This document shows positions 1 to 64,000 of a stretch of DNA of 64,000 nucleotides, piece after piece; positions within the stretch are counted from its first letter, which is position 1, and each line of letters opens with the position of its first letter. The DNA comes from Qipengyuania pacifica (GTDB lineage: Bacteria; Pseudomonadota; Alphaproteobacteria; Sphingomonadales; Sphingomonadaceae). The notes beneath the pieces were generated by a model, which was given only the letters and a program-made list of their open reading frames with translations, searched no databases and was not told the DNA's origin. The stretch lies in the NCBI RefSeq assembly GCF_019857205.1, contig NZ_JAHWXO010000007.1:124001-188000 (forward strand), given 5' to 3'. The position numbers were made by a program, and so were the translations under genes.

Positions 1-653
1 ACCGCCGTCGTGCTGGCATCACCGATCTCGCCGAAGTCGAGGGGGGAACCGGCATAATATGCCTGAAGCGCGCTGACCGTGTTGACGTTGATCCGAATGG
101 TGCCCGGTTCGCGAACGGGAACGGGTATGCTCGCCAGTCCACCGATACCGGAGCAGATGTATAGCAGGTCGAGAACAATCGGGTCGCCGGCAGACAGATC
201 GGTACCAGGCGGCACGGTCACGCGCAGGTTGAGCGGATTGGACAAATCCGAGCTTAGAATGCCGCCGAAGTCATAGCGTATTTCACCCGCCGACCCGGCA
301 CCGTTGTCGCGCGAATCCAGCGACCGGGGACGACCCGCCGTCGATCCTTCGGGATAAATCACCCGGAAACCGCGATAGGTCACGTCAAGCGCCGGCGAAC
401 CGGTCGGTGCGACGATGACGAGACTGACCTCATCCGTGCGCCCAAAAAGAATGCTTCGATTGCGCCGCAGGATCAGCGGGATGGTCACTTCCGAAAGGCC
501 GCCGGGCGAGAACGGATCATAAGTGATGCTGGCCGGTGCGGTAGCCGTACCGGTAACGCCGCAAACCGACGAAATCTGCGATTGAGCCTGTGCGGGCGAT
601 GCTATCGCGAAAGCCGCGGCGGCGGCTGCAAAACCTACTGTCCAACGCCTCAT
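1..653 (-). CDS. Secreted spore coat protein U-type pilus protein (partial, 3' end off window)
   Basis: Translating the minus strand from ATG at 653 gives an uninterrupted frame to the window edge, about 217 residues. It begins with MRRWTVGFAAAAAAFAIASPAQAQS, a clear Sec signal peptide with an AQA cleavage site near residue 23. The mature part is a beta-rich, Gly/Ser/Thr/Pro-rich protein with few cysteines, typical of the SCPU (Csu-type) pilin superfamily. The start codon overlaps the stop of the upstream 122-residue gene (ATGA), so the two are co-translated. With the SCPU protein at 1078-1686 it suggests a chaperone-usher pilus or secreted-matrix operon whose chaperone and usher would lie left of the window. 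The family call is inferred from context and composition. Confidence 0.6.
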   Translation of the reverse strand, partial: MRRWTVGFAAAAAAFAIASPAQAQSQISSVCGVTGTATAPASITYDPFSPGGLSEVTIPLILRRNRSILFGRTDEVSLVIVAPTGSPALDVTYRGFRVIYPEGSTAGRPRSLDSRDNGAGSAGEIRYDFGGILSSDLSNPLNLRVTVPPGTDLSAGDPIVLDLLYICSGIGGLASIPVPVREPGTIRINVNTVSALQAYYAGSPLDFGEIGDASTTA

Positions 654-1018
654 ACCTGAGGCGATACGACGATCTCCAGTGCAGCGCGAGAAGAGAATTC
701 TGCCGATTGAACCGGTATGGGCCTGAGGGGGCCGCGCGGCTGCCTCTGCAACTTCGCCATGACGGTCCAGTTTTCCGACACCGATCGAGCGACGGAATGA
801 TTGCAGACCGCCCGGCGAGCGTTGGCCGCCGGGGTGGACGTTACGACCACAGCCTTCGGATCGGAGACCCAGCAGCGCGGCGCCACGTGACCGGTAATGT
901 CCACTTCTGCCGCGCTTTGTGCCGCCGATGGAACTGAACAGAACACAGCTGCAATACATGTCGACTGCGCGGCAATCGCGCGAATTCTGGCCGAACGGAT
1001 TACATGCAGTTTCGTCAC
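650..1018 (-). CDS. Small secreted protein in SCPU operon
   Basis: The 122-residue product has a cleavable signal peptide (hydrophobic segment about residues 13-30, cleavage near AAQSAAE) and a short mature part of about 88 residues with two cysteines. I do not recognise a named family. Its position between two SCPU-like secreted proteins, the 59-nt gap from the upstream gene and the ATGA overlap with the downstream gene make it a probable extra pilin-like or accessory subunit. The signal peptide and translational coupling are the main reasons to treat it as real rather than a chance frame. The overlapping plus-strand frames here have no such signals. Confidence 0.6.
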   Translation of the reverse strand: MTKLHVIRSARIRAIAAQSTCIAAVFCSVPSAAQSAAEVDITGHVAPRCWVSDPKAVVVTSTPAANARRAVCNHSVARSVSENWTVMAKLQRQPRGPLRPIPVQSAEFSSRAALEIVVSPQV

Positions 1019-1077
1019 ACCGTCGGAGGTATAGGCGAGTTTCTAACAAAGGGCGAATCTTGTTCGTTACCATGGCG

Positions 1078-1686
1078 TTAGGGACTCACGCTGACAGTGA
1101 CCGAAAGTGTGTCGGCGTACCGGCCCGATACGAGCGTGTCGCTTCCGGTATAGGCGGGTGCGCTGACACGAAGATACGATCCGTTTACCTTCGTCGAGGC
1201 TCCGGCAAGGCGGAGCCCCTGGGCTGCAGTCGCGGTCCCTGCAAAGCTGCACGAGCCACCCGCCGACAGCGTGGCCGCATCGCAGGTGGCCGAAGCATTC
1301 GTACCGTTGTCGGCCACCATATAGAGGGCCACACGGTAAGGTGCCTTGGTCTGATATCCAGAGCCGCCCGCTCCCTGGCTAGCCATCCCGCCATTGAGCG
1401 AGGACACGGCAATGCGCGAGGCGCCCGTGCAGTTGAGCTGGATTGCGAAATCGCGGCTGAAGCCGTTCACATCGAAATCGGCCTGATCGATCGTGCCCGA
1501 AGGTGCGCCCGACGTTGCAAAACCACAGCGGCCGGTAACCGAGGCGCGAACCTCTACGCCCACTTCGATGCTGTTTACCGCACCCTGGCCGGCCGCATAG
1601 GCGGTGGTCTGTGCGCGCACGGGCTGGCCGGCGATCGCGAAGATCGCAACCAGCATCGCCATTCCGAGCGCGTGAAGAGTTTTCAT
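1078..1686 (-). CDS. Spore coat protein U domain-containing (Csu-type) pilin
   Basis: The 202-residue protein has an N-terminal signal peptide (MKTLHALGMAMLVAIFAIAG, cleavage after VRAQ). A mature beta-sandwich sequence follows, with the cysteine pattern and closing repeat of the SCPU domain: a C-G-F near residue 54, an N-C-T near 85, a late C-S-F near 147, and the terminal motif G-x-Y-x-D-x-L-x-V-x-V. SCPU proteins are subunits of archaic (sigma-class) chaperone-usher fimbriae such as Csu, assembled at the outer membrane and used for surface attachment. It is first in a minus-strand run of three secreted proteins. A 139-nt gap separates it from the response regulator upstream and should hold its promoter. 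Confidence 0.8.
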   Translation of the reverse strand: MKTLHALGMAMLVAIFAIAGQPVRAQTTAYAAGQGAVNSIEVGVEVRASVTGRCGFATSGAPSGTIDQADFDVNGFSRDFAIQLNCTGASRIAVSSLNGGMASQGAGGSGYQTKAPYRVALYMVADNGTNASATCDAATLSAGGSCSFAGTATAAQGLRLAGASTKVNGSYLRVSAPAYTGSDTLVSGRYADTLSVTVSVSP

Positions 1687-1825
1687 TGTCCGCCTGTTGC
1701 AGCCGGCGACCCCATGTCGCCGATATGCCAGACAGATGCGTCATTGGTTGATTACGAGCCATTCACCCGACGGAGACAAACGCCCTCACCTTCGGCGAAA
1801 AGCGCCTATTACTTTCGATATAGCC

Positions 1826-2452
1826 TCAGTCGCCACGCTCTTGTGCAAGGAGGATCAATTCGGTTCGTCCGCGGATACCGAGTTTGTCGAAGACCTTGTG
1901 AAGATGGACCTTCACCGTCCCTTCGGTGAGGCCCAATTCGCTGGCGACTTCCTTGTTGCGTAGCCCGCGCTGGACCAGCGATGCGACAGCGCGTTCCCGC
2001 GCGCTCAGCGCGTCGAAGGGATCGCGCGGCGCATCGGGCGACATGGCCTGTTCCATCACCCGCTGCATGACTTCCTGATCGATCCACCGACGCCCCTGGA
2101 CGACGCTTTCGAGGCAGACCAGCAGGTCACGAGGCGCCGTGGACTTGATGACGATGCCATTGACCGACAATTTCACCGCCTCTCGGGCAAGCTCGTCATT
2201 GAGCCGGCTGGTGAGCAGAACCACCGGGCGATCGTCGCCCTTGCTGCGTAGCGTGCGCAGAACATCCAGCCCGCTTCTTTCGGGCATATCGTTGTCGAGG
2301 ATCAGAAGTTCGGGCCGCGCGCCGGGAAGTGCATCCAGCACCCCGGCGCCAGTGTTTACCGTCGCAACGACGGTGAAATTGGTCTTGTCGAGCAGTGTCG
2401 TGATGCCCGCCATTGTCAACGGATCGTCGTCGGCTACGAGTACCTTGGTCAT
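1826..2452 (-). CDS. LuxR/NarL-family DNA-binding response regulator
   Basis: The 208-residue protein has an N-terminal receiver domain (residues 1-120; acidic pocket VADDD at 6-10, phosphoacceptor Asp in LILDNDMP near residue 54, Lys in VIKS near 104). A C-terminal LuxR-type helix-turn-helix follows (about 145-205: LSARERAVASLVQRG, then NKEVASELGLTEGTVKVHL). It follows the Hpt, CheY-like and hybrid-kinase genes on the same strand after an 84-nt gap. It is therefore the probable transcriptional output of a multistep phosphorelay. The next genes downstream encode SCPU pilin-like proteins, which are a plausible but unproven target. Confidence 0.88.
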   Translation of the reverse strand: MTKVLVADDDPLTMAGITTLLDKTNFTVVATVNTGAGVLDALPGARPELLILDNDMPERSGLDVLRTLRSKGDDRPVVLLTSRLNDELAREAVKLSVNGIVIKSTAPRDLLVCLESVVQGRRWIDQEVMQRVMEQAMSPDAPRDPFDALSARERAVASLVQRGLRNKEVASELGLTEGTVKVHLHKVFDKLGIRGRTELILLAQERGD

Positions 2453-2536
2453 TCTGTTGCACCGGTCAAATCATGGGGGCCGACAGGCCTAACACCCTCA
2501 TCGAGCGCCGGTCCACCCCGCTTCAACTCCGCTGCG

Positions 2537-2830
2537 TTACGGGTGCGCTCGTGCATGGACCACCCTGAGCTGGGCCGTCAGCCCGTCGATTGCAGCGGAC
2601 AGGCTTTGTGGCGACTGTCCTGCTTCCAGCGCTTGCTCGATACGGCTAGCAGCTTCGCCCAACGCCGCTTCGCCGAACATGCCCGCGCGCCCCGCCAGAC
2701 TGTGACACAATTGCTGGAGCCTATGCACATCGCCCGTGTTCGACGCATTTTCGATCGCTTCGGCACTGGTGCCGGCCTGCTCCGCGAACAGCCTGGAAAA
2801 GGCCGCAAGGCGTTCGTCGATGTCATCCAT
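2537..2830 (-). CDS. Hpt histidine phosphotransfer protein
   Basis: This 97-residue all-helical protein carries the Hpt signature HSLAGRAGMFG with the phosphorylatable His at residue 43. Hpt proteins shuttle phosphoryl groups between receiver domains. The gene overlaps the CheY-like gene upstream by 8 nt and is followed by the LuxR-type regulator. The gene order (hybrid kinase with its own receiver, single-domain receiver, Hpt, DNA-binding receiver) is that of a complete His-Asp-His-Asp relay. The length matches a stand-alone Hpt domain with no extra regions. Confidence 0.85.
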   Translation of the reverse strand: MDDIDERLAAFSRLFAEQAGTSAEAIENASNTGDVHRLQQLCHSLAGRAGMFGEAALGEAASRIEQALEAGQSPQSLSAAIDGLTAQLRVVHARAHP

Positions 2831-3194
2831 CGAGAAAGCTCCGCACTTGTTCGGCCAGTGTCATGGGATCGAATGGCTTGGCGATAACGCCCCGCGCACC
2901 GAGTTGCTTTAGGTGGGCGATCTCCTGCTCCTGCGTGCGGGCGGTGATAAAAACAACGGGCACGGAGGCGGTAACCGGATCCTCTTGCAACAGGCTCAAC
3001 ACGCCTGGTCCATCCAATCCGGGCATCATGACATCGAGCAGCATCAGGTCTGGCGGAGACTGCCGGGCCTGCTCGAAACCTTCCTGGCCTGATCCGCAGG
3101 TTCGCACGATCAACGATGGGTCCAGGCCAATGGCCATTTCTGCAATCTCGCGGATATCGGCCTCGTCATCGACGTAGAGGATTTCGCTGGTCAC
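2823..3194 (-). CDS. CheY-like single-domain response regulator
   Basis: The 123-residue product is a lone receiver domain: acidic pair in LYVDDEADI (residues 6-14), phosphoacceptor Asp in LMLLDVMMPG near residue 54, Thr/Ser in FITAR near 84, and Lys-Pro in AKPFDP near 106. It has no output domain, so it probably acts as a relay or by protein contact. Its start is GTG at 3194, sharing a GTGA overlap with the stop of the hybrid kinase. It overlaps the Hpt gene by 8 nt at its own end, so the three are translationally coupled. Confidence 0.88.
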   Translation of the reverse strand: MTSEILYVDDEADIREIAEMAIGLDPSLIVRTCGSGQEGFEQARQSPPDLMLLDVMMPGLDGPGVLSLLQEDPVTASVPVVFITARTQEQEIAHLKQLGARGVIAKPFDPMTLAEQVRSFLDG

Positions 3195-5356
3195 GGGCCT
3201 ATTCCCTTATTTTTGCGCGCCTCAATGAGGTCGATGGTTTGATCGACCAGCGTATCCAGACTGGCGCGAGATTTTACCAAGACGAGATCGATACCATTAC
3301 GTGCTACAGGTTCGACTTCCTGTGCGGTGAACAGCATGATCGGCACGGTGGGTGAACGCTCGCGCAGTGGAGCGACCAGGTCCGTGCCACATCCATCGAG
3401 CATGCCGACATCGAGAATTGCTGCATCATATTTACTGCGACGGATAAACGCTCGCGCCTGAGACATGCTCTGCGTAGAATGGAGGAGCGCCTTGCCTTCG
3501 AAGGCGCTTCCCACGACGGCGAGCATGTCCGGATCATCGTCGACATGGAGAATCGTCGGCAGCGATGGTTCGGGTTCGCGGCGCTCTTGCGGTCGTGCTT
3601 CGATCGCAACCGGCCCATGGAGCTCGGCCGCGGGCAGGTCGACGTGGAAGACGGTTCCCCTGCCTTCCACAGTATCGAAGCTGATCGAACCGCCGAGGCG
3701 TGTAACGATTTCCTTCACGATGCTGAGCCCAAGCCCGGTACCGCCCTTCTGCCGGGAATCCGATGCATCGGCCTGGGCAAATTTCTGGAAAATGCGCGCG
3801 CGAAAGACTTCCGAAATCCCCTCGCCGCAATCGGTCACGCTGATACGATATCGACGATCGAGCGGCCGTACGGCCACGGTGACCGTTTCTCCGCGCCGCG
3901 AAAACTTGATCGCGTTCGACAGCAGGTTCGTCATCACCTGCATCAAGCGGTCCTCGTCGGCCAGCACTCCGGCATTGGGCGGGAACGGCTCTATACGGAG
4001 CGCTATATCGTATTGACCGGCGAAGCCGGCCGCCTGATGCACAGCCGCATCGAGCAATGGTGCGAGTGCGAGCGGTCGAACATCGAATTGCATCCGCCCC
4101 GCCTCGATCTTTTCGATATCGAGAATGTCGTTGATCAGCCTGACAAGCCGGGCTGCATTACTATGCGCAATTTCGATCAGCCGCCCGACTTTGGGCGACA
4201 CCTCGCCCGCTGCGCCACCATTTATCAGGCCGAGCGAGCCGGCAATCGACGTAAGCGGTGTACGAAGCTCATGGCTGACGGTGGCGACAAATTCGCTTTT
4301 CATCTGCTCGACTTCGCGGCGTTCGCTTACATCGCGCAACACCGCTACAAAGCTGGTCCGGTCGGCGAGATCGACCGGGCTGACCGAGACTTCCAGCGGG
4401 AAAATCGTCCCATCGCTGCGTCGGCCGAAGAATTCCTGAATACGGCCCTTGTTCTCGCTACGCTTGGCCTTGAGCCTGGCGAGGAAAGTCTCGATCTGTC
4501 CACGATCTGGCGCGACTTCAAACAGGATGCCGATATCGCGCCGCAGGAGAGAACTCGCACTAGCGCCGAACATGGATGCCGCTGCGGGATTTATGCTTTC
4601 GATACTGCCGCTGGGGTTGAGCACGATCATGCCATCCATCGAGCTGTCGAAGATCGCTTCCTGCCGCGCCGCCATATCGCTGGCCCTGCGCAGAGCCGAT
4701 TGCCTGCTCAACTGGCTGCGCAAGACCAGCAGACCGGCCAGTGTCAGCAGGAGGATCAGCCCGATTTCAAGCCCCAGCGTCCGCCCTTGGAGCTTTTGCC
4801 GATCGGTTTCGGCATTGGCGGTACTCCGATCCAGCATCAGCCGTTCGACTTCGGATAGTTCTTCGACCAATCCGCGAACGCGGTCCATCAGCACTTTGCC
4901 GGCTCCGGTCGCTATCAGTCGCTGGGCTTCCCCGCGCCGACCGTCGGCGACCAGGGCGATCGTGCGTTTGGCAAAATCTCGCTTGTCACGGGACGCCTGC
5001 CTGAGCTGCGCAACCAGCTGCGTTGAGCCGATCTTGCTCGTTCGTGCGGCGACTGCATTCAGCTGCCCTTCGACTTGCGCTTCGGCAATGCGATATGGTT
5101 CGAGGAACGCGGTATCACCGGTGATGGCATAACCGCGCTGACCTATCTCGATATCCTGATGCAGGGTCATCAACTCCTGCAGCGCCGACCTTGCGTCATA
5201 TGAGTCGGTTACGAGATGGCGAAGCCGGTCGTTTTCCTCGAAACCACGATTTGTCGAGATCGCCAGAAAGGCGAGAATGATCAACGTACCGATACATGAG
5301 GCGACCAGGACCCACCCGACGAGCCCGATCCGCAATCTTTGCGCTGAAAGTTTCAA
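3191..5356 (-). CDS. Hybrid sensor histidine kinase (CHASE3-PAS-HisKA-HATPase-REC)
   Basis: This 721-residue membrane kinase has TM1 at about residues 12-32, a periplasmic helical CHASE3-like sensor (35-185), TM2 at about 194-213 and a PAS domain (225-345). The HisKA H-box is SHELRTPLTS with phospho-His at 362. The HATPase has its N-box near N481, G1 DCGEG at 509-513 and G2 GTGLGLS near 539. A C-terminal receiver (601-712) has DDD at 606-608, phospho-Asp 649 and Lys in LVKSR. The predicted start is TTG with no clear ribosome-binding site, so the true start is not certain. It leads a tightly overlapping operon with a receiver and an Hpt protein. Confidence 0.88.
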   Translation of the reverse strand: MKLSAQRLRIGLVGWVLVASCIGTLIILAFLAISTNRGFEENDRLRHLVTDSYDARSALQELMTLHQDIEIGQRGYAITGDTAFLEPYRIAEAQVEGQLNAVAARTSKIGSTQLVAQLRQASRDKRDFAKRTIALVADGRRGEAQRLIATGAGKVLMDRVRGLVEELSEVERLMLDRSTANAETDRQKLQGRTLGLEIGLILLLTLAGLLVLRSQLSRQSALRRASDMAARQEAIFDSSMDGMIVLNPSGSIESINPAAASMFGASASSLLRRDIGILFEVAPDRGQIETFLARLKAKRSENKGRIQEFFGRRSDGTIFPLEVSVSPVDLADRTSFVAVLRDVSERREVEQMKSEFVATVSHELRTPLTSIAGSLGLINGGAAGEVSPKVGRLIEIAHSNAARLVRLINDILDIEKIEAGRMQFDVRPLALAPLLDAAVHQAAGFAGQYDIALRIEPFPPNAGVLADEDRLMQVMTNLLSNAIKFSRRGETVTVAVRPLDRRYRISVTDCGEGISEVFRARIFQKFAQADASDSRQKGGTGLGLSIVKEIVTRLGGSISFDTVEGRGTVFHVDLPAAELHGPVAIEARPQERREPEPSLPTILHVDDDPDMLAVVGSAFEGKALLHSTQSMSQARAFIRRSKYDAAILDVGMLDGCGTDLVAPLRERSPTVPIMLFTAQEVEPVARNGIDLVLVKSRASLDTLVDQTIDLIEARKNKGIGP

Positions 5357-5478
5357 GAAAAGGACATTCTAGTAGCTGAGTAGCCGCCGCTTCTTCACGA
5401 TGCTTCGAGCCCCGTTCGCTAGGAAATCGAGGTTAACAAAACGTAAAGAAAGCAGGCTCCGGCGTGCTCGCGGGAACG

Positions 5479-5505
5479 GGAACGGAGCAAGACACAGCTT
5501 ACGTC
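5479..5505 (+). promoter_or_regulatory. Possible EcfG-type general-stress promoter
   Basis: A GGAAC box at 5479-5483 is followed 18 nt later by CGTC at 5502-5505, resembling the GGAAC-N16/17-CGTT arrangement of alphaproteobacterial EcfG promoters. It lies about 90 nt upstream of the DUF2231/sugar-dehydrogenase pair. The second box is imperfect and the spacing is one base long, so this is weak evidence. The 237-nt gap also holds an AT-richer stretch near 5430-5450 next to the divergent kinase gene. Confidence 0.22.
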
Positions 5506-5593
5506 GGCAGCACTTAAATGCAGCAGGCACCGGCACCATTCCTCCCACGGGGGGTTAGCGTTCAGGAGTGAATGACAATCGGAGGAAATCTAC

Positions 5594-6022
5594 ATGGCTG
5601 AAACGCTTGCTCGAACCAGGTCATTCACCAACCCGATACATGCGATCCTGCTTGCTTTTCCCGTTGCGCTGTACCCCGCCGCACTCTTGTCCGACATCAC
5701 CTATCTCAACACGGCGGTCATCCAGTGGACCAATTTTTCATCCTGGCTGATTGCCGGGGCCGATGTATTTGCGGGACTTGTTCTTGCCTGGGCCCTTGTC
5801 AGCCAGTTCCTTGGCCGCACGAGGCAGCGCGGGTGGGCATATGTGATCGTGGTCGCGCTGATGTTCATTGCCGGCGTCCTCAACGCTTTTCAGCACGCAC
5901 GTGACGGTTGGCATTCGGTCGGCACCTTCGGTCTTGTCCTCTCGATCCTCTGTACGATCCTGGCCTTTGTCGCAGCCTTCCTCGCCTATGGCCAAACCCA
6001 GGTTAAGGAGTATCGGGCATGA
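5594..6022 (+). CDS. DUF2231-type integral membrane protein
   Basis: The 142-residue protein has four predicted membrane helices (about residues 15-35, 48-68, 80-98, 112-134). It contains the N-terminal phrase NPIHAILLAFPVALYP, typical of DUF2231 proteins, which often sit beside respiratory or haem-related genes. A good ribosome-binding site (ATCGGAGGAAAT) precedes ATG 5594. Its stop overlaps the start of the sugar-dehydrogenase lipoprotein (ATGA), so both are made together. A second DUF2231 protein lies at 10823-11380 on the other side of the oxidase genes. No biochemical role is established for the family; a role in redox or proton handling is inference. Confidence 0.8.
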   Translation: MAETLARTRSFTNPIHAILLAFPVALYPAALLSDITYLNTAVIQWTNFSSWLIAGADVFAGLVLAWALVSQFLGRTRQRGWAYVIVVALMFIAGVLNAFQHARDGWHSVGTFGLVLSILCTILAFVAAFLAYGQTQVKEYRA

Positions 6023-7350
6023 AACGGATCGTACTTCTCGCTCTCGCAGCTTCCCTCGCCGCGTGCCAATCGCAAAGCGATCCCGATCTGGATCAGACAG
6101 GCGAACGGCCCGACCTTCCTCAGCAAAGCGACACGCTCTTGCCCGCCATGAAAATTCCCACGCCCAAAGGCTGGGACGGCGAACTTCCGACCGTGCCCGA
6201 AGGTTTCACGGTAACTGCGATTGCGAAAGACCTTAAAATCCCGCGGCAGATGCTGCTTCTGCCCAATGGCGACATACTGGTTGCCGAAGGATCGGGTGGA
6301 CACGCCCCGGCTGTCCGTCCGAAGGATGTCATCGCCGGAATGATCAAGAAGCGCGGTAAAAGTTCGGTCGAAGGCGGTAACCGCATCACCCTGCTGCGCG
6401 ACCGCGACGGCGATGGGCAGACCGATCTGCAGACCACCTTCATCGATGGGCTCGATGCTCCGTACGGATTGGCTTTCGTCGACGGGAAAATCTACGTCGC
6501 CAATCAGGGAAATCTGGTCAGCTTCGATTACACCGAAGGCGCTACGCGTATCGATGGCCCGGGCACCGAGGTGACCAAGCTGCCATCGGTGATCAACCAT
6601 CACTGGACCAAGGCCATGACCGCCAGCCCGGACGGCTCGAAGCTGTATGTCGGCATAGGCTCGAACAGCAATGTCGGTGAGCGCGGTATGGATGTGGAGG
6701 AAGACCGCGCGGTAATCTGGGAAATCGACCGCGAAACCGGTGCCAACCGCATCTTCGCCTCCGGCATCCGCAACCCGACGGCCCTGTCCATCAATCCCTG
6801 GACCGAGCAATTGTGGGCGGTCGTTAATGAGCGGGACGAACTCGGGCCGCAACTGGTCCCCGACTATCTTACATCCGTTCGCCAGGGCGCCTTCTATGGC
6901 TGGCCCTATAGCTATTACGGTCAACATGTTGATCCCCGTGTTCGCCCGCAGCGGCCTGATCTGGTGCGCAAGGCGATAGCGCCAGATTATGCTCTTGGTT
7001 CGCATGTCGCCGCGTTGGGACTGGACTTCACCACGAACGGCGGCCTTGGGGGCTCCTTCTCCGAAGGCGCGTTCGTGGGTGAACATGGCAGTTGGAACCG
7101 CAGCGATCCGTCGGGTTACAAGGTTACTTTCGTGCCGTTCCGAAACGGGCGCCCCTCGGGCAAGCCTATCGACCTTGCTACCGGCTTCCTGAAGGACGGG
7201 CACGCCCGCGGACGCCCTGTCGGTGTCCTGTTCGACGAGCAGCGCCGAGCATTGCTGATAGCGGATGACGTTTCCAACACCGTTTGGCGTGTCGCCTTGC
7301 AAGGCGGTTCGGCTGTACCGGCTGGCGAAGCGCGCCAGTCGACGCGCTAA
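6019..7350 (+). CDS. PQQ-dependent sugar/sorbosone dehydrogenase-family lipoprotein
   Basis: The 443-residue product starts with a lipoprotein signal (LAASLAAC, acylated Cys near residue 16). It continues as a six-bladed beta-propeller of the soluble aldose / L-sorbosone dehydrogenase family. Recognisable blocks are GFTVTAIAKDLKIPRQM, NGDILVAEG, PYGLAFVDGKIYVANQG, INHHWTKAM, YVGIGSNSN, RNPTALSINP and FVGEHGSWNRSDPSGYKV. The family oxidises sugars or aldehydes in the periplasm with PQQ and passes electrons to the respiratory chain. The adjoining convergent operon encodes a terminal oxidase, which could be the electron sink. No PQQ biosynthesis genes are in the window. The substrate cannot be read from sequence. 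Confidence 0.82.
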   Translation: MKRIVLLALAASLAACQSQSDPDLDQTGERPDLPQQSDTLLPAMKIPTPKGWDGELPTVPEGFTVTAIAKDLKIPRQMLLLPNGDILVAEGSGGHAPAVRPKDVIAGMIKKRGKSSVEGGNRITLLRDRDGDGQTDLQTTFIDGLDAPYGLAFVDGKIYVANQGNLVSFDYTEGATRIDGPGTEVTKLPSVINHHWTKAMTASPDGSKLYVGIGSNSNVGERGMDVEEDRAVIWEIDRETGANRIFASGIRNPTALSINPWTEQLWAVVNERDELGPQLVPDYLTSVRQGAFYGWPYSYYGQHVDPRVRPQRPDLVRKAIAPDYALGSHVAALGLDFTTNGGLGGSFSEGAFVGEHGSWNRSDPSGYKVTFVPFRNGRPSGKPIDLATGFLKDGHARGRPVGVLFDEQRRALLIADDVSNTVWRVALQGGSAVPAGEARQSTR

Positions 7351-7359
7351 GAGCGTACG

Positions 7360-7671
7360 TCAGAAGCAGGTCGATATTGCCAGGATCGGCAGCCCCGTTA
7401 TCACGGTAGCGCCGAGGCCGATCCACCCGATCGCTATGCCGATGCGCTCCATCTGCGTATCGCGCCGTCGCATCAGCCAAAGCAGCAGCACCACCTGTGA
7501 GGCGATCAGCCCCGCCCAGACCGCAAGCAGAACCGCCTTTGTCTGCGTAAGGCCGAATACGGCCGGTTCGGTCCAGCCTCGTGCACAGCCCAGTCCTTGC
7601 AGTGCGTAAAGCACTGCGAAAGCCACGCTCCACAATACAAGGCCCGAGATCATGCGGACCAGCGCCGTCAT
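7360..7671 (-). CDS. Small membrane protein of the oxidase operon
   Basis: The 103-residue protein has three predicted membrane helices (about residues 5-25, 45-66, 76-98). Its ATG overlaps the stop of the oxidase subunit I+III gene (ATGA), so it is co-translated with the oxidase. I do not recognise a named family. By position it may be a small accessory subunit, comparable to the extra small genes that follow alternative aa3-type oxidases. It ends 9 nt from the convergent sugar-dehydrogenase gene, leaving no room for a separate terminator on either side. Confidence 0.65.
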   Translation of the reverse strand: MTALVRMISGLVLWSVAFAVLYALQGLGCARGWTEPAVFGLTQTKAVLLAVWAGLIASQVVLLLWLMRRRDTQMERIGIAIGWIGLGATVITGLPILAISTCF

Positions 7672-10145
7672 AGCGATGCACTCGACAGCGACAGTATCCA
7701 GGCAACAGCCAGTGCGACGGCGGCCCCGTAATCACTCCATACCGCAGCGATGCGCAATTCATGGGGGCGGTCGGAGGTCGTATGCCCGCTCGCGATCCGG
7801 CGGGTTATGAATATTTGCGCGAGCAGCCCGACAATTGCCGAGAAGACCGCGTAGCTTGTCAGTGTCCAGCCGACGGCGGCGAACGAATGCTCGCCGGGGC
7901 CCGGCAAATGGCGAATTGCACCGATGAGAAGACCGGCAACGGCCAATGCGAGACTACAAGCAGATATCATGGCGCCATTTCTCGATCGTGCAAAATCGCG
8001 CGCGCCAATCCGCGCTGCGGCCAGAGCAAGGAGTGAACCTGCTGTCACCAGCGCAGGTTCGAGGAAATATGCGCCGAAGTCGCCAGGCGGAGGCCAGTTG
8101 GGGGCAACGACCCAAAGGAAGAAATGGCCGAACACCAACGAGGCGAACAGCGTTGCGCTCGCCGCGATTGCCAGCACACTGCCCCAGTAGCCCACGCTGC
8201 CGCGCACCGCGAAACTGGTGGGTAATTGATCACCCTGTCCGGTATCGACAGGCCCGTCGTCCTTGGTTGTTCCAGTCGTCGCTGTCCAGCGCCAGACCAT
8301 GACCGCCGTACCGAGAATGAAAACCGGCGCCAGCCAATACAGGCTCAACAGCATCGACAGGAAGAAGCCGCCGATGACTAGAGCGGTCTGGAAAGGAACG
8401 ATGCTCGGCCCGGGCAGGATGGCAACATGCTCCGGCGCGCCAGTAACCATGTCCACGGCAAGCGTCTCTCGTCGGTGGCCGATCGTACGGCCCAGCAACC
8501 CCCTGCCGGCAGCGAGGCCTGCGCCCAGCAGGCGATCGCGGGTAAGCGGTTCGCGGCAGTCGACCGTGGGCAGGCTGGCGAAATTATACTGCGGCGGCGG
8601 GGTAGGCATCGCCCACTCCAGGGTTTCGGCATTCCATGGGTCACGCCGCGACCGGTTGCCGACCCGGCGCTGCAATGCGATGTCGATCGCGAAGAGCCCG
8701 AAACCAAAGGCCTGCATGAAACTGCCGACGGAGGATATCAGGTTGAGCCAGGTCCAGCCCGCTTCCGCAGGATAGGTGTACATGCGACGCGGCATACCCA
8801 GCAGACCCGTCAGATGCATGTGCAGGAACGTCAGGTTGAAACCGATTAAGATCAGCCAGAAGGCGGCTATACCCAATCGCATCACGCGCGTCCGCCCTGT
8901 GGCATGCGGCATCCAGTAATAAGCCGCTGCCAGCATGGGGAATACGAACCCACCGACAAGCACATAATGCAGGTGTGCGGTTACGAAAGCGGTATCGTGT
9001 GCCTGCTGGTCGAAGGGCACGATCGCAAGCATCACGCCAGTCAGGCCGCCCAGCACGAAGACGATAAAAAAACCGACTATGTAATACATCGGCAGCGTGA
9101 ATTTCGGTCGCCCTGCCCAGATCGTACCGATCCAGGCGAATATCTGAACGGCAGTCGGTATCGCTACCAGGACCGATGCGGCAGAGAAAAAGCCCAGCGC
9201 CATGTGCGGAATGCCGGTGGTGAACATGTGGTGGACCCACAAGCCGAAGCTGAGAAAGGCGAGCGCCATGACCGCGGTCACGATCGCGCCGTACCCGATG
9301 AGCGGTGTGCGTGCCATGACCGGAATGATGGTGGACAGCGCACCGGCCGCCGGCAGGAAGATGATATAGACTTCCGGATGGCCGAACAGCCAGAACAGGT
9401 GCTGCCACAGGAGCGGCGATCCGCCGAGTTCGGGCTGGAAGAACGGCCAGCCGAACGCGCGTTCGAGTTCCAGCAGGATCGACCCGAGGATCAGCGGCGG
9501 AAAGCCGAAGATCATCATTCCTGCCGTCGCCAACAGATACCACGCCATGATCGGCATTCTGGTCAACGACATGTTCGCTGCGCGGAACTTCAGGATAGTC
9601 ACCACGATTTCGATCGCGGCGCACATGGCCGAAATCTCGACGAAGGTAATGCCCAATAGCCAGACATCCGAATTGACGCCGGGCGTAAACTCCTTGCCCG
9701 ACAGCGGCGGATAGAGGAACCAGCCCGCATCGGGCGCCACGCCACCCAGCAGCGCCAGGATCATGATCGAACCGCCGAACAGGTAACACCACCAGCCAAG
9801 AGCAGTCAGCCGAGGATAGGCGAGATCGCGCGCGCCAAGAATCTTGGGCAGCAGATAGATGGCCAGCCCTTCCAGCATGGGAATGGCGAACAGGAACATC
9901 ATGATACTGCCGTGCATCGTGAAGATCTGTCCGTAGACCTCCGGCCCGGCGAAAGCGCTTTCGGGCGTCGCAAGTTGAGCCCGGATAAGCATGGCGAGCA
10001 CGCCCCCGATCCCAAAGAAAACAGCTGCTGCAATGATGAAGCGCTTGCCCAGATCGGTGTGGCTGACGCTGGTGAGAACGCCGCGCCAGCCCGGCTCGCC
10101 TTCCCAGATGCGCGTCAGATCGCGGTGGAGCTGGATTGCTTTCAT
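7668..10145 (-). CDS. Alternative cytochrome c oxidase, fused subunit I + subunit III
   Basis: The 825-residue protein joins a haem-copper oxidase subunit I (about residues 1-560) to a subunit III-like membrane region (about 600-825). The arrangement resembles CoxN of rhizobial CoxMNOP oxidases. The His ligands are visible: TMHGS (haem a), GHPEVY (CuB, with crosslink Tyr and the A-type Glu), VHHMF (CuB) and AHLHY (haems). The position of the K-channel Lys reads PTAVQIF, a Gln, and the D-channel region reads DLAYPRLT, where the canonical Asn is a Thr. I chose ATG 10145, which overlaps the subunit II stop (ATGA). An in-frame upstream start at 10229 would lie inside subunit II. Confidence 0.88.
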   Translation of the reverse strand: MKAIQLHRDLTRIWEGEPGWRGVLTSVSHTDLGKRFIIAAAVFFGIGGVLAMLIRAQLATPESAFAGPEVYGQIFTMHGSIMMFLFAIPMLEGLAIYLLPKILGARDLAYPRLTALGWWCYLFGGSIMILALLGGVAPDAGWFLYPPLSGKEFTPGVNSDVWLLGITFVEISAMCAAIEIVVTILKFRAANMSLTRMPIMAWYLLATAGMMIFGFPPLILGSILLELERAFGWPFFQPELGGSPLLWQHLFWLFGHPEVYIIFLPAAGALSTIIPVMARTPLIGYGAIVTAVMALAFLSFGLWVHHMFTTGIPHMALGFFSAASVLVAIPTAVQIFAWIGTIWAGRPKFTLPMYYIVGFFIVFVLGGLTGVMLAIVPFDQQAHDTAFVTAHLHYVLVGGFVFPMLAAAYYWMPHATGRTRVMRLGIAAFWLILIGFNLTFLHMHLTGLLGMPRRMYTYPAEAGWTWLNLISSVGSFMQAFGFGLFAIDIALQRRVGNRSRRDPWNAETLEWAMPTPPPQYNFASLPTVDCREPLTRDRLLGAGLAAGRGLLGRTIGHRRETLAVDMVTGAPEHVAILPGPSIVPFQTALVIGGFFLSMLLSLYWLAPVFILGTAVMVWRWTATTGTTKDDGPVDTGQGDQLPTSFAVRGSVGYWGSVLAIAASATLFASLVFGHFFLWVVAPNWPPPGDFGAYFLEPALVTAGSLLALAAARIGARDFARSRNGAMISACSLALAVAGLLIGAIRHLPGPGEHSFAAVGWTLTSYAVFSAIVGLLAQIFITRRIASGHTTSDRPHELRIAAVWSDYGAAVALAVAWILSLSSASL

Positions 10146-10807
10146 CGTGCCGCCTCCAATGCGTCCGCCGTATCGCCAATGTCGTACGCCTGGACCACAA
10201 AACGATGATCGGCGTGGCCTATGCCGCAATATTCCGCGCAGACGGCCTCGTAACGCCCCGGCGCTTCGGCTTCGATCCTGAGGCGGTTAACCTGGCCGGG
10301 GATCGCATCCATTTTTCCTGCCAGTCGGGGTATCCAGAGGCTGTGGATCACGTCGGTGGCCGTTATGTCGATGTCCACCCGGCGTTCGGCTGGAATGCGC
10401 ATCACCCCTTCCGAACAGCTTCCGTCTTCGTAACAGAATGTCCAACCGTAATTGTAGGCGGTAGCCTCGACCCGTACTGCTGCGGTGCCAGTGGGCAGGC
10501 TGCGCTCGCCCACCCAAAGGGCGTAGACGAGCAGAACCGAAAGAACGCCGATCGGCATGGCCAGGCCTAGCCAACCGATCCACACATTCTTTCGATCCGG
10601 CTTCTGGCGGTCTGCGACACCGCGCCTGAACAGGGCCATGAATAGAAGCGTAAAGACCAGGGCCGACAACAACAGGGACCCGCCGAGCATCCACCACCAC
10701 AGGTCTGCCACCCGCAAGGCGGACGGTCCGGCAGGATCGATTGTGGACAATGACCCGTTGCAGGCCGCAAGAGGGGCAAGCGCGAACGTCGCGCTCGCCG
10801 CACGCAC
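10142..10807 (-). CDS. Alternative cytochrome c oxidase subunit II
   Basis: From GTG 10807 the product is 221 residues with a short lipoprotein-like signal (ALAPLAAC, Cys near residue 16), two membrane helices (about 30-60 and 75-97) and a cupredoxin CuA domain. CuA residues seen are the His in DVIHSLWIP and the Cys-Glu-Cys-His of CAEYCGIGH. The position of the usual Met ligand, three residues after that His, is His (GHADH). The open frame extends upstream to 11350, but that part is antisense to the DUF2231 gene at 10823, so a start near the lipobox is preferred. It is first in the oxidase operon and overlaps the I+III gene by ATGA. Confidence 0.82.
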   Translation of the reverse strand: MRAASATFALAPLAACNGSLSTIDPAGPSALRVADLWWWMLGGSLLLSALVFTLLFMALFRRGVADRQKPDRKNVWIGWLGLAMPIGVLSVLLVYALWVGERSLPTGTAAVRVEATAYNYGWTFCYEDGSCSEGVMRIPAERRVDIDITATDVIHSLWIPRLAGKMDAIPGQVNRLRIEAEAPGRYEAVCAEYCGIGHADHRFVVQAYDIGDTADALEAAR

Positions 10808-10822
10808 CCGATTACGCAGAGG

Positions 10823-11380
10823 ATGAAACCATTGACCGACACGTTGCACGAAGAGGTTGCCGAAAAGGAACTGGTCGAGGGGAACCCCGACGAGCTGGTC
10901 GATCCGGTCGAACAGCAGCCCAATTTTCATCGCCTCGAATCGCGCATCGCTCTGGCCGGTCATCCAATTCATGCGATGCTGGTTGCTTTCCCGATTGCGC
11001 TGACCGCCTGCGTTCTTGGTGCGGACATATTCTATTGGTGGACCGGCGACATTTTCTGGGCGCGCGCCGGGTTGTGGGCGGCCGGCATGGCGTTTCTGTT
11101 CGGCGTTCTCGCCGGGGTGACCGGCACGATCGAGCTGCTCAGTGTGCCCGGTATCCGCCAGCGCGCCGCCAGCTGGACGCATTTCATCATCGCCGTGATG
11201 CTGCTGTCCATTCTGGGAATGAACTGGGGTTTCAGACTGCTCGGGTACGAACAGGCCGTGCTTCCATTTGGCATCATGATCTCCGCCTTCGCCGTCGCCT
11301 TCACCGGGTTCACCGGCTGGCACGGGGGCAAGCTTGTTTTCGAATATCAAATCGGGGTCTCGTCGACCGGGAGTTCATGA
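10823..11380 (+). CDS. DUF2231 membrane protein (second copy)
   Basis: The 185-residue protein has an acidic N-terminal tail (residues 1-45) and four membrane helices (about 55-75, 82-105, 115-135, 142-165). It carries the DUF2231 phrase HPIHAMLVAFPIAL, like the protein at 5594. An AGAGG precedes ATG 10823; TTG 10832 in frame is an alternative. It is divergent from oxidase subunit II with only about 15 nt between starts, so any promoter must lie inside one of the coding regions. Its 3' end overlaps the convergent CopD-like gene by 34 nt. Function is unknown; its position argues for a role with the oxidase. Confidence 0.8.
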   Translation: MKPLTDTLHEEVAEKELVEGNPDELVDPVEQQPNFHRLESRIALAGHPIHAMLVAFPIALTACVLGADIFYWWTGDIFWARAGLWAAGMAFLFGVLAGVTGTIELLSVPGIRQRAASWTHFIIAVMLLSILGMNWGFRLLGYEQAVLPFGIMISAFAVAFTGFTGWHGGKLVFEYQIGVSSTGSS

Positions 11381-11838
11381 CCGAGCGGGTGGTCCAGCCA
11401 GGCCGGGGCGAAGCTGTCGAGTGTCGGTTTGCCCAGTACCAGAAACAGGATCGCCACCATCGCAACGACGATCGGCAGGAGTGTGGGCAGCGCACTTCGC
11501 GGAACGAAGCTGCCCCGCCTCTCGCTCATCAGGATCACCAGATGCCCGATCCAAGCGTGCAGCGAAACCAGAACGCCGACAACCAGCAGCTTCACGAACA
11601 TCCACAGGGTGAAGGCCCCAGCCAGGAAAATCAGTGCGGTGCCTGCGGTAATGGCAATGATGGCGGCGGGGGTGACGAAATAGGAATACGCGCGATGGGT
11701 CAGCAGGCGCAGCTGGGCATAGCTGCCCTGACCCTCCCCGATTTCGTGCTTGCTGAGCATGAGCGGCAGACCCACCAGCCCTGCACACCATATGATGAGA
11801 GCGGCGATGTGAACCGCCTTGACGAGCGAGAGGATCAT
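11347..11838 (-). CDS. CopD-like integral membrane protein
   Basis: The 163-residue protein from ATG 11838 has four predicted helices and an N-terminal KAVHIAALIIWCAGLVGLP segment. The His and Trp placement is that of the CopD / HemJ-like superfamily. CopD proteins are linked to copper import or copper-site maturation, which fits the neighbouring oxidase subunits and CtaG. The start lies one base after the stop of ctaG (TGA-G-ATG), so the two are coupled. An in-frame ATG 21 nt upstream (11859) is possible but lies inside ctaG. Confidence 0.75.
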   Translation of the reverse strand: MILSLVKAVHIAALIIWCAGLVGLPLMLSKHEIGEGQGSYAQLRLLTHRAYSYFVTPAAIIAITAGTALIFLAGAFTLWMFVKLLVVGVLVSLHAWIGHLVILMSERRGSFVPRSALPTLLPIVVAMVAILFLVLGKPTLDSFAPAWLDHPLGHELPVDETPI

Positions 11839-11839
11839 C

Positions 11840-12607
11840 TCAGGCCGGGTTCCGGACAATGCCGCCGGCGGGCATGATGTCGTCCTGACGCAACCACGCC
11901 TTGCGAGCGATCACGGCTGCGCCGATCGCGAAAGGCGCCATCCCGCCGACCCACATGATGAGCCCGGACAATTGCTGGTCGGCCAGCGCCGAAATACCCC
12001 ACGATGGCGCAGCGACGATATGGACCAGATAAAACGGCCGCGCTGCAAATGTCAGCAGTGCGCCCAGAAAACCCATCTGCACCATGCCGCCCAGCAGCCC
12101 GCCAACTGCACCCACCGCGCCCGCCCGGCAAACCGCATGCCAGAACGCGAAGGACGTCGCGAGGATCGAGAGCTGCATCGCCCAGTACACCAGCATGTTG
12201 GAGAGCGCAGCATCGTAGAGCGCCGGCACGTGCCAACCCCATAGCACGACGGTCATGACGATCGTTGCAGGGCCGACCGGGATGTGAAGGCCGGAGAGCG
12301 CACGCACGATACGGCTCGACGTACCGCTGTCACGCACCGCCATCGCAAAGGCCAGCGAAGCCGCGATCAGAAAAAGATGATGGACCGAGCGGGCCGAAAA
12401 CAGCGTAGCACTCGCAGCACAGAGCGGCGAAACGAAAGCGACCGCAAGCAGCGCGACCCCGGAGGCTGCCAACCGGTTGCGTGCCCGCAACGCCAAGGCC
12501 AGCCCGCATGCCAGGACAGCGATCAGTGCCGGGTCGAAATTCCACCGCATGGCGATTTCGTGGAGGCCCGGTGGGCTTCCGCAATAACTGCCGGCAAACA
12601 TTCGCAT
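11840..12607 (-). CDS. ctaG: Cytochrome c oxidase assembly protein, caa3-type CtaG
   Basis: The 255-residue protein has about seven predicted membrane helices and His-containing motifs of the caa3_CtaG family: SARSVHHLFLI (near residue 95), VVLWGWHVPALYDAAL (near 140) and WHAVC (near 180). The family is needed for metal-site assembly in caa3-type oxidases and is distinct from the Cox11-type CtaG of mitochondria. ATG 12607 gives the usual short N-terminus. The upstream in-frame ATG 12682 would add 25 residues of low quality. It heads a two-gene unit with the CopD-like gene and lies beside the oxidase operon it presumably serves. Confidence 0.8.
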   Translation of the reverse strand: MRMFAGSYCGSPPGLHEIAMRWNFDPALIAVLACGLALALRARNRLAASGVALLAVAFVSPLCAASATLFSARSVHHLFLIAASLAFAMAVRDSGTSSRIVRALSGLHIPVGPATIVMTVVLWGWHVPALYDAALSNMLVYWAMQLSILATSFAFWHAVCRAGAVGAVGGLLGGMVQMGFLGALLTFAARPFYLVHIVAAPSWGISALADQQLSGLIMWVGGMAPFAIGAAVIARKAWLRQDDIMPAGGIVRNPA

Positions 12608-12758
12608 CACTCCCGGATAAATGGATCGACCCCGCCGAGGCAGCCTGAAACTGGATAATTCCCTGCGTGTACGAGGGAACATAGCGGTCGGAATTGCGGT
12701 TTGGAAACGGTCAATTGCAACAATTTATCCCGGCAAACGGGATGCGGGAGTATCGAAT

Positions 12759-13460
12759 TTGAGCCAGAAACGGATTGCAGTGTTCGGCGCCAGCGGCGCA
12801 ACCGGTCGCGAAGTTGTCAGACATGCCTTGCGCGCCGGGCTCGAGGTCGTGGCTATCGACCGCTCCCAGCCGGATGAGGAGGACCGCCTCGAAGGTGTGA
12901 CCTATCGCCAGGCAGACGTGCTCGAAGACGATCTCGCCGACGCAATGGAAGGCTGCGATGCGGTAATTTCGACGCTGGGTGTCGCCTTCTCGCCAAGCAA
13001 TGCCATGTCCCCTCCCCCGCTCTACACCAAAGGCACAGGCAATATCCTGGACGGCATGCAGCGCGCTGGCATCGACCGGATTGTGGTGATCTCTGCGGCC
13101 TTCGTCGCCGATCAGCCCAGCTTGCCGAAGTGGTTCAAGCTCACCGTCGTCCCGGCGCTGCACAACATCTTGGAACAGATGAAGGAAATGGAGGCGTCTC
13201 TGGAAGAGGCAGCAAATCTCGAATGGACCGCCGTGCGTCCCGCCTGGCTCATCGAAAAGCCGGCCAACGGCGAATTGCTGGTCGATGAAGAACACCTCCC
13301 GCAGGAAGCCTTCCGCTGCCGCATAGGAGATCTCGGCGCCTTCATGGTCGATTGCGTGAAGAACGAGAAACACGTGCGCGCCAAACCGGCCGTCGGCGCC
13401 CCCGAGGACGAAAAGTTTGAAAGCCCCCTCGCCCTGGGCGAAGAATTCGTCGGATTATAG
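12759..13460 (+). CDS. NAD(P)-binding atypical SDR (NmrA-like) oxidoreductase
   Basis: From TTG 12759 (GCGGGAG ribosome-binding site 8 nt upstream) the product is 233 residues. It opens directly with a Rossmann strand and the nucleotide loop GASGATG (residues 10-16), followed by DRSQ, a D-V-L near residue 50 and a STLGVAF strand. This is the NAD(P)H-binding, NmrA-like atypical SDR fold. No complete catalytic Tyr-x3-Lys is evident. The longer frame back to 12621 has no homologous-looking sequence and overlaps the promoter region of ctaG. The substrate is unknown. It stands alone, divergent from ctaG. Confidence 0.75.
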   Translation: MSQKRIAVFGASGATGREVVRHALRAGLEVVAIDRSQPDEEDRLEGVTYRQADVLEDDLADAMEGCDAVISTLGVAFSPSNAMSPPPLYTKGTGNILDGMQRAGIDRIVVISAAFVADQPSLPKWFKLTVVPALHNILEQMKEMEASLEEAANLEWTAVRPAWLIEKPANGELLVDEEHLPQEAFRCRIGDLGAFMVDCVKNEKHVRAKPAVGAPEDEKFESPLALGEEFVGL

Positions 13461-13504
13461 GGAGCCTCGGCGCACCGCCTACATGTCCGCATAAGACAGG
13501 AAAA

Positions 13505-13595
13505 TGGCGGAGCAGGAGGGATTCGAACCCTCGATACGGGGTTACCGTATACACACTTTCCAGGCGTGCGCCTTCGACCACTCGGCCACTGCTCC
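13505..13595 (-). tRNA. tRNA-Ser (anticodon GGA)
   Basis: On the minus strand the acceptor stem GGAGCAG pairs with CTGCTCC, followed by discriminator G and an encoded CCA (13505-13507). The anticodon arm is CACGC-CTGGAAA-GTGTG with anticodon GGA. A long variable arm (ATACGG/CCGTAT) marks it as class II serine tRNA, and the T arm is GAGGG-TTCGAAT-CCCTC. It reads UCC/UCU codons. It is 91 nt long and sits between the NAD(P)-binding protein gene and a candidate small RNA. No integrase or att-like direct repeat is visible next to it. Confidence 0.95.
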
Positions 13596-13683
13596 GCATT
13601 CCCCGCCCGGACATGCCAAGCAAGGAAGGCGCGCCTCTAGCGGCGAGGCGATGATTCCGCAAGCCGGGACGGCATGCGTGTTA

Positions 13684-13711
13684 TTGGCATTTGCATAAAT
13701 GGGAGTAGGAT
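13684..13711 (+). promoter_or_regulatory. Predicted sigma-70 promoter for candidate small RNA
   Basis: A -35-like TTGGCA (13684-13689) and a -10-like TAGGAT (13706-13711) are 16 nt apart. They would start transcription near 13718, just before two hairpins that end in a terminator. Both boxes are imperfect. Confidence 0.35.
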
Positions 13712-13717
13712 ACGCGC

Positions 13718-13810
13718 TGCGACGGAGCTGCGCGGATCAGGCATACCCTGCGAACTCCGTCTCGAAGCCCCCTCCTGCCCCTACAATGCGCAGGTGGGGG
13801 CTTTTGTTTT
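13718..13810 (+). ncRNA. Candidate structured small RNA or 5' leader with terminator
   Basis: This stretch of about 93 nt lacks a credible gene and folds into two hairpins. The first closes with GACGGAG (13721-13727) paired to CTCCGTC (13755-13761), with an inner CAGG/CCTG pair. The second is the strong terminator listed separately. It is preceded by a plausible promoter and ends 27 nt before the cyclophilin-like gene. It could be a free small RNA or an attenuating leader of that gene. It does not resemble the SRP RNA or tmRNA motifs I know. Confidence 0.4.
13767..13810 (+). terminator. Rho-independent terminator
   Basis: GCCCCC-t-CCTGC (13767-13778) pairs with GCAGG-t-GGGGGC (13790-13801) around a short loop, followed by CTTTTGTTTT. 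This is the clearest intrinsic terminator in the window and lies upstream of, not after, the plus-strand gene at 13838. Confidence 0.8.
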
Positions 13811-13837
13811 CCCGCGCACGGTGGCACGCCATGCGCG

Positions 13838-14914
13838 ATGACGAGACCGCTGATTTCCCTCGCCGCGCTGCTTGCGCTTGCTGCCCCCTCCTTCGCGCAG
13901 GAGGCAACGCCTGCGCCGCCCTCGCCTGCGGAGATCGTCGATCAGGCCCCCGCGGAAGAATGGGTCGTCATCCCGCCCGAAGATCTGCTGGTGATGACCC
14001 TGGCTCCTGCCGCGGACGGATCGGAACGCAAGGTGGTGATCCAGCTCATGCCGGCGCCTTTCAGCCAGGGGTGGGTGGAGAACATCCGCACGCTTGCGCG
14101 CGCGAACTGGTACGACGGCATCAGCGTCAACCGCGTGCAGGACAATTACGTCGTCCAGTGGGGCGATCCCAATTACGACAACCCGGAAGCGGACGGCCCG
14201 GCGAAACCGCTGCCGGAAGGGCTGCAAGTTCCGAACTCCGACGCGGTTATCAGCACTCCATATACCCTAAGTGTGGACGAGGACCTTTTTCCTATCACCT
14301 GGACCGATGCGGGGCGGCACGAGTTTGGGAGGACCTATGGTTCTGCGAACATACCTTGGCCGGATGCTCGTAATCCCGTGCGGATCACCGGTCCTTATGC
14401 TTCATCTTACGGTTTCAACAGCGGCTTTCCGTTCGCTTTGGGGTTTCCTTATGGGCTTCAATTCAGGATCGCACCAACTAAGCCGATGATCGCTTGGCCC
14501 GTGCACTGCTACGGCATGGTCGGTGTTGGGCGCGGGATGTCACCCGACACGGGGACCGGGGCCGAGCTTTACACTGTGATTGGCCATGCCCCGCGGCATC
14601 TGGATCGCAACATCGCTCTGGTCGGGCGCGTGGTCGAAGGGATAGAGCATCTGTCCAGCCTGCCGCGCGGCAAAGGCCAGCTCGGCTTCTACGAAGACGA
14701 AGCGATGCGCACACCGATCCTCACCGTGCGGGTGGCTGCCGATCTTCCCGCATCCGAGCGTCCCTCGTTCGAATATCTCGCGACAAACGGCGCCAGTTTC
14801 GCCCGCTATGCCGAAGCGCGCGCCAATCGCCGCGACCCCTTCTTCATCGTTCCGGCGGGCGGCGCGGATATCTGCAATATTCCGGTGCCGGTCCGGCGCA
14901 CGGGCAGTCAATGA
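13838..14914 (+). CDS. Secreted cyclophilin-type peptidylprolyl isomerase-like protein
   Basis: The 358-residue protein has a signal peptide ([14 protein letters not shown], cleavage near residue 21). Its blocks are reminiscent of cyclophilin-family PPIases: [31 protein letters not shown] (about 80-110) and [36 protein letters not shown] (about 245-280). Such proteins assist folding in the periplasm. Residues about 135-225 (14240-14510) are poorly conserved-looking, rich in Gly/Phe/Tyr, and encoded by visibly lower-GC DNA than the flanks, as if a segment had been replaced. Whether isomerase activity survives is unclear. A terminator lies just upstream. Confidence 0.7.
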
Positions 14915-14990
14915 CGCCGCATCGATGGCGCCAAATATGAGCTGATTGGCAAGCGCCGCCGTCCAAACGGATGCGCGGCCTCGCCCTCCG

Positions 14991-15356
14991 TCAGACCTTT
15001 TGCATCAATTCGATGCGATTGCCGAAGGGGTCGGCGATATCGCCGCGCCGATAGCCTTCCAGATCCTTGCCCGGCTTGTAGCGGATACCCGCCTTGCCCA
15101 GCTTCGCCACCAGGCCAGCCAGATCATCGACCAGCAATGCCGGATGCGCCCGGCGCGACGGGAGGAAACCTTCCTCCACCCCGCAGTGGATCGCAATACC
15201 GGCGCTTTCGAACCAGCAGCCACCGTTGACGGCCAGATGTGCAGGCTTTGCCACCTCGGCAAGTCCCATGACATCGATCCAGAAACGCCGTGCATGCGGC
15301 TCGCCCCCATGGGGCATGGCCAGTTGCACGTGGTCGATGCCGATGACGGCGGTCAT
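14991..15356 (-). CDS. VOC-family (glyoxalase/bleomycin-resistance fold) protein
   Basis: From ATG 15356 the 121-residue product shows the VOC fold: IDHVQLAMP at the N-terminus, a central HPALLVDDLAGLVAKL repeat, and the ending DPFGNRIELMQ typical of glyoxalase-like proteins with a metal-binding Glu. Metal ligands would be His in IDHVQ, a mid His, and the late Glu. The substrate is unknown. It overlaps the stop of the Rsh gene by ATGA and so is co-translated with it. Confidence 0.8.
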   Translation of the reverse strand: MTAVIGIDHVQLAMPHGGEPHARRFWIDVMGLAEVAKPAHLAVNGGCWFESAGIAIHCGVEEGFLPSRRAHPALLVDDLAGLVAKLGKAGIRYKPGKDLEGYRRGDIADPFGNRIELMQKV

Positions 15357-17443
15357 ACCCGCTCCGCCTGAGCGATGGAATCGCTGGCGCGCAGGGCACT
15401 GAGAATACGGTTGAGGTGGGGGACGTCCTGTACTTCCAGATCGATTTCGTAGGTGGTGAACGGATGGTCGAGCTGGGTCTGGTCGAGGCTCGTCACGTTG
15501 ACGTGGTTCTGCGCGAAGATACCCGCCATCTCGGCCAGCGTGCCCGGCCGGTCGTACAGCGTCACCCGCAGGCGCCCGGTGGCCCCGCGCGACCGCTTGC
15601 CCCACGACAGGTCGAGCCAGTCGCTGTCGATACCGCTGGCGAGGTGATGACAGTCGATCGTGTGCACTTCGACACCTTCATTGGGCTTGCGCAGCCCGAC
15701 GATCCGATCGCCGGGTACCGGGTGGCAGCATTCCGCCAGCTTGAAGCCGACGCCCGGCGTCAGCCCGCGGATCGACAGGGCCTTGCCGCTCTTCGCCCAG
15801 TCGGGCTCGTCCTCCAGCTCTGCCGTGCTTCCCGGAACCAGAGCCTCCATCACCTCGCGATCGGAAATCTTGGCCGATCCGATGGCGTAATAGAGATCCT
15901 CTTCCTCGTCCATTTCCAGTCGCCGCAACGCCTCGCGCTGGGCTTTCTTGCCGATCTTTGCCGGCACCCGCAAAGCGATCTCGTCGAACAGCTTCTTACC
16001 GATTTCGGCCACTTCGGCGCGCTCCTTCAGGCGCACTGCGCGGCGGATGGACGCACGCGCCTTGCCGGTGACGACGAAGCCCAGCCAGCTCATCTGCGGA
16101 TCGGCCTGCGCGCTCTTGATGATCTCGACCACATCGCCATTGTTCAGCTGCGTGCGCAGCGGCATGTGCCGCCCGTTGATCTTGGCGCCCACCGTCTGCG
16201 CGCCCAGATCCGTGTGCACGGCGAAAGCGAAATCGACCGGCGTCGCCCCCTTTGGCAGCTGGAAGAGCGCGCCCTTGGGCGTGAAAGCGAAGATGCGATC
16301 CTGGTAAATGGCCAGCCGCGTGTGCTCCAGCAGCTCTTCGGGATCGTGGCTCGCATCCACGATCTCGATCAGATCGCGCAGCCAGGCAACCTGCCCGTCG
16401 GGGCGATTGCCCTGCTTGTAGGCCCAGTGCGCGGCAAAGCCGAATTCGTTGATCCGGTGCATTTCGCGGGTGCGCAGCTGCACCTCGACCCGCATGGATT
16501 TGCCATAGATCAAAGAGGTGTGGAGCGAACGATACCCGTTGTTCTTCGGGGTCGAGATATAGTCCTTGAACTTGCCGGGCAGGAACTGCCACGTCGTATG
16601 CAGCACGCCCAGCGCGCGGTAGCAGTCGGACACTTCCTCGCAGATGATGCGGAAGGCCATGATGTCCGTCACCTGTTCGAAGCTCACATGGCGCTCGGCC
16701 ATCTTGCGCCAGATCGAATAGGGGTGCTTTTCGCGGCCCGATACTTCGGTGGTTATCCCGGCTTCCGCCAGCGCGTGTTTCATGTCGAGCGCGATGGCAT
16801 CGACCTGGCCCCCATCCTCGCTACGGATCTGGTCCAGCCGCTGGGTGATGGTCCGGAATGCTTCGGGTTCCAGCTGTTCGAAAGCGAGCATCTGCATCTC
16901 GCGCATATATTCGTACAGCCCGATCCGCTCTGCCAGCGGGGCATAGATGTCCATCGTCTCGCGCGAGATGCGCTGGCGCTTTTCCGGGTTCTTGATGAAA
17001 TGCAGCGTGCGCATGTTGTGCAGCCGGTCGCCCAGCTTCACCAGCAGCACGCGGATATCCTCGCTCATGGCCAGCAGGAACTTGCGCAGGTTTTCCGCCG
17101 CGCGCTCGTTCTCGGGCATCTGCTCGATCTTGGACAGCTTGGTCACGCCATCCACCAGCCGCGCGACATCGGTGCCGAAATTCGCCTCGATGTCGTCGAT
17201 CGTCGCCAGCGTATCTTCCACCGTGTCGTGGAGCAGCGCGGTGGCGATTGTTTCCTGGTCGAGCTTGAGATCGGTCATCAGCCCGGCGACTTCGACCGGA
17301 TGGCTGAAATAGGGATCGCCGCTGGCCCGGGTCTGCGTGCCGTGCTTCTGCACCGTATAGACATAGGCGCGATTGAGCATCGCCTCATCGGCGTCGGGGT
17401 CGTATTCCTTGACCCGCTCTACGAGTTCGTATTGGCGCAGCAT
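15353..17443 (-). CDS. rsh: Bifunctional (p)ppGpp synthetase/hydrolase Rsh (RelA/SpoT family)
   Basis: From ATG 17443 the product is 696 residues, the usual length. The N-terminal HD hydrolase is intact (H48, H72-D73, then E76-D77 in LLHDTVEDT, and LGDRLHNMRTL). The synthetase region follows (about 230-350; YISTPKNNGYRSLHTS and EVQLRT), then TGS (about 390-455; FTPKGALFQLPKGATPVDFAFAVHTD) and a C-terminal ACT domain (about 620-690). Both catalytic halves appear functional, as expected for the single alphaproteobacterial Rsh that makes and degrades (p)ppGpp in the stringent response. The in-frame extension to 17599 is unsupported. A VOC gene is coupled downstream. Confidence 0.95.
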   Translation of the reverse strand: MLRQYELVERVKEYDPDADEAMLNRAYVYTVQKHGTQTRASGDPYFSHPVEVAGLMTDLKLDQETIATALLHDTVEDTLATIDDIEANFGTDVARLVDGVTKLSKIEQMPENERAAENLRKFLLAMSEDIRVLLVKLGDRLHNMRTLHFIKNPEKRQRISRETMDIYAPLAERIGLYEYMREMQMLAFEQLEPEAFRTITQRLDQIRSEDGGQVDAIALDMKHALAEAGITTEVSGREKHPYSIWRKMAERHVSFEQVTDIMAFRIICEEVSDCYRALGVLHTTWQFLPGKFKDYISTPKNNGYRSLHTSLIYGKSMRVEVQLRTREMHRINEFGFAAHWAYKQGNRPDGQVAWLRDLIEIVDASHDPEELLEHTRLAIYQDRIFAFTPKGALFQLPKGATPVDFAFAVHTDLGAQTVGAKINGRHMPLRTQLNNGDVVEIIKSAQADPQMSWLGFVVTGKARASIRRAVRLKERAEVAEIGKKLFDEIALRVPAKIGKKAQREALRRLEMDEEEDLYYAIGSAKISDREVMEALVPGSTAELEDEPDWAKSGKALSIRGLTPGVGFKLAECCHPVPGDRIVGLRKPNEGVEVHTIDCHHLASGIDSDWLDLSWGKRSRGATGRLRVTLYDRPGTLAEMAGIFAQNHVNVTSLDQTQLDHPFTTYEIDLEVQDVPHLNRILSALRASDSIAQAERV

Positions 17444-17504
17444 TCTGTTCTGACGATGTGGGCAAACCCTACCGCAATGCAACGCAAAAGTGCCTCGGGT
17501 CCGA

Positions 17505-18488
17505 CTAAATACGTTCGCGCAGCGCAGTGAGGAACAGCTCTGGCTCATCGACCCGGAATGCCACCCGCTCGACCGTCCGCGTTTTACCGAAAAGCCCACG
17601 ATGCCGGATCGGCCTTCTCAACCGCAAGATTATGTTCGGATGCGCCAGAATGGCGGCATGTAGAACGTCGCTGCGTTTGGCTTCTTCCAGTGAAATGGCC
17701 GCATCGACGCCTGCAATCTCGCAATGGGGCACCGCGAAGTCGGTCAGCGTTCCCGCCCGCACACGCACTATGTTTTCGTCCATCAGCACAGGATAGATCC
17801 GGAACGCCTTCATCAGTGCAATGGTGAAAAGCAAACCCCAGACGCCCAGCGCAAACAGTATCCATGCTGCCGTGGCGCTCCAGTGGCTGACCAGCAGATG
17901 CATCACTCCAATCTCGATCAGCTGAAGTACCAGCAAGGTGGCAATCATCGGATTGACTATGCGGTGACAGCTGAAGCTCTGCGTTTTCGCAGGGATATCG
18001 GGCTGTACGCCCCAGCTGAACAGCGCCAGGCGAAGCATGGCGAATTCATACGCTGCCATGCGCACAAGCAATTCGGGCAGCACCTGCTGCGCGGCCTCTG
18101 CGATAGATCCAGTCCGCTCAAAAACCCGTTTGGCCCGCCACAGGCTCCACCCGGTATAAGTGGCCACGGTCAGAGCCATCGCCAGAACTACGGCGTGCAT
18201 GTCGAGCAGCGCAGCGCGGACCGGATCGGCCGCGCCCAGGGTCGCGACCAGAAAACCCGTCGCGATGGCGCCCAGCACGGCGCGCAGTTGCGGCCGGTTG
18301 CGCGGCGACTTTGCGATGAGCGCCAACGTTAGGCTGTCGGCGGCAATCCATAGAAAGCACAAGGCGGCAGTGCGCGGATAGCGAGCGGCAATTTCACTGT
18401 GAGTTGCCATGCGCGCGGCAAAGATTGCCAAGAGCGGCGCAAGCAGCAGAAGTATCGGGCGCAGCCGGTTCGGGAGTACATACAGCAC
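17505..18488 (-). CDS. Uncharacterised multi-pass membrane protein
   Basis: The 327-residue protein starts with GTG 18488 behind a strong AAGGAGA site. It has about six predicted helices (near residues 9-28, 40-58, 68-86, 94-112, 180-200, 207-228). A soluble C-terminal region of about 95 residues contains a DENIVRVRAGTLTDFAVPHCEIAGVD segment that reads like a PH-type (bPH) domain. I do not recognise the family. It lies upstream of Rsh on the same strand, with about 60 nt between, but there is no overlap linking them. Confidence 0.65.
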   Translation of the reverse strand: MLYVLPNRLRPILLLLAPLLAIFAARMATHSEIAARYPRTAALCFLWIAADSLTLALIAKSPRNRPQLRAVLGAIATGFLVATLGAADPVRAALLDMHAVVLAMALTVATYTGWSLWRAKRVFERTGSIAEAAQQVLPELLVRMAAYEFAMLRLALFSWGVQPDIPAKTQSFSCHRIVNPMIATLLVLQLIEIGVMHLLVSHWSATAAWILFALGVWGLLFTIALMKAFRIYPVLMDENIVRVRAGTLTDFAVPHCEIAGVDAAISLEEAKRSDVLHAAILAHPNIILRLRRPIRHRGLFGKTRTVERVAFRVDEPELFLTALRERI

Positions 18489-18657
18489 AGGCCATCTCCT
18501 TCGTTTGCGTCCTAACCTGCCCCCGCGAACACAACAATTGTCCGCGGCGCAACGACATATGCAAGAAATGGAAGGTGGGTCGGCGGCTCACGGGTGGCCA
18601 GCGCGATCATAGCACCCTAATCGGGTCGACGTCTGCGCGAGTATCAGGAGCGACACC

Positions 18658-20043
18658 ATGACCGACACGAGAACCGAAACCGACTCCATCGGACCGATCG
18701 ATGTGGCGAGCAGCGCCTATTGGGGTGCGCAGACGCAGCGCAGTCTGGAAAACTTCCCTTTCCCCGCTCACCAGCGCATGCCGATCCAGATCGTCCATGC
18801 ACAGGCCGCGGTGAAACAGGCCGCCGCGCGCATCAATCGCAAGCACGGGCTGGACGGGAAGCTGGCCGACGCCATCGAAGCCGCCGCGACGGCAATCCGC
18901 AAGGGCGACTATGACGACGAGTTCCCGCTGACCATCTTCCAGACCGGCAGCGGCACCCAGACGAACATGAACGTCAACGAGGTGATCGCCGGGATCGCGA
19001 ACGAACGGCTCGCCGGTACGCGCGGCGGGAAGGAGCCGGTCCATCCCAACGACCACGTCAACAAATCGCAAAGTTCGAACGACAGCTTCCCGACCGCGCT
19101 TCATGTAGCGACGGCGCTCGCCACCCGCGATGCGCTGCTGCCCGCGCTCGACCGGCTGACCTCCTCGCTCAATGCCAAGGTCGAAGCCTTCGCCGATATC
19201 GTGAAGATCGGGCGCACGCATACGCAGGATGCCACCCCGCTTACCCTGGGGCAGGAATTCTCCGGCTATGTCGCACAGCTCGTAAGCTGCAAGGCACGCA
19301 TCGAGGGCGCTCTCAATGGCAATATCCGCAAGCTGGCCATTGGCGGAACCGCCGTCGGCACCGGGCTGAATGCGCCCGATGGCTGGGCCGAGGACATGAG
19401 CGGCGCGATCAGCGAGATCACCGGCTTCGAATTCGAACCTGCGCCGAACAAGTTCGAACAACTGGCGGCAAAGGACGGGCTCGTCTTTTTCTCCGGCGCG
19501 CTCAATACGCTGGCAGTGGCGCTCAACAAGATCGCGAACGACATCCGCTTTCTCGGCTCCGGTCCGCGCTCGGGCCTCGGCGAACTGTCGCTGCCTGCCA
19601 ACGAGCCGGGCAGCTCGATCATGCCGGGCAAGGTCAATCCGACGCAGTGCGAAATGCTGACGATGGTCGCAGCGCAGGTGATCGGCAACAACCAGGCCGT
19701 GACGGTCGGCGGCATGCAGGGGCAGTTCGAACTCAACGTCTTCATGCCGCTGATCGGCTCGAACGTGATCCGCTCCATCGAACTGCTCGCGATCGGGATG
19801 GAGAGCTTCGCCGAACGCTGCGTGGACGGGATCGAAGCGAACAGGGACCAGATCGCCGCCCTGGTCGACAGGTCGCTCATGCTGGTCACCGCGCTCGCCC
19901 CCGAAATCGGCTACGACAACGCCGCGACGATCGCGAAACACGCGCACAAGAACGGCCAGACCCTCAAGGAAGCCGCGCTCGAACTGGGACTGGTCGACGC
20001 GGAAACATTCGACCGCCTGGTCCGTCCAGAGGACATGGTCTGA
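18658..20043 (+). CDS. fumC: Class II fumarate hydratase
   Basis: The 461-residue protein matches class II fumarases over its length: [13 protein letters not shown] at the N-terminus, the active-site blocks SGTQTNMN and [27 protein letters not shown], and the superfamily signature [15 protein letters not shown]. It interconverts fumarate and L-malate in the TCA cycle without an iron-sulfur cluster, acting as a cytosolic homotetramer. It is monocistronic. The following 197 nt contain no gene and no clear intrinsic terminator. Confidence 0.96.
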
Positions 20044-20240
20044 TTCCACAAGGTCATTGCACTTATTCCAGCGCCCCTAAGCACTCGACAACGATGTTGC
20101 TGCAGCCCGCGCATAGTTGCAGAAATGTTGCAATGGGGACGCGTGACCAGAAAAATCGTGCCAAGGAACAAATTCCAGCTTGGGAGACGGTCGTTTAGCG
20201 ATATTGTCTGATCTTCAGGTACTATTCATGGGGGGTAAAC

Positions 20241-23200
20241 TTGAAGAATCCTGCTTCTTTCACAAATCGCAAATCCGGCCTGTGGGCAAGCGTGGGCCTC
20301 GCGGCCATTGCGCTTTCCTCCGCTGCGTCCGCCCAAGATGCATCCGTCTTGGAGGAGAGTGAGACGACAACTGAAACCGCTACTGAAGCGGAATCCAATG
20401 CCATCGTCGTTACCGGTTCGCGCATCACAACGGTCACGCCTTATAACAGCCCTGACCCGATATCGATCGTTAGCCCGGAGATCGCCCGACGGGAAGGTCG
20501 CCTCGATCTTGCCAGCGCTCTGCAGAGTTCGCCGGTCGCTTCAGGTTCGACCCAGATCACATCAGCGCTGTCGTCGAATTTTGTTACCAATGGCGGTCCA
20601 GGGGCACAGACGATCGATTTGCGTGGCTTGGGCGCGAACCGAACGCTTGTCCTCCTCAATGGCCGGCGTGCCGGTCCTGCAGGCACCAGGGGCGCAGTGT
20701 CGTCTTTCGACCTCAACGTGTTGCCGCTTTCGATCGTTAACGACATCCAGATCCTGAAGACCGGCGCCTCCTCGATTTACGGTTCCGACGCAATCGCCGG
20801 GGTCGTCAACATTCTCACCGGGGACCGCGAGGATGGGCTGAAGCTCGATCTCAATGTTTCTGTGCCATTCGATTCCGGTGGTGAAGATTATCGGCTCAGT
20901 GCCGCTTACACGAAGAATTTCAGCCGCGGACACATTACGATAGCTGGCGACTATTCTCATACGAACGAACTTGCGCGTGGGGACCGTAGCTACCTCGCAT
21001 GCCCGGAAGCCAATATCTTCGATGAAAACGGTGCGCGCGCAGATCTGATCGATCCGCGTACCGGTCAGCCTCATTGCGAGGATTTGCGTTGGGGTCATAT
21101 CTGGACCTACAATCTGATCGATAACCTTCAGCTTGATGGCCCGGGCGGTCCGAACACCGGAACGCAAACATCGCCCTTCGGGCGCACCGTCCTGTTACAA
21201 TACCAGTATGCCAATGGTCCGGGCAGCGGCGCGCTTGGCATTCCTGCATACGGCGACCCTGCATATTTCGGCGATTTCGGCGCTCCTGACGGCTGGTTCC
21301 CAACCGGATATGATGCAGCGTCGATGGCGGTGCAGAATGCGTACCATCCATTCGTGGCTGAACAGACGATCATTCCCGAAACGGATCTTTACACGGGCTA
21401 TGCGGAAGCATCGTTCGAGGTATCGGATTCCGTAGAGCTGTTTGGCGAATTTCTGTTCAATCGCCGCGAAACCTATCAGAACGGCTGGCGCCAGTTCTGG
21501 AATTTCGGCTACACGGGTGAACTCTACGGCACTGGCCCCGGTACGACGTTCAATTATTGGGCTGACGGCTTCGAAGGCGTCAACTTGATCAGTCCGACGG
21601 CCATCACCAATCAGTCAGACTCCAGCCAGAAGGTGGATTACTACCGTGGCGTGGGCGGTCTGCGTGGTGACATTTCGTCCGCTGGCAACTGGCGCTACGA
21701 AGCCTACGTCCAGTACAGCCGTAGCGATGGCCGGTATCGGTCGCAGCAGATCCTGCAGGATGCTTACGACACTGGATATTTCCAAACGGCATCATGTGTC
21801 GGTACCACCACCCCGATCTCCGGGCGGCAATGCGTCGACATTCCCTGGACCGATCCAGAATTCCTTCGTGGTAATCTGACGCCGGAGCAGATTGGCTTTC
21901 TCTTCGATTGGGAAGAAGGTCAGACGATCTATACCCAGCTGACGGGTGAAGCCTCGGTCAGCGGGCAGCTCTTCGAATTGCCTGCTGGGCCGCTTGGCGT
22001 AGCTGCAGGGATTACCGCGCGTCGTGACAGGATCGACGACACTCCCGGCGAAATCACTCGCGCCGGCAATGCTTGGGGCGCCTCGGCTTCGGGCATCACT
22101 GCCGGCAAGAGCGTGACGACAGAAGCTTTTGCCGAACTCAGCATCCCGGTACTCAGAAACCAGCCGTTCTTCGAAGATCTGACGCTCTCTGCTGCCGGGC
22201 GTCTCACCAATGTGAAGGCAACCCGCGCGTCCGATGGCGTCAGCGACAGCGACAACGGCAACTTCACTTACAAGCTCGGCTTCAATTGGGCGCTCAATGA
22301 CTGGCTTCGTTTCCGTGGCAGCTATGGAACGTCTTTCCGCGCTCCTGCACTTTTCGAGCAATTCCTCGCTAACGAAACCAGCTTTGTTAACCAGCGCTTC
22401 GATCCTTGCATCAACTGGCAAGGTGGTCTCGCAGCGGGAACCACGTCCCAGCGCGTAGCTGACAACTGCGCTGCAGATGGGATCCCGGGCGATTACGGCG
22501 GTGGCGGCATCACCGCCACTGCATTCTCCCAAGGTGGCTTGGGGAATCTGGAGGCAGAAACCTCCGATGCCAAGGTCATCGGTGTCGTTCTGACGCCGGA
22601 CCTCAATTTCCTCGGCGACACACGGTTCAGTCTTGCGGTCGATTACTTCGATATAAAGGTGAAGGGGGAGATTTCCCAGCTTGGCCCGACCGCGATCCTG
22701 AACGGGTGTTACCAGTCGGAAAACTTCGCCACCGAACCGCTTTGTAATCTGTTTACTCGCGGCCAGAACGTCACGGCGGTGTACCAGATCGATGAAATCT
22801 ACGACCAGTACATCAATATCGCCAGCCAGCGGAACTCGGGTATCGATGTCTCAGCCAATATTTCCCACGACATGGGGAACGCTGGCCTTTTGACATTGCG
22901 GGCCGAAGGGACCTGGCAGATCAAGGACGACTTCCGGCTTTTGCCGACGTCGGACCTTGAATCCGATAATGGTGAAGCCGGGTCGCCTGAATGGGTCGCG
23001 GATTTCCGTGCAACATGGGCCCACCCATCAGGGTTCAGCCTGTTCTACGGCATCAACGTGATCGGCTCGACCTCCAATGTCGAAGATTTCTTGGAGGACA
23101 ATGGCGGCGACCGGTGTATCGATTCATTCAACACCGACAATCCTGCTGGCGATCTGCCGATCTATGGGCGTTACTGTCCGGATCTCACGACACCGACGAC

Positions 23201-23408
23201 TTTCTACCACAATATTTCTATCTCTCAGGAAATTGGTGACGGTATGTTCGACATCACTGCCGGCATCAGCAACCTGTTCGATACGCGTCCGCCGCGCGTT
23301 TCGGTTCTGAATGGTGGTCAGATTGGTCTGCTCGGCCCGGTCGTGTCGGCATCGCAATATCCGTTCGTCGGCCGACGCGCTTTCATCAACGTGTCTACAC
23401 GGTTCTGA
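20241..23408 (+). CDS. TonB-dependent outer-membrane receptor (locus 1)
   Basis: The 1055-residue receptor starts at TTG 20241 behind a GGGGG site. It has a signal peptide (cleavage near SAASAQ), a TonB-box-like NAIVVTGSRI (about residues 53-62), a plug domain (about 65-185; ARREGRLDLASALQSSPV, DLRGLGANRTLVLLNGRR, SSIYGSDAIAGVVNI) and a long beta-barrel ending in the C-terminal Phe expected for Bam-inserted proteins. Paired cysteines in loop regions suggest disulfides. The substrate is unknown. It is followed by a strong hairpin and two sulfotransferase-like genes, the same layout as at 42-47 kb. Confidence 0.92.
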   Translation: MKNPASFTNRKSGLWASVGLAAIALSSAASAQDASVLEESETTTETATEAESNAIVVTGSRITTVTPYNSPDPISIVSPEIARREGRLDLASALQSSPVASGSTQITSALSSNFVTNGGPGAQTIDLRGLGANRTLVLLNGRRAGPAGTRGAVSSFDLNVLPLSIVNDIQILKTGASSIYGSDAIAGVVNILTGDREDGLKLDLNVSVPFDSGGEDYRLSAAYTKNFSRGHITIAGDYSHTNELARGDRSYLACPEANIFDENGARADLIDPRTGQPHCEDLRWGHIWTYNLIDNLQLDGPGGPNTGTQTSPFGRTVLLQYQYANGPGSGALGIPAYGDPAYFGDFGAPDGWFPTGYDAASMAVQNAYHPFVAEQTIIPETDLYTGYAEASFEVSDSVELFGEFLFNRRETYQNGWRQFWNFGYTGELYGTGPGTTFNYWADGFEGVNLISPTAITNQSDSSQKVDYYRGVGGLRGDISSAGNWRYEAYVQYSRSDGRYRSQQILQDAYDTGYFQTASCVGTTTPISGRQCVDIPWTDPEFLRGNLTPEQIGFLFDWEEGQTIYTQLTGEASVSGQLFELPAGPLGVAAGITARRDRIDDTPGEITRAGNAWGASASGITAGKSVTTEAFAELSIPVLRNQPFFEDLTLSAAGRLTNVKATRASDGVSDSDNGNFTYKLGFNWALNDWLRFRGSYGTSFRAPALFEQFLANETSFVNQRFDPCINWQGGLAAGTTSQRVADNCAADGIPGDYGGGGITATAFSQGGLGNLEAETSDAKVIGVVLTPDLNFLGDTRFSLAVDYFDIKVKGEISQLGPTAILNGCYQSENFATEPLCNLFTRGQNVTAVYQIDEIYDQYINIASQRNSGIDVSANISHDMGNAGLLTLRAEGTWQIKDDFRLLPTSDLESDNGEAGSPEWVADFRATWAHPSGFSLFYGINVIGSTSNVEDFLEDNGGDRCIDSFNTDNPAGDLPIYGRYCPDLTTPTTFYHNISISQEIGDGMFDITAGISNLFDTRPPRVSVLNGGQIGLLGPVVSASQYPFVGRRAFINVSTRF

Positions 23409-23444
23409 AATCGAAAGATAAAGGGGCCACAACCCCAGAACTTC

Positions 23445-23474
23445 GGGGCGGCATGGCAACATGCCGCCCCTTCT
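23445..23474 (+). terminator. GC-rich hairpin after receptor, probable (partial) terminator
   Basis: GGGGCGGCAT (23445-23454) pairs perfectly with ATGCCGCCCC (23461-23470) around GGCAAC, followed by a short T-rich TTCTGTT. It lies between the receptor and the first sulfotransferase gene, so it may reduce expression of the latter rather than end the operon. Confidence 0.65.
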
Positions 23475-23497
23475 GTTAGGCCATCTGCGAAGGAGCG

Positions 23498-24286
23498 ATG
23501 ATGCCTGAAATCCTGGTGCGAAAAGATAATCTCGACGACGTGAATAGGCGCTTCCAGCAAGCTGCAATCGCCAAGCCGGTATTTCTGAATTCCATCCCCA
23601 AGAGTGGTAGTCATTTGCTGCGCAACATCATGCGCATGTTCGTGCCAGTCGATCAGCAATACTCGGCCGACTTCATCCAGTGGGGCAACCTGCAGACGCA
23701 TCGTACCGCGTTTGATCCTGCAACACCGAAACTGAGTTGGGGCCACCTGTTCTTTGCCGATGCGTCTGTTATCGAAACGGCATCAGCGCATCGCATACTG
23801 CTGTACCGAGACCCATACGACTGGGTGATCGCGCGTGCGCGTTTCATCCTGTCGGAGCAATTCCATGGTAATGTGGACCATCTGCGAAGCGGCGCCGTGT
23901 CTGCTGACGAATTGCTTACAATGATGATTTTTGGGCTCCCCCAGAAGCTGCCCTCGCTAAACGACATCTACGAACTCAATGCGGCAGCTTGGCTTGGCGG
24001 ACGCTGTCACGTCGTCAGATATGAAGAGCTTATCCGGCATGTCGACGATCTCGAATCGGATGCTGCGCGCGATTTTTTCGCGGTACTTCTGGACGCTGCG
24101 GGAATTGTAGTCCCTTCCGACTGGATGGAACGGGTGCGCTTCGGCGCCAACCGAGAAGAAAGCGCGACGGCGCGCGAAAACCTCACAGGTGTAGCTTTGG
24201 ATCTTCCTCAAAAGCTGGGCGCGCGGCATCGCGCTCTTGTCGACTATCAGGCTCCAGGGCTTCGGAATGTGCTTGGATATGAGTGA
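23498..24286 (+). CDS. Sulfotransferase-domain protein
   Basis: The 262-residue cytosolic protein has the 5'-phosphosulfate-binding loop PKSGSHLLRNIMR (about residues 34-46). A RDPYDWVIARARF block near 108 resembles the 3'-phosphate-binding region of PAPS-dependent sulfotransferases. This group transfers sulfate from PAPS to hydroxyl or amine acceptors. The acceptor here is unknown. A good GGAG site precedes the tandem ATGs at 23498. It is 15 nt upstream of the TPR-sulfotransferase gene and 90 nt after the receptor, so the three probably form one unit. Confidence 0.72.
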   Translation: MMPEILVRKDNLDDVNRRFQQAAIAKPVFLNSIPKSGSHLLRNIMRMFVPVDQQYSADFIQWGNLQTHRTAFDPATPKLSWGHLFFADASVIETASAHRILLYRDPYDWVIARARFILSEQFHGNVDHLRSGAVSADELLTMMIFGLPQKLPSLNDIYELNAAAWLGGRCHVVRYEELIRHVDDLESDAARDFFAVLLDAAGIVVPSDWMERVRFGANREESATARENLTGVALDLPQKLGARHRALVDYQAPGLRNVLGYE

Positions 24287-24301
24287 TGGGGGTTATGCAC
24301 G

Positions 24302-25885
24302 ATGAATGATCATGGCACGCCCGTATCCATAAATCCGGAGCTGACGAAGGCAAAGGAACTGATCGAAGACGCCAAATTCGAACAGGCTGCTCAGTTCTTG
24401 ATCGGCTTTCTGCGCCGCCATCGCGACCATCCGCAAGCTTTGGCCTTGCTTGGCGAAACCGCCAACTGCCTTGGCGCTCTCGGACAGGCTGAGCAGTTTC
24501 TCCTCAAGGCAATTAAACTCGGTTCTCGCGATTACGACACGCGGCGCCAGTTGGCTGCCGTTGTCAATCAGCAGGAACGCCCGGCCATTGCTATTCCGAT
24601 GTTCGAAAACCTCGCCAGCGAAAGGGGCGATACCGGCGTGCGTGCGATACTCGCCAACACGCTGGAAAAGATCGGCAAAGCGGATGAGGCGCGGGCGATC
24701 TACCGTCAACTTCTCGATGAAAAGCCCACGAGTACACAATTGTGGATCGCCTACGGCCATAATTTGCGAGCCGGCGGCCAGGTTGAGGATGCAATTGCTG
24801 CCTTTCGCAAAGCTATTGCGATTGATGATGGAACTGGTGATGCCTGGTGGGGGCTCGCCAGCATCAAGAAACCGATTTTGAATGACGACGATATCGCTGT
24901 CATGAGGGCGGCGCTTGCAATCGCGATCGATGAACGCAACGAAGCCCCCCTCAATTTCTCCCTTGCGCGCGCTCTTCATGACAAGGGCGAATTCGAGGAC
25001 GCATTTCATCACTATGAAGAAGGCAACCGCTTGCGCGCGACGGCTATCGGCTATGACGCGAAAGAACTCAGCGCAGAAGTGGACGCGATAAGGGACAAGG
25101 TGGACACGACTTATATGTCAGGTCTGCCAACGGAATCGGTAGGCGATGATATCCCGGTTTTCGTCGTTTCCCTTCCGCGATCCGGCTCGACCTTGCTGGA
25201 ACAGATACTGGGTTCGCATTCGCAGATCGAACCGGTCGGCGAGCTTCCATACATTCCGGCAATCCTTCGCGGGTTCATGGAGATGGCCACCCGGAGGGGC
25301 AAGACTACTGTACCGCAGGCAATTGAGGGGCTCTCTGGTGAACAGGCTGCTCGTTTCGGGCAGGATTATCTCGAACGCGCATCAGTCCATCGAACCCAAA
25401 ACACGCGATTCTTCATCGACAAACTGCCCCATAATTGGAGCAACATCCTTTTCATTCGTAAGATTCTACCGCAGGCGCGCTTCATCGATATTCGCCGACC
25501 GGCGATGGATTGCTGTTTTTCGAACTTCACTCAGTCATTCAGCAGCGCGCATGCCGCATCTTTTTCGCTGGAAGATGTCGGACGATGCTATGTCGACAAT
25601 GTCCGCCTGCTCTCACATTTCGATGATGTTGCTCCCGACATGGTGCATCATGTCGACTATTCGATGCTCGTTGAAGACCCTCGCCAGCAAATCGGCAAAG
25701 TACTGGCTTACCTTGGTCTCGATTGGGAAGAAGGCGTGCTTGACTTCCACCAGCTGGACCGTGTTGTACGCACCCCGAGTAGCGAGCAAGTCCGCCGCCC
25801 CCTCAATCGCGACGGCATGGCGATCTGGAAGCCTTATTCAAATTGGCTTGGGCCCCTGCGGGAAGCTTTGGGCGATCTCGCCTAA
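24302..25885 (+). CDS. TPR-repeat sulfotransferase family protein (locus 1)
   Basis: The 527-residue protein has N-terminal TPR-like repeats (about residues 10-255) and a C-terminal sulfotransferase domain. The PAPS loop is LPRSGSTLLEQILGSHSQI near 283. Further blocks are FIDKLPHNWSNILFIRKILPQARFIDIRR near 378 and a conserved tail VRTPSSEQVRRPLNR near 490. The tail is nearly the same as in the protein at 42187-44151 (VRTASSEQVRRPLNR). The family is common beside TonB receptors in sphingomonads, but its acceptor is unknown. It ends 17 nt before the hydantoinase gene. Confidence 0.88.
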   Translation: MNDHGTPVSINPELTKAKELIEDAKFEQAAQFLIGFLRRHRDHPQALALLGETANCLGALGQAEQFLLKAIKLGSRDYDTRRQLAAVVNQQERPAIAIPMFENLASERGDTGVRAILANTLEKIGKADEARAIYRQLLDEKPTSTQLWIAYGHNLRAGGQVEDAIAAFRKAIAIDDGTGDAWWGLASIKKPILNDDDIAVMRAALAIAIDERNEAPLNFSLARALHDKGEFEDAFHHYEEGNRLRATAIGYDAKELSAEVDAIRDKVDTTYMSGLPTESVGDDIPVFVVSLPRSGSTLLEQILGSHSQIEPVGELPYIPAILRGFMEMATRRGKTTVPQAIEGLSGEQAARFGQDYLERASVHRTQNTRFFIDKLPHNWSNILFIRKILPQARFIDIRRPAMDCCFSNFTQSFSSAHAASFSLEDVGRCYVDNVRLLSHFDDVAPDMVHHVDYSMLVEDPRQQIGKVLAYLGLDWEEGVLDFHQLDRVVRTPSSEQVRRPLNRDGMAIWKPYSNWLGPLREALGDLA

Positions 25886-25902
25886 AAATAAGGGACAGCA
25901 CA

Positions 25903-28900
25903 ATGGCATCGGGCAGCAAAAAGAGGGCATGGCACTTCGCTGTCGATCGGGGCGGCACCTTTACCGATGTCGTTGCCGTAACGCCCGATGGGGCGCTGGT
26001 GACCGACAAGCTGCTCTCGGAAAATCCCGGCCATTATGCGGATGCGGCGAGCGAAGCCGTGCGGCGCCTCATGGAGCGGCATGGGAATGGCCCCATCGCG
26101 GAACTGCGGATCGGGACAACGGTCGCGACGAATGCGCTGCTCGAACGCAAGGGCGAGCGGCTTGCGCTCGCCATCACCCGCGGCTTCGGGGATGCGCTGC
26201 GTATCGGCAACCAGGCACGGCCGGATATCTTCGCGCGGCATATCGTCCTGCCTGAACAGTTGGCGTCGCAGGTGGTGGAGATCGACGAACGGGTTTCCGC
26301 CGATGGCGAGGTACTGACTGCCCTTGACGAGCAAGAGGCGCGTCGGGCTTTCGAAGGGCTGCGTGCCGACGGCGTCGATGCGCTCGCCATCGTGTTGATG
26401 CACGGCTGGAAATATCGCGATCACGAGGAACGGCTGGCCGCCATCGCGCGCGACATGGGCTTTGCGCAGATCAGCGTCAGTCACGAAGTGGCGCCGCTCA
26501 TTCGTCTGATCCCACGCGGCGACACGACCGTCGTCGATGCCTATCTCTCGCCGGTCCTGCGACGCTATACCGATACTCTTCAGGCCGGTCTGCCCGAAAC
26601 CGACAGCCTGCGTTTCATGCAATCGAACGGCGGGCTGGCAGAAGTCGGCGCATTTCGCGGGAAGGATGCCATTCTGTCCGGTCCGGCGGGCGGTGTTGTC
26701 GGCATGGTCGCTGCGGGCAAGCCACTGGGCCATGAAAAGCTCATCGGCTTCGACATGGGCGGGACCAGCACCGATGTCGCGCATTATGCGGGCGAATATG
26801 AACTGACCGGCGATAGCGTCGTGGCCGGCGTCCGCGTGGCCGCCCCGATGATGCAGATCCACACCGTTGCCGCAGGGGGCGGATCGATCTGCCAGTTCGA
26901 CGGCGGGCGGTTCACGGTCGGCCCGGAAAGCGCGAGTGCGGATCCGGGCCCCGCCTGCTATCGCAAGGGCGGCCCGCTGACAGTGACTGACTGCAACCTG
27001 TTTCTTGGCCGAATTGACCCTGCATTCTTCCCGAACGTCTTTGGTTCGGACGGCAATCAAACGCTTGATCCGCATGCATCCCACAACCGTCTGAAGGAAA
27101 TCGCCGACGCGCTTCCACACCCCAGATCGCTGGAGGAAATCGCGGAAGGCTTCCTCGATATCGCGGTCGACAACATGGCGAATGCGATCCGCAAGATCAG
27201 TGTGGCGCGCGGGCACGATGTGACGACCTATGCCCTCGCCTGCTTCGGCGGAGCGGGCGGACAGCATGCCTGCAGGGTCGCCGACGCTCTCGGCATGGAA
27301 ACCGTTCTCGTGCACCCGCTCGCCGGCATTCTCTCCGCTTACGGTATCGGTCTGGCGCCGGTGAAAGCCATCCGCGAAGTCAGTCTCGTCAGAAAGCTCG
27401 GCGACAGTTTCGCCGCAGAGCTAGCGGACCTCGAGGCTCAGGCGCGCCGGGCCTTGCTGGACCAAGGTATCGAAAACAGCGAGATCGTGCTCGAAAGCCA
27501 CGCCCGCCTGCGGTTCGAAGGCAGTGACAGCTTGCTGCCGATCGATTGCGGCGATGTCCCTACGATGGACCGGACGTTCCGCACCCTTCACCGCCAGCGG
27601 TTCGGCTATTCCGATGACCACGCGCCGATCGTGGTCGAGGCTCTGAGCGTCGAGGCCAGCGGGATGAGTGGCGGCCTCGGCAGTGCAGTGGCCCAGCCGG
27701 TTGCCGCCAGCGGCAAGCCCTCGGGCACATGGCAGACCGTAGAACGCGCGGCGATGAGCCGGGGCGACGTCGTGCATGGTCCGGTTCTGGTGATCGATCC
27801 GGCATCGACGACCGTCGTCGAAGGCGGATGGCAGGCCCGGCTTGCGGAAGAAGGCAGCCTCGTACTTACACGCAGCGAACCGCTTCAGCGCGACCGTGCG
27901 GCAGGGACTGAGGTGGACCCGGTCAGGCTCGAAATTTTCAACAATCTCTTCATGGCGATCGCGGAAGAGATGGGCGTCGTTCTCCAGTCGACGGCGACTT
28001 CGGTAAACATCAAGGAACGGCTCGATTTCTCCTGCGCCCTGTTCGACGCATCGGGCGAACTGATCGCCAATGCGCCGCACATTCCCGTCCATTTAGGGTC
28101 GATGGGCGACAGTATCGCCCGCGTTATCGAAGCGCGGGGCGACGCTCGCGACGGGCGCGGCTTCAGGCGGGGTGACGCCTATGTGCTCAACGATCCCTAT
28201 CGCGGCGGGACCCACCTTCCCGATATCACAGTGATCGTCCCCGTTTTCTTCGAAGACGATACTTCCGAACCCGGCGCGTTCGTGGCGGCGCGCGGGCATC
28301 ATTCGGATATTGGCGGGATTGCACCGGGATCGATGCCACCCGAAAGCCGGACTATCGAGGAAGAAGGCGTACTTATCGATAATGCCCTGCTGGTCGATGC
28401 CGGGCATTTCCGCGAGGCGGAAATGCGCGAGGTCCTCGCTGCGGCAACGCATCCTGCGCGCAATCCGGATCGCAACATCTCCGATCTGCGCGCGCAGCTT
28501 GCCGCATGCACCCGCGGAGAGTCACTGCTTCAGTCAGCCGCGCGCGATCAGGGAGCGGACGTGGTGGCCGCCTATATGAACCACGTTCTCGCCAATGCGG
28601 AGGAAAGCGTCAGGCGGCTGCTCGACCGGCTGGACGACGGCACATTCGCCTATCCGATGGACAACGGTGCGGTGGTAAAGGTGGCCATCCGGATCAACCG
28701 GGATGAGCGATCGGCGGTCTTCGATTTCACCGGCACCAGTGGACAATTGCCCGATAATTTCAACGCGCCCAAATCCATAACGCGCGCAGCGGCACTCTAT
28801 GTCGTGCGCACGCTGATCGACGATGCCATTCCCATGAACGATGGCTGTCTCCGTCCTGTCGAACTGGTTGTACCGGAAGGATCGATGCTCAATCCGCGCC

Positions 28901-29469
28901 CGGGGGCTGCCGTGGTGGCGGGCAATGTCGAGACAAGTCAGGTCGTGACCGACGCGCTCTTCGCAGCGACCAGCAGACTGGCACCGAGCCAGGGCACGAT
29001 GAACAATTTCACCTTCGGTGACGGCGCAGATCAATATTACGAAACGATCTGCGGCGGATCGGGTGCCGGCCTCGACCATGATGGGACCAGCGCCGTGCAG
29101 ACCCATATGACCAATTCGCGGCTGACCGATCCGGAAATCCTGGAAAGTCGGCTTCCGGTCCGTCTCGACACCTTCTCCATTCGGCGGGGGTCCGGCGGAA
29201 ATGGCGAATATCGTGGCGGAGATGGCGTAGAACGCCGGATTACTTTCCTCCACCCGATGCGCGCCAATATGCTGGCGAACCGGCGGGAGATCGCGCCGCG
29301 CGGCATCTGCGGCGGCACTGATGCAGCGCCGGGCCGCAACTGGATCGAGCGTGCAGACGGCTCACGAGAAAATCTCGGCGCCACGGGCTCGGGCGACATG
29401 CAGCCCGGCGACACATTCGTCATCCTCACCCCCGGCGGTGGAGGCTTCGGCCCTCCCCGCCAGAAGTGA
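25903..29469 (+). CDS. Fused hydantoinase A/B (5-oxoprolinase-type) protein
   Basis: From ATG 25903 (AAGGGA site) the product is 1188 residues. The N-terminal half is hydantoinase A/oxoprolinase ([50 protein letters not shown]). The C-terminal half, from about residue 665, is hydantoinase B ([48 protein letters not shown], ending [10 protein letters not shown]). The single-chain arrangement matches ATP-dependent 5-oxoprolinases, which open 5-oxo-L-proline to glutamate. The substrate could also be another hydantoin-like amide. It directly follows the sulfotransferase genes on the same strand, though no functional link is evident. Confidence 0.9.
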
Positions 29470-29478
29470 AGATCGCGA

Positions 29479-30900
29479 TCAGACGGCCGCGTCGCGTTTG
29501 ACCGTGATGACCTGAGGATAGGTGAATTCCTTCAAGCCATCGACGCCATATTCGGCGCCGAAGCCCGACTGCTTGTGCCCACCGAACGGAGCGAACGGCG
29601 AGAGGTGCATGAATTCATTGATCCAGACCGTACCCGTTTCGAGCTGTTCCGCGATTTCGACGCCCTTGTCGGTATCTTTGGTCCAGACTGCGCCGGCGAG
29701 GCCGTAATCCGAATTGTTCGCGCGTTCGATGACTTCGTCGATCGTGTCGAATTTCAAAAGCGGCATGACGGGGCCAAACTGTTCTTCGGCCACGATCCGC
29801 GCATCTTCCGGTGGGTTGTCGAGTATTGTGATCGGCACGTAATATCCGGTGCCGGACGGGTCCTTGTCGCCTCCGGTCAGGAATTTGTAGCCATTGTCCT
29901 TCGCATCCTGGATCAGTTCGAGCACGCGCTCATACTGCTTCTTGTTTTGGATCGGGCCGACGCCGGTACCCTGCTGCGAACCATCGCCGACCACAACGGT
30001 GTTTGCATAAGCAGCGATCGCCTTGGACAGGTCGTCGTAAATATCCTTGTGAATGTAGACGCGCTTGGCCGCGATGCAGACCTGCCCAGCATTGGAAAAG
30101 CTCGACCAGAATAGCTGCTCGGCGACTTTTTCGACATCGGCATCCGGCAGTACGATCGACGCGTCATTACCGCCAAGCTCGAGCGTGATACGCTTCAGGT
30201 CGCCGCTCGCGCCTGCCATGATTTTCTTGCCCGTGGCAGTCGACCCGGTGAAGGTAATCTTGTCGATGTCCGGGTGCTCGGTAATCAGCGGGCCCAAGGT
30301 ATCTTCTCCGGTGATGATGTTCACCGTACCGGCCGGCACCACATCCTTGATCAATTCCGCAATGCGCAGCGTAGTCAGCGGCGTGAACGGCGATGGCTTG
30401 AGCACGATCGTGCAGCCTGCGACCAGCGCAGGCACGATCTTCTGGATGGCCATCATGATCGGGAAGTTCCAAGGCACGATCCCACCGACCACGCCCACAG
30501 GCACACGGCGGGTACGCGACAGACGCGTATCATCGTCCTGGCTGATCACGTCATCCAATGTCAGCGTCGATTGCGCAGCAGCAAGGCCGGCTGCGCCGTA
30601 AATTTCCTGTTGCGCCTGCGTATGGGGCTTGCCCTGCTCGCTGGTCAGCAGGCGATAGAGTTCGTCGGCATTTCCCTTGATCGCTGCCGCGATACCCTGG
30701 ACCACTTTCTGACGTTCTTCCTGCGGGGTTTTCTTCCATTCCTTGAACGCGCGTCGCGCGGCAGCGACGGCACGGTCCAGTTCATCCTTGCCGCAGGCTG
30801 GTACGCGCCCGACCACCTGCTCGTTGGCAGGGTTCAGAACCTCCAGCCACTCGCCATTGTCGACCATTTCGCCGTCGATCAGGTTCTTATAGTCTGTCAT
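29479..30900 (-). CDS. NAD(P)-dependent aldehyde dehydrogenase
   Basis: From ATG 30900 the product is 473 residues, normal for the family. The signatures are present: PWNFPIMMAIQKIVPAL (cofactor region), FTGSTATGKKI, the general base Glu in LELGGND, the catalytic Cys in FSNAGQVCIAAKR, and the late EEQFGPVMP and NSDYGLAGAVWT blocks. It oxidises an aldehyde to the acid; the substrate is not evident. It converges with the hydantoinase gene, ending 9 nt away, and is divergent from the acyl-CoA dehydrogenase pair. The in-frame extension to 31143 overlaps that divergent gene and is rejected. Confidence 0.92.
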   Translation of the reverse strand: MTDYKNLIDGEMVDNGEWLEVLNPANEQVVGRVPACGKDELDRAVAAARRAFKEWKKTPQEERQKVVQGIAAAIKGNADELYRLLTSEQGKPHTQAQQEIYGAAGLAAAQSTLTLDDVISQDDDTRLSRTRRVPVGVVGGIVPWNFPIMMAIQKIVPALVAGCTIVLKPSPFTPLTTLRIAELIKDVVPAGTVNIITGEDTLGPLITEHPDIDKITFTGSTATGKKIMAGASGDLKRITLELGGNDASIVLPDADVEKVAEQLFWSSFSNAGQVCIAAKRVYIHKDIYDDLSKAIAAYANTVVVGDGSQQGTGVGPIQNKKQYERVLELIQDAKDNGYKFLTGGDKDPSGTGYYVPITILDNPPEDARIVAEEQFGPVMPLLKFDTIDEVIERANNSDYGLAGAVWTKDTDKGVEIAEQLETGTVWINEFMHLSPFAPFGGHKQSGFGAEYGVDGLKEFTYPQVITVKRDAAV

Positions 30901-31028
30901 CGCTTTTCTCTCCTTGCCGGAATCCAGGAATTTTCTCTCCGCAATATCCTGTCGGGATTCGTTGCATGATGCAACGGGTCTTGCGGCGCGGCCAGAAATT
31001 GGAGACAGAAGCACCGGAGAGGAGAGCG

Positions 31029-32165
31029 ATGCAGACCTTCGCAACCGAAGCGGTCGACTGGCCGGACACGGCGACGCGCCTGCGCGACCAGGTCCGTGAT
31101 CTGGTTGCGCAGCACGGCGAGCGAGATCCTGTTCGCCGGGCAAACAGCTGGACCAAGCCGAACCCCGCCTTCAGCCGCAAATTGGGTGATGCGGGCCTGC
31201 TCGGCATGACGTGGCCCAAGGAGTACGGGGGGCACGAGCGCAGCCAGCTCGAACGCTATGTAGTGATCGAAGAGCTGCTGGCGGCTGGTGCCCCGGTCGG
31301 GGCGCACTGGATCGCGGACCGGCAGAGCGGGCCGCTGCTGCTGCGTCTCGGCAACGACAGGTTGAAGCGGCGCTGGGTACCCGCGATTGCCCGCGGCGAG
31401 GCATTTGCCTGCATCGGCCTTAGCGAACCGGGCTCGGGTTCGGACCTTGCCTCGGTCCGCACGTCGGCACGCCGTGACGGCGACGATTGGATCATCAACG
31501 GCCAGAAAGTGTGGACCACCGGCGCGCATATCAGCCAGTTCATGATTGCCCTTGTCCGCAGCGAAGCAGGCAGCGAGCGACAGGCCGGATTGTCGCAGTT
31601 CGTGATTCCGATGGATGCGCCGGGCGTCACGGTCAAACCGATCATAGACCTGACGGGTGCGCACGAATTCAACGAGGTGTTTTTCGACGACGTCCGCTTG
31701 CCAGCCGATGCACTTTTGGGGGTCGAAGGCGAAGGCTGGAAGCAGGCCACTGCCGAGCTCTCGCTCGAACGGTCGGGGCCGGAGCGATACCTGTCGTCCA
31801 TGGTGCTCTTCCTGGAACTGGTGCGATATGCCGGAACGCGGACAGATCCTGCGCTCCAGCAACTGGTCGGCCGCCTTGCCGCAGAAGCGTGGACCTTGCG
31901 ATTGATGAGCGCATCGGTCGCGGCCAAGCTTGCACGAGGCGAGGACCCGGCGCTGGAAGCGACCATCGTCAAGGATCTTGGCAATTCGTACGAGCAGGCG
32001 ATCCCACAATTGGTCCAGGCTGCTGTCGATTTCGGCGACGCAGATGCCGAGGTGCTACGAGCCGTCTGCTTCTACCTGCTGCAGGTAAGCCCGAGCTTCT
32101 CGCTGCGTGGCGGCACGCGGGAAATCATCCGGGGAATTATCGCACGCGGATTGGGCCTCAGATGA
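31029..32165 (+). CDS. Acyl-CoA dehydrogenase
   Basis: From ATG 31029 (GGAGAGG site) the product is 378 residues with full acyl-CoA dehydrogenase architecture. It has an N-terminal helical domain (FSRKLGDAGLLGMTWPKEYGG), a middle beta domain (ACIGLSEPGSGSDLASVRTSA, DDWIINGQKVWTTGAH) and a C-terminal helical domain ending LRGGTREIIRGIIARGLGLR. It would perform FAD-dependent alpha,beta-dehydrogenation of an acyl-CoA. It overlaps the next dehydrogenase gene by ATGA, suggesting a hetero-oligomer. The substrate is unknown. Confidence 0.92.
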   Translation: MQTFATEAVDWPDTATRLRDQVRDLVAQHGERDPVRRANSWTKPNPAFSRKLGDAGLLGMTWPKEYGGHERSQLERYVVIEELLAAGAPVGAHWIADRQSGPLLLRLGNDRLKRRWVPAIARGEAFACIGLSEPGSGSDLASVRTSARRDGDDWIINGQKVWTTGAHISQFMIALVRSEAGSERQAGLSQFVIPMDAPGVTVKPIIDLTGAHEFNEVFFDDVRLPADALLGVEGEGWKQATAELSLERSGPERYLSSMVLFLELVRYAGTRTDPALQQLVGRLAAEAWTLRLMSASVAAKLARGEDPALEATIVKDLGNSYEQAIPQLVQAAVDFGDADAEVLRAVCFYLLQVSPSFSLRGGTREIIRGIIARGLGLR

Positions 32166-32890
32166 GTGACACGCGCCGCATGCTGGCTGAAATGGTCGAT
32201 CCTCTTTTCGCGGGAATGGGTGCGGCAGCCATTGTCGAGCGTGACCTTGCGCGCCTTGAAGAGCTCGGACTGCCAAACCTTCTGGTTCCAGAAGCGGAGG
32301 GCGGCTTCGGCGGCAGCTGGCTCGATGCACTGACGGTCTTTCGCCTGGCCGGCTATCACGCCCTTGGCATCGACCTGCCGAAGCTCATCGTTAAGCGGGC
32401 AGCAGTGGCGGACACCAAATTGTCAATGGCCTTTGCCCGCGCCTGTCAGATCGCGGGCGCTCTGGACGCGGCGCTGGCCTTGTCGATCGCCTATGCCAAT
32501 GAGCGCCAGCAATTCGGCAGGCCACTGGGAAAATTCCAGGCCGTACAGCAGTCTCTCGCGAGCTTTGCCTGCGAAGCGGCAGCGGCCAATTGCGCTGCGA
32601 TGGGTGCGGCACAGGCGCTCGATCGCGGTAACGCCGAATTCGAAGTCGCCGCTGCCAAGCTTCGCGCGAACCGGGCGGTCGAAATGGGCACCAGTGTTGC
32701 TCATCAGGTTCACGGCGCAATCGGCTTCACGGAAGAATACGCGTTAGCCCCCCTGACCCGGCGGTTGTGGCAATGGCGTTCCGAGTTCGGCAACGATGCC
32801 TATTGGAGCGCTCGGCTCGGCAGTAAGGTAATCGCGCGAGGGGCAGACCGGTTCTGGCGGGACCTTTCCGCGCGAACCGACCATTCCTAG
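32162..32890 (+). CDS. Shortened acyl-CoA dehydrogenase lacking the middle domain
   Basis: The 242-residue product overlaps its partner by ATGA. It has the N-terminal helical domain (GLPNLLVPEAEGGFGGSW, GYHALGIDLP) and then passes within a few residues to the C-terminal helical domain (SMAFARACQIAGALDAALALS, ANERQQFGRPLGKFQAVQQSLA, HQVHGAIGFTEEYAL). The middle beta domain of about 100 residues, which holds much of the flavin and substrate site, is absent, with the frame kept. Full-length relatives are about 340 residues. It may be a structural partner of the upstream dehydrogenase or the product of an in-frame deletion. Confidence 0.82.
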   Translation: MSDTRRMLAEMVDPLFAGMGAAAIVERDLARLEELGLPNLLVPEAEGGFGGSWLDALTVFRLAGYHALGIDLPKLIVKRAAVADTKLSMAFARACQIAGALDAALALSIAYANERQQFGRPLGKFQAVQQSLASFACEAAAANCAAMGAAQALDRGNAEFEVAAAKLRANRAVEMGTSVAHQVHGAIGFTEEYALAPLTRRLWQWRSEFGNDAYWSARLGSKVIARGADRFWRDLSARTDHS

Positions 32891-32927
32891 CCGCGCTGTG
32901 CAATCCCGGCGCAGCAAATCGCCGGCA

Positions 32928-33926
32928 TTATGCCAGCGCAAGCACCCCCGTAAGAATGTTGCGCACTAGGTCGACCTGACCCCGAGCGCCCGTCTTCGCA
33001 TAGATTTTCTTTGAGTAGTACCGGGCGGTTTCGACGGTAAGGGCGTGGACTTCTGCCGCTTCGACAATCGACAAACCTTGCGCCAGCGACCAGGCAAGGC
33101 GCGCTTCCGCAGGCGTCAGATCGAACAGATCGACTAATTGCTCATGGCGGTCGGCGGAGGATGAGCGGTCGCCGCGCAGGTAGACAACCGCGACCGCCTT
33201 GTCCTTTCCCGCCAGCAAGTTGATGCGCGTAGGCGCAACAAGAATATCGATCCATGGGTCCTTGCTGATGTTGATCGCCTGAGGGCGATGTCGGCGGTCG
33301 GCCGCCATCGCCTTGGCAAGTGCTGTCAGTTCACGATCCACATGGGGCGAAGATGGCACGAGGCGATCATAGGGACCCCGCCTGAGTGCGCCCGATCGGC
33401 GCAGGAAGCTGTCTGCCTGACTGTCCAGATCAACTATCCGGCAACGCTCGTCCAATGCAATCCAGCCAAAGTTCATTCGCCGGAACGCCTCCTCGCTCAC
33501 GGATGCACGGCTACGTTCGTGCTCGATCGTTTCGAGGACCCTCAGAGCCACACGTAAATGCGGGACCAGAGCCGTCAGCAGGCTGGCGATCTTTGCCGTT
33601 GGCGACGCTTGCGCCAGAACCGCCAGCGTCAGAACGATGCCGGCCCCTTCCACGCGCACTGCACGCAGGCCAGCATCATCATAGCCGATCTCCTCACCTG
33701 AATAGACGCGCCCGTTGCGCATTTCCTCCGCCACGAACCCGATCAATTCGCCGTCATGTAGGGCCACAGCGTCTGTATCGCCCGTACCGGTCAGCCAGAT
33801 GGCCACGCCCTCGGCTTCGCAGACCCGGCGCATCAGTCGCAGGAAGGTTAGCCACATGGGCTGCTCGAATACGCCCGAATGAAGCGGGATGAGCAATTCC
33901 GTTTCGCCAAGATTAGGGATGCGCAT
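32928..33926 (-). CDS. LuxR-type helix-turn-helix transcriptional regulator
   Basis: From ATG 33926 the product is 332 residues. The C-terminal LuxR helix-turn-helix (about 268-330) reads [44 protein letters not shown]. The upstream region (1-260) has no receiver domain and no recognised autoinducer domain, so the signal is unknown. It is divergent from cysD with a perfect 8-bp inverted repeat in the gap. Control of the sulfate-activation genes or autoregulation is therefore a reasonable inference. An in-frame ATG at 33950 lies inside that repeat and is less likely. Confidence 0.82.
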
Positions 33927-33941
33927 GCAAGCATTTCTATC

Positions 33942-33959
33942 ACCTCCCATTTGGGAGGT
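33942..33959. promoter_or_regulatory. Palindromic operator candidate between luxR-type gene and cysD
   Basis: ACCTCCCA (33942-33949), two bases, then TGGGAGGT (33952-33959) form a perfect 8-bp inverted repeat. It sits 16 nt before the regulator's start and about 53 nt before cysD, a good place for an operator. Part of it would also act as a Shine-Dalgarno-like GGGAGGT on the minus strand. Confidence 0.45.
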
Positions 33960-34011
33960 CCATTGCCTATGCAGCTTCCTATCTCTCACCAGAGAAACGC
34001 GGAGCCGATCC

Positions 34012-34932
34012 ATGACCGACGCCAAATCCCTGACCCATCTCCAACGGCTCGAAGCCGAGAGCATCCATATCATGCGCGAAGTCGTCGCAGAGGCGGAAAA
34101 GCCCGTGATGCTCTATTCGATCGGCAAGGACAGCGCCGTCATGCTGCACCTTGCGAAGAAAGCATTCTATCCATCGCCCCCGCCCTTCCCGCTCATGCAT
34201 GTCGACACGACATGGAAGTTCAAGGACATGTATGCGCTGCGGGAAAAGGCCGCCGAAGAAGCGGGGATGGAACTGATCGTCCATCAGAACCCAGACGCCG
34301 CGGCGCGAGGGATCAACCCTTTCGATCACGGCCCGCTACACACCGATATGTGGAAGACGGAAGGGTTGAAGCAAGCGCTCGATAAATACGGTTTCGACGC
34401 GGCATTCGGCGGCGCCCGACGCGACGAAGAGAAGAGCCGCGCCAAGGAACGCATTTTCTCGTTCCGCACCGCCACGCATGGCTGGGACCCGAAAAACCAG
34501 CGGCCCGAGCTTTGGAACCTCTACAACGCACGCAAGAAAAAGGGCGAGAGCATCCGCATCTTCCCGCTGTCCAACTGGACCGAGCTCGACATCTGGCAAT
34601 ACATCATGGCCGAAAATATCGAGATCGTGCCGCTCTATTTCAGCGCGAAGCGACCAACCTACGAACATGATGGCGGGCTGTTCATGGCCGACGACATCGA
34701 CAGGTTGGAGCGGGTTATCGGACACCGTCCGGAGATAATAGAACGTTCGATCCGCTTCCGCACCCTTGGATGCTTCCCCCTTACCGGGGCCGTGGAAAGC
34801 GAAGCTGCGACACTGCAGGAAGTGGTGCAGGAGATGTTACTGACGACCACCAGCGAACGGCAGGGGCGCGTGATCGACAAGGACGCAGGGGATGCGTCAA
34901 TGGAGAAGAAAAAGCAGGAGGGTTACTTCTGA
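34012..34932 (+). CDS. cysD: Sulfate adenylyltransferase subunit 2
   Basis: From ATG 34012 the product is 306 residues, the usual size. It shows the PP-loop ATP-pyrophosphatase motif [43 protein letters not shown] and the C-terminal [12 protein letters not shown]. With CysN it makes adenylyl sulfate (APS) from ATP and sulfate. Its TGA stop overlaps the ATG of cysNC by one base. No cysH, cysI or cysJ follows, so within this window the product leads only to PAPS. Confidence 0.96.
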
Positions 34933-36839
34933 TGACCGATCCGATTTATCAAACCGATGCCCTGATCGCCGAAGATATCGATGCCTATCTGGAGCAGCAT
35001 CAGAACAAATCGATGCTGCGCTTCATCACCTGCGGCAGCGTGGATGACGGTAAATCCACCTTGATCGGCCGCCTGCTGTACGATTCCAAGATGATCTTCG
35101 AAGACCAGCTCGCCGCCCTGGAAAACGACAGCCGGCGGGTCGGGACCCAGGGTCAGGACATCGACTTCGCGCTGCTGGTCGACGGGCTCGCTGCCGAGCG
35201 CGAACAAGGCATTACGATCGATGTCGCCTATCGCTTTTTCGCGACGGAGAAACGCAAGTTCATCGTCGCAGATTGCCCGGGTCACGAGCAATACACGCGC
35301 AACATGGTCACCGGCGCATCGACAGCCGATTGTGCCGTCATCCTGATCGACGCTCGAAAGGGCGTGCTAGTCCAGACCCGTCGCCACAGCTTCTTGTGCC
35401 ACCAGCTTGGCATCAGGAACCTCGTGCTGGCAGTGAATAAGATGGATTTGATCGATTACGATGAGACCAAGTTCAACGCCATCGTTTCCGATTACGCAAA
35501 GTTTGCAGAAAGTATCGGCATCGAAAGCTTCCACGCCGTTCCGATATCGGGCCTAGCGGGCGACAATATCACCTCGCGGTCGGACAACACGGATTGGTAT
35601 GGCGGTCCGGTTCTCATCGACCTTCTGGAAACGATGCAGATCGGTAATACTGCCAGCCAGAAGAAGCCCTTCCGCATGCCCGTCCAATGGGTAAACCGTC
35701 CCAATCTCGACTTTCGTGGCTTCTCGGGACTGATCGCTAGCGGCACCGTGAAGCCGGGCGACGAATTACGTTCTCTCCCTTCGGGCAAGACCAGCACGGT
35801 AAAATCGGTGGTCACCATGGACGGGGAACTCGACGAAGCGGTTGCGGGCCAATCCATCACGATCACTCTGGAGGAAGAGATCGATTGTTCGCGCGGCGAT
35901 GTGCTTGCCACTGCCGACGACCCTCCCGAAGTCGCTGACCAGTTCGAAACCACCATCGTGTGGATGGACGACGAGCCGCTCGTCGTCGGCCGCGGCTACT
36001 GGCTCAAACTGGGCACGCAGATGGTCAGCGTAACAATCGCCGAACCAAAATACGAAATCGACGTCAATACGGTGGAACATCTCGCATCGCAGACGCTGAA
36101 TCTGAATCAGATCGGGGTTTGCGAGATTACGACCGACAGGCGCATCGTCTTTAATCCCTATACAGAAAATCGCGCGCTGGGCGGCTTTATCCTGATCGAC
36201 AAGATCACCAACCACACCGTGGGCGCAGGGATGCTGCATTTCAGCCTACGCCGTAGCCAGAACGTCCATTGGCAGCCTACCGATATTACACGCGACCACC
36301 ACGCTTCCATGAAAAACCAGACGCCGCGGGTGCTCTGGTTCACCGGGCTGTCGGGTTCGGGAAAATCGACTATCGCGAACGAAGTCGAGAAGAAGCTGGC
36401 CCTCATGAACCGGCATACCTTCCTTCTCGATGGCGACAATGTTCGCCACGGGCTTAACAAGGATCTCGGCTTTACCGAAAGCGACCGGATCGAGAATATC
36501 CGCCGCATAGGCGAAGTTGCGAAACTCATGACCGATGCTGGCCTGATCGTGCTGACAGCCTTCATCAGCCCTTTTCGCGCCGACCGGCAGTTGGTGCGGG
36601 ACATGATCGATGGAGGCGAATTCATCGAAATCCATGTCGATACGCCGCTGGAAGTTGCCGAGGCGCGCGATGTGAAGGGGCTTTACAAGAAGGCGCGCGA
36701 AGGGAAGCTGAAGAACTTCACCGGTATCGACAGCCCTTACGAACCACCGGAAAGTCCGGAAATTCGCGTCAACACGGTGGAAATGACACCCGAAGAGGCG
36801 GCGGACCATATCATCGCGAAGATCTTGCCATTGAAGTAG
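34932..36839 (+). CDS. cysN: Fused sulfate adenylyltransferase subunit 1 / APS kinase (CysNC)
   Basis: From ATG 34932 the product is 635 residues. Residues 1-455 are the CysN GTPase (G1 [16 protein letters not shown]3 DCPGHEQY, G4 NKMD). From about residue 460 (Met codon at 36309) it is the APS kinase CysC, with P-loop GLSGSGKST and [19 protein letters not shown]. The fusion makes PAPS from sulfate in two steps with CysD. PAPS feeds sulfate reduction or sulfotransferases; three sulfotransferase genes lie elsewhere in this window. The in-frame extension back to 34770 overlaps cysD and is not used. Confidence 0.96.
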
Positions 36840-36925
36840 GTGCGTCGACGGATGTAAAGGATGCATGCTCGCACCAGATGGTCGTGGGCTGGCCGTCCGC
36901 GCCATTTCGGTAACCTGAGAAATCG

Positions 36926-37651
36926 ATGCAAATCAGCGAACGTACTTACCAGATCGCGCTAGTCGAAGATGACGGCGCTCTGCGTACTTTGCTGACCCGC
37001 TATCTCCGACAGAGCGGGTTTCCCGTTCGCGGGTACGCGACGGCTGCAGAATTTCGGGCATCTGCCGACCAATTCGACTTGGTCATTCTCGATGTCATGC
37101 TCCCTGCCACCAGCGGTCTCGACCTGTGCCGATGGTTGCGCGAGAGGAGTAAGGTTCCGATCATCTTCATCAGTGCACGGTCGAGCCATACCGATCGGAT
37201 CGTGGGGCTGGAACTTGGTGCGGACGACTATCTAATCAAGCCGGTGGACCCAGGCGAACTGGTTGCGCGTATCCGATCCGTATTGCGCCGCTCGGAAGAA
37301 GCCGGACAACGTGACATGGCAGACTATGCATCGATCGTTCGGTTCGAAGGCTGGCAAATGGACCGTCGCCGGCGCGAGCTGTTTGCCCCGGAAGGTTCAC
37401 GCGTATCCATTTCGGAAGCGGAATTCGACCTACTCAACGTGTTCATCAACATGCCACAGCGCGTTATTGGCCGGGACACTCTGCTCGAGCATTCCAGAAG
37501 CCGCTTGCCGGGCCGCGACCATAGCGATCGCAGCGTGGATGTGCTTGTAAGCCGCCTGCGCCGCAAGCTCGGGTCTGTCGATGGCGGGCGCGACTTGATC
37601 CGCACAGTGCGAGGCGTGGGATACGTCTTTACTGCGTCAGTAGACGCGTGA
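36926..37651 (+). CDS. OmpR-family DNA-binding response regulator
   Basis: The 241-residue protein has an N-terminal receiver (acidic LVEDDG near residue 12, phospho-Asp in VILDVMLP near 54, Lys in LIKPVDPGEL near 105). A C-terminal winged helix of the OmpR/PhoB type follows (about 145-238; ISEAEFDLLNVFINMP, DHSDRSVDVLVSRLRRKLG, IRTVRGVGYVF). It overlaps the sensor kinase gene. The stimulus is not evident. The pair precedes the carbonic anhydrase-SulP operon after about 100 nt, so regulation of bicarbonate or ion balance is possible but unproven. Confidence 0.9.
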   Translation: MQISERTYQIALVEDDGALRTLLTRYLRQSGFPVRGYATAAEFRASADQFDLVILDVMLPATSGLDLCRWLRERSKVPIIFISARSSHTDRIVGLELGADDYLIKPVDPGELVARIRSVLRRSEEAGQRDMADYASIVRFEGWQMDRRRRELFAPEGSRVSISEAEFDLLNVFINMPQRVIGRDTLLEHSRSRLPGRDHSDRSVDVLVSRLRRKLGSVDGGRDLIRTVRGVGYVFTASVDA

Positions 37652-38979
37652 TGGCACGACACAGTCTCTGGCCCAAGGGTCTGACCGGAAGGGTAATCCT
37701 CGTTCTGGTGCTGGCCGTACTTTTCCAGTTCCTTGCTGGCAGCGTGCTAATTCGCACCGGAGAGATGCACATACAGCGTCAGGATCTAGGGCGACGGGTT
37801 GCCGAACAGGTGCTGATCGCGGAACGTATCATAACTGCCGCCGATCGATCGGACCGCAGTCGCCTGCTCAAAAGCCTGTCTACAATTCATACAAAACTGG
37901 AACTCGTCGAAGGCAGCCCGGAGATTGGTCCGGGCATAGATGCGGAAGCGAGGGAAATTGCGAATGCAATTTTCGAGTTCGAGCCAGCCCTGGCCAATTA
38001 CGAATTGCGCCTTTCTCTCGAGACAGGTTCATTTCTCAACCTTGAGCGCCAAGTCATTGGCGCTATCGAGATAGACGAAGACACATGGATTGGCTTCACG
38101 ACGCAGGAAAGGGTCGCCGACTGGCGGCTCCTGCTGGAAACCTCGATCCGGGTTGGACTGATAGCCGTACTGATCCTTGGATCCGCCGCCGTGCTTGTCC
38201 GTACGCTGAGCGCGCCCCTTCGCCGGCTGTCGGAAAATGCGCAGTTGATCGGAACGTCCGGGCGGATCTTTTTCGATGATACCACCGGCCCGGAAGAACT
38301 GCGCGAGGTTTCGCGGGCTCTGAACGCAATGCAGGAACGGCTGGAAGGCGTGATCGATCAGCGAACGCAAGCGCTGCTTGCGGTCGGCCATGATCTGCGC
38401 ACGCCGCTGGCCCGGTTACGTCTGCGAGTGGATGGAATCGAAGATCGGGCGGATCGAAGCGCGGCACGTGAGGACATCGATCAGATGACCCGCATGCTGC
38501 AGGAGCTCTTAGAGTTCTTCGAGACTGGCGAGAGCCAGTTGGATCGCGAACCGACGGAACTGTCCAGTCTGTGCCAGATGATCGCGGAAGCCTTCGACGA
38601 CTTGGGAGCAGACGTTCGTTTCGAGGGCCCTGACCGCTTGGTAATCGACGCCGTGCACGATCATCTGGCAAGGGCCATCGAGAATCTGGTCGATAACGCC
38701 ATCAAATATGGCGGCAACGCGACGATCACGCTCGCCACCGATCCAGACTGGGCCATTGTGTCGGTGGAAGACAACGGCCCCGGCATCCCTGCATCGCAAT
38801 TCGCTCGGGTGATGCACCCATTTGAGCGATCCGACGCAGCGCGCTCTGGCAGGCATCCCGGGATGGGCCTTGGGCTGAGCATCGCTCGCAACGTCGCGGA
38901 GGCCCATGGCGGCCGTCTCGAACTCGCCAACCGCAGCGGCGGAGGACTTCGGGCGACGCTGACGTTCCCCAAAAAATAG
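37651..38979 (+). CDS. EnvZ-like sensor histidine kinase
   Basis: From ATG 37651 (overlapping the regulator's TGA; GTG 37648 is also possible) the product is 442 residues. TM1 is at about 12-30, followed by a periplasmic domain (35-160), TM2 at about 166-186, a HAMP domain (187-240), an H-box AVGHDLRTPLARLRLR with phospho-His 247, and an HATPase with NLVDNAIKYGG, DNGPGIP and GMGLGLSIA. It is co-translated with the OmpR-type regulator. The sensor domain belongs to no family I recognise. Confidence 0.9.
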   Translation: MARHSLWPKGLTGRVILVLVLAVLFQFLAGSVLIRTGEMHIQRQDLGRRVAEQVLIAERIITAADRSDRSRLLKSLSTIHTKLELVEGSPEIGPGIDAEAREIANAIFEFEPALANYELRLSLETGSFLNLERQVIGAIEIDEDTWIGFTTQERVADWRLLLETSIRVGLIAVLILGSAAVLVRTLSAPLRRLSENAQLIGTSGRIFFDDTTGPEELREVSRALNAMQERLEGVIDQRTQALLAVGHDLRTPLARLRLRVDGIEDRADRSAAREDIDQMTRMLQELLEFFETGESQLDREPTELSSLCQMIAEAFDDLGADVRFEGPDRLVIDAVHDHLARAIENLVDNAIKYGGNATITLATDPDWAIVSVEDNGPGIPASQFARVMHPFERSDAARSGRHPGMGLGLSIARNVAEAHGGRLELANRSGGGLRATLTFPKK

Positions 38980-39080
38980 CACCTGCAACACTTTGTTACA
39001 TTCGGGGCGATGCACAGCAATGTTCGAGCGCCATTGTGCACTGCGAAAGATTTCGTCCCCCCACCAAGCAGGAGCCAGAA

Positions 39081-39767
39081 ATGGAACAGCTGATGAAAGG
39101 CGTGTCGCGGTTTCGCGATGCGGTCTATCCCGAACACAAGCAACGCCTCGAGACCCTCGGGCGCGACGGGCAAAGCCCCACGACTTTGATGATAAGCTGT
39201 TCCGACAGCCGTGTGGTACCTGAACTCATCACCCAGTCCCAACCCGGCGAATTGTTCGTGATCCGCAATGCGGGCAACATCGTACCGCCCTGGCAGCGGG
39301 TAAACGGCGGCGTGACCTCCACGATCGAATATGCCGTCATGGGCCTCGGCGTTACAGACATCGTCATTTGCGGCCACGCCGACTGCGGCGCGATGAAGGC
39401 GCATTTCGCGCCCGAAGGCGCTCTCGATGCCATGCCATCGGTCAAGGAATGGATTGGTCATTCCACCGCTGCACACTCGGTAATCGAAGCTTGCTGCGGC
39501 TCGGCAGACGATGGCGAAAAGCTTGACCGCCTCGTGGAAGAGAATGTCATTCTTCAGCTGACGCATCTGCGCAGCCACCCCTGCGTAGCCGCTGCACTTG
39601 CTAAGGGCGAACTCCGCTTGCATGGCTGGGTGTTCGACATCTCCGAAGGCGCAATCCGCGCGCTCGACGGCGAAAGTGGCAAATTCCGCCGCATGGAAGA
39701 TCCCCAGCACCCGGTCCCGGTTGCCGATTTCGGCGGTAATCGCCAGCAGGCTCGGGAAGCGGCCTGA
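39081..39767 (+). CDS. Beta-class carbonic anhydrase (catalytically intact)
   Basis: From ATG 39081 the product is 228 residues. All zinc and catalytic residues of the beta class are present: Cys-x-Asp-x-Arg in SCSDSRVV near residue 38, and His plus Cys in CGHADCGAMKAH near 100. It interconverts CO2 and bicarbonate. It is followed by an RNA hairpin, a SulP transporter and a second carbonic-anhydrase-like gene, so the likely role is to feed or drain bicarbonate for the transporter. The longer frame from 39036 has no support. Confidence 0.94.
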   Translation: MEQLMKGVSRFRDAVYPEHKQRLETLGRDGQSPTTLMISCSDSRVVPELITQSQPGELFVIRNAGNIVPPWQRVNGGVTSTIEYAVMGLGVTDIVICGHADCGAMKAHFAPEGALDAMPSVKEWIGHSTAAHSVIEACCGSADDGEKLDRLVEENVILQLTHLRSHPCVAAALAKGELRLHGWVFDISEGAIRALDGESGKFRRMEDPQHPVPVADFGGNRQQAREAA

Positions 39768-39785
39768 CCTCCCAGTCCCTTCCCA

Positions 39786-39825
39786 GGGCCGGTGCCCGTT
39801 CGCAGGAGTTCGAGCGCACCGGCCC
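39786..39825 (+). other. Intercistronic hairpin between carbonic anhydrase and SulP genes
   Basis: GGGCCGGTGC (39786-39795) pairs perfectly with GCACCGGCCC (39816-39825) around a 20-nt loop. No T-run follows, so it is not a typical intrinsic terminator. It may stabilise the upstream message or tune the ratio of enzyme to transporter. Confidence 0.55.
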
Positions 39826-39875
39826 ACCCTCCCGTCAGATCTGCTGACCCGAGACTTTTACACTAAGGAGCCGTC

Positions 39876-41456
39876 GTGGCCGACAAATCGTCGTTATTCT
39901 CGTCCTTGGGCAAGGACATTCCCGCTTCAATCGTGGTGGCGCTCGTCGCCCTGCCATTGTGTCTGGGTATCGCGCTCGCTTCGGGCGCGCCCTTGTTCTC
40001 CGGGCTGATCGCGGGGATCGTCGGCGGCATCGTCGTCGGTGTCCTCTCCAAATCGCAACTTTCGGTCAGCGGCCCCGCAGCGGGCTTGACCGTGATCGTC
40101 CTCGACGCATTGACGGTCCTGCCTACCTGGGAAATCTTCCTCCTGGCAGTTCTGCTCTCCGGTTTGCTTCAGGTCGGGCTTTACTTCACCCGTTCAGGGA
40201 CTCTGTCGGAATTCGTGCCCAGTTCGGTCATCACCGGCATGCTGGCGGCGATCGGCCTGATCCTGATCCTCAAGCAAATTCCTTATGCCATGGGCTATGA
40301 CGGGGATTTCGAAGGCAGCCTCAGCTTCCTCCAGCCTGATGGTCTCAACACGATTTCCGCCTTGTTCTACTCCGTTTGGGATTTCTTCCTGCTGGGGCCG
40401 ATCATCATCGCAGTGGTTTCGCTTATCTTCCTCTTCTGGTGGGATGCAAACCGGCCCAAAGACGGCCTGCTGAAGCTCCTGCCCGGACCACTGGTTGTCG
40501 TTCTGTTTGGCGTGCTTGCAAACGAAGCGTTCAAGCTCTTCGCACCCGGGCTCGTCATCGACCCAAGCCAGCTCGTACAGGTCCCCGTATCCGAATCGCT
40601 GGGCGAATTCGTCGGACAGTTCCGTACTCCCGACTTCTCGGCCATCACCATGCCCGACGTATGGATCGTCGCAGTGACACTAGCGATCGTGGCCAGTCTG
40701 GAATCGCTGCTGTGCGTCAAAGCCGTCGACGAAATCGACCCACGCCGCCGTACGACCGACAAGAACCACGAACTGCTCGCACAGGGCGGTGGTAACTTCG
40801 TTTCCGGCCTGATCGGCGGCCTGCCGCTCACGTCCGTTATCGTCCGGTCTTCGGCCAACGTCGCCGCTGGAGGTGAAACCAAGACTTCGGCCATCCTCCA
40901 CGGCTTCTGGTTGCTCCTGAGCGTTCTGCTGATCCCGGTCGTACTCAACCTCATCCCGCTTGCTGCGCTCGCTGCGATCCTCATTCAGGTCGGCTACAAG
41001 CTCAACACGCCTGAACTCTACAAGCGCCGCTGGGCACAGGGCTGGCATCAGTTTGTGCCCTTCATGGCCACTATCGCAGCAATCCTCTTCACCGATCTGC
41101 TTCGCGGCATCATCATCGGACTGGTCATCGGCTTCGTATTCGTCGTCGCCCGCAACTTCCGCACTGCAGTCAGCGTAGCCAATGATGGTGATTTCTGGAT
41201 GGTCCGCGCTCGCCGCAACCTTTACTTCATTCATAAGTACGAGTTGCAAAATTCGCTCAACAAGGTGCCCGAAGGCGCGAGCGTGGTGATTGATCTCGAA
41301 CGGGCGGAATTTGTCGATCCGGACAACATCGACATCATCAACAGCTTTGCCCGCAACGCCAAGTTCCGCGACGTTTCGGTCACCATCCGCGGCGATGTCG
41401 ACCACCTCGAAGACACTCCGCTGGAAGCCCCTGCCAAGAAGGTAGCTTACACATGA
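39876..41456 (+). CDS. SulP-family inorganic anion (probable bicarbonate) transporter
   Basis: The 526-residue protein starts at GTG 39876 behind AAGGAG. It has the SulP membrane core (about 12-14 helices, residues 15-430; VVALVALPLCLGIALASGAP, SGPAAGLTVIV, GGLPLTSVIVRSSANVAAGG) and a cytosolic STAS domain (about 440-515; GASVVIDLERAEFVDPDNIDII). SulP carriers move sulfate, bicarbonate, chloride or dicarboxylates. Its placement between two carbonic-anhydrase genes points to bicarbonate. It overlaps the second one by ATGA. The cysDNC genes nearby leave sulfate as an alternative. Confidence 0.9.
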   Translation: MADKSSLFSSLGKDIPASIVVALVALPLCLGIALASGAPLFSGLIAGIVGGIVVGVLSKSQLSVSGPAAGLTVIVLDALTVLPTWEIFLLAVLLSGLLQVGLYFTRSGTLSEFVPSSVITGMLAAIGLILILKQIPYAMGYDGDFEGSLSFLQPDGLNTISALFYSVWDFFLLGPIIIAVVSLIFLFWWDANRPKDGLLKLLPGPLVVVLFGVLANEAFKLFAPGLVIDPSQLVQVPVSESLGEFVGQFRTPDFSAITMPDVWIVAVTLAIVASLESLLCVKAVDEIDPRRRTTDKNHELLAQGGGNFVSGLIGGLPLTSVIVRSSANVAAGGETKTSAILHGFWLLLSVLLIPVVLNLIPLAALAAILIQVGYKLNTPELYKRRWAQGWHQFVPFMATIAAILFTDLLRGIIIGLVIGFVFVVARNFRTAVSVANDGDFWMVRARRNLYFIHKYELQNSLNKVPEGASVVIDLERAEFVDPDNIDIINSFARNAKFRDVSVTIRGDVDHLEDTPLEAPAKKVAYT

Positions 41457-42121
41457 AGACCATTCGAGAACTGAAGCTGTCCAACAAGGCCTGGTCGGAC
41501 GAGATGCGTGAGCGCAAGAAGGACTATTTTGCGCGGCAGACGGTCGGCCAGAATCCGGAAGTGATGTGGATTGGCGGATCCGACAGTCGGGTATTTCCGC
41601 ACCAGATCACGCAGACCCGACCGGGCGAATTGTTCATCCATCGCAATCTCGCCAACCTGGTCTACTCGGATGATGACAATCTGATGGCGGACTTGCAGCA
41701 TGCGGTCGACGATCTGAAAGTCGCGCACATCATCCTGTGCGGCATATACGGTTGCAACGGCATGGGTGCCGTATTGAATGGCGACGCGACGGGCCACATG
41801 CATTCCTGGCTACGTGCTTTGCGGGAGGTCTACGAAGAAAACCGGCTGGAAGTCGATTCGATCGAAGATCCCTTGGATCGGCAGAACCGTTTGGCCGAAC
41901 TCAACGTCCGTGAACAGCTTCGCCGACTTTCGCAGCTCGACATTGTGCGCGCTGCCTTGGAACGCGGGCAGGACCTGACCTTGCATGGCTGGATCTATGA
42001 TTTGAGCAACGGCAGGCTGACCGAATTGTTCGAAGTCGAACCCGTCAGCGAAACGTCGGGCTTTGCTATGCCTCTGCAGGATGTTCCGCAGATGGAAGAC
42101 CATCTCGCCGTTGCAGAGTAA
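41453..42121 (+). CDS. Beta-carbonic anhydrase-like protein lacking zinc ligands
   Basis: The 222-residue protein aligns by eye over its length with beta-carbonic anhydrases of the E. coli Can type (WIG-x-SDSR, PGELFIHRNLANLV, AVDDLKVAHIILCG, ELNVREQ, LHGWIYDL). However, the zinc Cys of WIGCSDSR is Gly (WIGGSDSR) and the zinc His of CGHYGC is Ile (CGIYGC). The last Cys, the Asp and the Arg remain. Two of three protein zinc ligands are lost, so CO2 hydration is not expected. It is translationally coupled to SulP by ATGA, suggesting a regulatory or scaffolding partner, possibly with the active enzyme at 39081. Confidence 0.9.
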   Translation: MKTIRELKLSNKAWSDEMRERKKDYFARQTVGQNPEVMWIGGSDSRVFPHQITQTRPGELFIHRNLANLVYSDDDNLMADLQHAVDDLKVAHIILCGIYGCNGMGAVLNGDATGHMHSWLRALREVYEENRLEVDSIEDPLDRQNRLAELNVREQLRRLSQLDIVRAALERGQDLTLHGWIYDLSNGRLTELFEVEPVSETSGFAMPLQDVPQMEDHLAVAE

Positions 42122-42131
42122 TTGAATGCAT

Positions 42132-42175
42132 GGTGTGGTAGCGAGGAGGCCCCACGCGCCTCTCGCTACCACACC
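42132..42175. terminator. Bidirectional hairpin between convergent genes
   Basis: GGTGTGGTAGCGAG (42132-42145) pairs with CTCGCTACCACACC (42162-42175), with a further GAGG/CCTC extension and one bulge. It sits between the convergent carbonic-anhydrase-like and TPR-sulfotransferase genes and probably ends both transcripts, although the flanking T-runs are poor. Confidence 0.7.
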
Positions 42176-42186
42176 TAACCTCGCGG

Positions 42187-44151
42187 TCAGGCAAACGCAC
42201 CCAGTTCCTTCTCAAGCTTGGACAACCACGGTGCATAGGGCTTCCATGCCCCTTGCCCGGACCGGTTGAGCGGACGTCGAACCTGTTCGGAACTTGCCGT
42301 CCGTACCGCCCGCTCAGTTCGGTGGAAATCGAGGCAGGATTCTTCGAACGGAAGGCCGATATGATCCAGCATGCGCCGGGTCTGGCCTTCCAGATCATCG
42401 AGCACATCCTCGTGGTTCACTCGCAGGACCCGGCCGGGAAGCACACTATCCCAATGGCCCATGAGACCGACATAATCGCGGTAGTAGCGACCGATCTCCG
42501 TCAGTCCGTACGTGAAGTCCTGCCCCTCGGCAAAAAGCTGTTTGAAGCCCGAGAAGCAGCAATCCATCGCATCGCGCCGCGCATCGATAATGGTCGCGTT
42601 GGGCAGTATTAGGTGGATCAATCCGATGTGGCGGAAGTTGTTCGGCATCTTGTCGATGAAGAACGGCGCGCCCTGTCTGTGAATGCGAGTATCCTCGATG
42701 AAGCGATTACCCATTTCAGCGAATTGATCCGCGTCAAGATCGTGGAGCACCTCAGGATAACGGCTCTTGCCGGCCTTCCGCCCCCGCAATTTGTGCGCGA
42801 GCGCGAGGATATTCGGCAGTTCCAGTGTCCCATCGATCTGTGAGTGACTGGCAAGGATCTGTTCGAGCAGTGTCGATCCGGCGCGCGGCAGGCCGAGGAT
42901 GAAGATCGGGTCCCGCACACGGCTACCCACATTCGCCTTGCTCTCAAATAATTCAGATGTGCAGACTTTCTTCTGCGCGTCCATTTCAGCAGTCATCCGG
43001 TCGGCATCATAACCGGTTTGACGGCGCTTCAGATCATTGCCGAGTTCATAAAAGCGGAATGACTGGGCATGTTCGGCGCGGTCTTCGAAGGCCTTGCCGA
43101 GCGCGAAAGCAAGGTGAACCCGGTCCATGAAGCCAATGTCCGTGCGCGCTGCCTGCCCTTGCATTGCGGAAAGCTCTGCTTCGGTAAAACGATAGGTCTT
43201 GAGATTGGCTAGCGCGTAATACGCATCCCCATGTCCGGGCCGCGCAGCGATCGCCGCGCGATAGGACGCCACAGCGCGTTCCTGATCCCCGACCGTCTTC
43301 AGCGCATGGCCGCGCGATGTCAGCGTCGCCGGATCGCCGGGCAGGCGCGCCAATACACTATCGAAAAGTTCGAAGGCCCGGTCGTAATTGCCAGTCTGCA
43401 TGCTTTCGATCGCCAGGTGGGACTGAAACAGCGGGCTGTCAGGATCTCGCCGATACAGCGCCTCTGCTTCTTCGCATGAGCGAGCGAACTTTTGTCGCTT
43501 GCGAAGCACGTCGATATAATCGAGCCGAACCTGAATATTATCGGGCTCGAATGCCGCGGCGCTCTCCAGCAGGAATTCCGCATCATCAAGTATCCCCAGC
43601 CTCAGGCCGATCTGAGCCAGCAACCGCATCGCTTCGACATGCTTGGGATTGCGGCGCAGAAAGTGTCGGCAGATTTCTTCTGCCCGCAGTGGTCGGCCTT
43701 CATGGAGATGATGCGTCACCGCAATCAGCTCTTTAGGCAAGGCCAGGAGACGCCGTTCCTGATTGCGCGCAGTTGTCGCTTCGCCCATTCGACCAGCCGC
43801 TTCGAGTAATTCCGCCTGTGCGCGCCAGCTTGCCGCGAGCGCGGGATTGAACCGGACTGCGCGGCCATAAGCTTCAACTGCTTGCTCCGTTTCGCCCGTC
43901 GCACGCGCGAGGTGGCCGGCCTCCTGCCAGGCGCGTCCATATTCGGGGATCTGGGCGTGCAGGCGGTCCAGATAATCCTGCGCATCTTGGTGGCGTGCCA
44001 GATAACGGTTTGCGACCGCCGCGATATAGAGCGCCTCGGCATCATTCGGGACATCGGCCAGGATGGCCTCGGCAAGTGCCAGCCCCCGCTCGAAAGCGTT
44101 GGCCTGCAGCGCTTCCTGCGCGTCCTTCAGCGTTTGGTCACGCCGATCCAT
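42187..44151 (-). CDS. TPR-repeat sulfotransferase family protein (locus 2)
   Basis: The 654-residue protein has a long N-terminal TPR array (about residues 5-370). A sulfotransferase domain follows: PAPS loop GLPRAGSTLLEQILASHSQI near 424, FIDKMPNNFRHIGLIHLILPNATIIDARRDAMDCCFSGFKQLF near 512-555, and tail VRTASSEQVRRPLNRSG near 615. Start ATG 44151 follows an AGGAGA site. It matches the protein at 24302-25885 in layout and tail but carries more TPR repeats. It lies downstream of a TonB receptor, separated by a hairpin. The acceptor is unknown. Confidence 0.88.
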   Translation of the reverse strand: MDRRDQTLKDAQEALQANAFERGLALAEAILADVPNDAEALYIAAVANRYLARHQDAQDYLDRLHAQIPEYGRAWQEAGHLARATGETEQAVEAYGRAVRFNPALAASWRAQAELLEAAGRMGEATTARNQERRLLALPKELIAVTHHLHEGRPLRAEEICRHFLRRNPKHVEAMRLLAQIGLRLGILDDAEFLLESAAAFEPDNIQVRLDYIDVLRKRQKFARSCEEAEALYRRDPDSPLFQSHLAIESMQTGNYDRAFELFDSVLARLPGDPATLTSRGHALKTVGDQERAVASYRAAIAARPGHGDAYYALANLKTYRFTEAELSAMQGQAARTDIGFMDRVHLAFALGKAFEDRAEHAQSFRFYELGNDLKRRQTGYDADRMTAEMDAQKKVCTSELFESKANVGSRVRDPIFILGLPRAGSTLLEQILASHSQIDGTLELPNILALAHKLRGRKAGKSRYPEVLHDLDADQFAEMGNRFIEDTRIHRQGAPFFIDKMPNNFRHIGLIHLILPNATIIDARRDAMDCCFSGFKQLFAEGQDFTYGLTEIGRYYRDYVGLMGHWDSVLPGRVLRVNHEDVLDDLEGQTRRMLDHIGLPFEESCLDFHRTERAVRTASSEQVRRPLNRSGQGAWKPYAPWLSKLEKELGAFA

Positions 44152-44178
44152 CCTGTCTCCTCGTTATTTCTTGTACAA

Positions 44179-44214
44179 ATGGCGGAGGCGAGCCTCAAGC
44201 TGCGCCCCCGCCAT
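44179..44214 (-). terminator. Hairpin between receptor 2 and TPR-sulfotransferase
   Basis: In gene direction ATGGCGGGGGCG (44214-44203) pairs, with one mismatch, to CGCCTCCGCCAT (44190-44179) and is followed by TTTGTAC. It occupies the same place as the hairpin at 23445-23470 in the first receptor locus, suggesting partial termination between receptor and enzyme. Confidence 0.6.
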
Positions 44215-44235
44215 AGATACGACCGTTGTTCTGGG

Positions 44236-46980
44236 TCAGTAGCTGAAGGTGGCTTTCGCGCCCACCGTCAGCGGCCTATTTGTTACGATGCGCGCGCGAT
44301 CGTAATAAAAGTCGCCCGCGATTTGAGCCCGCTCGTCAAACAGGTTCGCCCCGTAAACCTCGAACCGCCACTGATCGTAGGATACGCCCGCCGACAGATC
44401 GACCACGGTGTAGCTGTCGAGCTCCAACCGATTGATGGAGATAATGTCGGTGAACTTTGAGGCTGAATGCGAAATGGACGGCTGGATAAAAGCGCCAAGC
44501 TCGTCGGTCAGATCCCACTCATAGCGCACCCGCAGATTACCCTGAAAGGATGGGGCATAGGCAAGATCGGATCCAACCTGCACGTCGTCCGTCGGGGTCA
44601 GGACCTCGGTAATCTCGGTATCGAGCAATGACACCGCACCCGAAAGCGTCAGACCGGGCGCTGCATAAGGCGCGAAGGTGAAATCGGCTTCGAAACCCTT
44701 GATCTCTGCATTCGCCGCATTGTCCGAAAAGAACAGATTGGTGATACTGGGATCGAAAATGGTAGTCTGCAGATTGCTGATGTCGACGTAGAATAGGCTG
44801 CCGTTGATACGCAGCTGACGATCGAACAGTTCGGTTTTCGCGCCGATCTCGTAGTTCTTCACCTCGTCCGATTCCAGCTCGAACGGAACCGTGAAGCCGT
44901 CCGGTCCCTGCGCTCCGCCGGGACGATTGAGCAGACCGGGACGGAAGCCTTCCGAATAGGTCGCATAGAACAGCAGATCTTCCGTCGGGGTGAAATTGAC
45001 AGTCCCCTTGAAGATCACGCCCTCGGTCTTCGCCTTGTCGGGTGCACGGATCGCGTTGAACACCTGTTGCGCCTGAGCAGCAGTAAGTCCTGCTGCCTGT
45101 ATGTCCTCAAGGCTATCATCGCGTCCGAAGGTCTGACGCAGATCGGCATCGCACGACCCGATGAAGGTATATTGCCCATCGCCATCATAGAGATCCGACA
45201 GGTTTGTGCCAAAGGCGTTCGCATCCTGCGCAGCGCCCGCATTGCAGAAGGAACTGTTGGCTGTGCCTTCGAAATCAACCTCGACGTTGTAATACCGGGC
45301 GCCGCCGGTGATCGACAGCAAATCGGGAACAAGGTCGAAGGTGGCCTCCCCGAAAATGCCGAACTGCTGATCGGTACGCTTCACGTCGTTACGGAAGATG
45401 ACGCCATACGGAAACGGCCCGGCATCGCTGGCGTAGGCTCCAGGGAAAGGGAAGTTCCGCGCAAACCCGCCGAACGGCTGGGCCAGTTCGCTACCCGGAT
45501 AGGTATAGTCGTTGCGTTCCTTGAGCACGAGGTCGGAATAGAACCCCCCTGCGGTCACACGGAAGCGATTTTCCTCCGGCGTGCTTAGCCGCAATTCCTG
45601 CGTAAACACCTGAAGATTGCTATCCGAGGTGACATAGAGGTTGGGCGCCTGACATGTCCCGCTTGGTGCCGCATCGCCGGGATAGCTGACCGACCCGTCG
45701 CAGATGTAATATGGAAGATACTGGCCGGCGAAAAGATAATCCGAATAGTCGATCCGCTGCTCGGTTTCGCGTTCCGTGTAAGCACCGTTGTAAATCACAT
45801 CGAGCATGCCCAGACGGCCCTCGACGCTCCAGGCGGTGTTGGAGAAATCGTCCTCCAGCCGGTCGTCTTCAAAGCGCTGGATCTCCAGATTATCGAGATC
45901 GAGTTCCGGATCGGCGAAGAATACTCCGTCGCTCTCCAGACTTTGGCGGCTGTGCGCTACGGTGATCCGCCAGTCCGGCGATACCTCGTAGAGGGCCGAG
46001 ACGCGGAAGCCTGAATATTGGGTGTCGTTGAAGTCATTCTCGACCAGCCCAGCGTTATTCGCCTCGATGAAGTTAACGCCCGACAGGTCATCGCCCGATT
46101 GAAAGCCGGCGCGATTGGGCGCCACAGGCACACCGTTGTCGCGCACCGTTCCGGCTGGGCGAAAGCGCGCGCTTTCGCTGGCGTCGCGGGTGCCTGCGAC
46201 ATTGTCGATGTAGCCGCCCTGATCATCGAGGTAGACGACGCCGCGCACGGCGAGATTGTCGGTCACCGGCACATTGAGCATGGCTTCGGCCTTGTAGCTC
46301 GCCTCGCCCCCCTTGGTAAAGGACGTGCCGACACTGACCCGGGTGTCAAAGCCCGACAGATCGGGCTTGTTGGTGATGAGCCGCACGACACCAGCCTGTG
46401 AACTCGCTCCGAACAACGTGCCCTGAGGCCCGGAAAGAACTTCGATCCGTTCGAGGTCGGCGGCATAGACGTCCAGATTACGACCCGGCTGCGCCAGCGG
46501 CTGCTCGTCGAGATAAAGCGAAACGTTAGGAGCAAGACCCGCGACGCCTGCCGTCGTGAGGTTTGGCGTGGTCGACGCAAGGCCGCGAATATAGATCGTG
46601 CTCTGGCCGGGGCTGCCGCCGCCAGCGGTCACGGTGGGCAACTGCTGCAGATAATCGTCGAAGGTCGCGATGTTAAGCTGGTCGAGCTGTTCCTGACCCA
46701 GGGCCTGAACCGAAACCGGTACGTCCTGCAGATCTTCGCTGCGACGCTGGGCGGTGACAACGATGGTTGTGACGCCGCCTTGGCGCGGCTGCCTCTGAGC
46801 GCCGGTCCGGCTCTCGGGCTGCGTGGCGGTTCCCGAAGTAGTGGAACTCTGCGCGTGCGCATGTGTGGGTGAAAGAAGTGCAATCGCAAGCGCACCGAAT
46901 GATATGCCTTGTGCGGTTTTAAATAGGATAATGGCCCCCTTGAAGATGTCATGCGTGAAGTCGATCAACCGGCGCGACAA
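44236..46980 (-). CDS. TonB-dependent outer-membrane receptor (locus 2)
   Basis: The 914-residue frame has a signal peptide (GALAIALLSPTHAHAQ, cleavage near residue 44), a TonB-box-like TTIVVTAQRR, a plug (about 80-190; DVPVSVQALGQEQLDQLNI, IYIRGLAST, QGTLFGASSQAGVVRLI) and a beta-barrel ending in Tyr. This style is typical of iron-complex or carbohydrate receptors of sphingomonads. The listed start is TTG 46980, and the N-terminus before the signal peptide is longer than usual, so the true start may lie 15-20 codons downstream. It precedes the TPR-sulfotransferase gene after a hairpin. Confidence 0.88.
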   Translation of the reverse strand: MSRRLIDFTHDIFKGAIILFKTAQGISFGALAIALLSPTHAHAQSSTTSGTATQPESRTGAQRQPRQGGVTTIVVTAQRRSEDLQDVPVSVQALGQEQLDQLNIATFDDYLQQLPTVTAGGGSPGQSTIYIRGLASTTPNLTTAGVAGLAPNVSLYLDEQPLAQPGRNLDVYAADLERIEVLSGPQGTLFGASSQAGVVRLITNKPDLSGFDTRVSVGTSFTKGGEASYKAEAMLNVPVTDNLAVRGVVYLDDQGGYIDNVAGTRDASESARFRPAGTVRDNGVPVAPNRAGFQSGDDLSGVNFIEANNAGLVENDFNDTQYSGFRVSALYEVSPDWRITVAHSRQSLESDGVFFADPELDLDNLEIQRFEDDRLEDDFSNTAWSVEGRLGMLDVIYNGAYTERETEQRIDYSDYLFAGQYLPYYICDGSVSYPGDAAPSGTCQAPNLYVTSDSNLQVFTQELRLSTPEENRFRVTAGGFYSDLVLKERNDYTYPGSELAQPFGGFARNFPFPGAYASDAGPFPYGVIFRNDVKRTDQQFGIFGEATFDLVPDLLSITGGARYYNVEVDFEGTANSSFCNAGAAQDANAFGTNLSDLYDGDGQYTFIGSCDADLRQTFGRDDSLEDIQAAGLTAAQAQQVFNAIRAPDKAKTEGVIFKGTVNFTPTEDLLFYATYSEGFRPGLLNRPGGAQGPDGFTVPFELESDEVKNYEIGAKTELFDRQLRINGSLFYVDISNLQTTIFDPSITNLFFSDNAANAEIKGFEADFTFAPYAAPGLTLSGAVSLLDTEITEVLTPTDDVQVGSDLAYAPSFQGNLRVRYEWDLTDELGAFIQPSISHSASKFTDIISINRLELDSYTVVDLSAGVSYDQWRFEVYGANLFDERAQIAGDFYYDRARIVTNRPLTVGAKATFSY

Positions 46981-47150
46981 GTCGGCTAGGTATCGACGAT
47001 GATGGATGTTGTGTGGGGGCGACCTACGGAAGCTGGTCCCGTTCGGCCACCGAAGTGCCCCTATTTCCCGGGATTGGCCGATGGCTGTTGCTGCAATGCA
47101 ACAATTAATCCCGCCACCCGGCAGTGCCGGTCACTTAGTTGTGCTGTTGA

Positions 47151-48827
47151 TCACTTCTTGTCCGCTGCGACCCCGACCGCCGTCGTGGGCACGCCCTGAT
47201 GTTTACGGATCAAGTCGTAACAGATCGCCTTCACGATCGAAATCGCCATCAAGGCGACGACGAACGAGAATGGGAGTGCGCCAATGATCATCGTGATCCG
47301 GATCGCCTCGATTCCCCCAAGAACCAGCATGCTGCCGACTACTGCGGCGAGAGCGCCCCCCCAGAACAGGATGTGCTTTCGATGTTCGCCTTCCGTGTCG
47401 CCTGCTCCGTTGATCGTATTTACGATCAGGATCGCGCTGTCGGTGGAGGTCACCAGATAAGTCATCAAAAGCACCACGATCATGCCCGAGACGGCAAACG
47501 CCGTTCCAGGATCTAGGATGACGGCTAAGGTCGCATAAAGCTGGTCGGCCATCGTGGCATTCACAATGGTGCCACCTGCACTTCCATTGAGTTCAAGGGC
47601 GATCGCGGTGCCGCCAAGCAATGTCATCCAGATGAAGCATACCAAAGATGGGACGAGAACCACGCCGAAGATATACTCGCGGATCGTCCGCCCTCTTGAA
47701 ATGCGGGCGATGAACATGCCGACAAAAGGGGAGAACGCGATCCACCACGCCCAGTAGAACACCGACCAGTCCAGCTGCCACGCTACCAATTGCTCTCCTA
47801 CGGGGCTCTCATCGGAAAACAGGGTGAGCGACAGGGGAATGAAATGCCCGATATAATCCGCGATTCCCTGGCCCAGCAGTTTCAGGGCAAATAGGCCGGC
47901 GCCCATGATCGCGAACAGCAAGAGCAGCAGAAAGGACAGGCCAAGATTGAGGTTGGAAAGCCACTTGATACCCTTTCCCACGCCCGACAGCGCACTGAGG
48001 GTAGAGGCACCGACCAGAATGGCTAGGGCAAGCGCAATGGCAGGCAGGGAAGAGGACCCATCCGGATTGAGCAGCCAATCACCCAGGCCAACGCGCGAAA
48101 GACCGACAACGAATTGTTCTACGCCGAGGCCCATGGTCACTGCAACGCCGAGTATGGTTGCCACGACCGCGACGACATCGACCACGTGGCCGCCAAATCC
48201 GGACATGGTCTTTCCGAACAGAGGAACCAGAGCGGACCGGATCGTCAGCGGAAGATCGCGCCTGTACGCAACGTAGCCGATCGCCAGCCCCACAAGGGCA
48301 TATGTTCCCCAGGCCGCGAAGCCCCAGTGGAGGAACGTATAGACAAATGCAGGCCGCACCGCGTCCCAGGATTGCGCCTGGACCGCGCCGCGGATGATGT
48401 CTGGATTTTCAGAAAAATGGGAGAGGGGCTCACCCGTCGAATAGGTGAGCAGCCCGATACCGATGCCCGCGCCAAATAGCATGGCAAACCACGAGAGGCG
48501 TGAGAACTCAGGCTTTTCTCCGGCATATCCTATCCTGAGGCTGCCGGTTTGTGGGAAAATTGCCAGGATGGCACAGATCGCTATGAGCGCCGCCACAAGA
48601 TAGACATACCAGCCGGCGAAGGACGATATGATCGTTGAATTGGCCGCCGACAGGGTCTCGTTGGCGCTGACTGGGAAGAAGATCGCCCACAGGATGATGA
48701 GCGTGACTATGATCTTCGCTGGGATTGTCACCTGACGGCTGAAGCCATCGTAAAAGCCGCGATCGGCCGTGCTGATCGGCAGTTCGACCAATGGCGGGGC
48801 TATCCCCTTGGGCTCATCGGATGACAT
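47151..48827 (-). CDS. BCCT-family betaine/choline-type transporter
   Basis: The 558-residue protein has about 12 membrane helices and the BCCT signature region (WAWWIAFSPFVGMFIARISRGRTIREYIFGVV near residue 355). It also has the Gly-rich AMLFGAGIGIGLLTYSTGEPLSHF near 110, the usual glycine motif of this family. BCCT carriers import glycine betaine, choline, carnitine or related trimethylated solutes by sodium or proton symport, often for osmoprotection. No choline oxidation genes are in the window. With the sucrose synthesis gene at 58-60 kb it suggests an osmolyte strategy. Confidence 0.92.
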   Translation of the reverse strand: MSSDEPKGIAPPLVELPISTADRGFYDGFSRQVTIPAKIIVTLIILWAIFFPVSANETLSAANSTIISSFAGWYVYLVAALIAICAILAIFPQTGSLRIGYAGEKPEFSRLSWFAMLFGAGIGIGLLTYSTGEPLSHFSENPDIIRGAVQAQSWDAVRPAFVYTFLHWGFAAWGTYALVGLAIGYVAYRRDLPLTIRSALVPLFGKTMSGFGGHVVDVVAVVATILGVAVTMGLGVEQFVVGLSRVGLGDWLLNPDGSSSLPAIALALAILVGASTLSALSGVGKGIKWLSNLNLGLSFLLLLLFAIMGAGLFALKLLGQGIADYIGHFIPLSLTLFSDESPVGEQLVAWQLDWSVFYWAWWIAFSPFVGMFIARISRGRTIREYIFGVVLVPSLVCFIWMTLLGGTAIALELNGSAGGTIVNATMADQLYATLAVILDPGTAFAVSGMIVVLLMTYLVTSTDSAILIVNTINGAGDTEGEHRKHILFWGGALAAVVGSMLVLGGIEAIRITMIIGALPFSFVVALMAISIVKAICYDLIRKHQGVPTTAVGVAADKK

Positions 48828-49171
48828 GGTTCTCTCGCTGACTTGGCTGTCCCAAGGTTCGGCGAACAGTGGGTAAGGATGCTGGCATCATACGGACGAT
48901 CGTCAAGAGATCAAATGGCACTGCCATCTTAAGCACGGCGCTATTGTCCCAGCGCACATTGGAACAGGCCCCCGATGTCAGGCCGCGGTACGCGGCGTCT
49001 ATTGCGGCAGGTAAAACATCGACCGCCTTGCCCAGCCCGCACAAAGCACCCAGCATTCTCACCGGCGCGCACTAGGCAAAGGTTGGATTTTTCAAGCTTT
49101 TCTCAATCTTTCCATACTAACGCGATGCTTCAGTTCCACTTAACCACGCCTCGAGAAGCCTCGCCCAAGCA
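48828..49171. other. Divergent intergenic region (344 nt)
   Basis: This gap separates the minus-strand BCCT gene from the plus-strand EAL gene and must carry both promoters. The part at 49080-49125 is T-rich (TTTTTCAAGCTTTTCTCAATC) compared with its surroundings. I see no coding frame with a start site, no tRNA and no strong inverted repeat. Confidence 0.5.
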
Positions 49172-50686
49172 ATGGTCGCAATCCTCATCACTCTCGCTGT
49201 CGCCGGCATGGTGGGCATAGCGCTGGCCGTTTGGCTCAGGCCGCAACTCATCCAACTGCACGGCGCCATAGAGCGCGCTGAAGGACTGATCGGAGTAAAG
49301 CATACCGGCGGATTTCTGACCCGGGCGTCACAAATAATCGTGGCAATGGAGCAGGCGCTCCAAAGCTCAGCGCCGCGTGCGCAATCTCACGCGATTTCGG
49401 GTTTGCCGACGCGCGAACCCTTGATTGCGCGGATGAAGAGCGATCGAAAGGGTACACTCGGCATCCTGGCGTTGAAAGACTACGATCGCTTGTGCGCCTT
49501 CGACCCAGAATCGGCAGAGCGCTTGTTGCTGATCATGGTCGAGCGTTTGATGGCAATGGTGCCAAGAGATCAGCTCGTCGCACAGCTTGATCGCTCCCAT
49601 TTGGCTATCTGGATTGGCCCGGACATGGAGTTGGCGGCGGCGACTACCGAGGTGGAAGCACTCGCCTACTCATTGGGCGATCGCTGGTGTGACGGCGAAA
49701 GAGAAATTTTTCCCGAAATCGCATTCCGTACCGGAGAGTTCACGTCCGACAGCGGAGCTCCCGAAGCCTTGCTGTCGCAAACCCTTTCATCATTCTCGGT
49801 TCCACTGATCACCGACGTGCGGGAGATCGTATCGAGCATCGATCCGGTGATCCAGTCGCGCGAGCGCTTCCAGATAGAACAGGATCTGCGTCAGGCTGTC
49901 GGACGGGACGAACTGCGCATGCAGTTTCAACCTCTGATAGACGCGTCGACAGGGCAGGTGTCGGGGGCAGAGGCATTGCTCCGTTGGCACCATCCCACGC
50001 GAGGACTGATCCCGCCGACCCGCTTTATTCCGATCATGGAAGCTTCCGATCTGTCGCCTGAAATTGGCCTTTGGGCTCTTAACCGGGCGGCGCGAGAGGC
50101 ACGCCAATGGCGCGACGGTGGACATGATTTGCGTGTTGCGGTCAACGTGTCCGGTAGACAGTTGGATGGCGCAGACCTGCCGCTCCTGATCGAACGGACA
50201 CTGGCACGACATGATCTCGGTGGGGAAGCTCTGGAGATCGAACTGACAGAAACTGTTGCCCTTGCCGAAGGCGACTGCGCCGCGCGCCTTAGCGACGCTC
50301 TGCGGTCGCGGGGCATCCGGATCGCAATCGACGATTTCGGCACCGGTTATTCCAGTTTCGCGGCGCTCAATGCCATCGCCTTCGACAAGATAAAGATCGA
50401 CCGGGCATTCGTAACTGACGTTCATGCCCGACGCGAAAGCCAGGCGATCTGTTCCAGCATTCTTACGCTTGGCCGGGGGCTTGGCATTAACGTCTTGGCT
50501 GAAGGCGTCGAAACAGCCGAAGAATTTCTATGGCTGCGCGATCATGGATGTCGTTTCTTCCAAGGTTTCTATTTCGCCCGGCCGCTTTCGGGCGAGGACT
50601 TCCTGACTTTTGTCAAAGACGAACAGACGCTCAACAAATTGTTGCAGCCGGACACACAACTGATTTCTGAGAGGATGCGGGCATGA
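49172..50686 (+). CDS. EAL-domain c-di-GMP phosphodiesterase with degenerate GGDEF
   Basis: The 504-residue protein has one N-terminal membrane helix (residues 3-22) and a short coiled region. A degenerate diguanylate-cyclase-like domain (about 75-220) has no GGDEF motif at the expected place (RSHLAIWIG). An EAL domain (about 240-490) has the usual active-site motifs: EALLRW, ELTET, DDFGTGYSS, KIDRAFV and AEGVET. It should hydrolyse c-di-GMP; the degenerate domain may be regulatory. It overlaps the LysM lipoprotein gene by ATGA and leads into the kinase/FHA/phosphatase genes. Confidence 0.9.
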   Translation: MVAILITLAVAGMVGIALAVWLRPQLIQLHGAIERAEGLIGVKHTGGFLTRASQIIVAMEQALQSSAPRAQSHAISGLPTREPLIARMKSDRKGTLGILALKDYDRLCAFDPESAERLLLIMVERLMAMVPRDQLVAQLDRSHLAIWIGPDMELAAATTEVEALAYSLGDRWCDGEREIFPEIAFRTGEFTSDSGAPEALLSQTLSSFSVPLITDVREIVSSIDPVIQSRERFQIEQDLRQAVGRDELRMQFQPLIDASTGQVSGAEALLRWHHPTRGLIPPTRFIPIMEASDLSPEIGLWALNRAAREARQWRDGGHDLRVAVNVSGRQLDGADLPLLIERTLARHDLGGEALEIELTETVALAEGDCAARLSDALRSRGIRIAIDDFGTGYSSFAALNAIAFDKIKIDRAFVTDVHARRESQAICSSILTLGRGLGINVLAEGVETAEEFLWLRDHGCRFFQGFYFARPLSGEDFLTFVKDEQTLNKLLQPDTQLISERMRA

Positions 50687-51426
50687 CGACCCTTTTGCGG
50701 AGCGTGAACATAGGAATGGGCCTGCTTGGTGTTCTGGTGCTGAGCGCATGCTCGTCCGGACCAAAGAGCATAGTGCCCGCTTCGGCCATACAGCAGGTCG
50801 ATCCTGATGAGGTCGAAGAAATTGCAGCTTTGCTTGACCGGGGAGAGGTTCGATCCGCGGAGAAACGACTCCGGAAAGGTTTGGACCGGGATCCGATGAA
50901 CCCTTCCCTGCAAGTCCTTCTACAGGGGATCGAAGGTGACGCCCGAACCGATCTGGGACCGAAAAACTTCAGCTACACCGTCCGCTCTGGCGAAACGATG
51001 ACGGAATTGGCTGAACGCTTCCTTGGCAACCGCCTCAAGTCCTATCAACTGGCGAAATATAACGGTATCGATGTGCCGGACGCATTGGAAGTCGGGCGCG
51101 AACTTCTGATACCCGGACAGTCACCCAATGCAGCGAGCACCCCTCGATCGACACCAAAGGCGGAAAAAGCCGCACCTGCCCGCCCAAAAACGGAAGTGGC
51201 AAAGCCAGCTAAGCCGGCAGCCGCCCCTGGGCCACGCAAGACTGTCGATCATGCTGCTGTCCGTCGTGCGCGCTCCGCGGGGCTTGTTGCCCTCAATCAG
51301 GGCAATGTGAAACAAGCGGTTTCGCTGCTCCGCCGCGCAGCTGCGCTCGACCCAGACAACAAGGCAATTGCAGCTGATCTGCGCCGGGCGGAACAGATTG
51401 CCGCAACTGTCAGGGCACGACAGTAA
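50683..51426 (+). CDS. LysM-domain lipoprotein with TPR-like repeats
   Basis: The 247-residue protein has a lipoprotein signal (VLVLSAC, acylated Cys near residue 23), a short helical repeat (about 45-80) and a LysM domain (about 90-140; YTVRSGETMTELAERFLGN...LAKYNGI...VGRELLIPG). An Ala/Pro/Lys-rich linker (145-190) and a C-terminal TPR-like helix pair (200-245) follow. LysM binds peptidoglycan, so it probably anchors at the cell wall. It is coupled to the EAL gene upstream and lies 76 nt before the kinase gene, so it may be the envelope sensor of this module. Confidence 0.82.
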   Translation: MTTLLRSVNIGMGLLGVLVLSACSSGPKSIVPASAIQQVDPDEVEEIAALLDRGEVRSAEKRLRKGLDRDPMNPSLQVLLQGIEGDARTDLGPKNFSYTVRSGETMTELAERFLGNRLKSYQLAKYNGIDVPDALEVGRELLIPGQSPNAASTPRSTPKAEKAAPARPKTEVAKPAKPAAAPGPRKTVDHAAVRRARSAGLVALNQGNVKQAVSLLRRAAALDPDNKAIAADLRRAEQIAATVRARQ

Positions 51427-51502
51427 TTGGTTGATAAGACTTTTACTTTAATGCCGCGTCACCTGCCGATTAGACTATCGAGCTGGAAGGGACGCGCACA
51501 GT

Positions 51503-53152
51503 ATGATCGAACGGCTCGACCGTTACAGGATAGAGGGCAAGCTTGGCGAAGGCGCCATGGCGGACGTTTACCGTGCACACGATCCGGAAATCGGTCGTAC
51601 GGTTGCCATCAAGGTTCTCAAATCCGAATTCGCCAGCAATGCAGACATTGGTAGTCGCTTCCTGCGCGAAGCGCGGGCCGCAGGTGCCCTGAGCCACGCC
51701 AACATCGCGACAATCTATGACGTAGGTGAGGCCGACGGAATTGCCTACATCGCGATGGAGTTGGTGGACGGACGGCCGCTCGACCGCTGGATTGCGGCCA
51801 ATGGCAGGATTCCGCACGAACGAACGCTCCACCTAGCACTGCAACTCGCGCAGGCTCTCGGCTATGCGCATAGCATGGGGATCGTGCATCGCGACGTGAA
51901 GCCATCCAACATTTTGATCTCCGAAGATGGGAAGACCGTAAAACTGCTCGACTTCGGGGTAGCGAGAATGGGCGATGCCGATCCCTCCGCGCTTGAGAGG
52001 ACGCAGGTGGGCCAGCTTGTCGGCACACCGCGCTACATGAGCCCCGAACAGGCGCTCGGTCTGCCGGTAGACGCCCGTTCCGACCTCTTCTCACTCGGGG
52101 CGGTTTTCTACGAAATGACAACCGGAAAACCAGCTTTCCCTGGCGGAGAACTGGCAGTGCTCGCAATCCAGATCGCTCAGGGCAAAGTCACGCCGATCGG
52201 AGAGGTCACCACTGATTGCCCACCTGGACTTCGCGCGGTCATAGACAGACTTCTCGCGAAAAAACCCGAGCAACGTTATGCGGACGGCACTGCCCTCGCC
52301 CAAGTGCTCGAACGCGAAGTGAACGACGCACGCGAAGGAGGCGCAGTTTCGCGAGGCCTTTCTTTGCGGTTCAAAGTTCCAATCGCGCTCTTTCTAGTCA
52401 CGGCCCTCGCCTTGGCGGCTTGCGTCAGCGTCATTCTTCACCGCCAGCAGCAAGCACTCGAAACGATGGCGGCAGCGACCGGCAACAGCATTGCAGCCTT
52501 CATAACCGGCAATGCTGCCGTCACGATTGCAGAGAACGCCGGAATGCCCTCTGCGCAGCAGGACTGGACAGCTCTTCAGGCGTTTGTCACCACTGCCGCG
52601 CAAGACGACGCCATGCGCGGAATTATCGTCGCCGACGCAGATGGCACCATCCGGGCGTCCAGCAACCCACGACTTATTGGCAGGCGCTATCAGAGTCATG
52701 ACGCCGAGAGCGCGATCCTGGAACAGCCGGATCGGCGCGTCACAAATGTGTCCGAAGCGGATGGCGGTGGCATGCGCTTTGTTCATCCGGTGAACTATGC
52801 CGGGGTCCGGTTCGGAACAGTAGACCTGGTGCTGAAACGCGACGCGCTCAATGCGGCCCTCTATACATCGAAGGCTTTGTTTGCAGGGCTTTCGGCCGCT
52901 GTCATGGCCGTAGTCCTGCTCATTGGTTATTTAAGTGGCGCGTTTGTGGCGCGTCCATTGCGTCGCCTGCGAAAGGCGCTGGATGAAATGACGGCGGGCG
53001 ATCTCACCACTCGCATTTCACATCAGCGCCGGGACGAGGTGGGCGAGGCTTTCGATGCCTTCAACCGCGCAGCATCCACCGCTGAGGTGCGCAGTGCCAG
53101 CACCTCGAAACCGTCCGATACCGCGGTTCTTGCTACCCGGATCGCGGCGTAG
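51503..53152 (+). CDS. Transmembrane Ser/Thr protein kinase with periplasmic sensor and HAMP
   Basis: The 549-residue protein has an intact Hanks-type kinase domain (about 5-275): glycine loop GEGAMADVY, Lys37, catalytic HRD with D131 in IVHRDVKPSN, D150-F-G, and GTPRYMSPEQ. TM1 is at about 287-308, followed by an extracytoplasmic region (about 310-450), TM2 at about 457-480 and a HAMP domain (about 482-530). This layout resembles PpkA-type kinases that phosphorylate FHA proteins in the type VI secretion threonine-phosphorylation pathway. It is followed by FHA and PP2C genes. Confidence 0.88.
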   Translation: MIERLDRYRIEGKLGEGAMADVYRAHDPEIGRTVAIKVLKSEFASNADIGSRFLREARAAGALSHANIATIYDVGEADGIAYIAMELVDGRPLDRWIAANGRIPHERTLHLALQLAQALGYAHSMGIVHRDVKPSNILISEDGKTVKLLDFGVARMGDADPSALERTQVGQLVGTPRYMSPEQALGLPVDARSDLFSLGAVFYEMTTGKPAFPGGELAVLAIQIAQGKVTPIGEVTTDCPPGLRAVIDRLLAKKPEQRYADGTALAQVLEREVNDAREGGAVSRGLSLRFKVPIALFLVTALALAACVSVILHRQQQALETMAAATGNSIAAFITGNAAVTIAENAGMPSAQQDWTALQAFVTTAAQDDAMRGIIVADADGTIRASSNPRLIGRRYQSHDAESAILEQPDRRVTNVSEADGGGMRFVHPVNYAGVRFGTVDLVLKRDALNAALYTSKALFAGLSAAVMAVVLLIGYLSGAFVARPLRRLRKALDEMTAGDLTTRISHQRRDEVGEAFDAFNRAASTAEVRSASTSKPSDTAVLATRIAA

Positions 53153-53162
53153 GAGCATCGCA

Positions 53163-54173
53163 ATGTACATGCTTCAACTGTTCGATATCGACGACGCAGT
53201 CCAGCCGATCGACGCACGGCTGTTTGCTACGGGGAACCTCACGATCGGACGCGACGCTGCTGCCGACTGGAGTATTGCAGACCCCAATTGCGAAGTGTCC
53301 CGCAATCACTGCGAACTTCGGATCTCGGACAATGGCCTGTCGCTCCATGTCAGCGGAGCGAACGGCGTTTATGACGACTTCAGCGGTGCCCGTTATCCGG
53401 ACGACGCCGAATTGGTGCTCTCTCTGCCGGCAACATTGAGGCTGGGACGGTTCCGCATCGTCATCGCTCCTGCGCCCCTTGCCGCATCGCCTTCCGGCGC
53501 AGCAGATCGCACGATGGTTCTTACTCCTCCGCTTGGCACATCGACCGACGTTCCCAGCGAATGGGACGAACCGACAGATCAATCGACACCTGCCAGCGGA
53601 ACGCTTCTGGAAGCTTTCTGTCAGGGCGCCCAACTCGATGCCTCGCTATTGTCCAGCGAAGACCCCGATGAGATCATGCGCCGCGCGGGCGCTCTTTACC
53701 GCCAGATGGTCCTTGGAATTGGCGACCTTATGTCCGAACGCAATGCTGCGCGGCAAAGATACAGCCTCAACCGGACAACCATGTCGGGCCAAGACAACAA
53801 TCCTTTCAAATGGGCACCGTCCCAAAGGCTCGCCGTCGACCTCCTGCTTGCAGAATCAACCGGCTTCATGTCCGGTCCTACAGCGCTCCAGGCTTCGTTT
53901 CGCGACGTCAAACGGCATCTCGTCGCTACCTTTGCAGGCATGCGCGGGAGCCTGCGCGCAGCGATCAACCATTTGAACCCCGATCGACTGGACGGGTCGG
54001 GTTCTCGACGCAAGACGTTGCTTCAGACGCGCTCTCAGTCAGCCTTGGAACAACTACGCGAGCGTCATGCCGAACTTTGTTCCGAGATCGCGGACGGTGT
54101 GCCGGGCGCGCTCGACCGCGCCTTCGTGGTAGCCTACGACGAAGCGGAAACGGTTGCTGATAAATGCGACTGA
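53163..54173 (+). CDS. tagH: FHA-domain protein of the type VI-associated TagH type
   Basis: The 336-residue protein starts at ATG 53163 behind AGGAG. It has an N-terminal FHA domain (about 15-100; LTIGRDAAADW, SRNHCELRI, GVYDDF). A linker and the C-terminal helical domain (about 150-335; LLEAFCQGAQLDASLL, RQMVLGIGDLMSERN, NPFKWAPSQRLAVDLLL) found in type VI secretion-associated TagH/Fha proteins follow. FHA domains bind phospho-threonine. It lies between a Ser/Thr kinase and a PP2C phosphatase and overlaps the latter by 10 nt. No secretion structural genes are in view. Confidence 0.82.
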   Translation: MYMLQLFDIDDAVQPIDARLFATGNLTIGRDAAADWSIADPNCEVSRNHCELRISDNGLSLHVSGANGVYDDFSGARYPDDAELVLSLPATLRLGRFRIVIAPAPLAASPSGAADRTMVLTPPLGTSTDVPSEWDEPTDQSTPASGTLLEAFCQGAQLDASLLSSEDPDEIMRRAGALYRQMVLGIGDLMSERNAARQRYSLNRTTMSGQDNNPFKWAPSQRLAVDLLLAESTGFMSGPTALQASFRDVKRHLVATFAGMRGSLRAAINHLNPDRLDGSGSRRKTLLQTRSQSALEQLRERHAELCSEIADGVPGALDRAFVVAYDEAETVADKCD

Positions 54174-54892
54174 GCAGGTTCTTCCGGCATCGGAAAGAGA
54201 GCGATCCGCTGGCATCGGCGGATATTCAATCCGTAAGCCGCAGCCATGTCGGGCGGTTCCGCACTCTTAACGAGGACCGCATCCTCGATCGTCCGAATTC
54301 CCGGTTATGGGCAATCGCCGACGGCATGGGCGGTCATGTTAACGGCAGTCTCGCTGCAGAGACCGTCATTGCCCATCTTGGAGGTTTGCCGCAGGTACAG
54401 GAACCGGCGGCCATTCGCGCTGCCATCGAAGCGGCGAATGGCTCGATCCTTGAACAGGCTGGCGGAAAAAGCGGGACGACAATCGTCGCACTGAAAATAT
54501 TTCATGACTGCGCGCGCATCTGGTGGGCCGGCGACAGTCGCGCCTATCGTTTGAGAGACGGGAGAGTGGACCTTCTCACCCGAGACCATAGCCTTGTACA
54601 GGAACTGGTCGAAGTGGGCGAAATTGCCGCCGACGAAGCGGCAGGACACCCTCGGGCCAATGTCATCACTCGTGCGCTCGGCATTGCCAGCAGTATCGAT
54701 CTCGACGTGCGGGAGATCGAAGTGCGTGCGGGCGACCTGTTGCTTTTGTGCTCTGACGGCCTTTCTCGCTCGTTTGTCAGTGACGATCTTCGCAACGAGG
54801 AGCCGATCGATGCCATGGCTGATCGATTGCTCAGGAATGCACTCGAGCGAGACGGGCGCGACAACATCTCCTTCGTGCTCGTAAAAGCGTAA
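54164..54892 (+). CDS. PP2C-family Ser/Thr phosphatase (PppA-like)
   Basis: The 242-residue protein has the PP2C metal-binding motifs: GRFRTLNEDR (Asp/Glu), AIADGMGGH, WAGDSRAYRLRDG, LLLCSDGLS and DNISFVLV. It would remove phosphate from phospho-Thr/Ser, opposing the kinase at 51503. It starts inside the FHA gene (10-nt overlap). Together the three form a compact write-read-erase unit of the PpkA/Fha/PppA kind. Confidence 0.9.
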   Translation: MRLSRFFRHRKESDPLASADIQSVSRSHVGRFRTLNEDRILDRPNSRLWAIADGMGGHVNGSLAAETVIAHLGGLPQVQEPAAIRAAIEAANGSILEQAGGKSGTTIVALKIFHDCARIWWAGDSRAYRLRDGRVDLLTRDHSLVQELVEVGEIAADEAAGHPRANVITRALGIASSIDLDVREIEVRAGDLLLLCSDGLSRSFVSDDLRNEEPIDAMADRLLRNALERDGRDNISFVLVKA

Positions 54893-54955
54893 GCGTTCTC
54901 GATACCACCGACGTTGTGAGATCAACGGGGGAAATGCTCCAAAACCCCGGACAGC

Positions 54956-55330
54956 TCACAGCAGGAACCACATACCTCCCAGCAAAACGACCGAACCGGT
55001 TCCCATCAGACTGGCGACCAGCCGCAGGTTCATCCGCCTCAGGGGCTGGACAGAATGAGCGTCCAGCCGCTCGAGAACGCTGCAGGAATTACGCTCCGCG
55101 AGGTAGAATATCACCATCCCAGACAGGATGAAGCAGGATGCGATTGCCTTGGGCAACCAAGAGGGTTCCATCTTTCCAAACAAGGCATTGAATCCCAATC
55201 CGATGCCAACCGCTGCAAGACCTGTTCGCATCCAGCCCGCAAATGTTCTTTCATTCGCTAGCACGGTGCGGTCCTCAGCTAGATCGGTACGCTCTCCGGC
55301 AAGCTCGGCGGTGTCGCTCGATTTCGTCAT
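54956..55330 (-). CDS. DUF202 (YidH-type) membrane protein
   Basis: The 124-residue protein has the DUF202 N-terminal block (LAEDRTVLANERTFAGWMRTGLAAVGIG) and three membrane helices (about 35-55, 63-80, 103-122). The family has no established function. It is convergent with the PP2C gene, ending 64 nt from it, and appears monocistronic. Confidence 0.85.
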   Translation of the reverse strand: MTKSSDTAELAGERTDLAEDRTVLANERTFAGWMRTGLAAVGIGLGFNALFGKMEPSWLPKAIASCFILSGMVIFYLAERNSCSVLERLDAHSVQPLRRMNLRLVASLMGTGSVVLLGGMWFLL

Positions 55331-55573
55331 ATGCCTTCAGTGCCACGTCAGCCGCCGCTTTGCGCACAACATAAGTTGCGCCTCCTTTCGAGACGTATGT
55401 CTCGGTGTTCTGATGATAATTCCACATGATCTTTGTTGTGTGAAGGAACCCGATGGAGGCGATATTCGCTCAGTCGCTACGATCGACGCAATCCGTGTTT
55501 TGAACCAGTAAGCGCGGCATCATACGCCAGGCTCGTGAGAATCCATGTCGTTACAGCAAAGGGTACTGCTTGA

Positions 55574-55822
55574 ATGTTCACGCAATTGCAGACGCCCCTT
55601 CCGGTTCATGTGATCGGCAAAGGCGCGGGGCTGGCTTTCGCAGTGATCGATTATGGCGCGGAGCATAATCTGATATGGGTGACTGCCCTGGATGAGGGCG
55701 GCGAAATCTGGTGTGCACCCAACCCGAAGGTGCGGGTCGCGGAGAACTGGTCGCTAGGTCGTAGCAGGGACTCGATAGCTGGCGCCGACAGTCTTGCTGC
55801 CCCGGAGGGTTATACCCCTTGA
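55574..55822 (+). CDS. Small conserved-looking protein of unknown function
   Basis: This 82-residue soluble protein (VIDYGAEHNLIWVTALDEGGEIWCAPNPKVR near the middle) belongs to no family I can name. Its stop overlaps the TTG start of the following glycosyltransferase (TTGA), and a GGAGGG site for that gene lies at its end, so it is co-translated with it. The 243 nt before it hold no other gene and should include its promoter. Confidence 0.6.
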   Translation: MFTQLQTPLPVHVIGKGAGLAFAVIDYGAEHNLIWVTALDEGGEIWCAPNPKVRVAENWSLGRSRDSIAGADSLAAPEGYTP

Positions 55823-56919
55823 ACCAGAAACCGATTGCCTTCTTCGCCCATCATCAGGGCCGGGGCCACGCAAACCGGATAATGGCGATCTCCAAACACA
55901 TTCCTCCCGAAAGACCTATCACCATTTTGACTGCGAAACCGGGGCAGTTTGAAAGCCTACCTCGCGAGGCTGAGCTCGTCCGGCTCCCGGACATGATCGG
56001 CGCGCCATCGCGATCCAAAGCCTTGCACGACCAGGCGACACCATCCGTTCTGCATTGCGTTCCGCTCGGCGTAGACGAGATGCGCGATCATATGGGCATT
56101 ATCGCCCAAACCTTACGGGCCATCGATCCGGCCCTTTTCGTCATCGATGTGTCCGCGGAGATCGCACTTCTTTCGCGCATCATGAGCGTACCAGCCGTCA
56201 CGATCCGCATGCATGGCGATCGGTCAGACATTGGGCATCTCGCGGGATACGAAGCCTGTGTGGGCATGCTCGCGCCGTTCGACGACGCCATCGAACAGGA
56301 TAGCTACCCTGACTGGGCTCGCTCGCGCACCTTTTACACTGGCGGCCTCTGCACCACGAAAGATCCAATCCTCACGCGAGACGAAGCCCGCAAACGGCTG
56401 GACCTGCCGCTCGACAAGCCCATTACGTTGGTGATCGCAGGCGGCGGTGGATCGGGTACTCCATACGCTCCGTTAACCGTGGCTGCCCGGGCAGAACCCG
56501 AAGGTCTGTGGCTCGTTGCAGGCCCCGTCCACCGCGAAGGACATGAAACGGATTTCGGCAACCTGCGCGAACTCGGATGGATCGATAATCTGACGGAGTT
56601 TCTGTGTGCGGCAGACCGGGTCGTTGCATCGGCCGGCGACAATACGGTCCATGAGATCGCGAGAGCGGCCAAGCCTTTCCTCTGCATTCCAGAGTGGCGA
56701 TACTTCGATGAACAACAGGCCAAGGCTGCCGAGTTGGCCCGAGTAGGTGCCGCCATCCACCTCAACACTTGGCCAGCTTCGATACCAGACTGGCAACGTG
56801 CGCTCGCAGACACGGACGGGCTGGATGATTCGAGGCTCGCGACCCTTCACGACGAGGAGGCTGCGCAGAAGGCGGCGCAATGGCTGGAAAGCGAAGCGCG
56901 CCGTTTATGGGCTAACTGA
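55819..56919 (+). CDS. GT-B fold glycosyltransferase
   Basis: The 366-residue protein starts at TTG 55819 behind GGAGGG. An N-terminal Rossmann half has FFAHHQGRGHANRIMAI. The C-terminal half has a nucleotide-sugar-binding region (LWLVAGPVHREG, ELGWIDNLTEFLCAADRVVASAGDNTVHEIARAAKPFLCIP) resembling MurG or UDP-glycosyltransferases. Donor and acceptor are unknown. It lies beside a GT2 enzyme and sucrose synthesis genes on the opposite strand, with which it converges (8-nt overlap). Confidence 0.82.
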   Translation: MNQKPIAFFAHHQGRGHANRIMAISKHIPPERPITILTAKPGQFESLPREAELVRLPDMIGAPSRSKALHDQATPSVLHCVPLGVDEMRDHMGIIAQTLRAIDPALFVIDVSAEIALLSRIMSVPAVTIRMHGDRSDIGHLAGYEACVGMLAPFDDAIEQDSYPDWARSRTFYTGGLCTTKDPILTRDEARKRLDLPLDKPITLVIAGGGGSGTPYAPLTVAARAEPEGLWLVAGPVHREGHETDFGNLRELGWIDNLTEFLCAADRVVASAGDNTVHEIARAAKPFLCIPEWRYFDEQQAKAAELARVGAAIHLNTWPASIPDWQRALADTDGLDDSRLATLHDEEAAQKAAQWLESEARRLWAN

Positions 56920-57799
56920 AACGGACTTCCGGCCCCTGCGTTGTCTTGGCAATCTCTGACGCTGTTGGATGGCGGATCACGGTCAGCTTATCCGCATCAC
57001 GCTCTATCAATCCGCGACGTGCGAAATCGTCCAGCCAGTAATCCATGCACCACTCATGCCAGCAATCGTGGAAAAGCGTCGCATTGCGGACAATGCTCTC
57101 GAAATGCTGGAGAGGCGGTTTGTTGATTGTGTGATGCTGATGGTAACATACCGTACCCCCCAGCCAGTAAAGTTCGGCTCCGGCTCTTTCGAGGCGGCGA
57201 CCGAAATCCGTTTCTTCCGCGCCATAGCCGACGTATCGTTCATCCATGCCTCCTGCGCTGTCCCACGTCTTTCCTATAAGGATGAAGGCAAGACCCCAGA
57301 TTTCACCAAAGTCCTGAATAGCCCTGGTTGCGCACATGGAAAGGTCGGGTTTCGCCGGGTGGCGCTTGCCTGCCCATTCGAGTTTGGTGACATCAGGCGC
57401 GCGCTGCGTGTGGTCCAGCCAGCCGTCCGGATTACCTGGAAGGTAGCGGACCTCGGGCAGAAAGACGCCATCGGGAAGTTGGTCGACGGCTTCGATCGCG
57501 CGTTTCACAAAGTTTCGATCAGGGATGCAGTCGACATCTAGAAAGGCCAGAATTTCTCCTTCCGCCTGATCGGCCGCATGGTTTCGCGCTTTGGCCAGCG
57601 GGAGGGCATCGCCATCGATTTGCAGCAGACGAATAGGGAACGGACAGTCTGGAGGAACTCGAGGCGCTAGGTCCTGCATGAAAGCGACGACCAGTTCGTC
57701 CGGCATTCTCGCCTGCGCGCATAGCCCGGCAATCAGATGATCCAGATGCACTTGGCGTCCCCGCACCAGCGTGAGCACAGATACCGAGCGGTACGTCAT
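56912..57799 (-). CDS. Family 2 glycosyltransferase
   Basis: The 295-residue GT-A enzyme has an N-terminal SVLTLVRGRQVHLDHLIAGL, a DxD-like metal site in FLDVDCIPDRNF (near residue 93), and the C-terminal acceptor block GGMDERYVGYGAEETDFGRRLERAG typical of galactosyltransferase-like GT2/GT7 domains. The His/Trp-rich region near 245 is unusual. Its start overlaps the stop of the sucrose-phosphatase part upstream (ATGA). The product sugar and acceptor are unknown. Confidence 0.85.
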   Translation of the reverse strand: MTYRSVSVLTLVRGRQVHLDHLIAGLCAQARMPDELVVAFMQDLAPRVPPDCPFPIRLLQIDGDALPLAKARNHAADQAEGEILAFLDVDCIPDRNFVKRAIEAVDQLPDGVFLPEVRYLPGNPDGWLDHTQRAPDVTKLEWAGKRHPAKPDLSMCATRAIQDFGEIWGLAFILIGKTWDSAGGMDERYVGYGAEETDFGRRLERAGAELYWLGGTVCYHQHHTINKPPLQHFESIVRNATLFHDCWHEWCMDYWLDDFARRGLIERDADKLTVIRHPTASEIAKTTQGPEVRFS

Positions 57800-58263
57800 T
57801 GCCAGTGCCCGGCCTCGCTGTAGTGGCGGACCCCCTCAAGCACTCCCCCAGCGTGGGTAGCAGATGCCATATAGGCATGGGAGAGCGCGGGATCATCGCC
57901 GAGGCCGTCACTCCAGTTGCCGACGATGATGGGATGAGGACATGCGCGGAGCATGGCCCGGTCGTTCCCGCTGTCGCCTGCCACGACTACCTGCGATTGA
58001 GTCATGCCCAGCGCATCTGCAACATGCAGAACGGCGGCGTGTTTTCCCACGCCTCTGGCCAGGATATCCAGATATCGGCCATGACTGGCGACGATCTCGA
58101 TATCCAAACCGGCGTCGTGCATGGTTCGGCGGATTTCTTCCGGATCGTGATCGTCGAGGAAGTAACTCGCCTTGCCCTTGCGCTGTTCGAGTGGCGCCTG
58201 GGGGCGAAGGCCCAGGTCTCTGGCCAAGCATTCTATTGCTTCACCTCGCCAATCCCGCGCCAC
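57796..58263 (-). pseudogene. Sucrose-phosphate phosphatase part, separated by in-frame stop
   Basis: The 155-residue frame from GTG 58263 is the C-terminal half of a HAD-IIB sucrose-6-phosphate phosphatase (KASYFLDD, GRYLDILARGVGKHAAV, VVAGDSGNDRAML). It is in the same frame as the gene ending at 58273 and is separated from it by one TGA (58275-58273) and three codons. The N-terminal half of the HAD domain, with its nucleophile Asp, lies upstream of that stop. Either the fused gene has a nonsense mutation, possibly TGG to TGA, or the two parts are made separately by reinitiation or readthrough. Confidence 0.75.
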
Positions 58264-58272
58264 GTACTTTGC

Positions 58273-59841
58273 TCATGCGCTGTCTTCCGCATAGCTTCGC
58301 GTCGCGGGATCATACCAATGAATTTGGCTGCCCACGCTGCTGATGATGACGTTCGGCGTGGGAACTCCTTCTGCTGCCAGTATCGCCTGAGCGCTGTGAA
58401 AGCTGCGCCCGGTAGCAATTCCCAACGCGATCTTGGATAAGTTCTGAATTTGCCATTCGAGAAATTCGCGCAGCGCCGCCCGATCGCCCAGCAGGGTATT
58501 GTCGATGTCGCAGACAAGAAGCCGTCGATGCTCGCTGCGCGGCTTCTGAGGCTCAACCAGCTCGCGGATCAGCTTGTGATAGATGTGCGTGTGAGCTTCC
58601 CAGTCGTAGGCGGCGACTGCATCGCCTCCCGCCGATGCGTATCGAATCCATTCGCGTCGATTGGAGATAATCTCGAGACAGGCACCGGCAATCGCCGCTG
58701 GATCTTTGGGACAAACCAGAAGACCGTTCTTGCAGCGCTCCACGATATCGTTGGGCCCTCCACTATCGGTAGCAACTACCGGCAGACGCGCAGCAGCCGC
58801 TTCGAGCAGGGTCAGACCAAATGGCTCATTCAGTGCCGGGTTTACGAAAACGCCGCCACTCTCCCGGGCAAGAGCATAATAGGCCGGGATGTCTTCGGGC
58901 TCGTGCGATTTGGGATAGGCGACCTTCCCGTACAGATCGTGCGAATCGACCGCGCGGATAAGCTCCTCGCAGATCGACCGACATTCAGGCTCGAGATCGG
59001 TAATCCTGCTCCGGCAACCGGCAACGATGACCAGGTTCGCACGGTCTTGAAGAGACGGGTTGGACGCATATGCGTCTACAAGCCCAATCAGATTTTTCTT
59101 TCGAACCGGACGGGCGATGGCCAGAATGATGGGCTTTTTCGGATCTCGTAAAAAGCGCTCAACCTCTTGCTGCACCTTCGCATCTGGTGTCGCTCCTTCG
59201 AAGCGTTCCAATTCGCAGCCAGGGGGAATGACCCGGATCCGTCCCGCAGGGATCGAACCGTAATGCGCATACTGGGCTTCAGCCTCGTCGCGCGAACTCG
59301 CGATCACGGCGTCGGCGGCTTCCAGCGCCCTTTCTTCAATAGCTATTCGCCGCTCCAGCTCGTCATTGGTTCGGCCGTTGGCCTCGCGTTTGACCGCTCC
59401 CAGAGAATGTCCTGTGAAAACATAGGGAATGCCAAACACCTCCTTCGCGCGGCGAGCCAGAATGCCAGCGTCGGCGTAGTGCGCGTGGATAAGATCAGGT
59501 TTCCTACGGAGACCGCGAAGATAGGCGATGAAGGCATCGCACAGCTCGCGATGGCGATGGCGCAGGTCTTCCTTGGGAAGATAGGCTTCCTCGCCATCGG
59601 CAATCCGGACGAGACGCACCTTGTCATCACGCTCGCTCTCACCGGGTCGAAATTTATCGCCCAGTCGTGAATCCACGAACCCTCGCGTCACGAGATCGAT
59701 GCGGTGAACGGACGGATCTTTTGCGCTCGCGTCAGCAAGCTCCAGCAGATATTTGATGTGACCGCCGGTGTCCGCCGTCAGCCCATAGGGAACATCCTGC
59801 AAAGTGAGACACCCTTGGAGCGCAACGTGACAAATGAACAT
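58273..59841 (-). CDS. Sucrose-phosphate synthase with N-terminal half of the fused phosphatase
   Basis: The 522-residue product has a GT4 sucrose-phosphate synthase domain (about 1-425; GLTADTGGHIKYLLELA, HAHYADAG, the E-x7-E region NEPFGLTLLEAAAARLPVVATDSGG). It then has the first part of a HAD phosphatase (about 432-522; nucleophile motif LLVCDIDNTLLGD). It makes sucrose-6-phosphate from UDP-glucose and fructose-6-phosphate. The frame stops at TGA 58273 in the middle of the HAD domain and continues in the same frame as the 57796-58263 part. Sucrose is a common compatible solute. It is divergent from the GT4 gene at 59920. Confidence 0.85.
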   Translation of the reverse strand: MFICHVALQGCLTLQDVPYGLTADTGGHIKYLLELADASAKDPSVHRIDLVTRGFVDSRLGDKFRPGESERDDKVRLVRIADGEEAYLPKEDLRHRHRELCDAFIAYLRGLRRKPDLIHAHYADAGILARRAKEVFGIPYVFTGHSLGAVKREANGRTNDELERRIAIEERALEAADAVIASSRDEAEAQYAHYGSIPAGRIRVIPPGCELERFEGATPDAKVQQEVERFLRDPKKPIILAIARPVRKKNLIGLVDAYASNPSLQDRANLVIVAGCRSRITDLEPECRSICEELIRAVDSHDLYGKVAYPKSHEPEDIPAYYALARESGGVFVNPALNEPFGLTLLEAAAARLPVVATDSGGPNDIVERCKNGLLVCPKDPAAIAGACLEIISNRREWIRYASAGGDAVAAYDWEAHTHIYHKLIRELVEPQKPRSEHRRLLVCDIDNTLLGDRAALREFLEWQIQNLSKIALGIATGRSFHSAQAILAAEGVPTPNVIISSVGSQIHWYDPATRSYAEDSA

Positions 59842-59919
59842 GTGAAGACCCTTTCCAAAGGGTAGGATTCATTTATACATGCTAAGTTCCTGAAATAGCA
59901 GGCAATCTATGTTAGTTCT

Positions 59920-60957
59920 ATGCGTATAGCTCATGTCGCACCCGTGATTTATCCCGTCCCGCCGAAGACGTATGGCGGGACAGAGCGTGTCGTCGCCGAT
60001 CTTGCTTCGGCGCAGGCCAAAGCGGGGCATGAGGTCACTGTGTTCGCGCCTTGCGACAGTAGGCTAACGGACGTCGAAATAGTCGGGAGCTATCGCTCAG
60101 CCTCCGCATCTTCCGACACATATGGAAAATTGACGCCCGGCTTCCCGGCAGAATTGGAGGCGGAACAACTCGCCGATCTCGTAACGCGCGCTGCGCAGTT
60201 CGACGTCGTACACCTCCACGGCTCGGCTCATGCGAGCGGAGTATGTGCTGCACTAGGAATTCCGACATTTCGCACGGTTCACTGGCGAGCGGACGAACCA
60301 GATCACGTGCGACATTTTCAAAGCTTCCCGAAGGAACGGGTCATTGCAATTTCTCGGCGGCAAGCCTTGGACGTGCCTCGCGCCAACTTGGCGGGAGTGG
60401 TGCATCACGGCATACCGCTTGACCGGTACGCCTTCGGAGGCAGCGGCACTGACTACCTCGCCTTCCTCGGGCGAATGACTGACCAGAAACGTCCCGATCG
60501 CGCCATCGCGCTCGCCAGGCAGAGCGGTCTGACCCTAAAACTTGCGGGGCCGGTAGACCCCGGCAATCCAACATACTTCGACGACGTCGTTAAACCGCAT
60601 CTTGATGCCGCTATTCAGCACGTGGGCAATGTCACGGACGATCAGAAGCAAGGTTTTCTGTCGAACGCACTGGCCCTGATGTTCCCGATCGACTGGCCTG
60701 AACCGTTCGGCCTCGTCATGATCGAAGCCATGGCATGCGGAACTCCGGTTATCGGATGGGATGAGGGTAGTGTCCGCGAAATCGTCGATGATGGGGTAAC
60801 GGGTATTATCGTCAATTCGGTTGAGGAGGCGCTCGATCGTCTGCCGGAAATTCGCAACCTCGACCCTGCCATCATCCGCAAGACGTTCGAGCAACGGTTT
60901 TCGGCCGACAGAATGGCCCGCGAAATAACGGACCTCTACCGCCAGTTTGGCGCCTAA
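59920..60957 (+). CDS. Family 4 glycosyltransferase
   Basis: The 345-residue GT-B enzyme opens with IAHVAPVIYPVPPKTYGGTERVV (glycine-rich acceptor loop). The C-terminal half has YLAFLGRMTDQKRPDRAI and the E-x7-E motif EPFGLVMIEAMACGTPVIG. This is a typical retaining glycosyltransferase using a nucleotide-sugar donor. It is divergent from the sucrose-phosphate synthase gene with a 78-nt AT-rich gap and overlaps the Crp/Fnr gene tail-to-tail by 4 nt. The acceptor is unknown. Confidence 0.88.
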   Translation: MRIAHVAPVIYPVPPKTYGGTERVVADLASAQAKAGHEVTVFAPCDSRLTDVEIVGSYRSASASSDTYGKLTPGFPAELEAEQLADLVTRAAQFDVVHLHGSAHASGVCAALGIPTFRTVHWRADEPDHVRHFQSFPKERVIAISRRQALDVPRANLAGVVHHGIPLDRYAFGGSGTDYLAFLGRMTDQKRPDRAIALARQSGLTLKLAGPVDPGNPTYFDDVVKPHLDAAIQHVGNVTDDQKQGFLSNALALMFPIDWPEPFGLVMIEAMACGTPVIGWDEGSVREIVDDGVTGIIVNSVEEALDRLPEIRNLDPAIIRKTFEQRFSADRMAREITDLYRQFGA

Positions 60958-61697
60958 CGGTCGTCCAGTGTGTCCAGCGCCAGGTCGCCGTCGCCATACA
61001 GATAGTCGCCATCGAACTCGCCCAGCTTGTTCAATGCCGCCTCGTCTTGGATGACAATCCTGCCATCGCCTTGTGGATCGAGAATTCCGCGCTCACGAAG
61101 GTTTCTGAAGCTGCGATTGGCGTGGACCGAGGTAATACCACACGCTTCTGCATAATCGCGCTGCAACAGCGGAACCGGTAGATTGGTGCCATCAAAACGC
61201 CCGACGAATTTGAGCCGCTCGATTATCTCCGAAACCAGATGCGCTATCCGCCCCTCGGCATTGAGACGCCCCAGACGGAATATCCATTCCCGATGCATGG
61301 CCGCGTCGAGCAAGGTCGAAAACCACATCGCCCGGGCCAGATGCGGGAAACGCTCGACCAGCCGGGCGATCGCCGTGTGCGGCACTTTGGCCAAGGTTAC
61401 AGTATCGAGCGATGCCACATTGTGGTCGAGCCGTTTCATGGGAAAACCGTGCAGGTCGACGAAATCGCCCGTGACGTTCAGACCGACCAGTTGGCGTTCG
61501 CCCCGGCGATCATCGATATGCCGGAGCATCGTCCCTTCGATGATATAGTAGGAATTCTCTATCCGCTCGCCCCGCTCAACCAATGTTTTGCGCGGATCGA
61601 GTTTGACGACATCGACAACGGCATCCTCGAGAGCGCTCTTCTCATCCGCGCTGAGATCGTGTCGAAGCCTGCCTTTGAGGAATAGTTCGGTGCGCAC
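60954..61697 (-). CDS. Crp/Fnr-family transcriptional regulator
   Basis: From GTG 61697 (AGGGA site 7 nt upstream) the product is 247 residues; ATG 61751 is an in-frame alternative. It has an N-terminal cyclic-nucleotide-binding-type beta-roll (about 20-130; GERIENSYYIIEGTMLRHI, GDFVDLHGFPMKR) and a C-terminal winged helix (about 165-225; LLQRDYAEACGITSVHANRSFRNLRERGIL). No Fnr cysteine cluster is visible, so it is not an obvious iron-sulfur oxygen sensor. The target and ligand are unknown. Confidence 0.85.
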   Translation of the reverse strand: MRTELFLKGRLRHDLSADEKSALEDAVVDVVKLDPRKTLVERGERIENSYYIIEGTMLRHIDDRRGERQLVGLNVTGDFVDLHGFPMKRLDHNVASLDTVTLAKVPHTAIARLVERFPHLARAMWFSTLLDAAMHREWIFRLGRLNAEGRIAHLVSEIIERLKFVGRFDGTNLPVPLLQRDYAEACGITSVHANRSFRNLRERGILDPQGDGRIVIQDEAALNKLGEFDGDYLYGDGDLALDTLDDR

Positions 61698-61751
61698 AGA
61701 TAGTCCCTGTTTGTTCCACGCTTCGCTATCTGCCCGGCAGGCCGGTGTCAA

Positions 61752-62236
61752 AGCGGGAGCAACTAACTTAAGTCAGGCAAGGTAGAATTGTGCAGAAGGT
61801 CAATCAACACTTCGAATAACCAAGCACGATGCGATTAGCTGAAGCTGATTTCACCGCGCCAGCCTGGCGGGACGTGGCACCGGCGACATGCAGCGCCGAA
61901 CAACGAGCTTGCTGAAGCCTTCTTCAGATGACCCCGGCCTTAGGTGCCTAAGCTCACATCGCTATTTTGCGTTAGTTTCCGAAAGATGGTGCCAGAAGAG
62001 GCATCACATTCGAACTTCTTTTCCGTTTAATTTCTGATGTTTAGATATTTCGGTCAAGCTGAAAAGCCCGCAAAAGGCCCGCAAAATCCCTCTAATGTAT
62101 TGGTTCGATGCCTTTTTTAGGACTCGGAATTTCAATTTCAAACTTGACCGCGGAGTAGGTCGTTATCCGCTTTGCGCTCCAATCTCCGCTATTTTACGGG
62201 CTGCGCGCTCTGCCCGGAAGCAGTCATCCGTTCGGT
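61752..62236. other. AT-richer non-coding region
   Basis: About 485 nt without a convincing gene, noticeably more AT-rich than the rest of the window, especially 61960-62150 and 62225-62280. It contains a tandem GCCCGCAAAA repeat near 62070 and a TTTTTTAGGACTCGG stretch near 62115 that looks like the end of a decayed gene. No attachment site, integrase or insertion-sequence end is visible. Confidence 0.5.
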
Positions 62237-63187
62237 TTACTTTAAATCATCGATATTCGTTCCAGCTTCTCTTCTTTTTGGCCGATAGTCTGGGAGGGGA
62301 GGATTTGATGTAATTCCCTCAACCTGAATATCTTCGATTTTTTCACTGAGAGGAGCAAGTTCGCGACTAAGTTCGCGAAGGTCCGTTTCACCTTCAACCA
62401 AAGAATCTTCGACCGCCGGAATGCCACTCCTTATCTGGGAAAGTTTGTTTTCAGCGTTCTGCACCCCCTCCCTGAATTGGCGAAGGCGTAGTTGCGCGAT
62501 AGCAGAAGCGCTCCGCCCTGAGATCCGCCGATCTGCATCTCGAAGATTATTTCCCCATCCACCAACCCTTTGCCCTAAGTCTAACAATCTTCCTTTTGTT
62601 GAGGCCAATCGTTCGTCCCAACCTTCGGCGTCCGATGCGAGTGCGGCCGTCGTGACTCGAAGCCGGACAAGATCGGAGGTGATCACCCGTTGCTTTTCTG
62701 GCTCCAGTCCTTCGTTCAGAGCGCGAATGCTATTTGCCACGGTCTCTACAGTGGCGGTCGCATCCCTCCCCAATAGTCCGGTTTCGTCCGCGGCGGGAAT
62801 GATCTTTTTTCCTGACTTGTCGGTGTAAATGCCCTCACGACCCCGTCGGCCCTCGAGCACGAGCGCAGCCTCTCCAGTTATCAGATCCGTGCTGATTGTC
62901 GCTTCAAGGCCGTGGACTTTCGCCGCAGAAGGATCGAGAGTCAGAACAACGACCACGTTTTCCGGTTCATTTTCCGCCAGACGGACCGATGTTACCTGTC
63001 CCACAGGGACTCCCAATAGTGTTACAGTCGATCCCGACTGAAGGCCTTCCACGGAGCGATCAAACTTGATCTGATATGTTTCCTGATTTGGTCTGGGATC
63101 GATTAGCCACATCGCGAAAGCGATGGTCGTAAGCATCAGAATGCCAACGATCCACGCCACTAGGGAGAAGTTTGCGTTAGTTTCCAT
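62237..63187 (-). CDS. MCE/MlaD-family membrane-anchored protein
   Basis: The 316-residue protein has one N-terminal helix (about 9-29), an MCE domain (about 38-120; YQIKFDRSVEGLQSGSTVTLLGVPVGQV, ATISTDLITGEAALVLEG) and a long, charged, coiled-coil-like C-terminal region (about 170-300). MCE proteins such as MlaD form rings that carry phospholipids between membranes, normally with MlaE and MlaF partners. None is present here: upstream is a truncated MarR gene, downstream a gene-free stretch. The DNA is less GC-rich than its neighbours. Confidence 0.8.
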   Translation of the reverse strand: METNANFSLVAWIVGILMLTTIAFAMWLIDPRPNQETYQIKFDRSVEGLQSGSTVTLLGVPVGQVTSVRLAENEPENVVVVLTLDPSAAKVHGLEATISTDLITGEAALVLEGRRGREGIYTDKSGKKIIPAADETGLLGRDATATVETVANSIRALNEGLEPEKQRVITSDLVRLRVTTAALASDAEGWDERLASTKGRLLDLGQRVGGWGNNLRDADRRISGRSASAIAQLRLRQFREGVQNAENKLSQIRSGIPAVEDSLVEGETDLRELSRELAPLSEKIEDIQVEGITSNPPLPDYRPKRREAGTNIDDLK

Positions 63188-63705
63188 CTAGCACGCCGCC
63201 AGCGGTTTGTTCGTCCGGCAGAGGGCCGGTGCAATGAAAGTTCGCGTCCCGCATGCTCCATTCGGTTGTCCGCTATAGAACATGACCGAGGTTCGTCCCC
63301 TGGCGCAATCGCCACGAGCGGGGCATCCGGGCGCGTCGAATGTGTTTTGGTTTGAGATCGGCCTAGTCCCAACACGGGCGTGATGCCGCCCCGCCCGTGG
63401 CGACCGAATATTGCTATGACTTGCGCAAGCCGCGTCCGGTCACTCAAGCGCGAAGGCGTCATGTCTTCCAGGCCGCTGCTGGAGGATGTGATTTCAAGTC
63501 TCCTGGCGATGTCCGTCTGGTTCAGGGCAGGAGCTCTGATGAGCTGCGCCAACACACGCCACTGCGTACGATTGAGGCTCAGCGGCTGTGCTCGGTCATC
63601 GAATGCCTTGCGCGCGGCGCGGCTGATCTGGTCCATCATGAAGATCGCTCGATCATCGTGGGTGATGACATTGTCGAGTGCGAGAGTGCCCTCATCTTCT
63701 GGCAT
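63160..63705 (-). pseudogene. MarR-family regulator, apparently truncated
   Basis: The 181-residue frame begins like MarR regulators (AIFMMDQISRAARKAFDDRA, LSLNRTQWRVLAQLIRAPALNQTDIARRLEI, residues about 20-72). After about residue 75 it turns into sequence with no recognisable wing or dimerisation helix. The last third is Arg/Ser-rich and overlaps the MCE gene start by 28 nt. I found no continuation in the two other frames just after the break. It is divergent from an EmrA-like adaptor gene, the usual place for an efflux regulator, so a functional ancestor probably controlled that pump. Confidence 0.6.
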
Positions 63706-63813
63706 GAGACATTCCTATCGATCGGAGAAAAATAGTAAAGGACTTTCGCATTTTGTTTTGGCCGCTATATCGCTCGCGCAGCGGCTCAAACGATGGCGAG
63801 GAGCGAAATAATC

Positions 63814-64000
63814 ATGGCGGACGAGACAGCAGGGGCTAGCGATGAAGGCGCACGTCCGACGGGGTTGTCCAGTCCGCGGGTCCGGCTGGGTCTGCTGATC
63901 GCCGGCATTCTGGTCCTGCTCGCCGGGAGCTACTGGTATTACAATCATCAGACGTACGGCAGATTCCAGCAGTCCACCGACAACGCTTATATTGCCGCCG
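63814..64000 (+). CDS. EmrA/HlyD-type efflux periplasmic adaptor (partial, 5' end only)
   Basis: From ATG 63814 behind GAGGAG the frame runs to the window edge (62 codons). A hydrophilic N-terminal tail is followed by one membrane helix (LGLLIAGILVLLAGSYWYY) and then QSTDNAYIAA. The latter is the hallmark start of EmrA-like membrane-fusion proteins (TDNAYV/I). It probably forms a multidrug efflux pump with a major-facilitator partner to the right. Confidence 0.85.
   Translation, partial: MADETAGASDEGARPTGLSSPRVRLGLLIAGILVLLAGSYWYYNHQTYGRFQQSTDNAYIAA

Follow-up and report, generated by a model that had tools for sequence, protein, structure and literature searches.

The bidomainal sucrose-phosphate synthase (SPS) found in, e.g., Synechococcus elongatus PCC 7942 is described, in the portion of the source available, as a bifunctional enzyme with both SPS and SPP activity (PMC4390843). 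The glucosylsucrose synthase TeGSS uses UDP-glucose and sucrose to form glucosylsucrose; in Thermosynechococcus elongatus the TeGSS gene (tll1591) adjoins the SPS gene tll1590, according to the accessible part of PMC9909042. In-frame stop codons are widespread in bacteria and mostly short-lived, as stated in the sections available of PMC7918605. The locus described here belongs to a stretch of 64,000 nucleotides from Qipengyuania pacifica, referred to as the window. Like the bidomainal SPS as outlined in PMC4390843, its fusion gene encodes an SPS domain and, after it, a HAD phosphatase domain that retains the catalytic motifs, in a genome in which no other S6PP match was found. Unlike that enzyme, its phosphatase is broken by a single TGA, and both domains score below the NCBIfam cut-offs, as they do in intact relatives. 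The gene probably carries a genuine nonsense mutation of very recent origin at a tryptophan codon of a bifunctional-type SPS/phosphatase, leaving a protein with SPS function only. Literature searches on SPS with Erythrobacter, SPS and SPP with gene fusion or proteobacteria, bidomainal SPS (15 of 81 matches listed), and Erythrobacter with compatible solutes gave no account of the window gene among the matches listed. The available part of PMC10040529, on Erythrobacteraceae halotolerance, does not mention the gene either.

The fusion gene spans positions 59841-57796 on the minus strand. It forms a single frame from an ATG at 59841 to the terminal TGA at 57798-57796, with one break, the TGA at 58275-58273, which is codon 523; 522 amino acids precede it and 158 follow. 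The open reading frame 59841-58273 and the open frame 58272-57796 thus share their frame and are divided by this TGA alone. The first part (58276-59841, minus strand) contains the whole SPS glycosyltransferase domain (about amino acids 1-430). It also includes the beginning of the HAD phosphatase, where motifs I (D445, D447) and II (T477) lie. The second part (57796-58272, minus strand) holds the cap and the remaining phosphatase in 158 amino acids, with motifs III (K600) and IV (GDSGND), and ends at the natural TGA. The HAD motifs and their roles, with D445 as the nucleophile Asp, follow the usual assignment. By motif positions, compared between the window gene and 13 other loci, all of motifs I-IV are kept in the window gene. 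Pfam and NCBIfam identify the two parts together as SPS glycosyltransferase plus HAD sucrose phosphatase. The TGA cuts the match to the Pfam S6PP profile into positions 2-74 before and 87-245 after the stop, and reading through restores a match over positions 2-245. In sequence matches, the read-through protein aligns with the SPS structure 2r60 (E 2.3e-57) and with 1s2o, the structure of a cyanobacterial sucrose phosphatase (E 3e-32). The organism of 2r60, Halothermothrix orenii, was assigned via its sister entries in the available part of PMC4390843. The sequence-only reading had described a fused SPS-HAD gene with one in-frame TGA, and this is borne out by the frame and the domain matches. 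Under the bacterial code, the two domains stand in order in one frame, but the TGA at codon 523 prevents them from forming one unbroken chain. The NCBIfam equivalog cut-offs of TIGR02472 and TIGR02471 are missed, with 438 of 576 bits and 160 of 210 bits. These low scores were dismissed as a sign of damage, since all four intact relatives tested also fall below the cut-offs.

The residue lost at codon 523 can be read from the relatives. In an alignment of the window gene with 33 other loci, X was set at the stop so that no residue was presumed. The codon aligned to the TGA is TGG in 22 of the 33 rows, encodes Tyr in five and Phe in six, several rows representing the same genome twice, and an internal stop is absent from all 33. 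With duplicates removed, TGG is present in all 16 other distinct clade-1 orthologs, which are 68-77% identical to the window gene, while the Phe and Tyr codons belong to more distant fusions. Among 28 further family loci, TGG occurs in 11 and Tyr or Phe in 17, in an alignment that assigned Trp to the window row at this position and in which some loci resemble earlier ones. That the TGA falls on a position occupied by TGG and other aromatic codons is, judged from these alignments, far beyond chance. A Trp near the stop in related fusions, with TGG to TGA as the simplest change, had been proposed beforehand; the Trp lies exactly at codon 523.

At a threshold of E <= 1e-90, 38 of 397 family genomes contain a match, and an internal stop occurs only in the window's genome, eight of the 38 being listed as without a stop although their sequences were not fetched. 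Four other genomes list a stop at query position 681-682, which is the natural end, and all four frames proved open on checking. The search covered one genome per species, the nearest relative being 77% identical. The site is aromatic wherever it was seen, and, with sampling at the species level, no genome but the window's has the stop. Relative to intact orthologs, the frame is disrupted. The single stop with low dN/dS kept downstream resembles the short-lived bacterial in-frame stops of PMC7918605, as far as the source could be consulted, but the stops considered there are common to two or more genomes, whereas this one occurs in one genome only. The clade-1 gene itself is patchily distributed, with a match at E <= 1e-170 in 13 of 60 genomes of the genus, the window's included. 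In a set of 61 genomes, a full-length SPS fusion of clade 1 is listed for eight and one of clade 2 for 11. Both are listed together for none, as though each took the place of the other.

The sequence after the stop bears no mark of decay. A fixed tree with 17 sequences gives the window gene a terminal branch of 0.257 for the part before the stop and of 0.224 for the part after it, a ratio of 0.87; for the whole tree, the after/before ratio is 1.20. Among the columns that do not vary in the other sequences, the window gene differs at 3 of 221 in the SPS domain, at 2 of 53 in the HAD domain before the stop, and at 1 of 53 after it. A codon model of six of the 17 sequences gave an omega of 0.066 before the stop and of 0.08-0.10 after it (two printed values). 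The window branches in this model, 1.08 and 1.19, match those of the other five sequences. In pairs that include the window gene, synonymous sites are close to saturation. A rough Poisson bound, with an omega of 0.08 and an after/before ratio of 0.71, limits the neutral share of the window branch to about 5% or less; at the same ratio the bound ranges from 2% to 8.5% for omega values of 0.03 to 0.12. The ratio of 0.71 is the lowest after/before value among branches above 0.1. Because the nearest sequence shares only 77% identity with the window gene, the decay test is coarse in time, though strong against an old lesion. The short branch after the stop and the bound of about 5% rule out an old pseudogene. 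The claim that the downstream part is undecayed therefore holds, given the branch lengths, the intact motifs and the low omega. Neither relaxed selection nor a further lesion was found after the stop, and a very recent stop gives the same picture.

The lack of decay over the 158 codons past the TGA leaves a very recent stop, a sequence error, or continued translation through leaky decoding. Since neither acceleration nor lesions are found downstream, the stop is recent if it is real, and the event is most likely of an ordinary kind, a recent nonsense allele. The intact downstream part speaks less clearly for such an allele than it might, as it is equally expected of a gene that is still read through, and the other genes of the cluster are intact too. 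The main rival is that the TGA stems from a consensus or assembly error, or from a mutation in the cultured isolate, with the gene whole in nature. We regard this as unlikely, though it is the alternative to be taken most seriously: the stop is private to the window's genome, the gene is otherwise undamaged, and the draft assembly consists of 54 contigs, but the remaining cluster is full length and has no sign of poor sequence.

Leaky use of the codon ranks next, and somewhat lower in our estimate. Here, ordinary misreading of UGA as Trp would yield enough full-length protein, so that phosphatase activity would be lowered and not abolished. In E. coli, ordinary leaky UGA decoding inserts Trp at low frequency, and bacterial in-frame stops, though often short-lived, are often under purifying selection (both from the available part of PMC7918605). 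The pattern of purifying selection downstream of the window's stop fits this, although a recent stop explains it as well. An RNA stem predicted on the minus strand (z -2.5, window 58190-58290) starts 9 nt after the TGA, at a GTG, and is the strongest of 17 sequences; the same stretch in the 16 orthologs has z values between -1.2 and 1.8. This rules out a conserved recoding stem. The stem is peculiar to the window's genome; its rank as the strongest of 17 speaks weakly for a role, and it may have arisen by chance. Neither the stop nor the stem is conserved in relatives, which argues against leaky use and does not fit programmed UGA recoding.

The decoding machinery of the genome also appears ordinary. 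RF2 is present, with 512 bits against a cut-off of 370, and this too counts against leaky use. The tRNA-Trp is normal, with a five-pair anticodon stem, G24 and A9 (own numbering, and setting aside a second place with one mismatch), and corresponds to none of the readthrough forms given in the accessible part of PMC13092985, which likewise speaks against leaky use. For SelB, nothing in the genome exceeds the cut-off, the best match reaching 201 of the 242 bits needed. Of 11 tRNA-Sec matches, one passes the gathering score (49.1 versus 47), and ARAGORN identifies it as tRNA-Ser(TGA); five of 14 control genomes pass this score as well. Selenocysteine was therefore rejected as an explanation. A genome-wide reassignment of UGA was likewise discarded, since RF2 is present and the natural end of the fusion is TGA nearly throughout: in all aligned rows but L016, which has TAA, and in the clade-1 set with the further exception of L047, also TAA. 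In total, the search of the genome for suppressor or recoding machinery, comprising SelB, tRNA-Sec, an altered tRNA-Trp and loss of RF2, found none. It is very improbable that a newly gained leaky UGA, helped by the genome-specific stem, would set the ratio of SPS-only to full SPS-phosphatase protein and so throttle the flow of free sucrose to the neighbouring glucosylsucrose-synthase-like enzyme.

Another way to retain both domains would be translational reinitiation, which the sequence-only reading had suggested for a GTG 10 nt past the stop. An in-frame GTG does exist there (58261-58263, minus strand), but it begins at 58263, with 9 nt in between. A separate fragment of cap and core made from this codon would join the first chain to give a split phosphatase. 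The frame is open past the stop, and D445 precedes it, which agrees with the earlier statement that the nucleophile Asp would be on the first chain. The HAD cap topology was used to place the break relative to the cap. In a structure model, used only for this placement within the HAD part, the break lies between a strand (516-519) and a helix (521-528) leading into the cap, which would be a tolerable place; the model has a mean pLDDT of 70 and a pTM of 0.57, and means of 61-90 for 10-residue blocks over residues 441-680. The signals for initiation are poor. The 20-mer upstream of the GTG pairs with the anti-SD sequence at -1.9 kcal/mol, a value matched or beaten by 69% of random 20-mers of the window, and all 12 other gene starts of the window that were compared score better, the weakest at -2.0. 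The GTG itself is paired in the predicted fold. An ATG overlapping the stop opens a different frame that closes after 11 codons, for which reason the ATGA overlap was also rejected as a new gene boundary. With a poor ribosome site, a GTG within a stem and an ATG out of frame, the proposal of reinitiation is weak, and a split form was seen in none of the relatives examined. We consider a split phosphatase very improbable, the least probable of the explanations considered.

If the stop is a recent nonsense allele, translation would end at residue 522. The product would have a complete SPS domain and a phosphatase truncated at the start of its cap. Sucrose-6-phosphate would still be made, while its dephosphorylation would no longer be efficient. 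Three other Hydrolase_3 matches in the genome are short and partial; they cover 44-59 of 255 positions and lie within frames of 927, 346 and 786 amino acids. The genome also encodes the trehalose enzymes OtsA and OtsB, with genes about 2 kb apart; given their presence and the patchiness of the clade, loss of the sucrose route may be tolerable. As a nonsense allele, the finding would matter little past correct annotation. It could, however, reveal in a natural setting whether a fused SPS depends on a phosphatase of its own, as no second S6PP match was found in the genome.

The setting of the gene is of more interest than the stop, as a conserved Erythrobacteraceae cluster joins a fused SPS-phosphatase with a glucosylsucrose-synthase-like enzyme. 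Downstream of the fusion lies a gene for a GT2 family glycosyltransferase (56912-57799, minus strand), whose ATG shares bases with the fusion's terminal TGA (ATGA). With its start overlapping the fusion end, the GT2 gene would lose translational coupling, and a stop 474 nt earlier may thus lower GT2 as well. A GT28/MurG-like glycosyltransferase gene (55819-56919, plus strand) is the convergent neighbour. On the other side, a divergent GT4 gene (59920-60957, plus strand) is followed by a conserved gene for a Crp/Fnr-like regulator (60954-61751, minus strand). The SPS-HAD, GT2, GT28-like, GT4 and Crp-like genes, which span 55819-61751 in the window, all have relatives in 15 of 15 named loci, and a small open reading frame at 55574 has one in 11 of the 15. 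In a distant SPS clade, the GT28-like gene adjoins SPS in all 11 loci and the GT2 gene in 10, the exception being a locus that ends at a contig end, and the gene order differs from that of clade 1. The 1.5-kb flanks of these 11 SPS loci showed no separate TeGSS-like gene.

The GT4 protein aligns over its full length with TeGSS (7FG9; E 5e-62), with 127 of 332 aligned residues identical, and retains Tyr18 and Arg179, the two catalytic residues tested; by sequence it is glucosylsucrose-synthase-like. In keeping with the tll1590-tll1591 arrangement of T. elongatus, the GT4 gene lies beside the SPS gene. In contrast to that locus, the window GT4 gene is divergent from SPS, the SPS carries a fused phosphatase, and the GT2 and GT28-like genes are added (comparison with PMC9909042, as far as available). 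The homology to TeGSS and the gene neighbourhood suggest that the cluster probably makes a glucosylated sucrose. The affected pathway would then probably be glucosylsucrose synthesis, with the broken step, sucrose-6-phosphate to sucrose, probably feeding it. A literature search for glucosylsucrose together with proteobacteria returned no match. Farther along the window, an open reading frame on the minus strand (63160-63705) starts like a MarR regulator, and its Pfam match stops mid-domain (profile positions 3-36 of 61). Beside it, an open reading frame from 63739 onwards resembles, by eye, the start of EmrA/HlyD, and the regulator is perhaps truncated or decayed.
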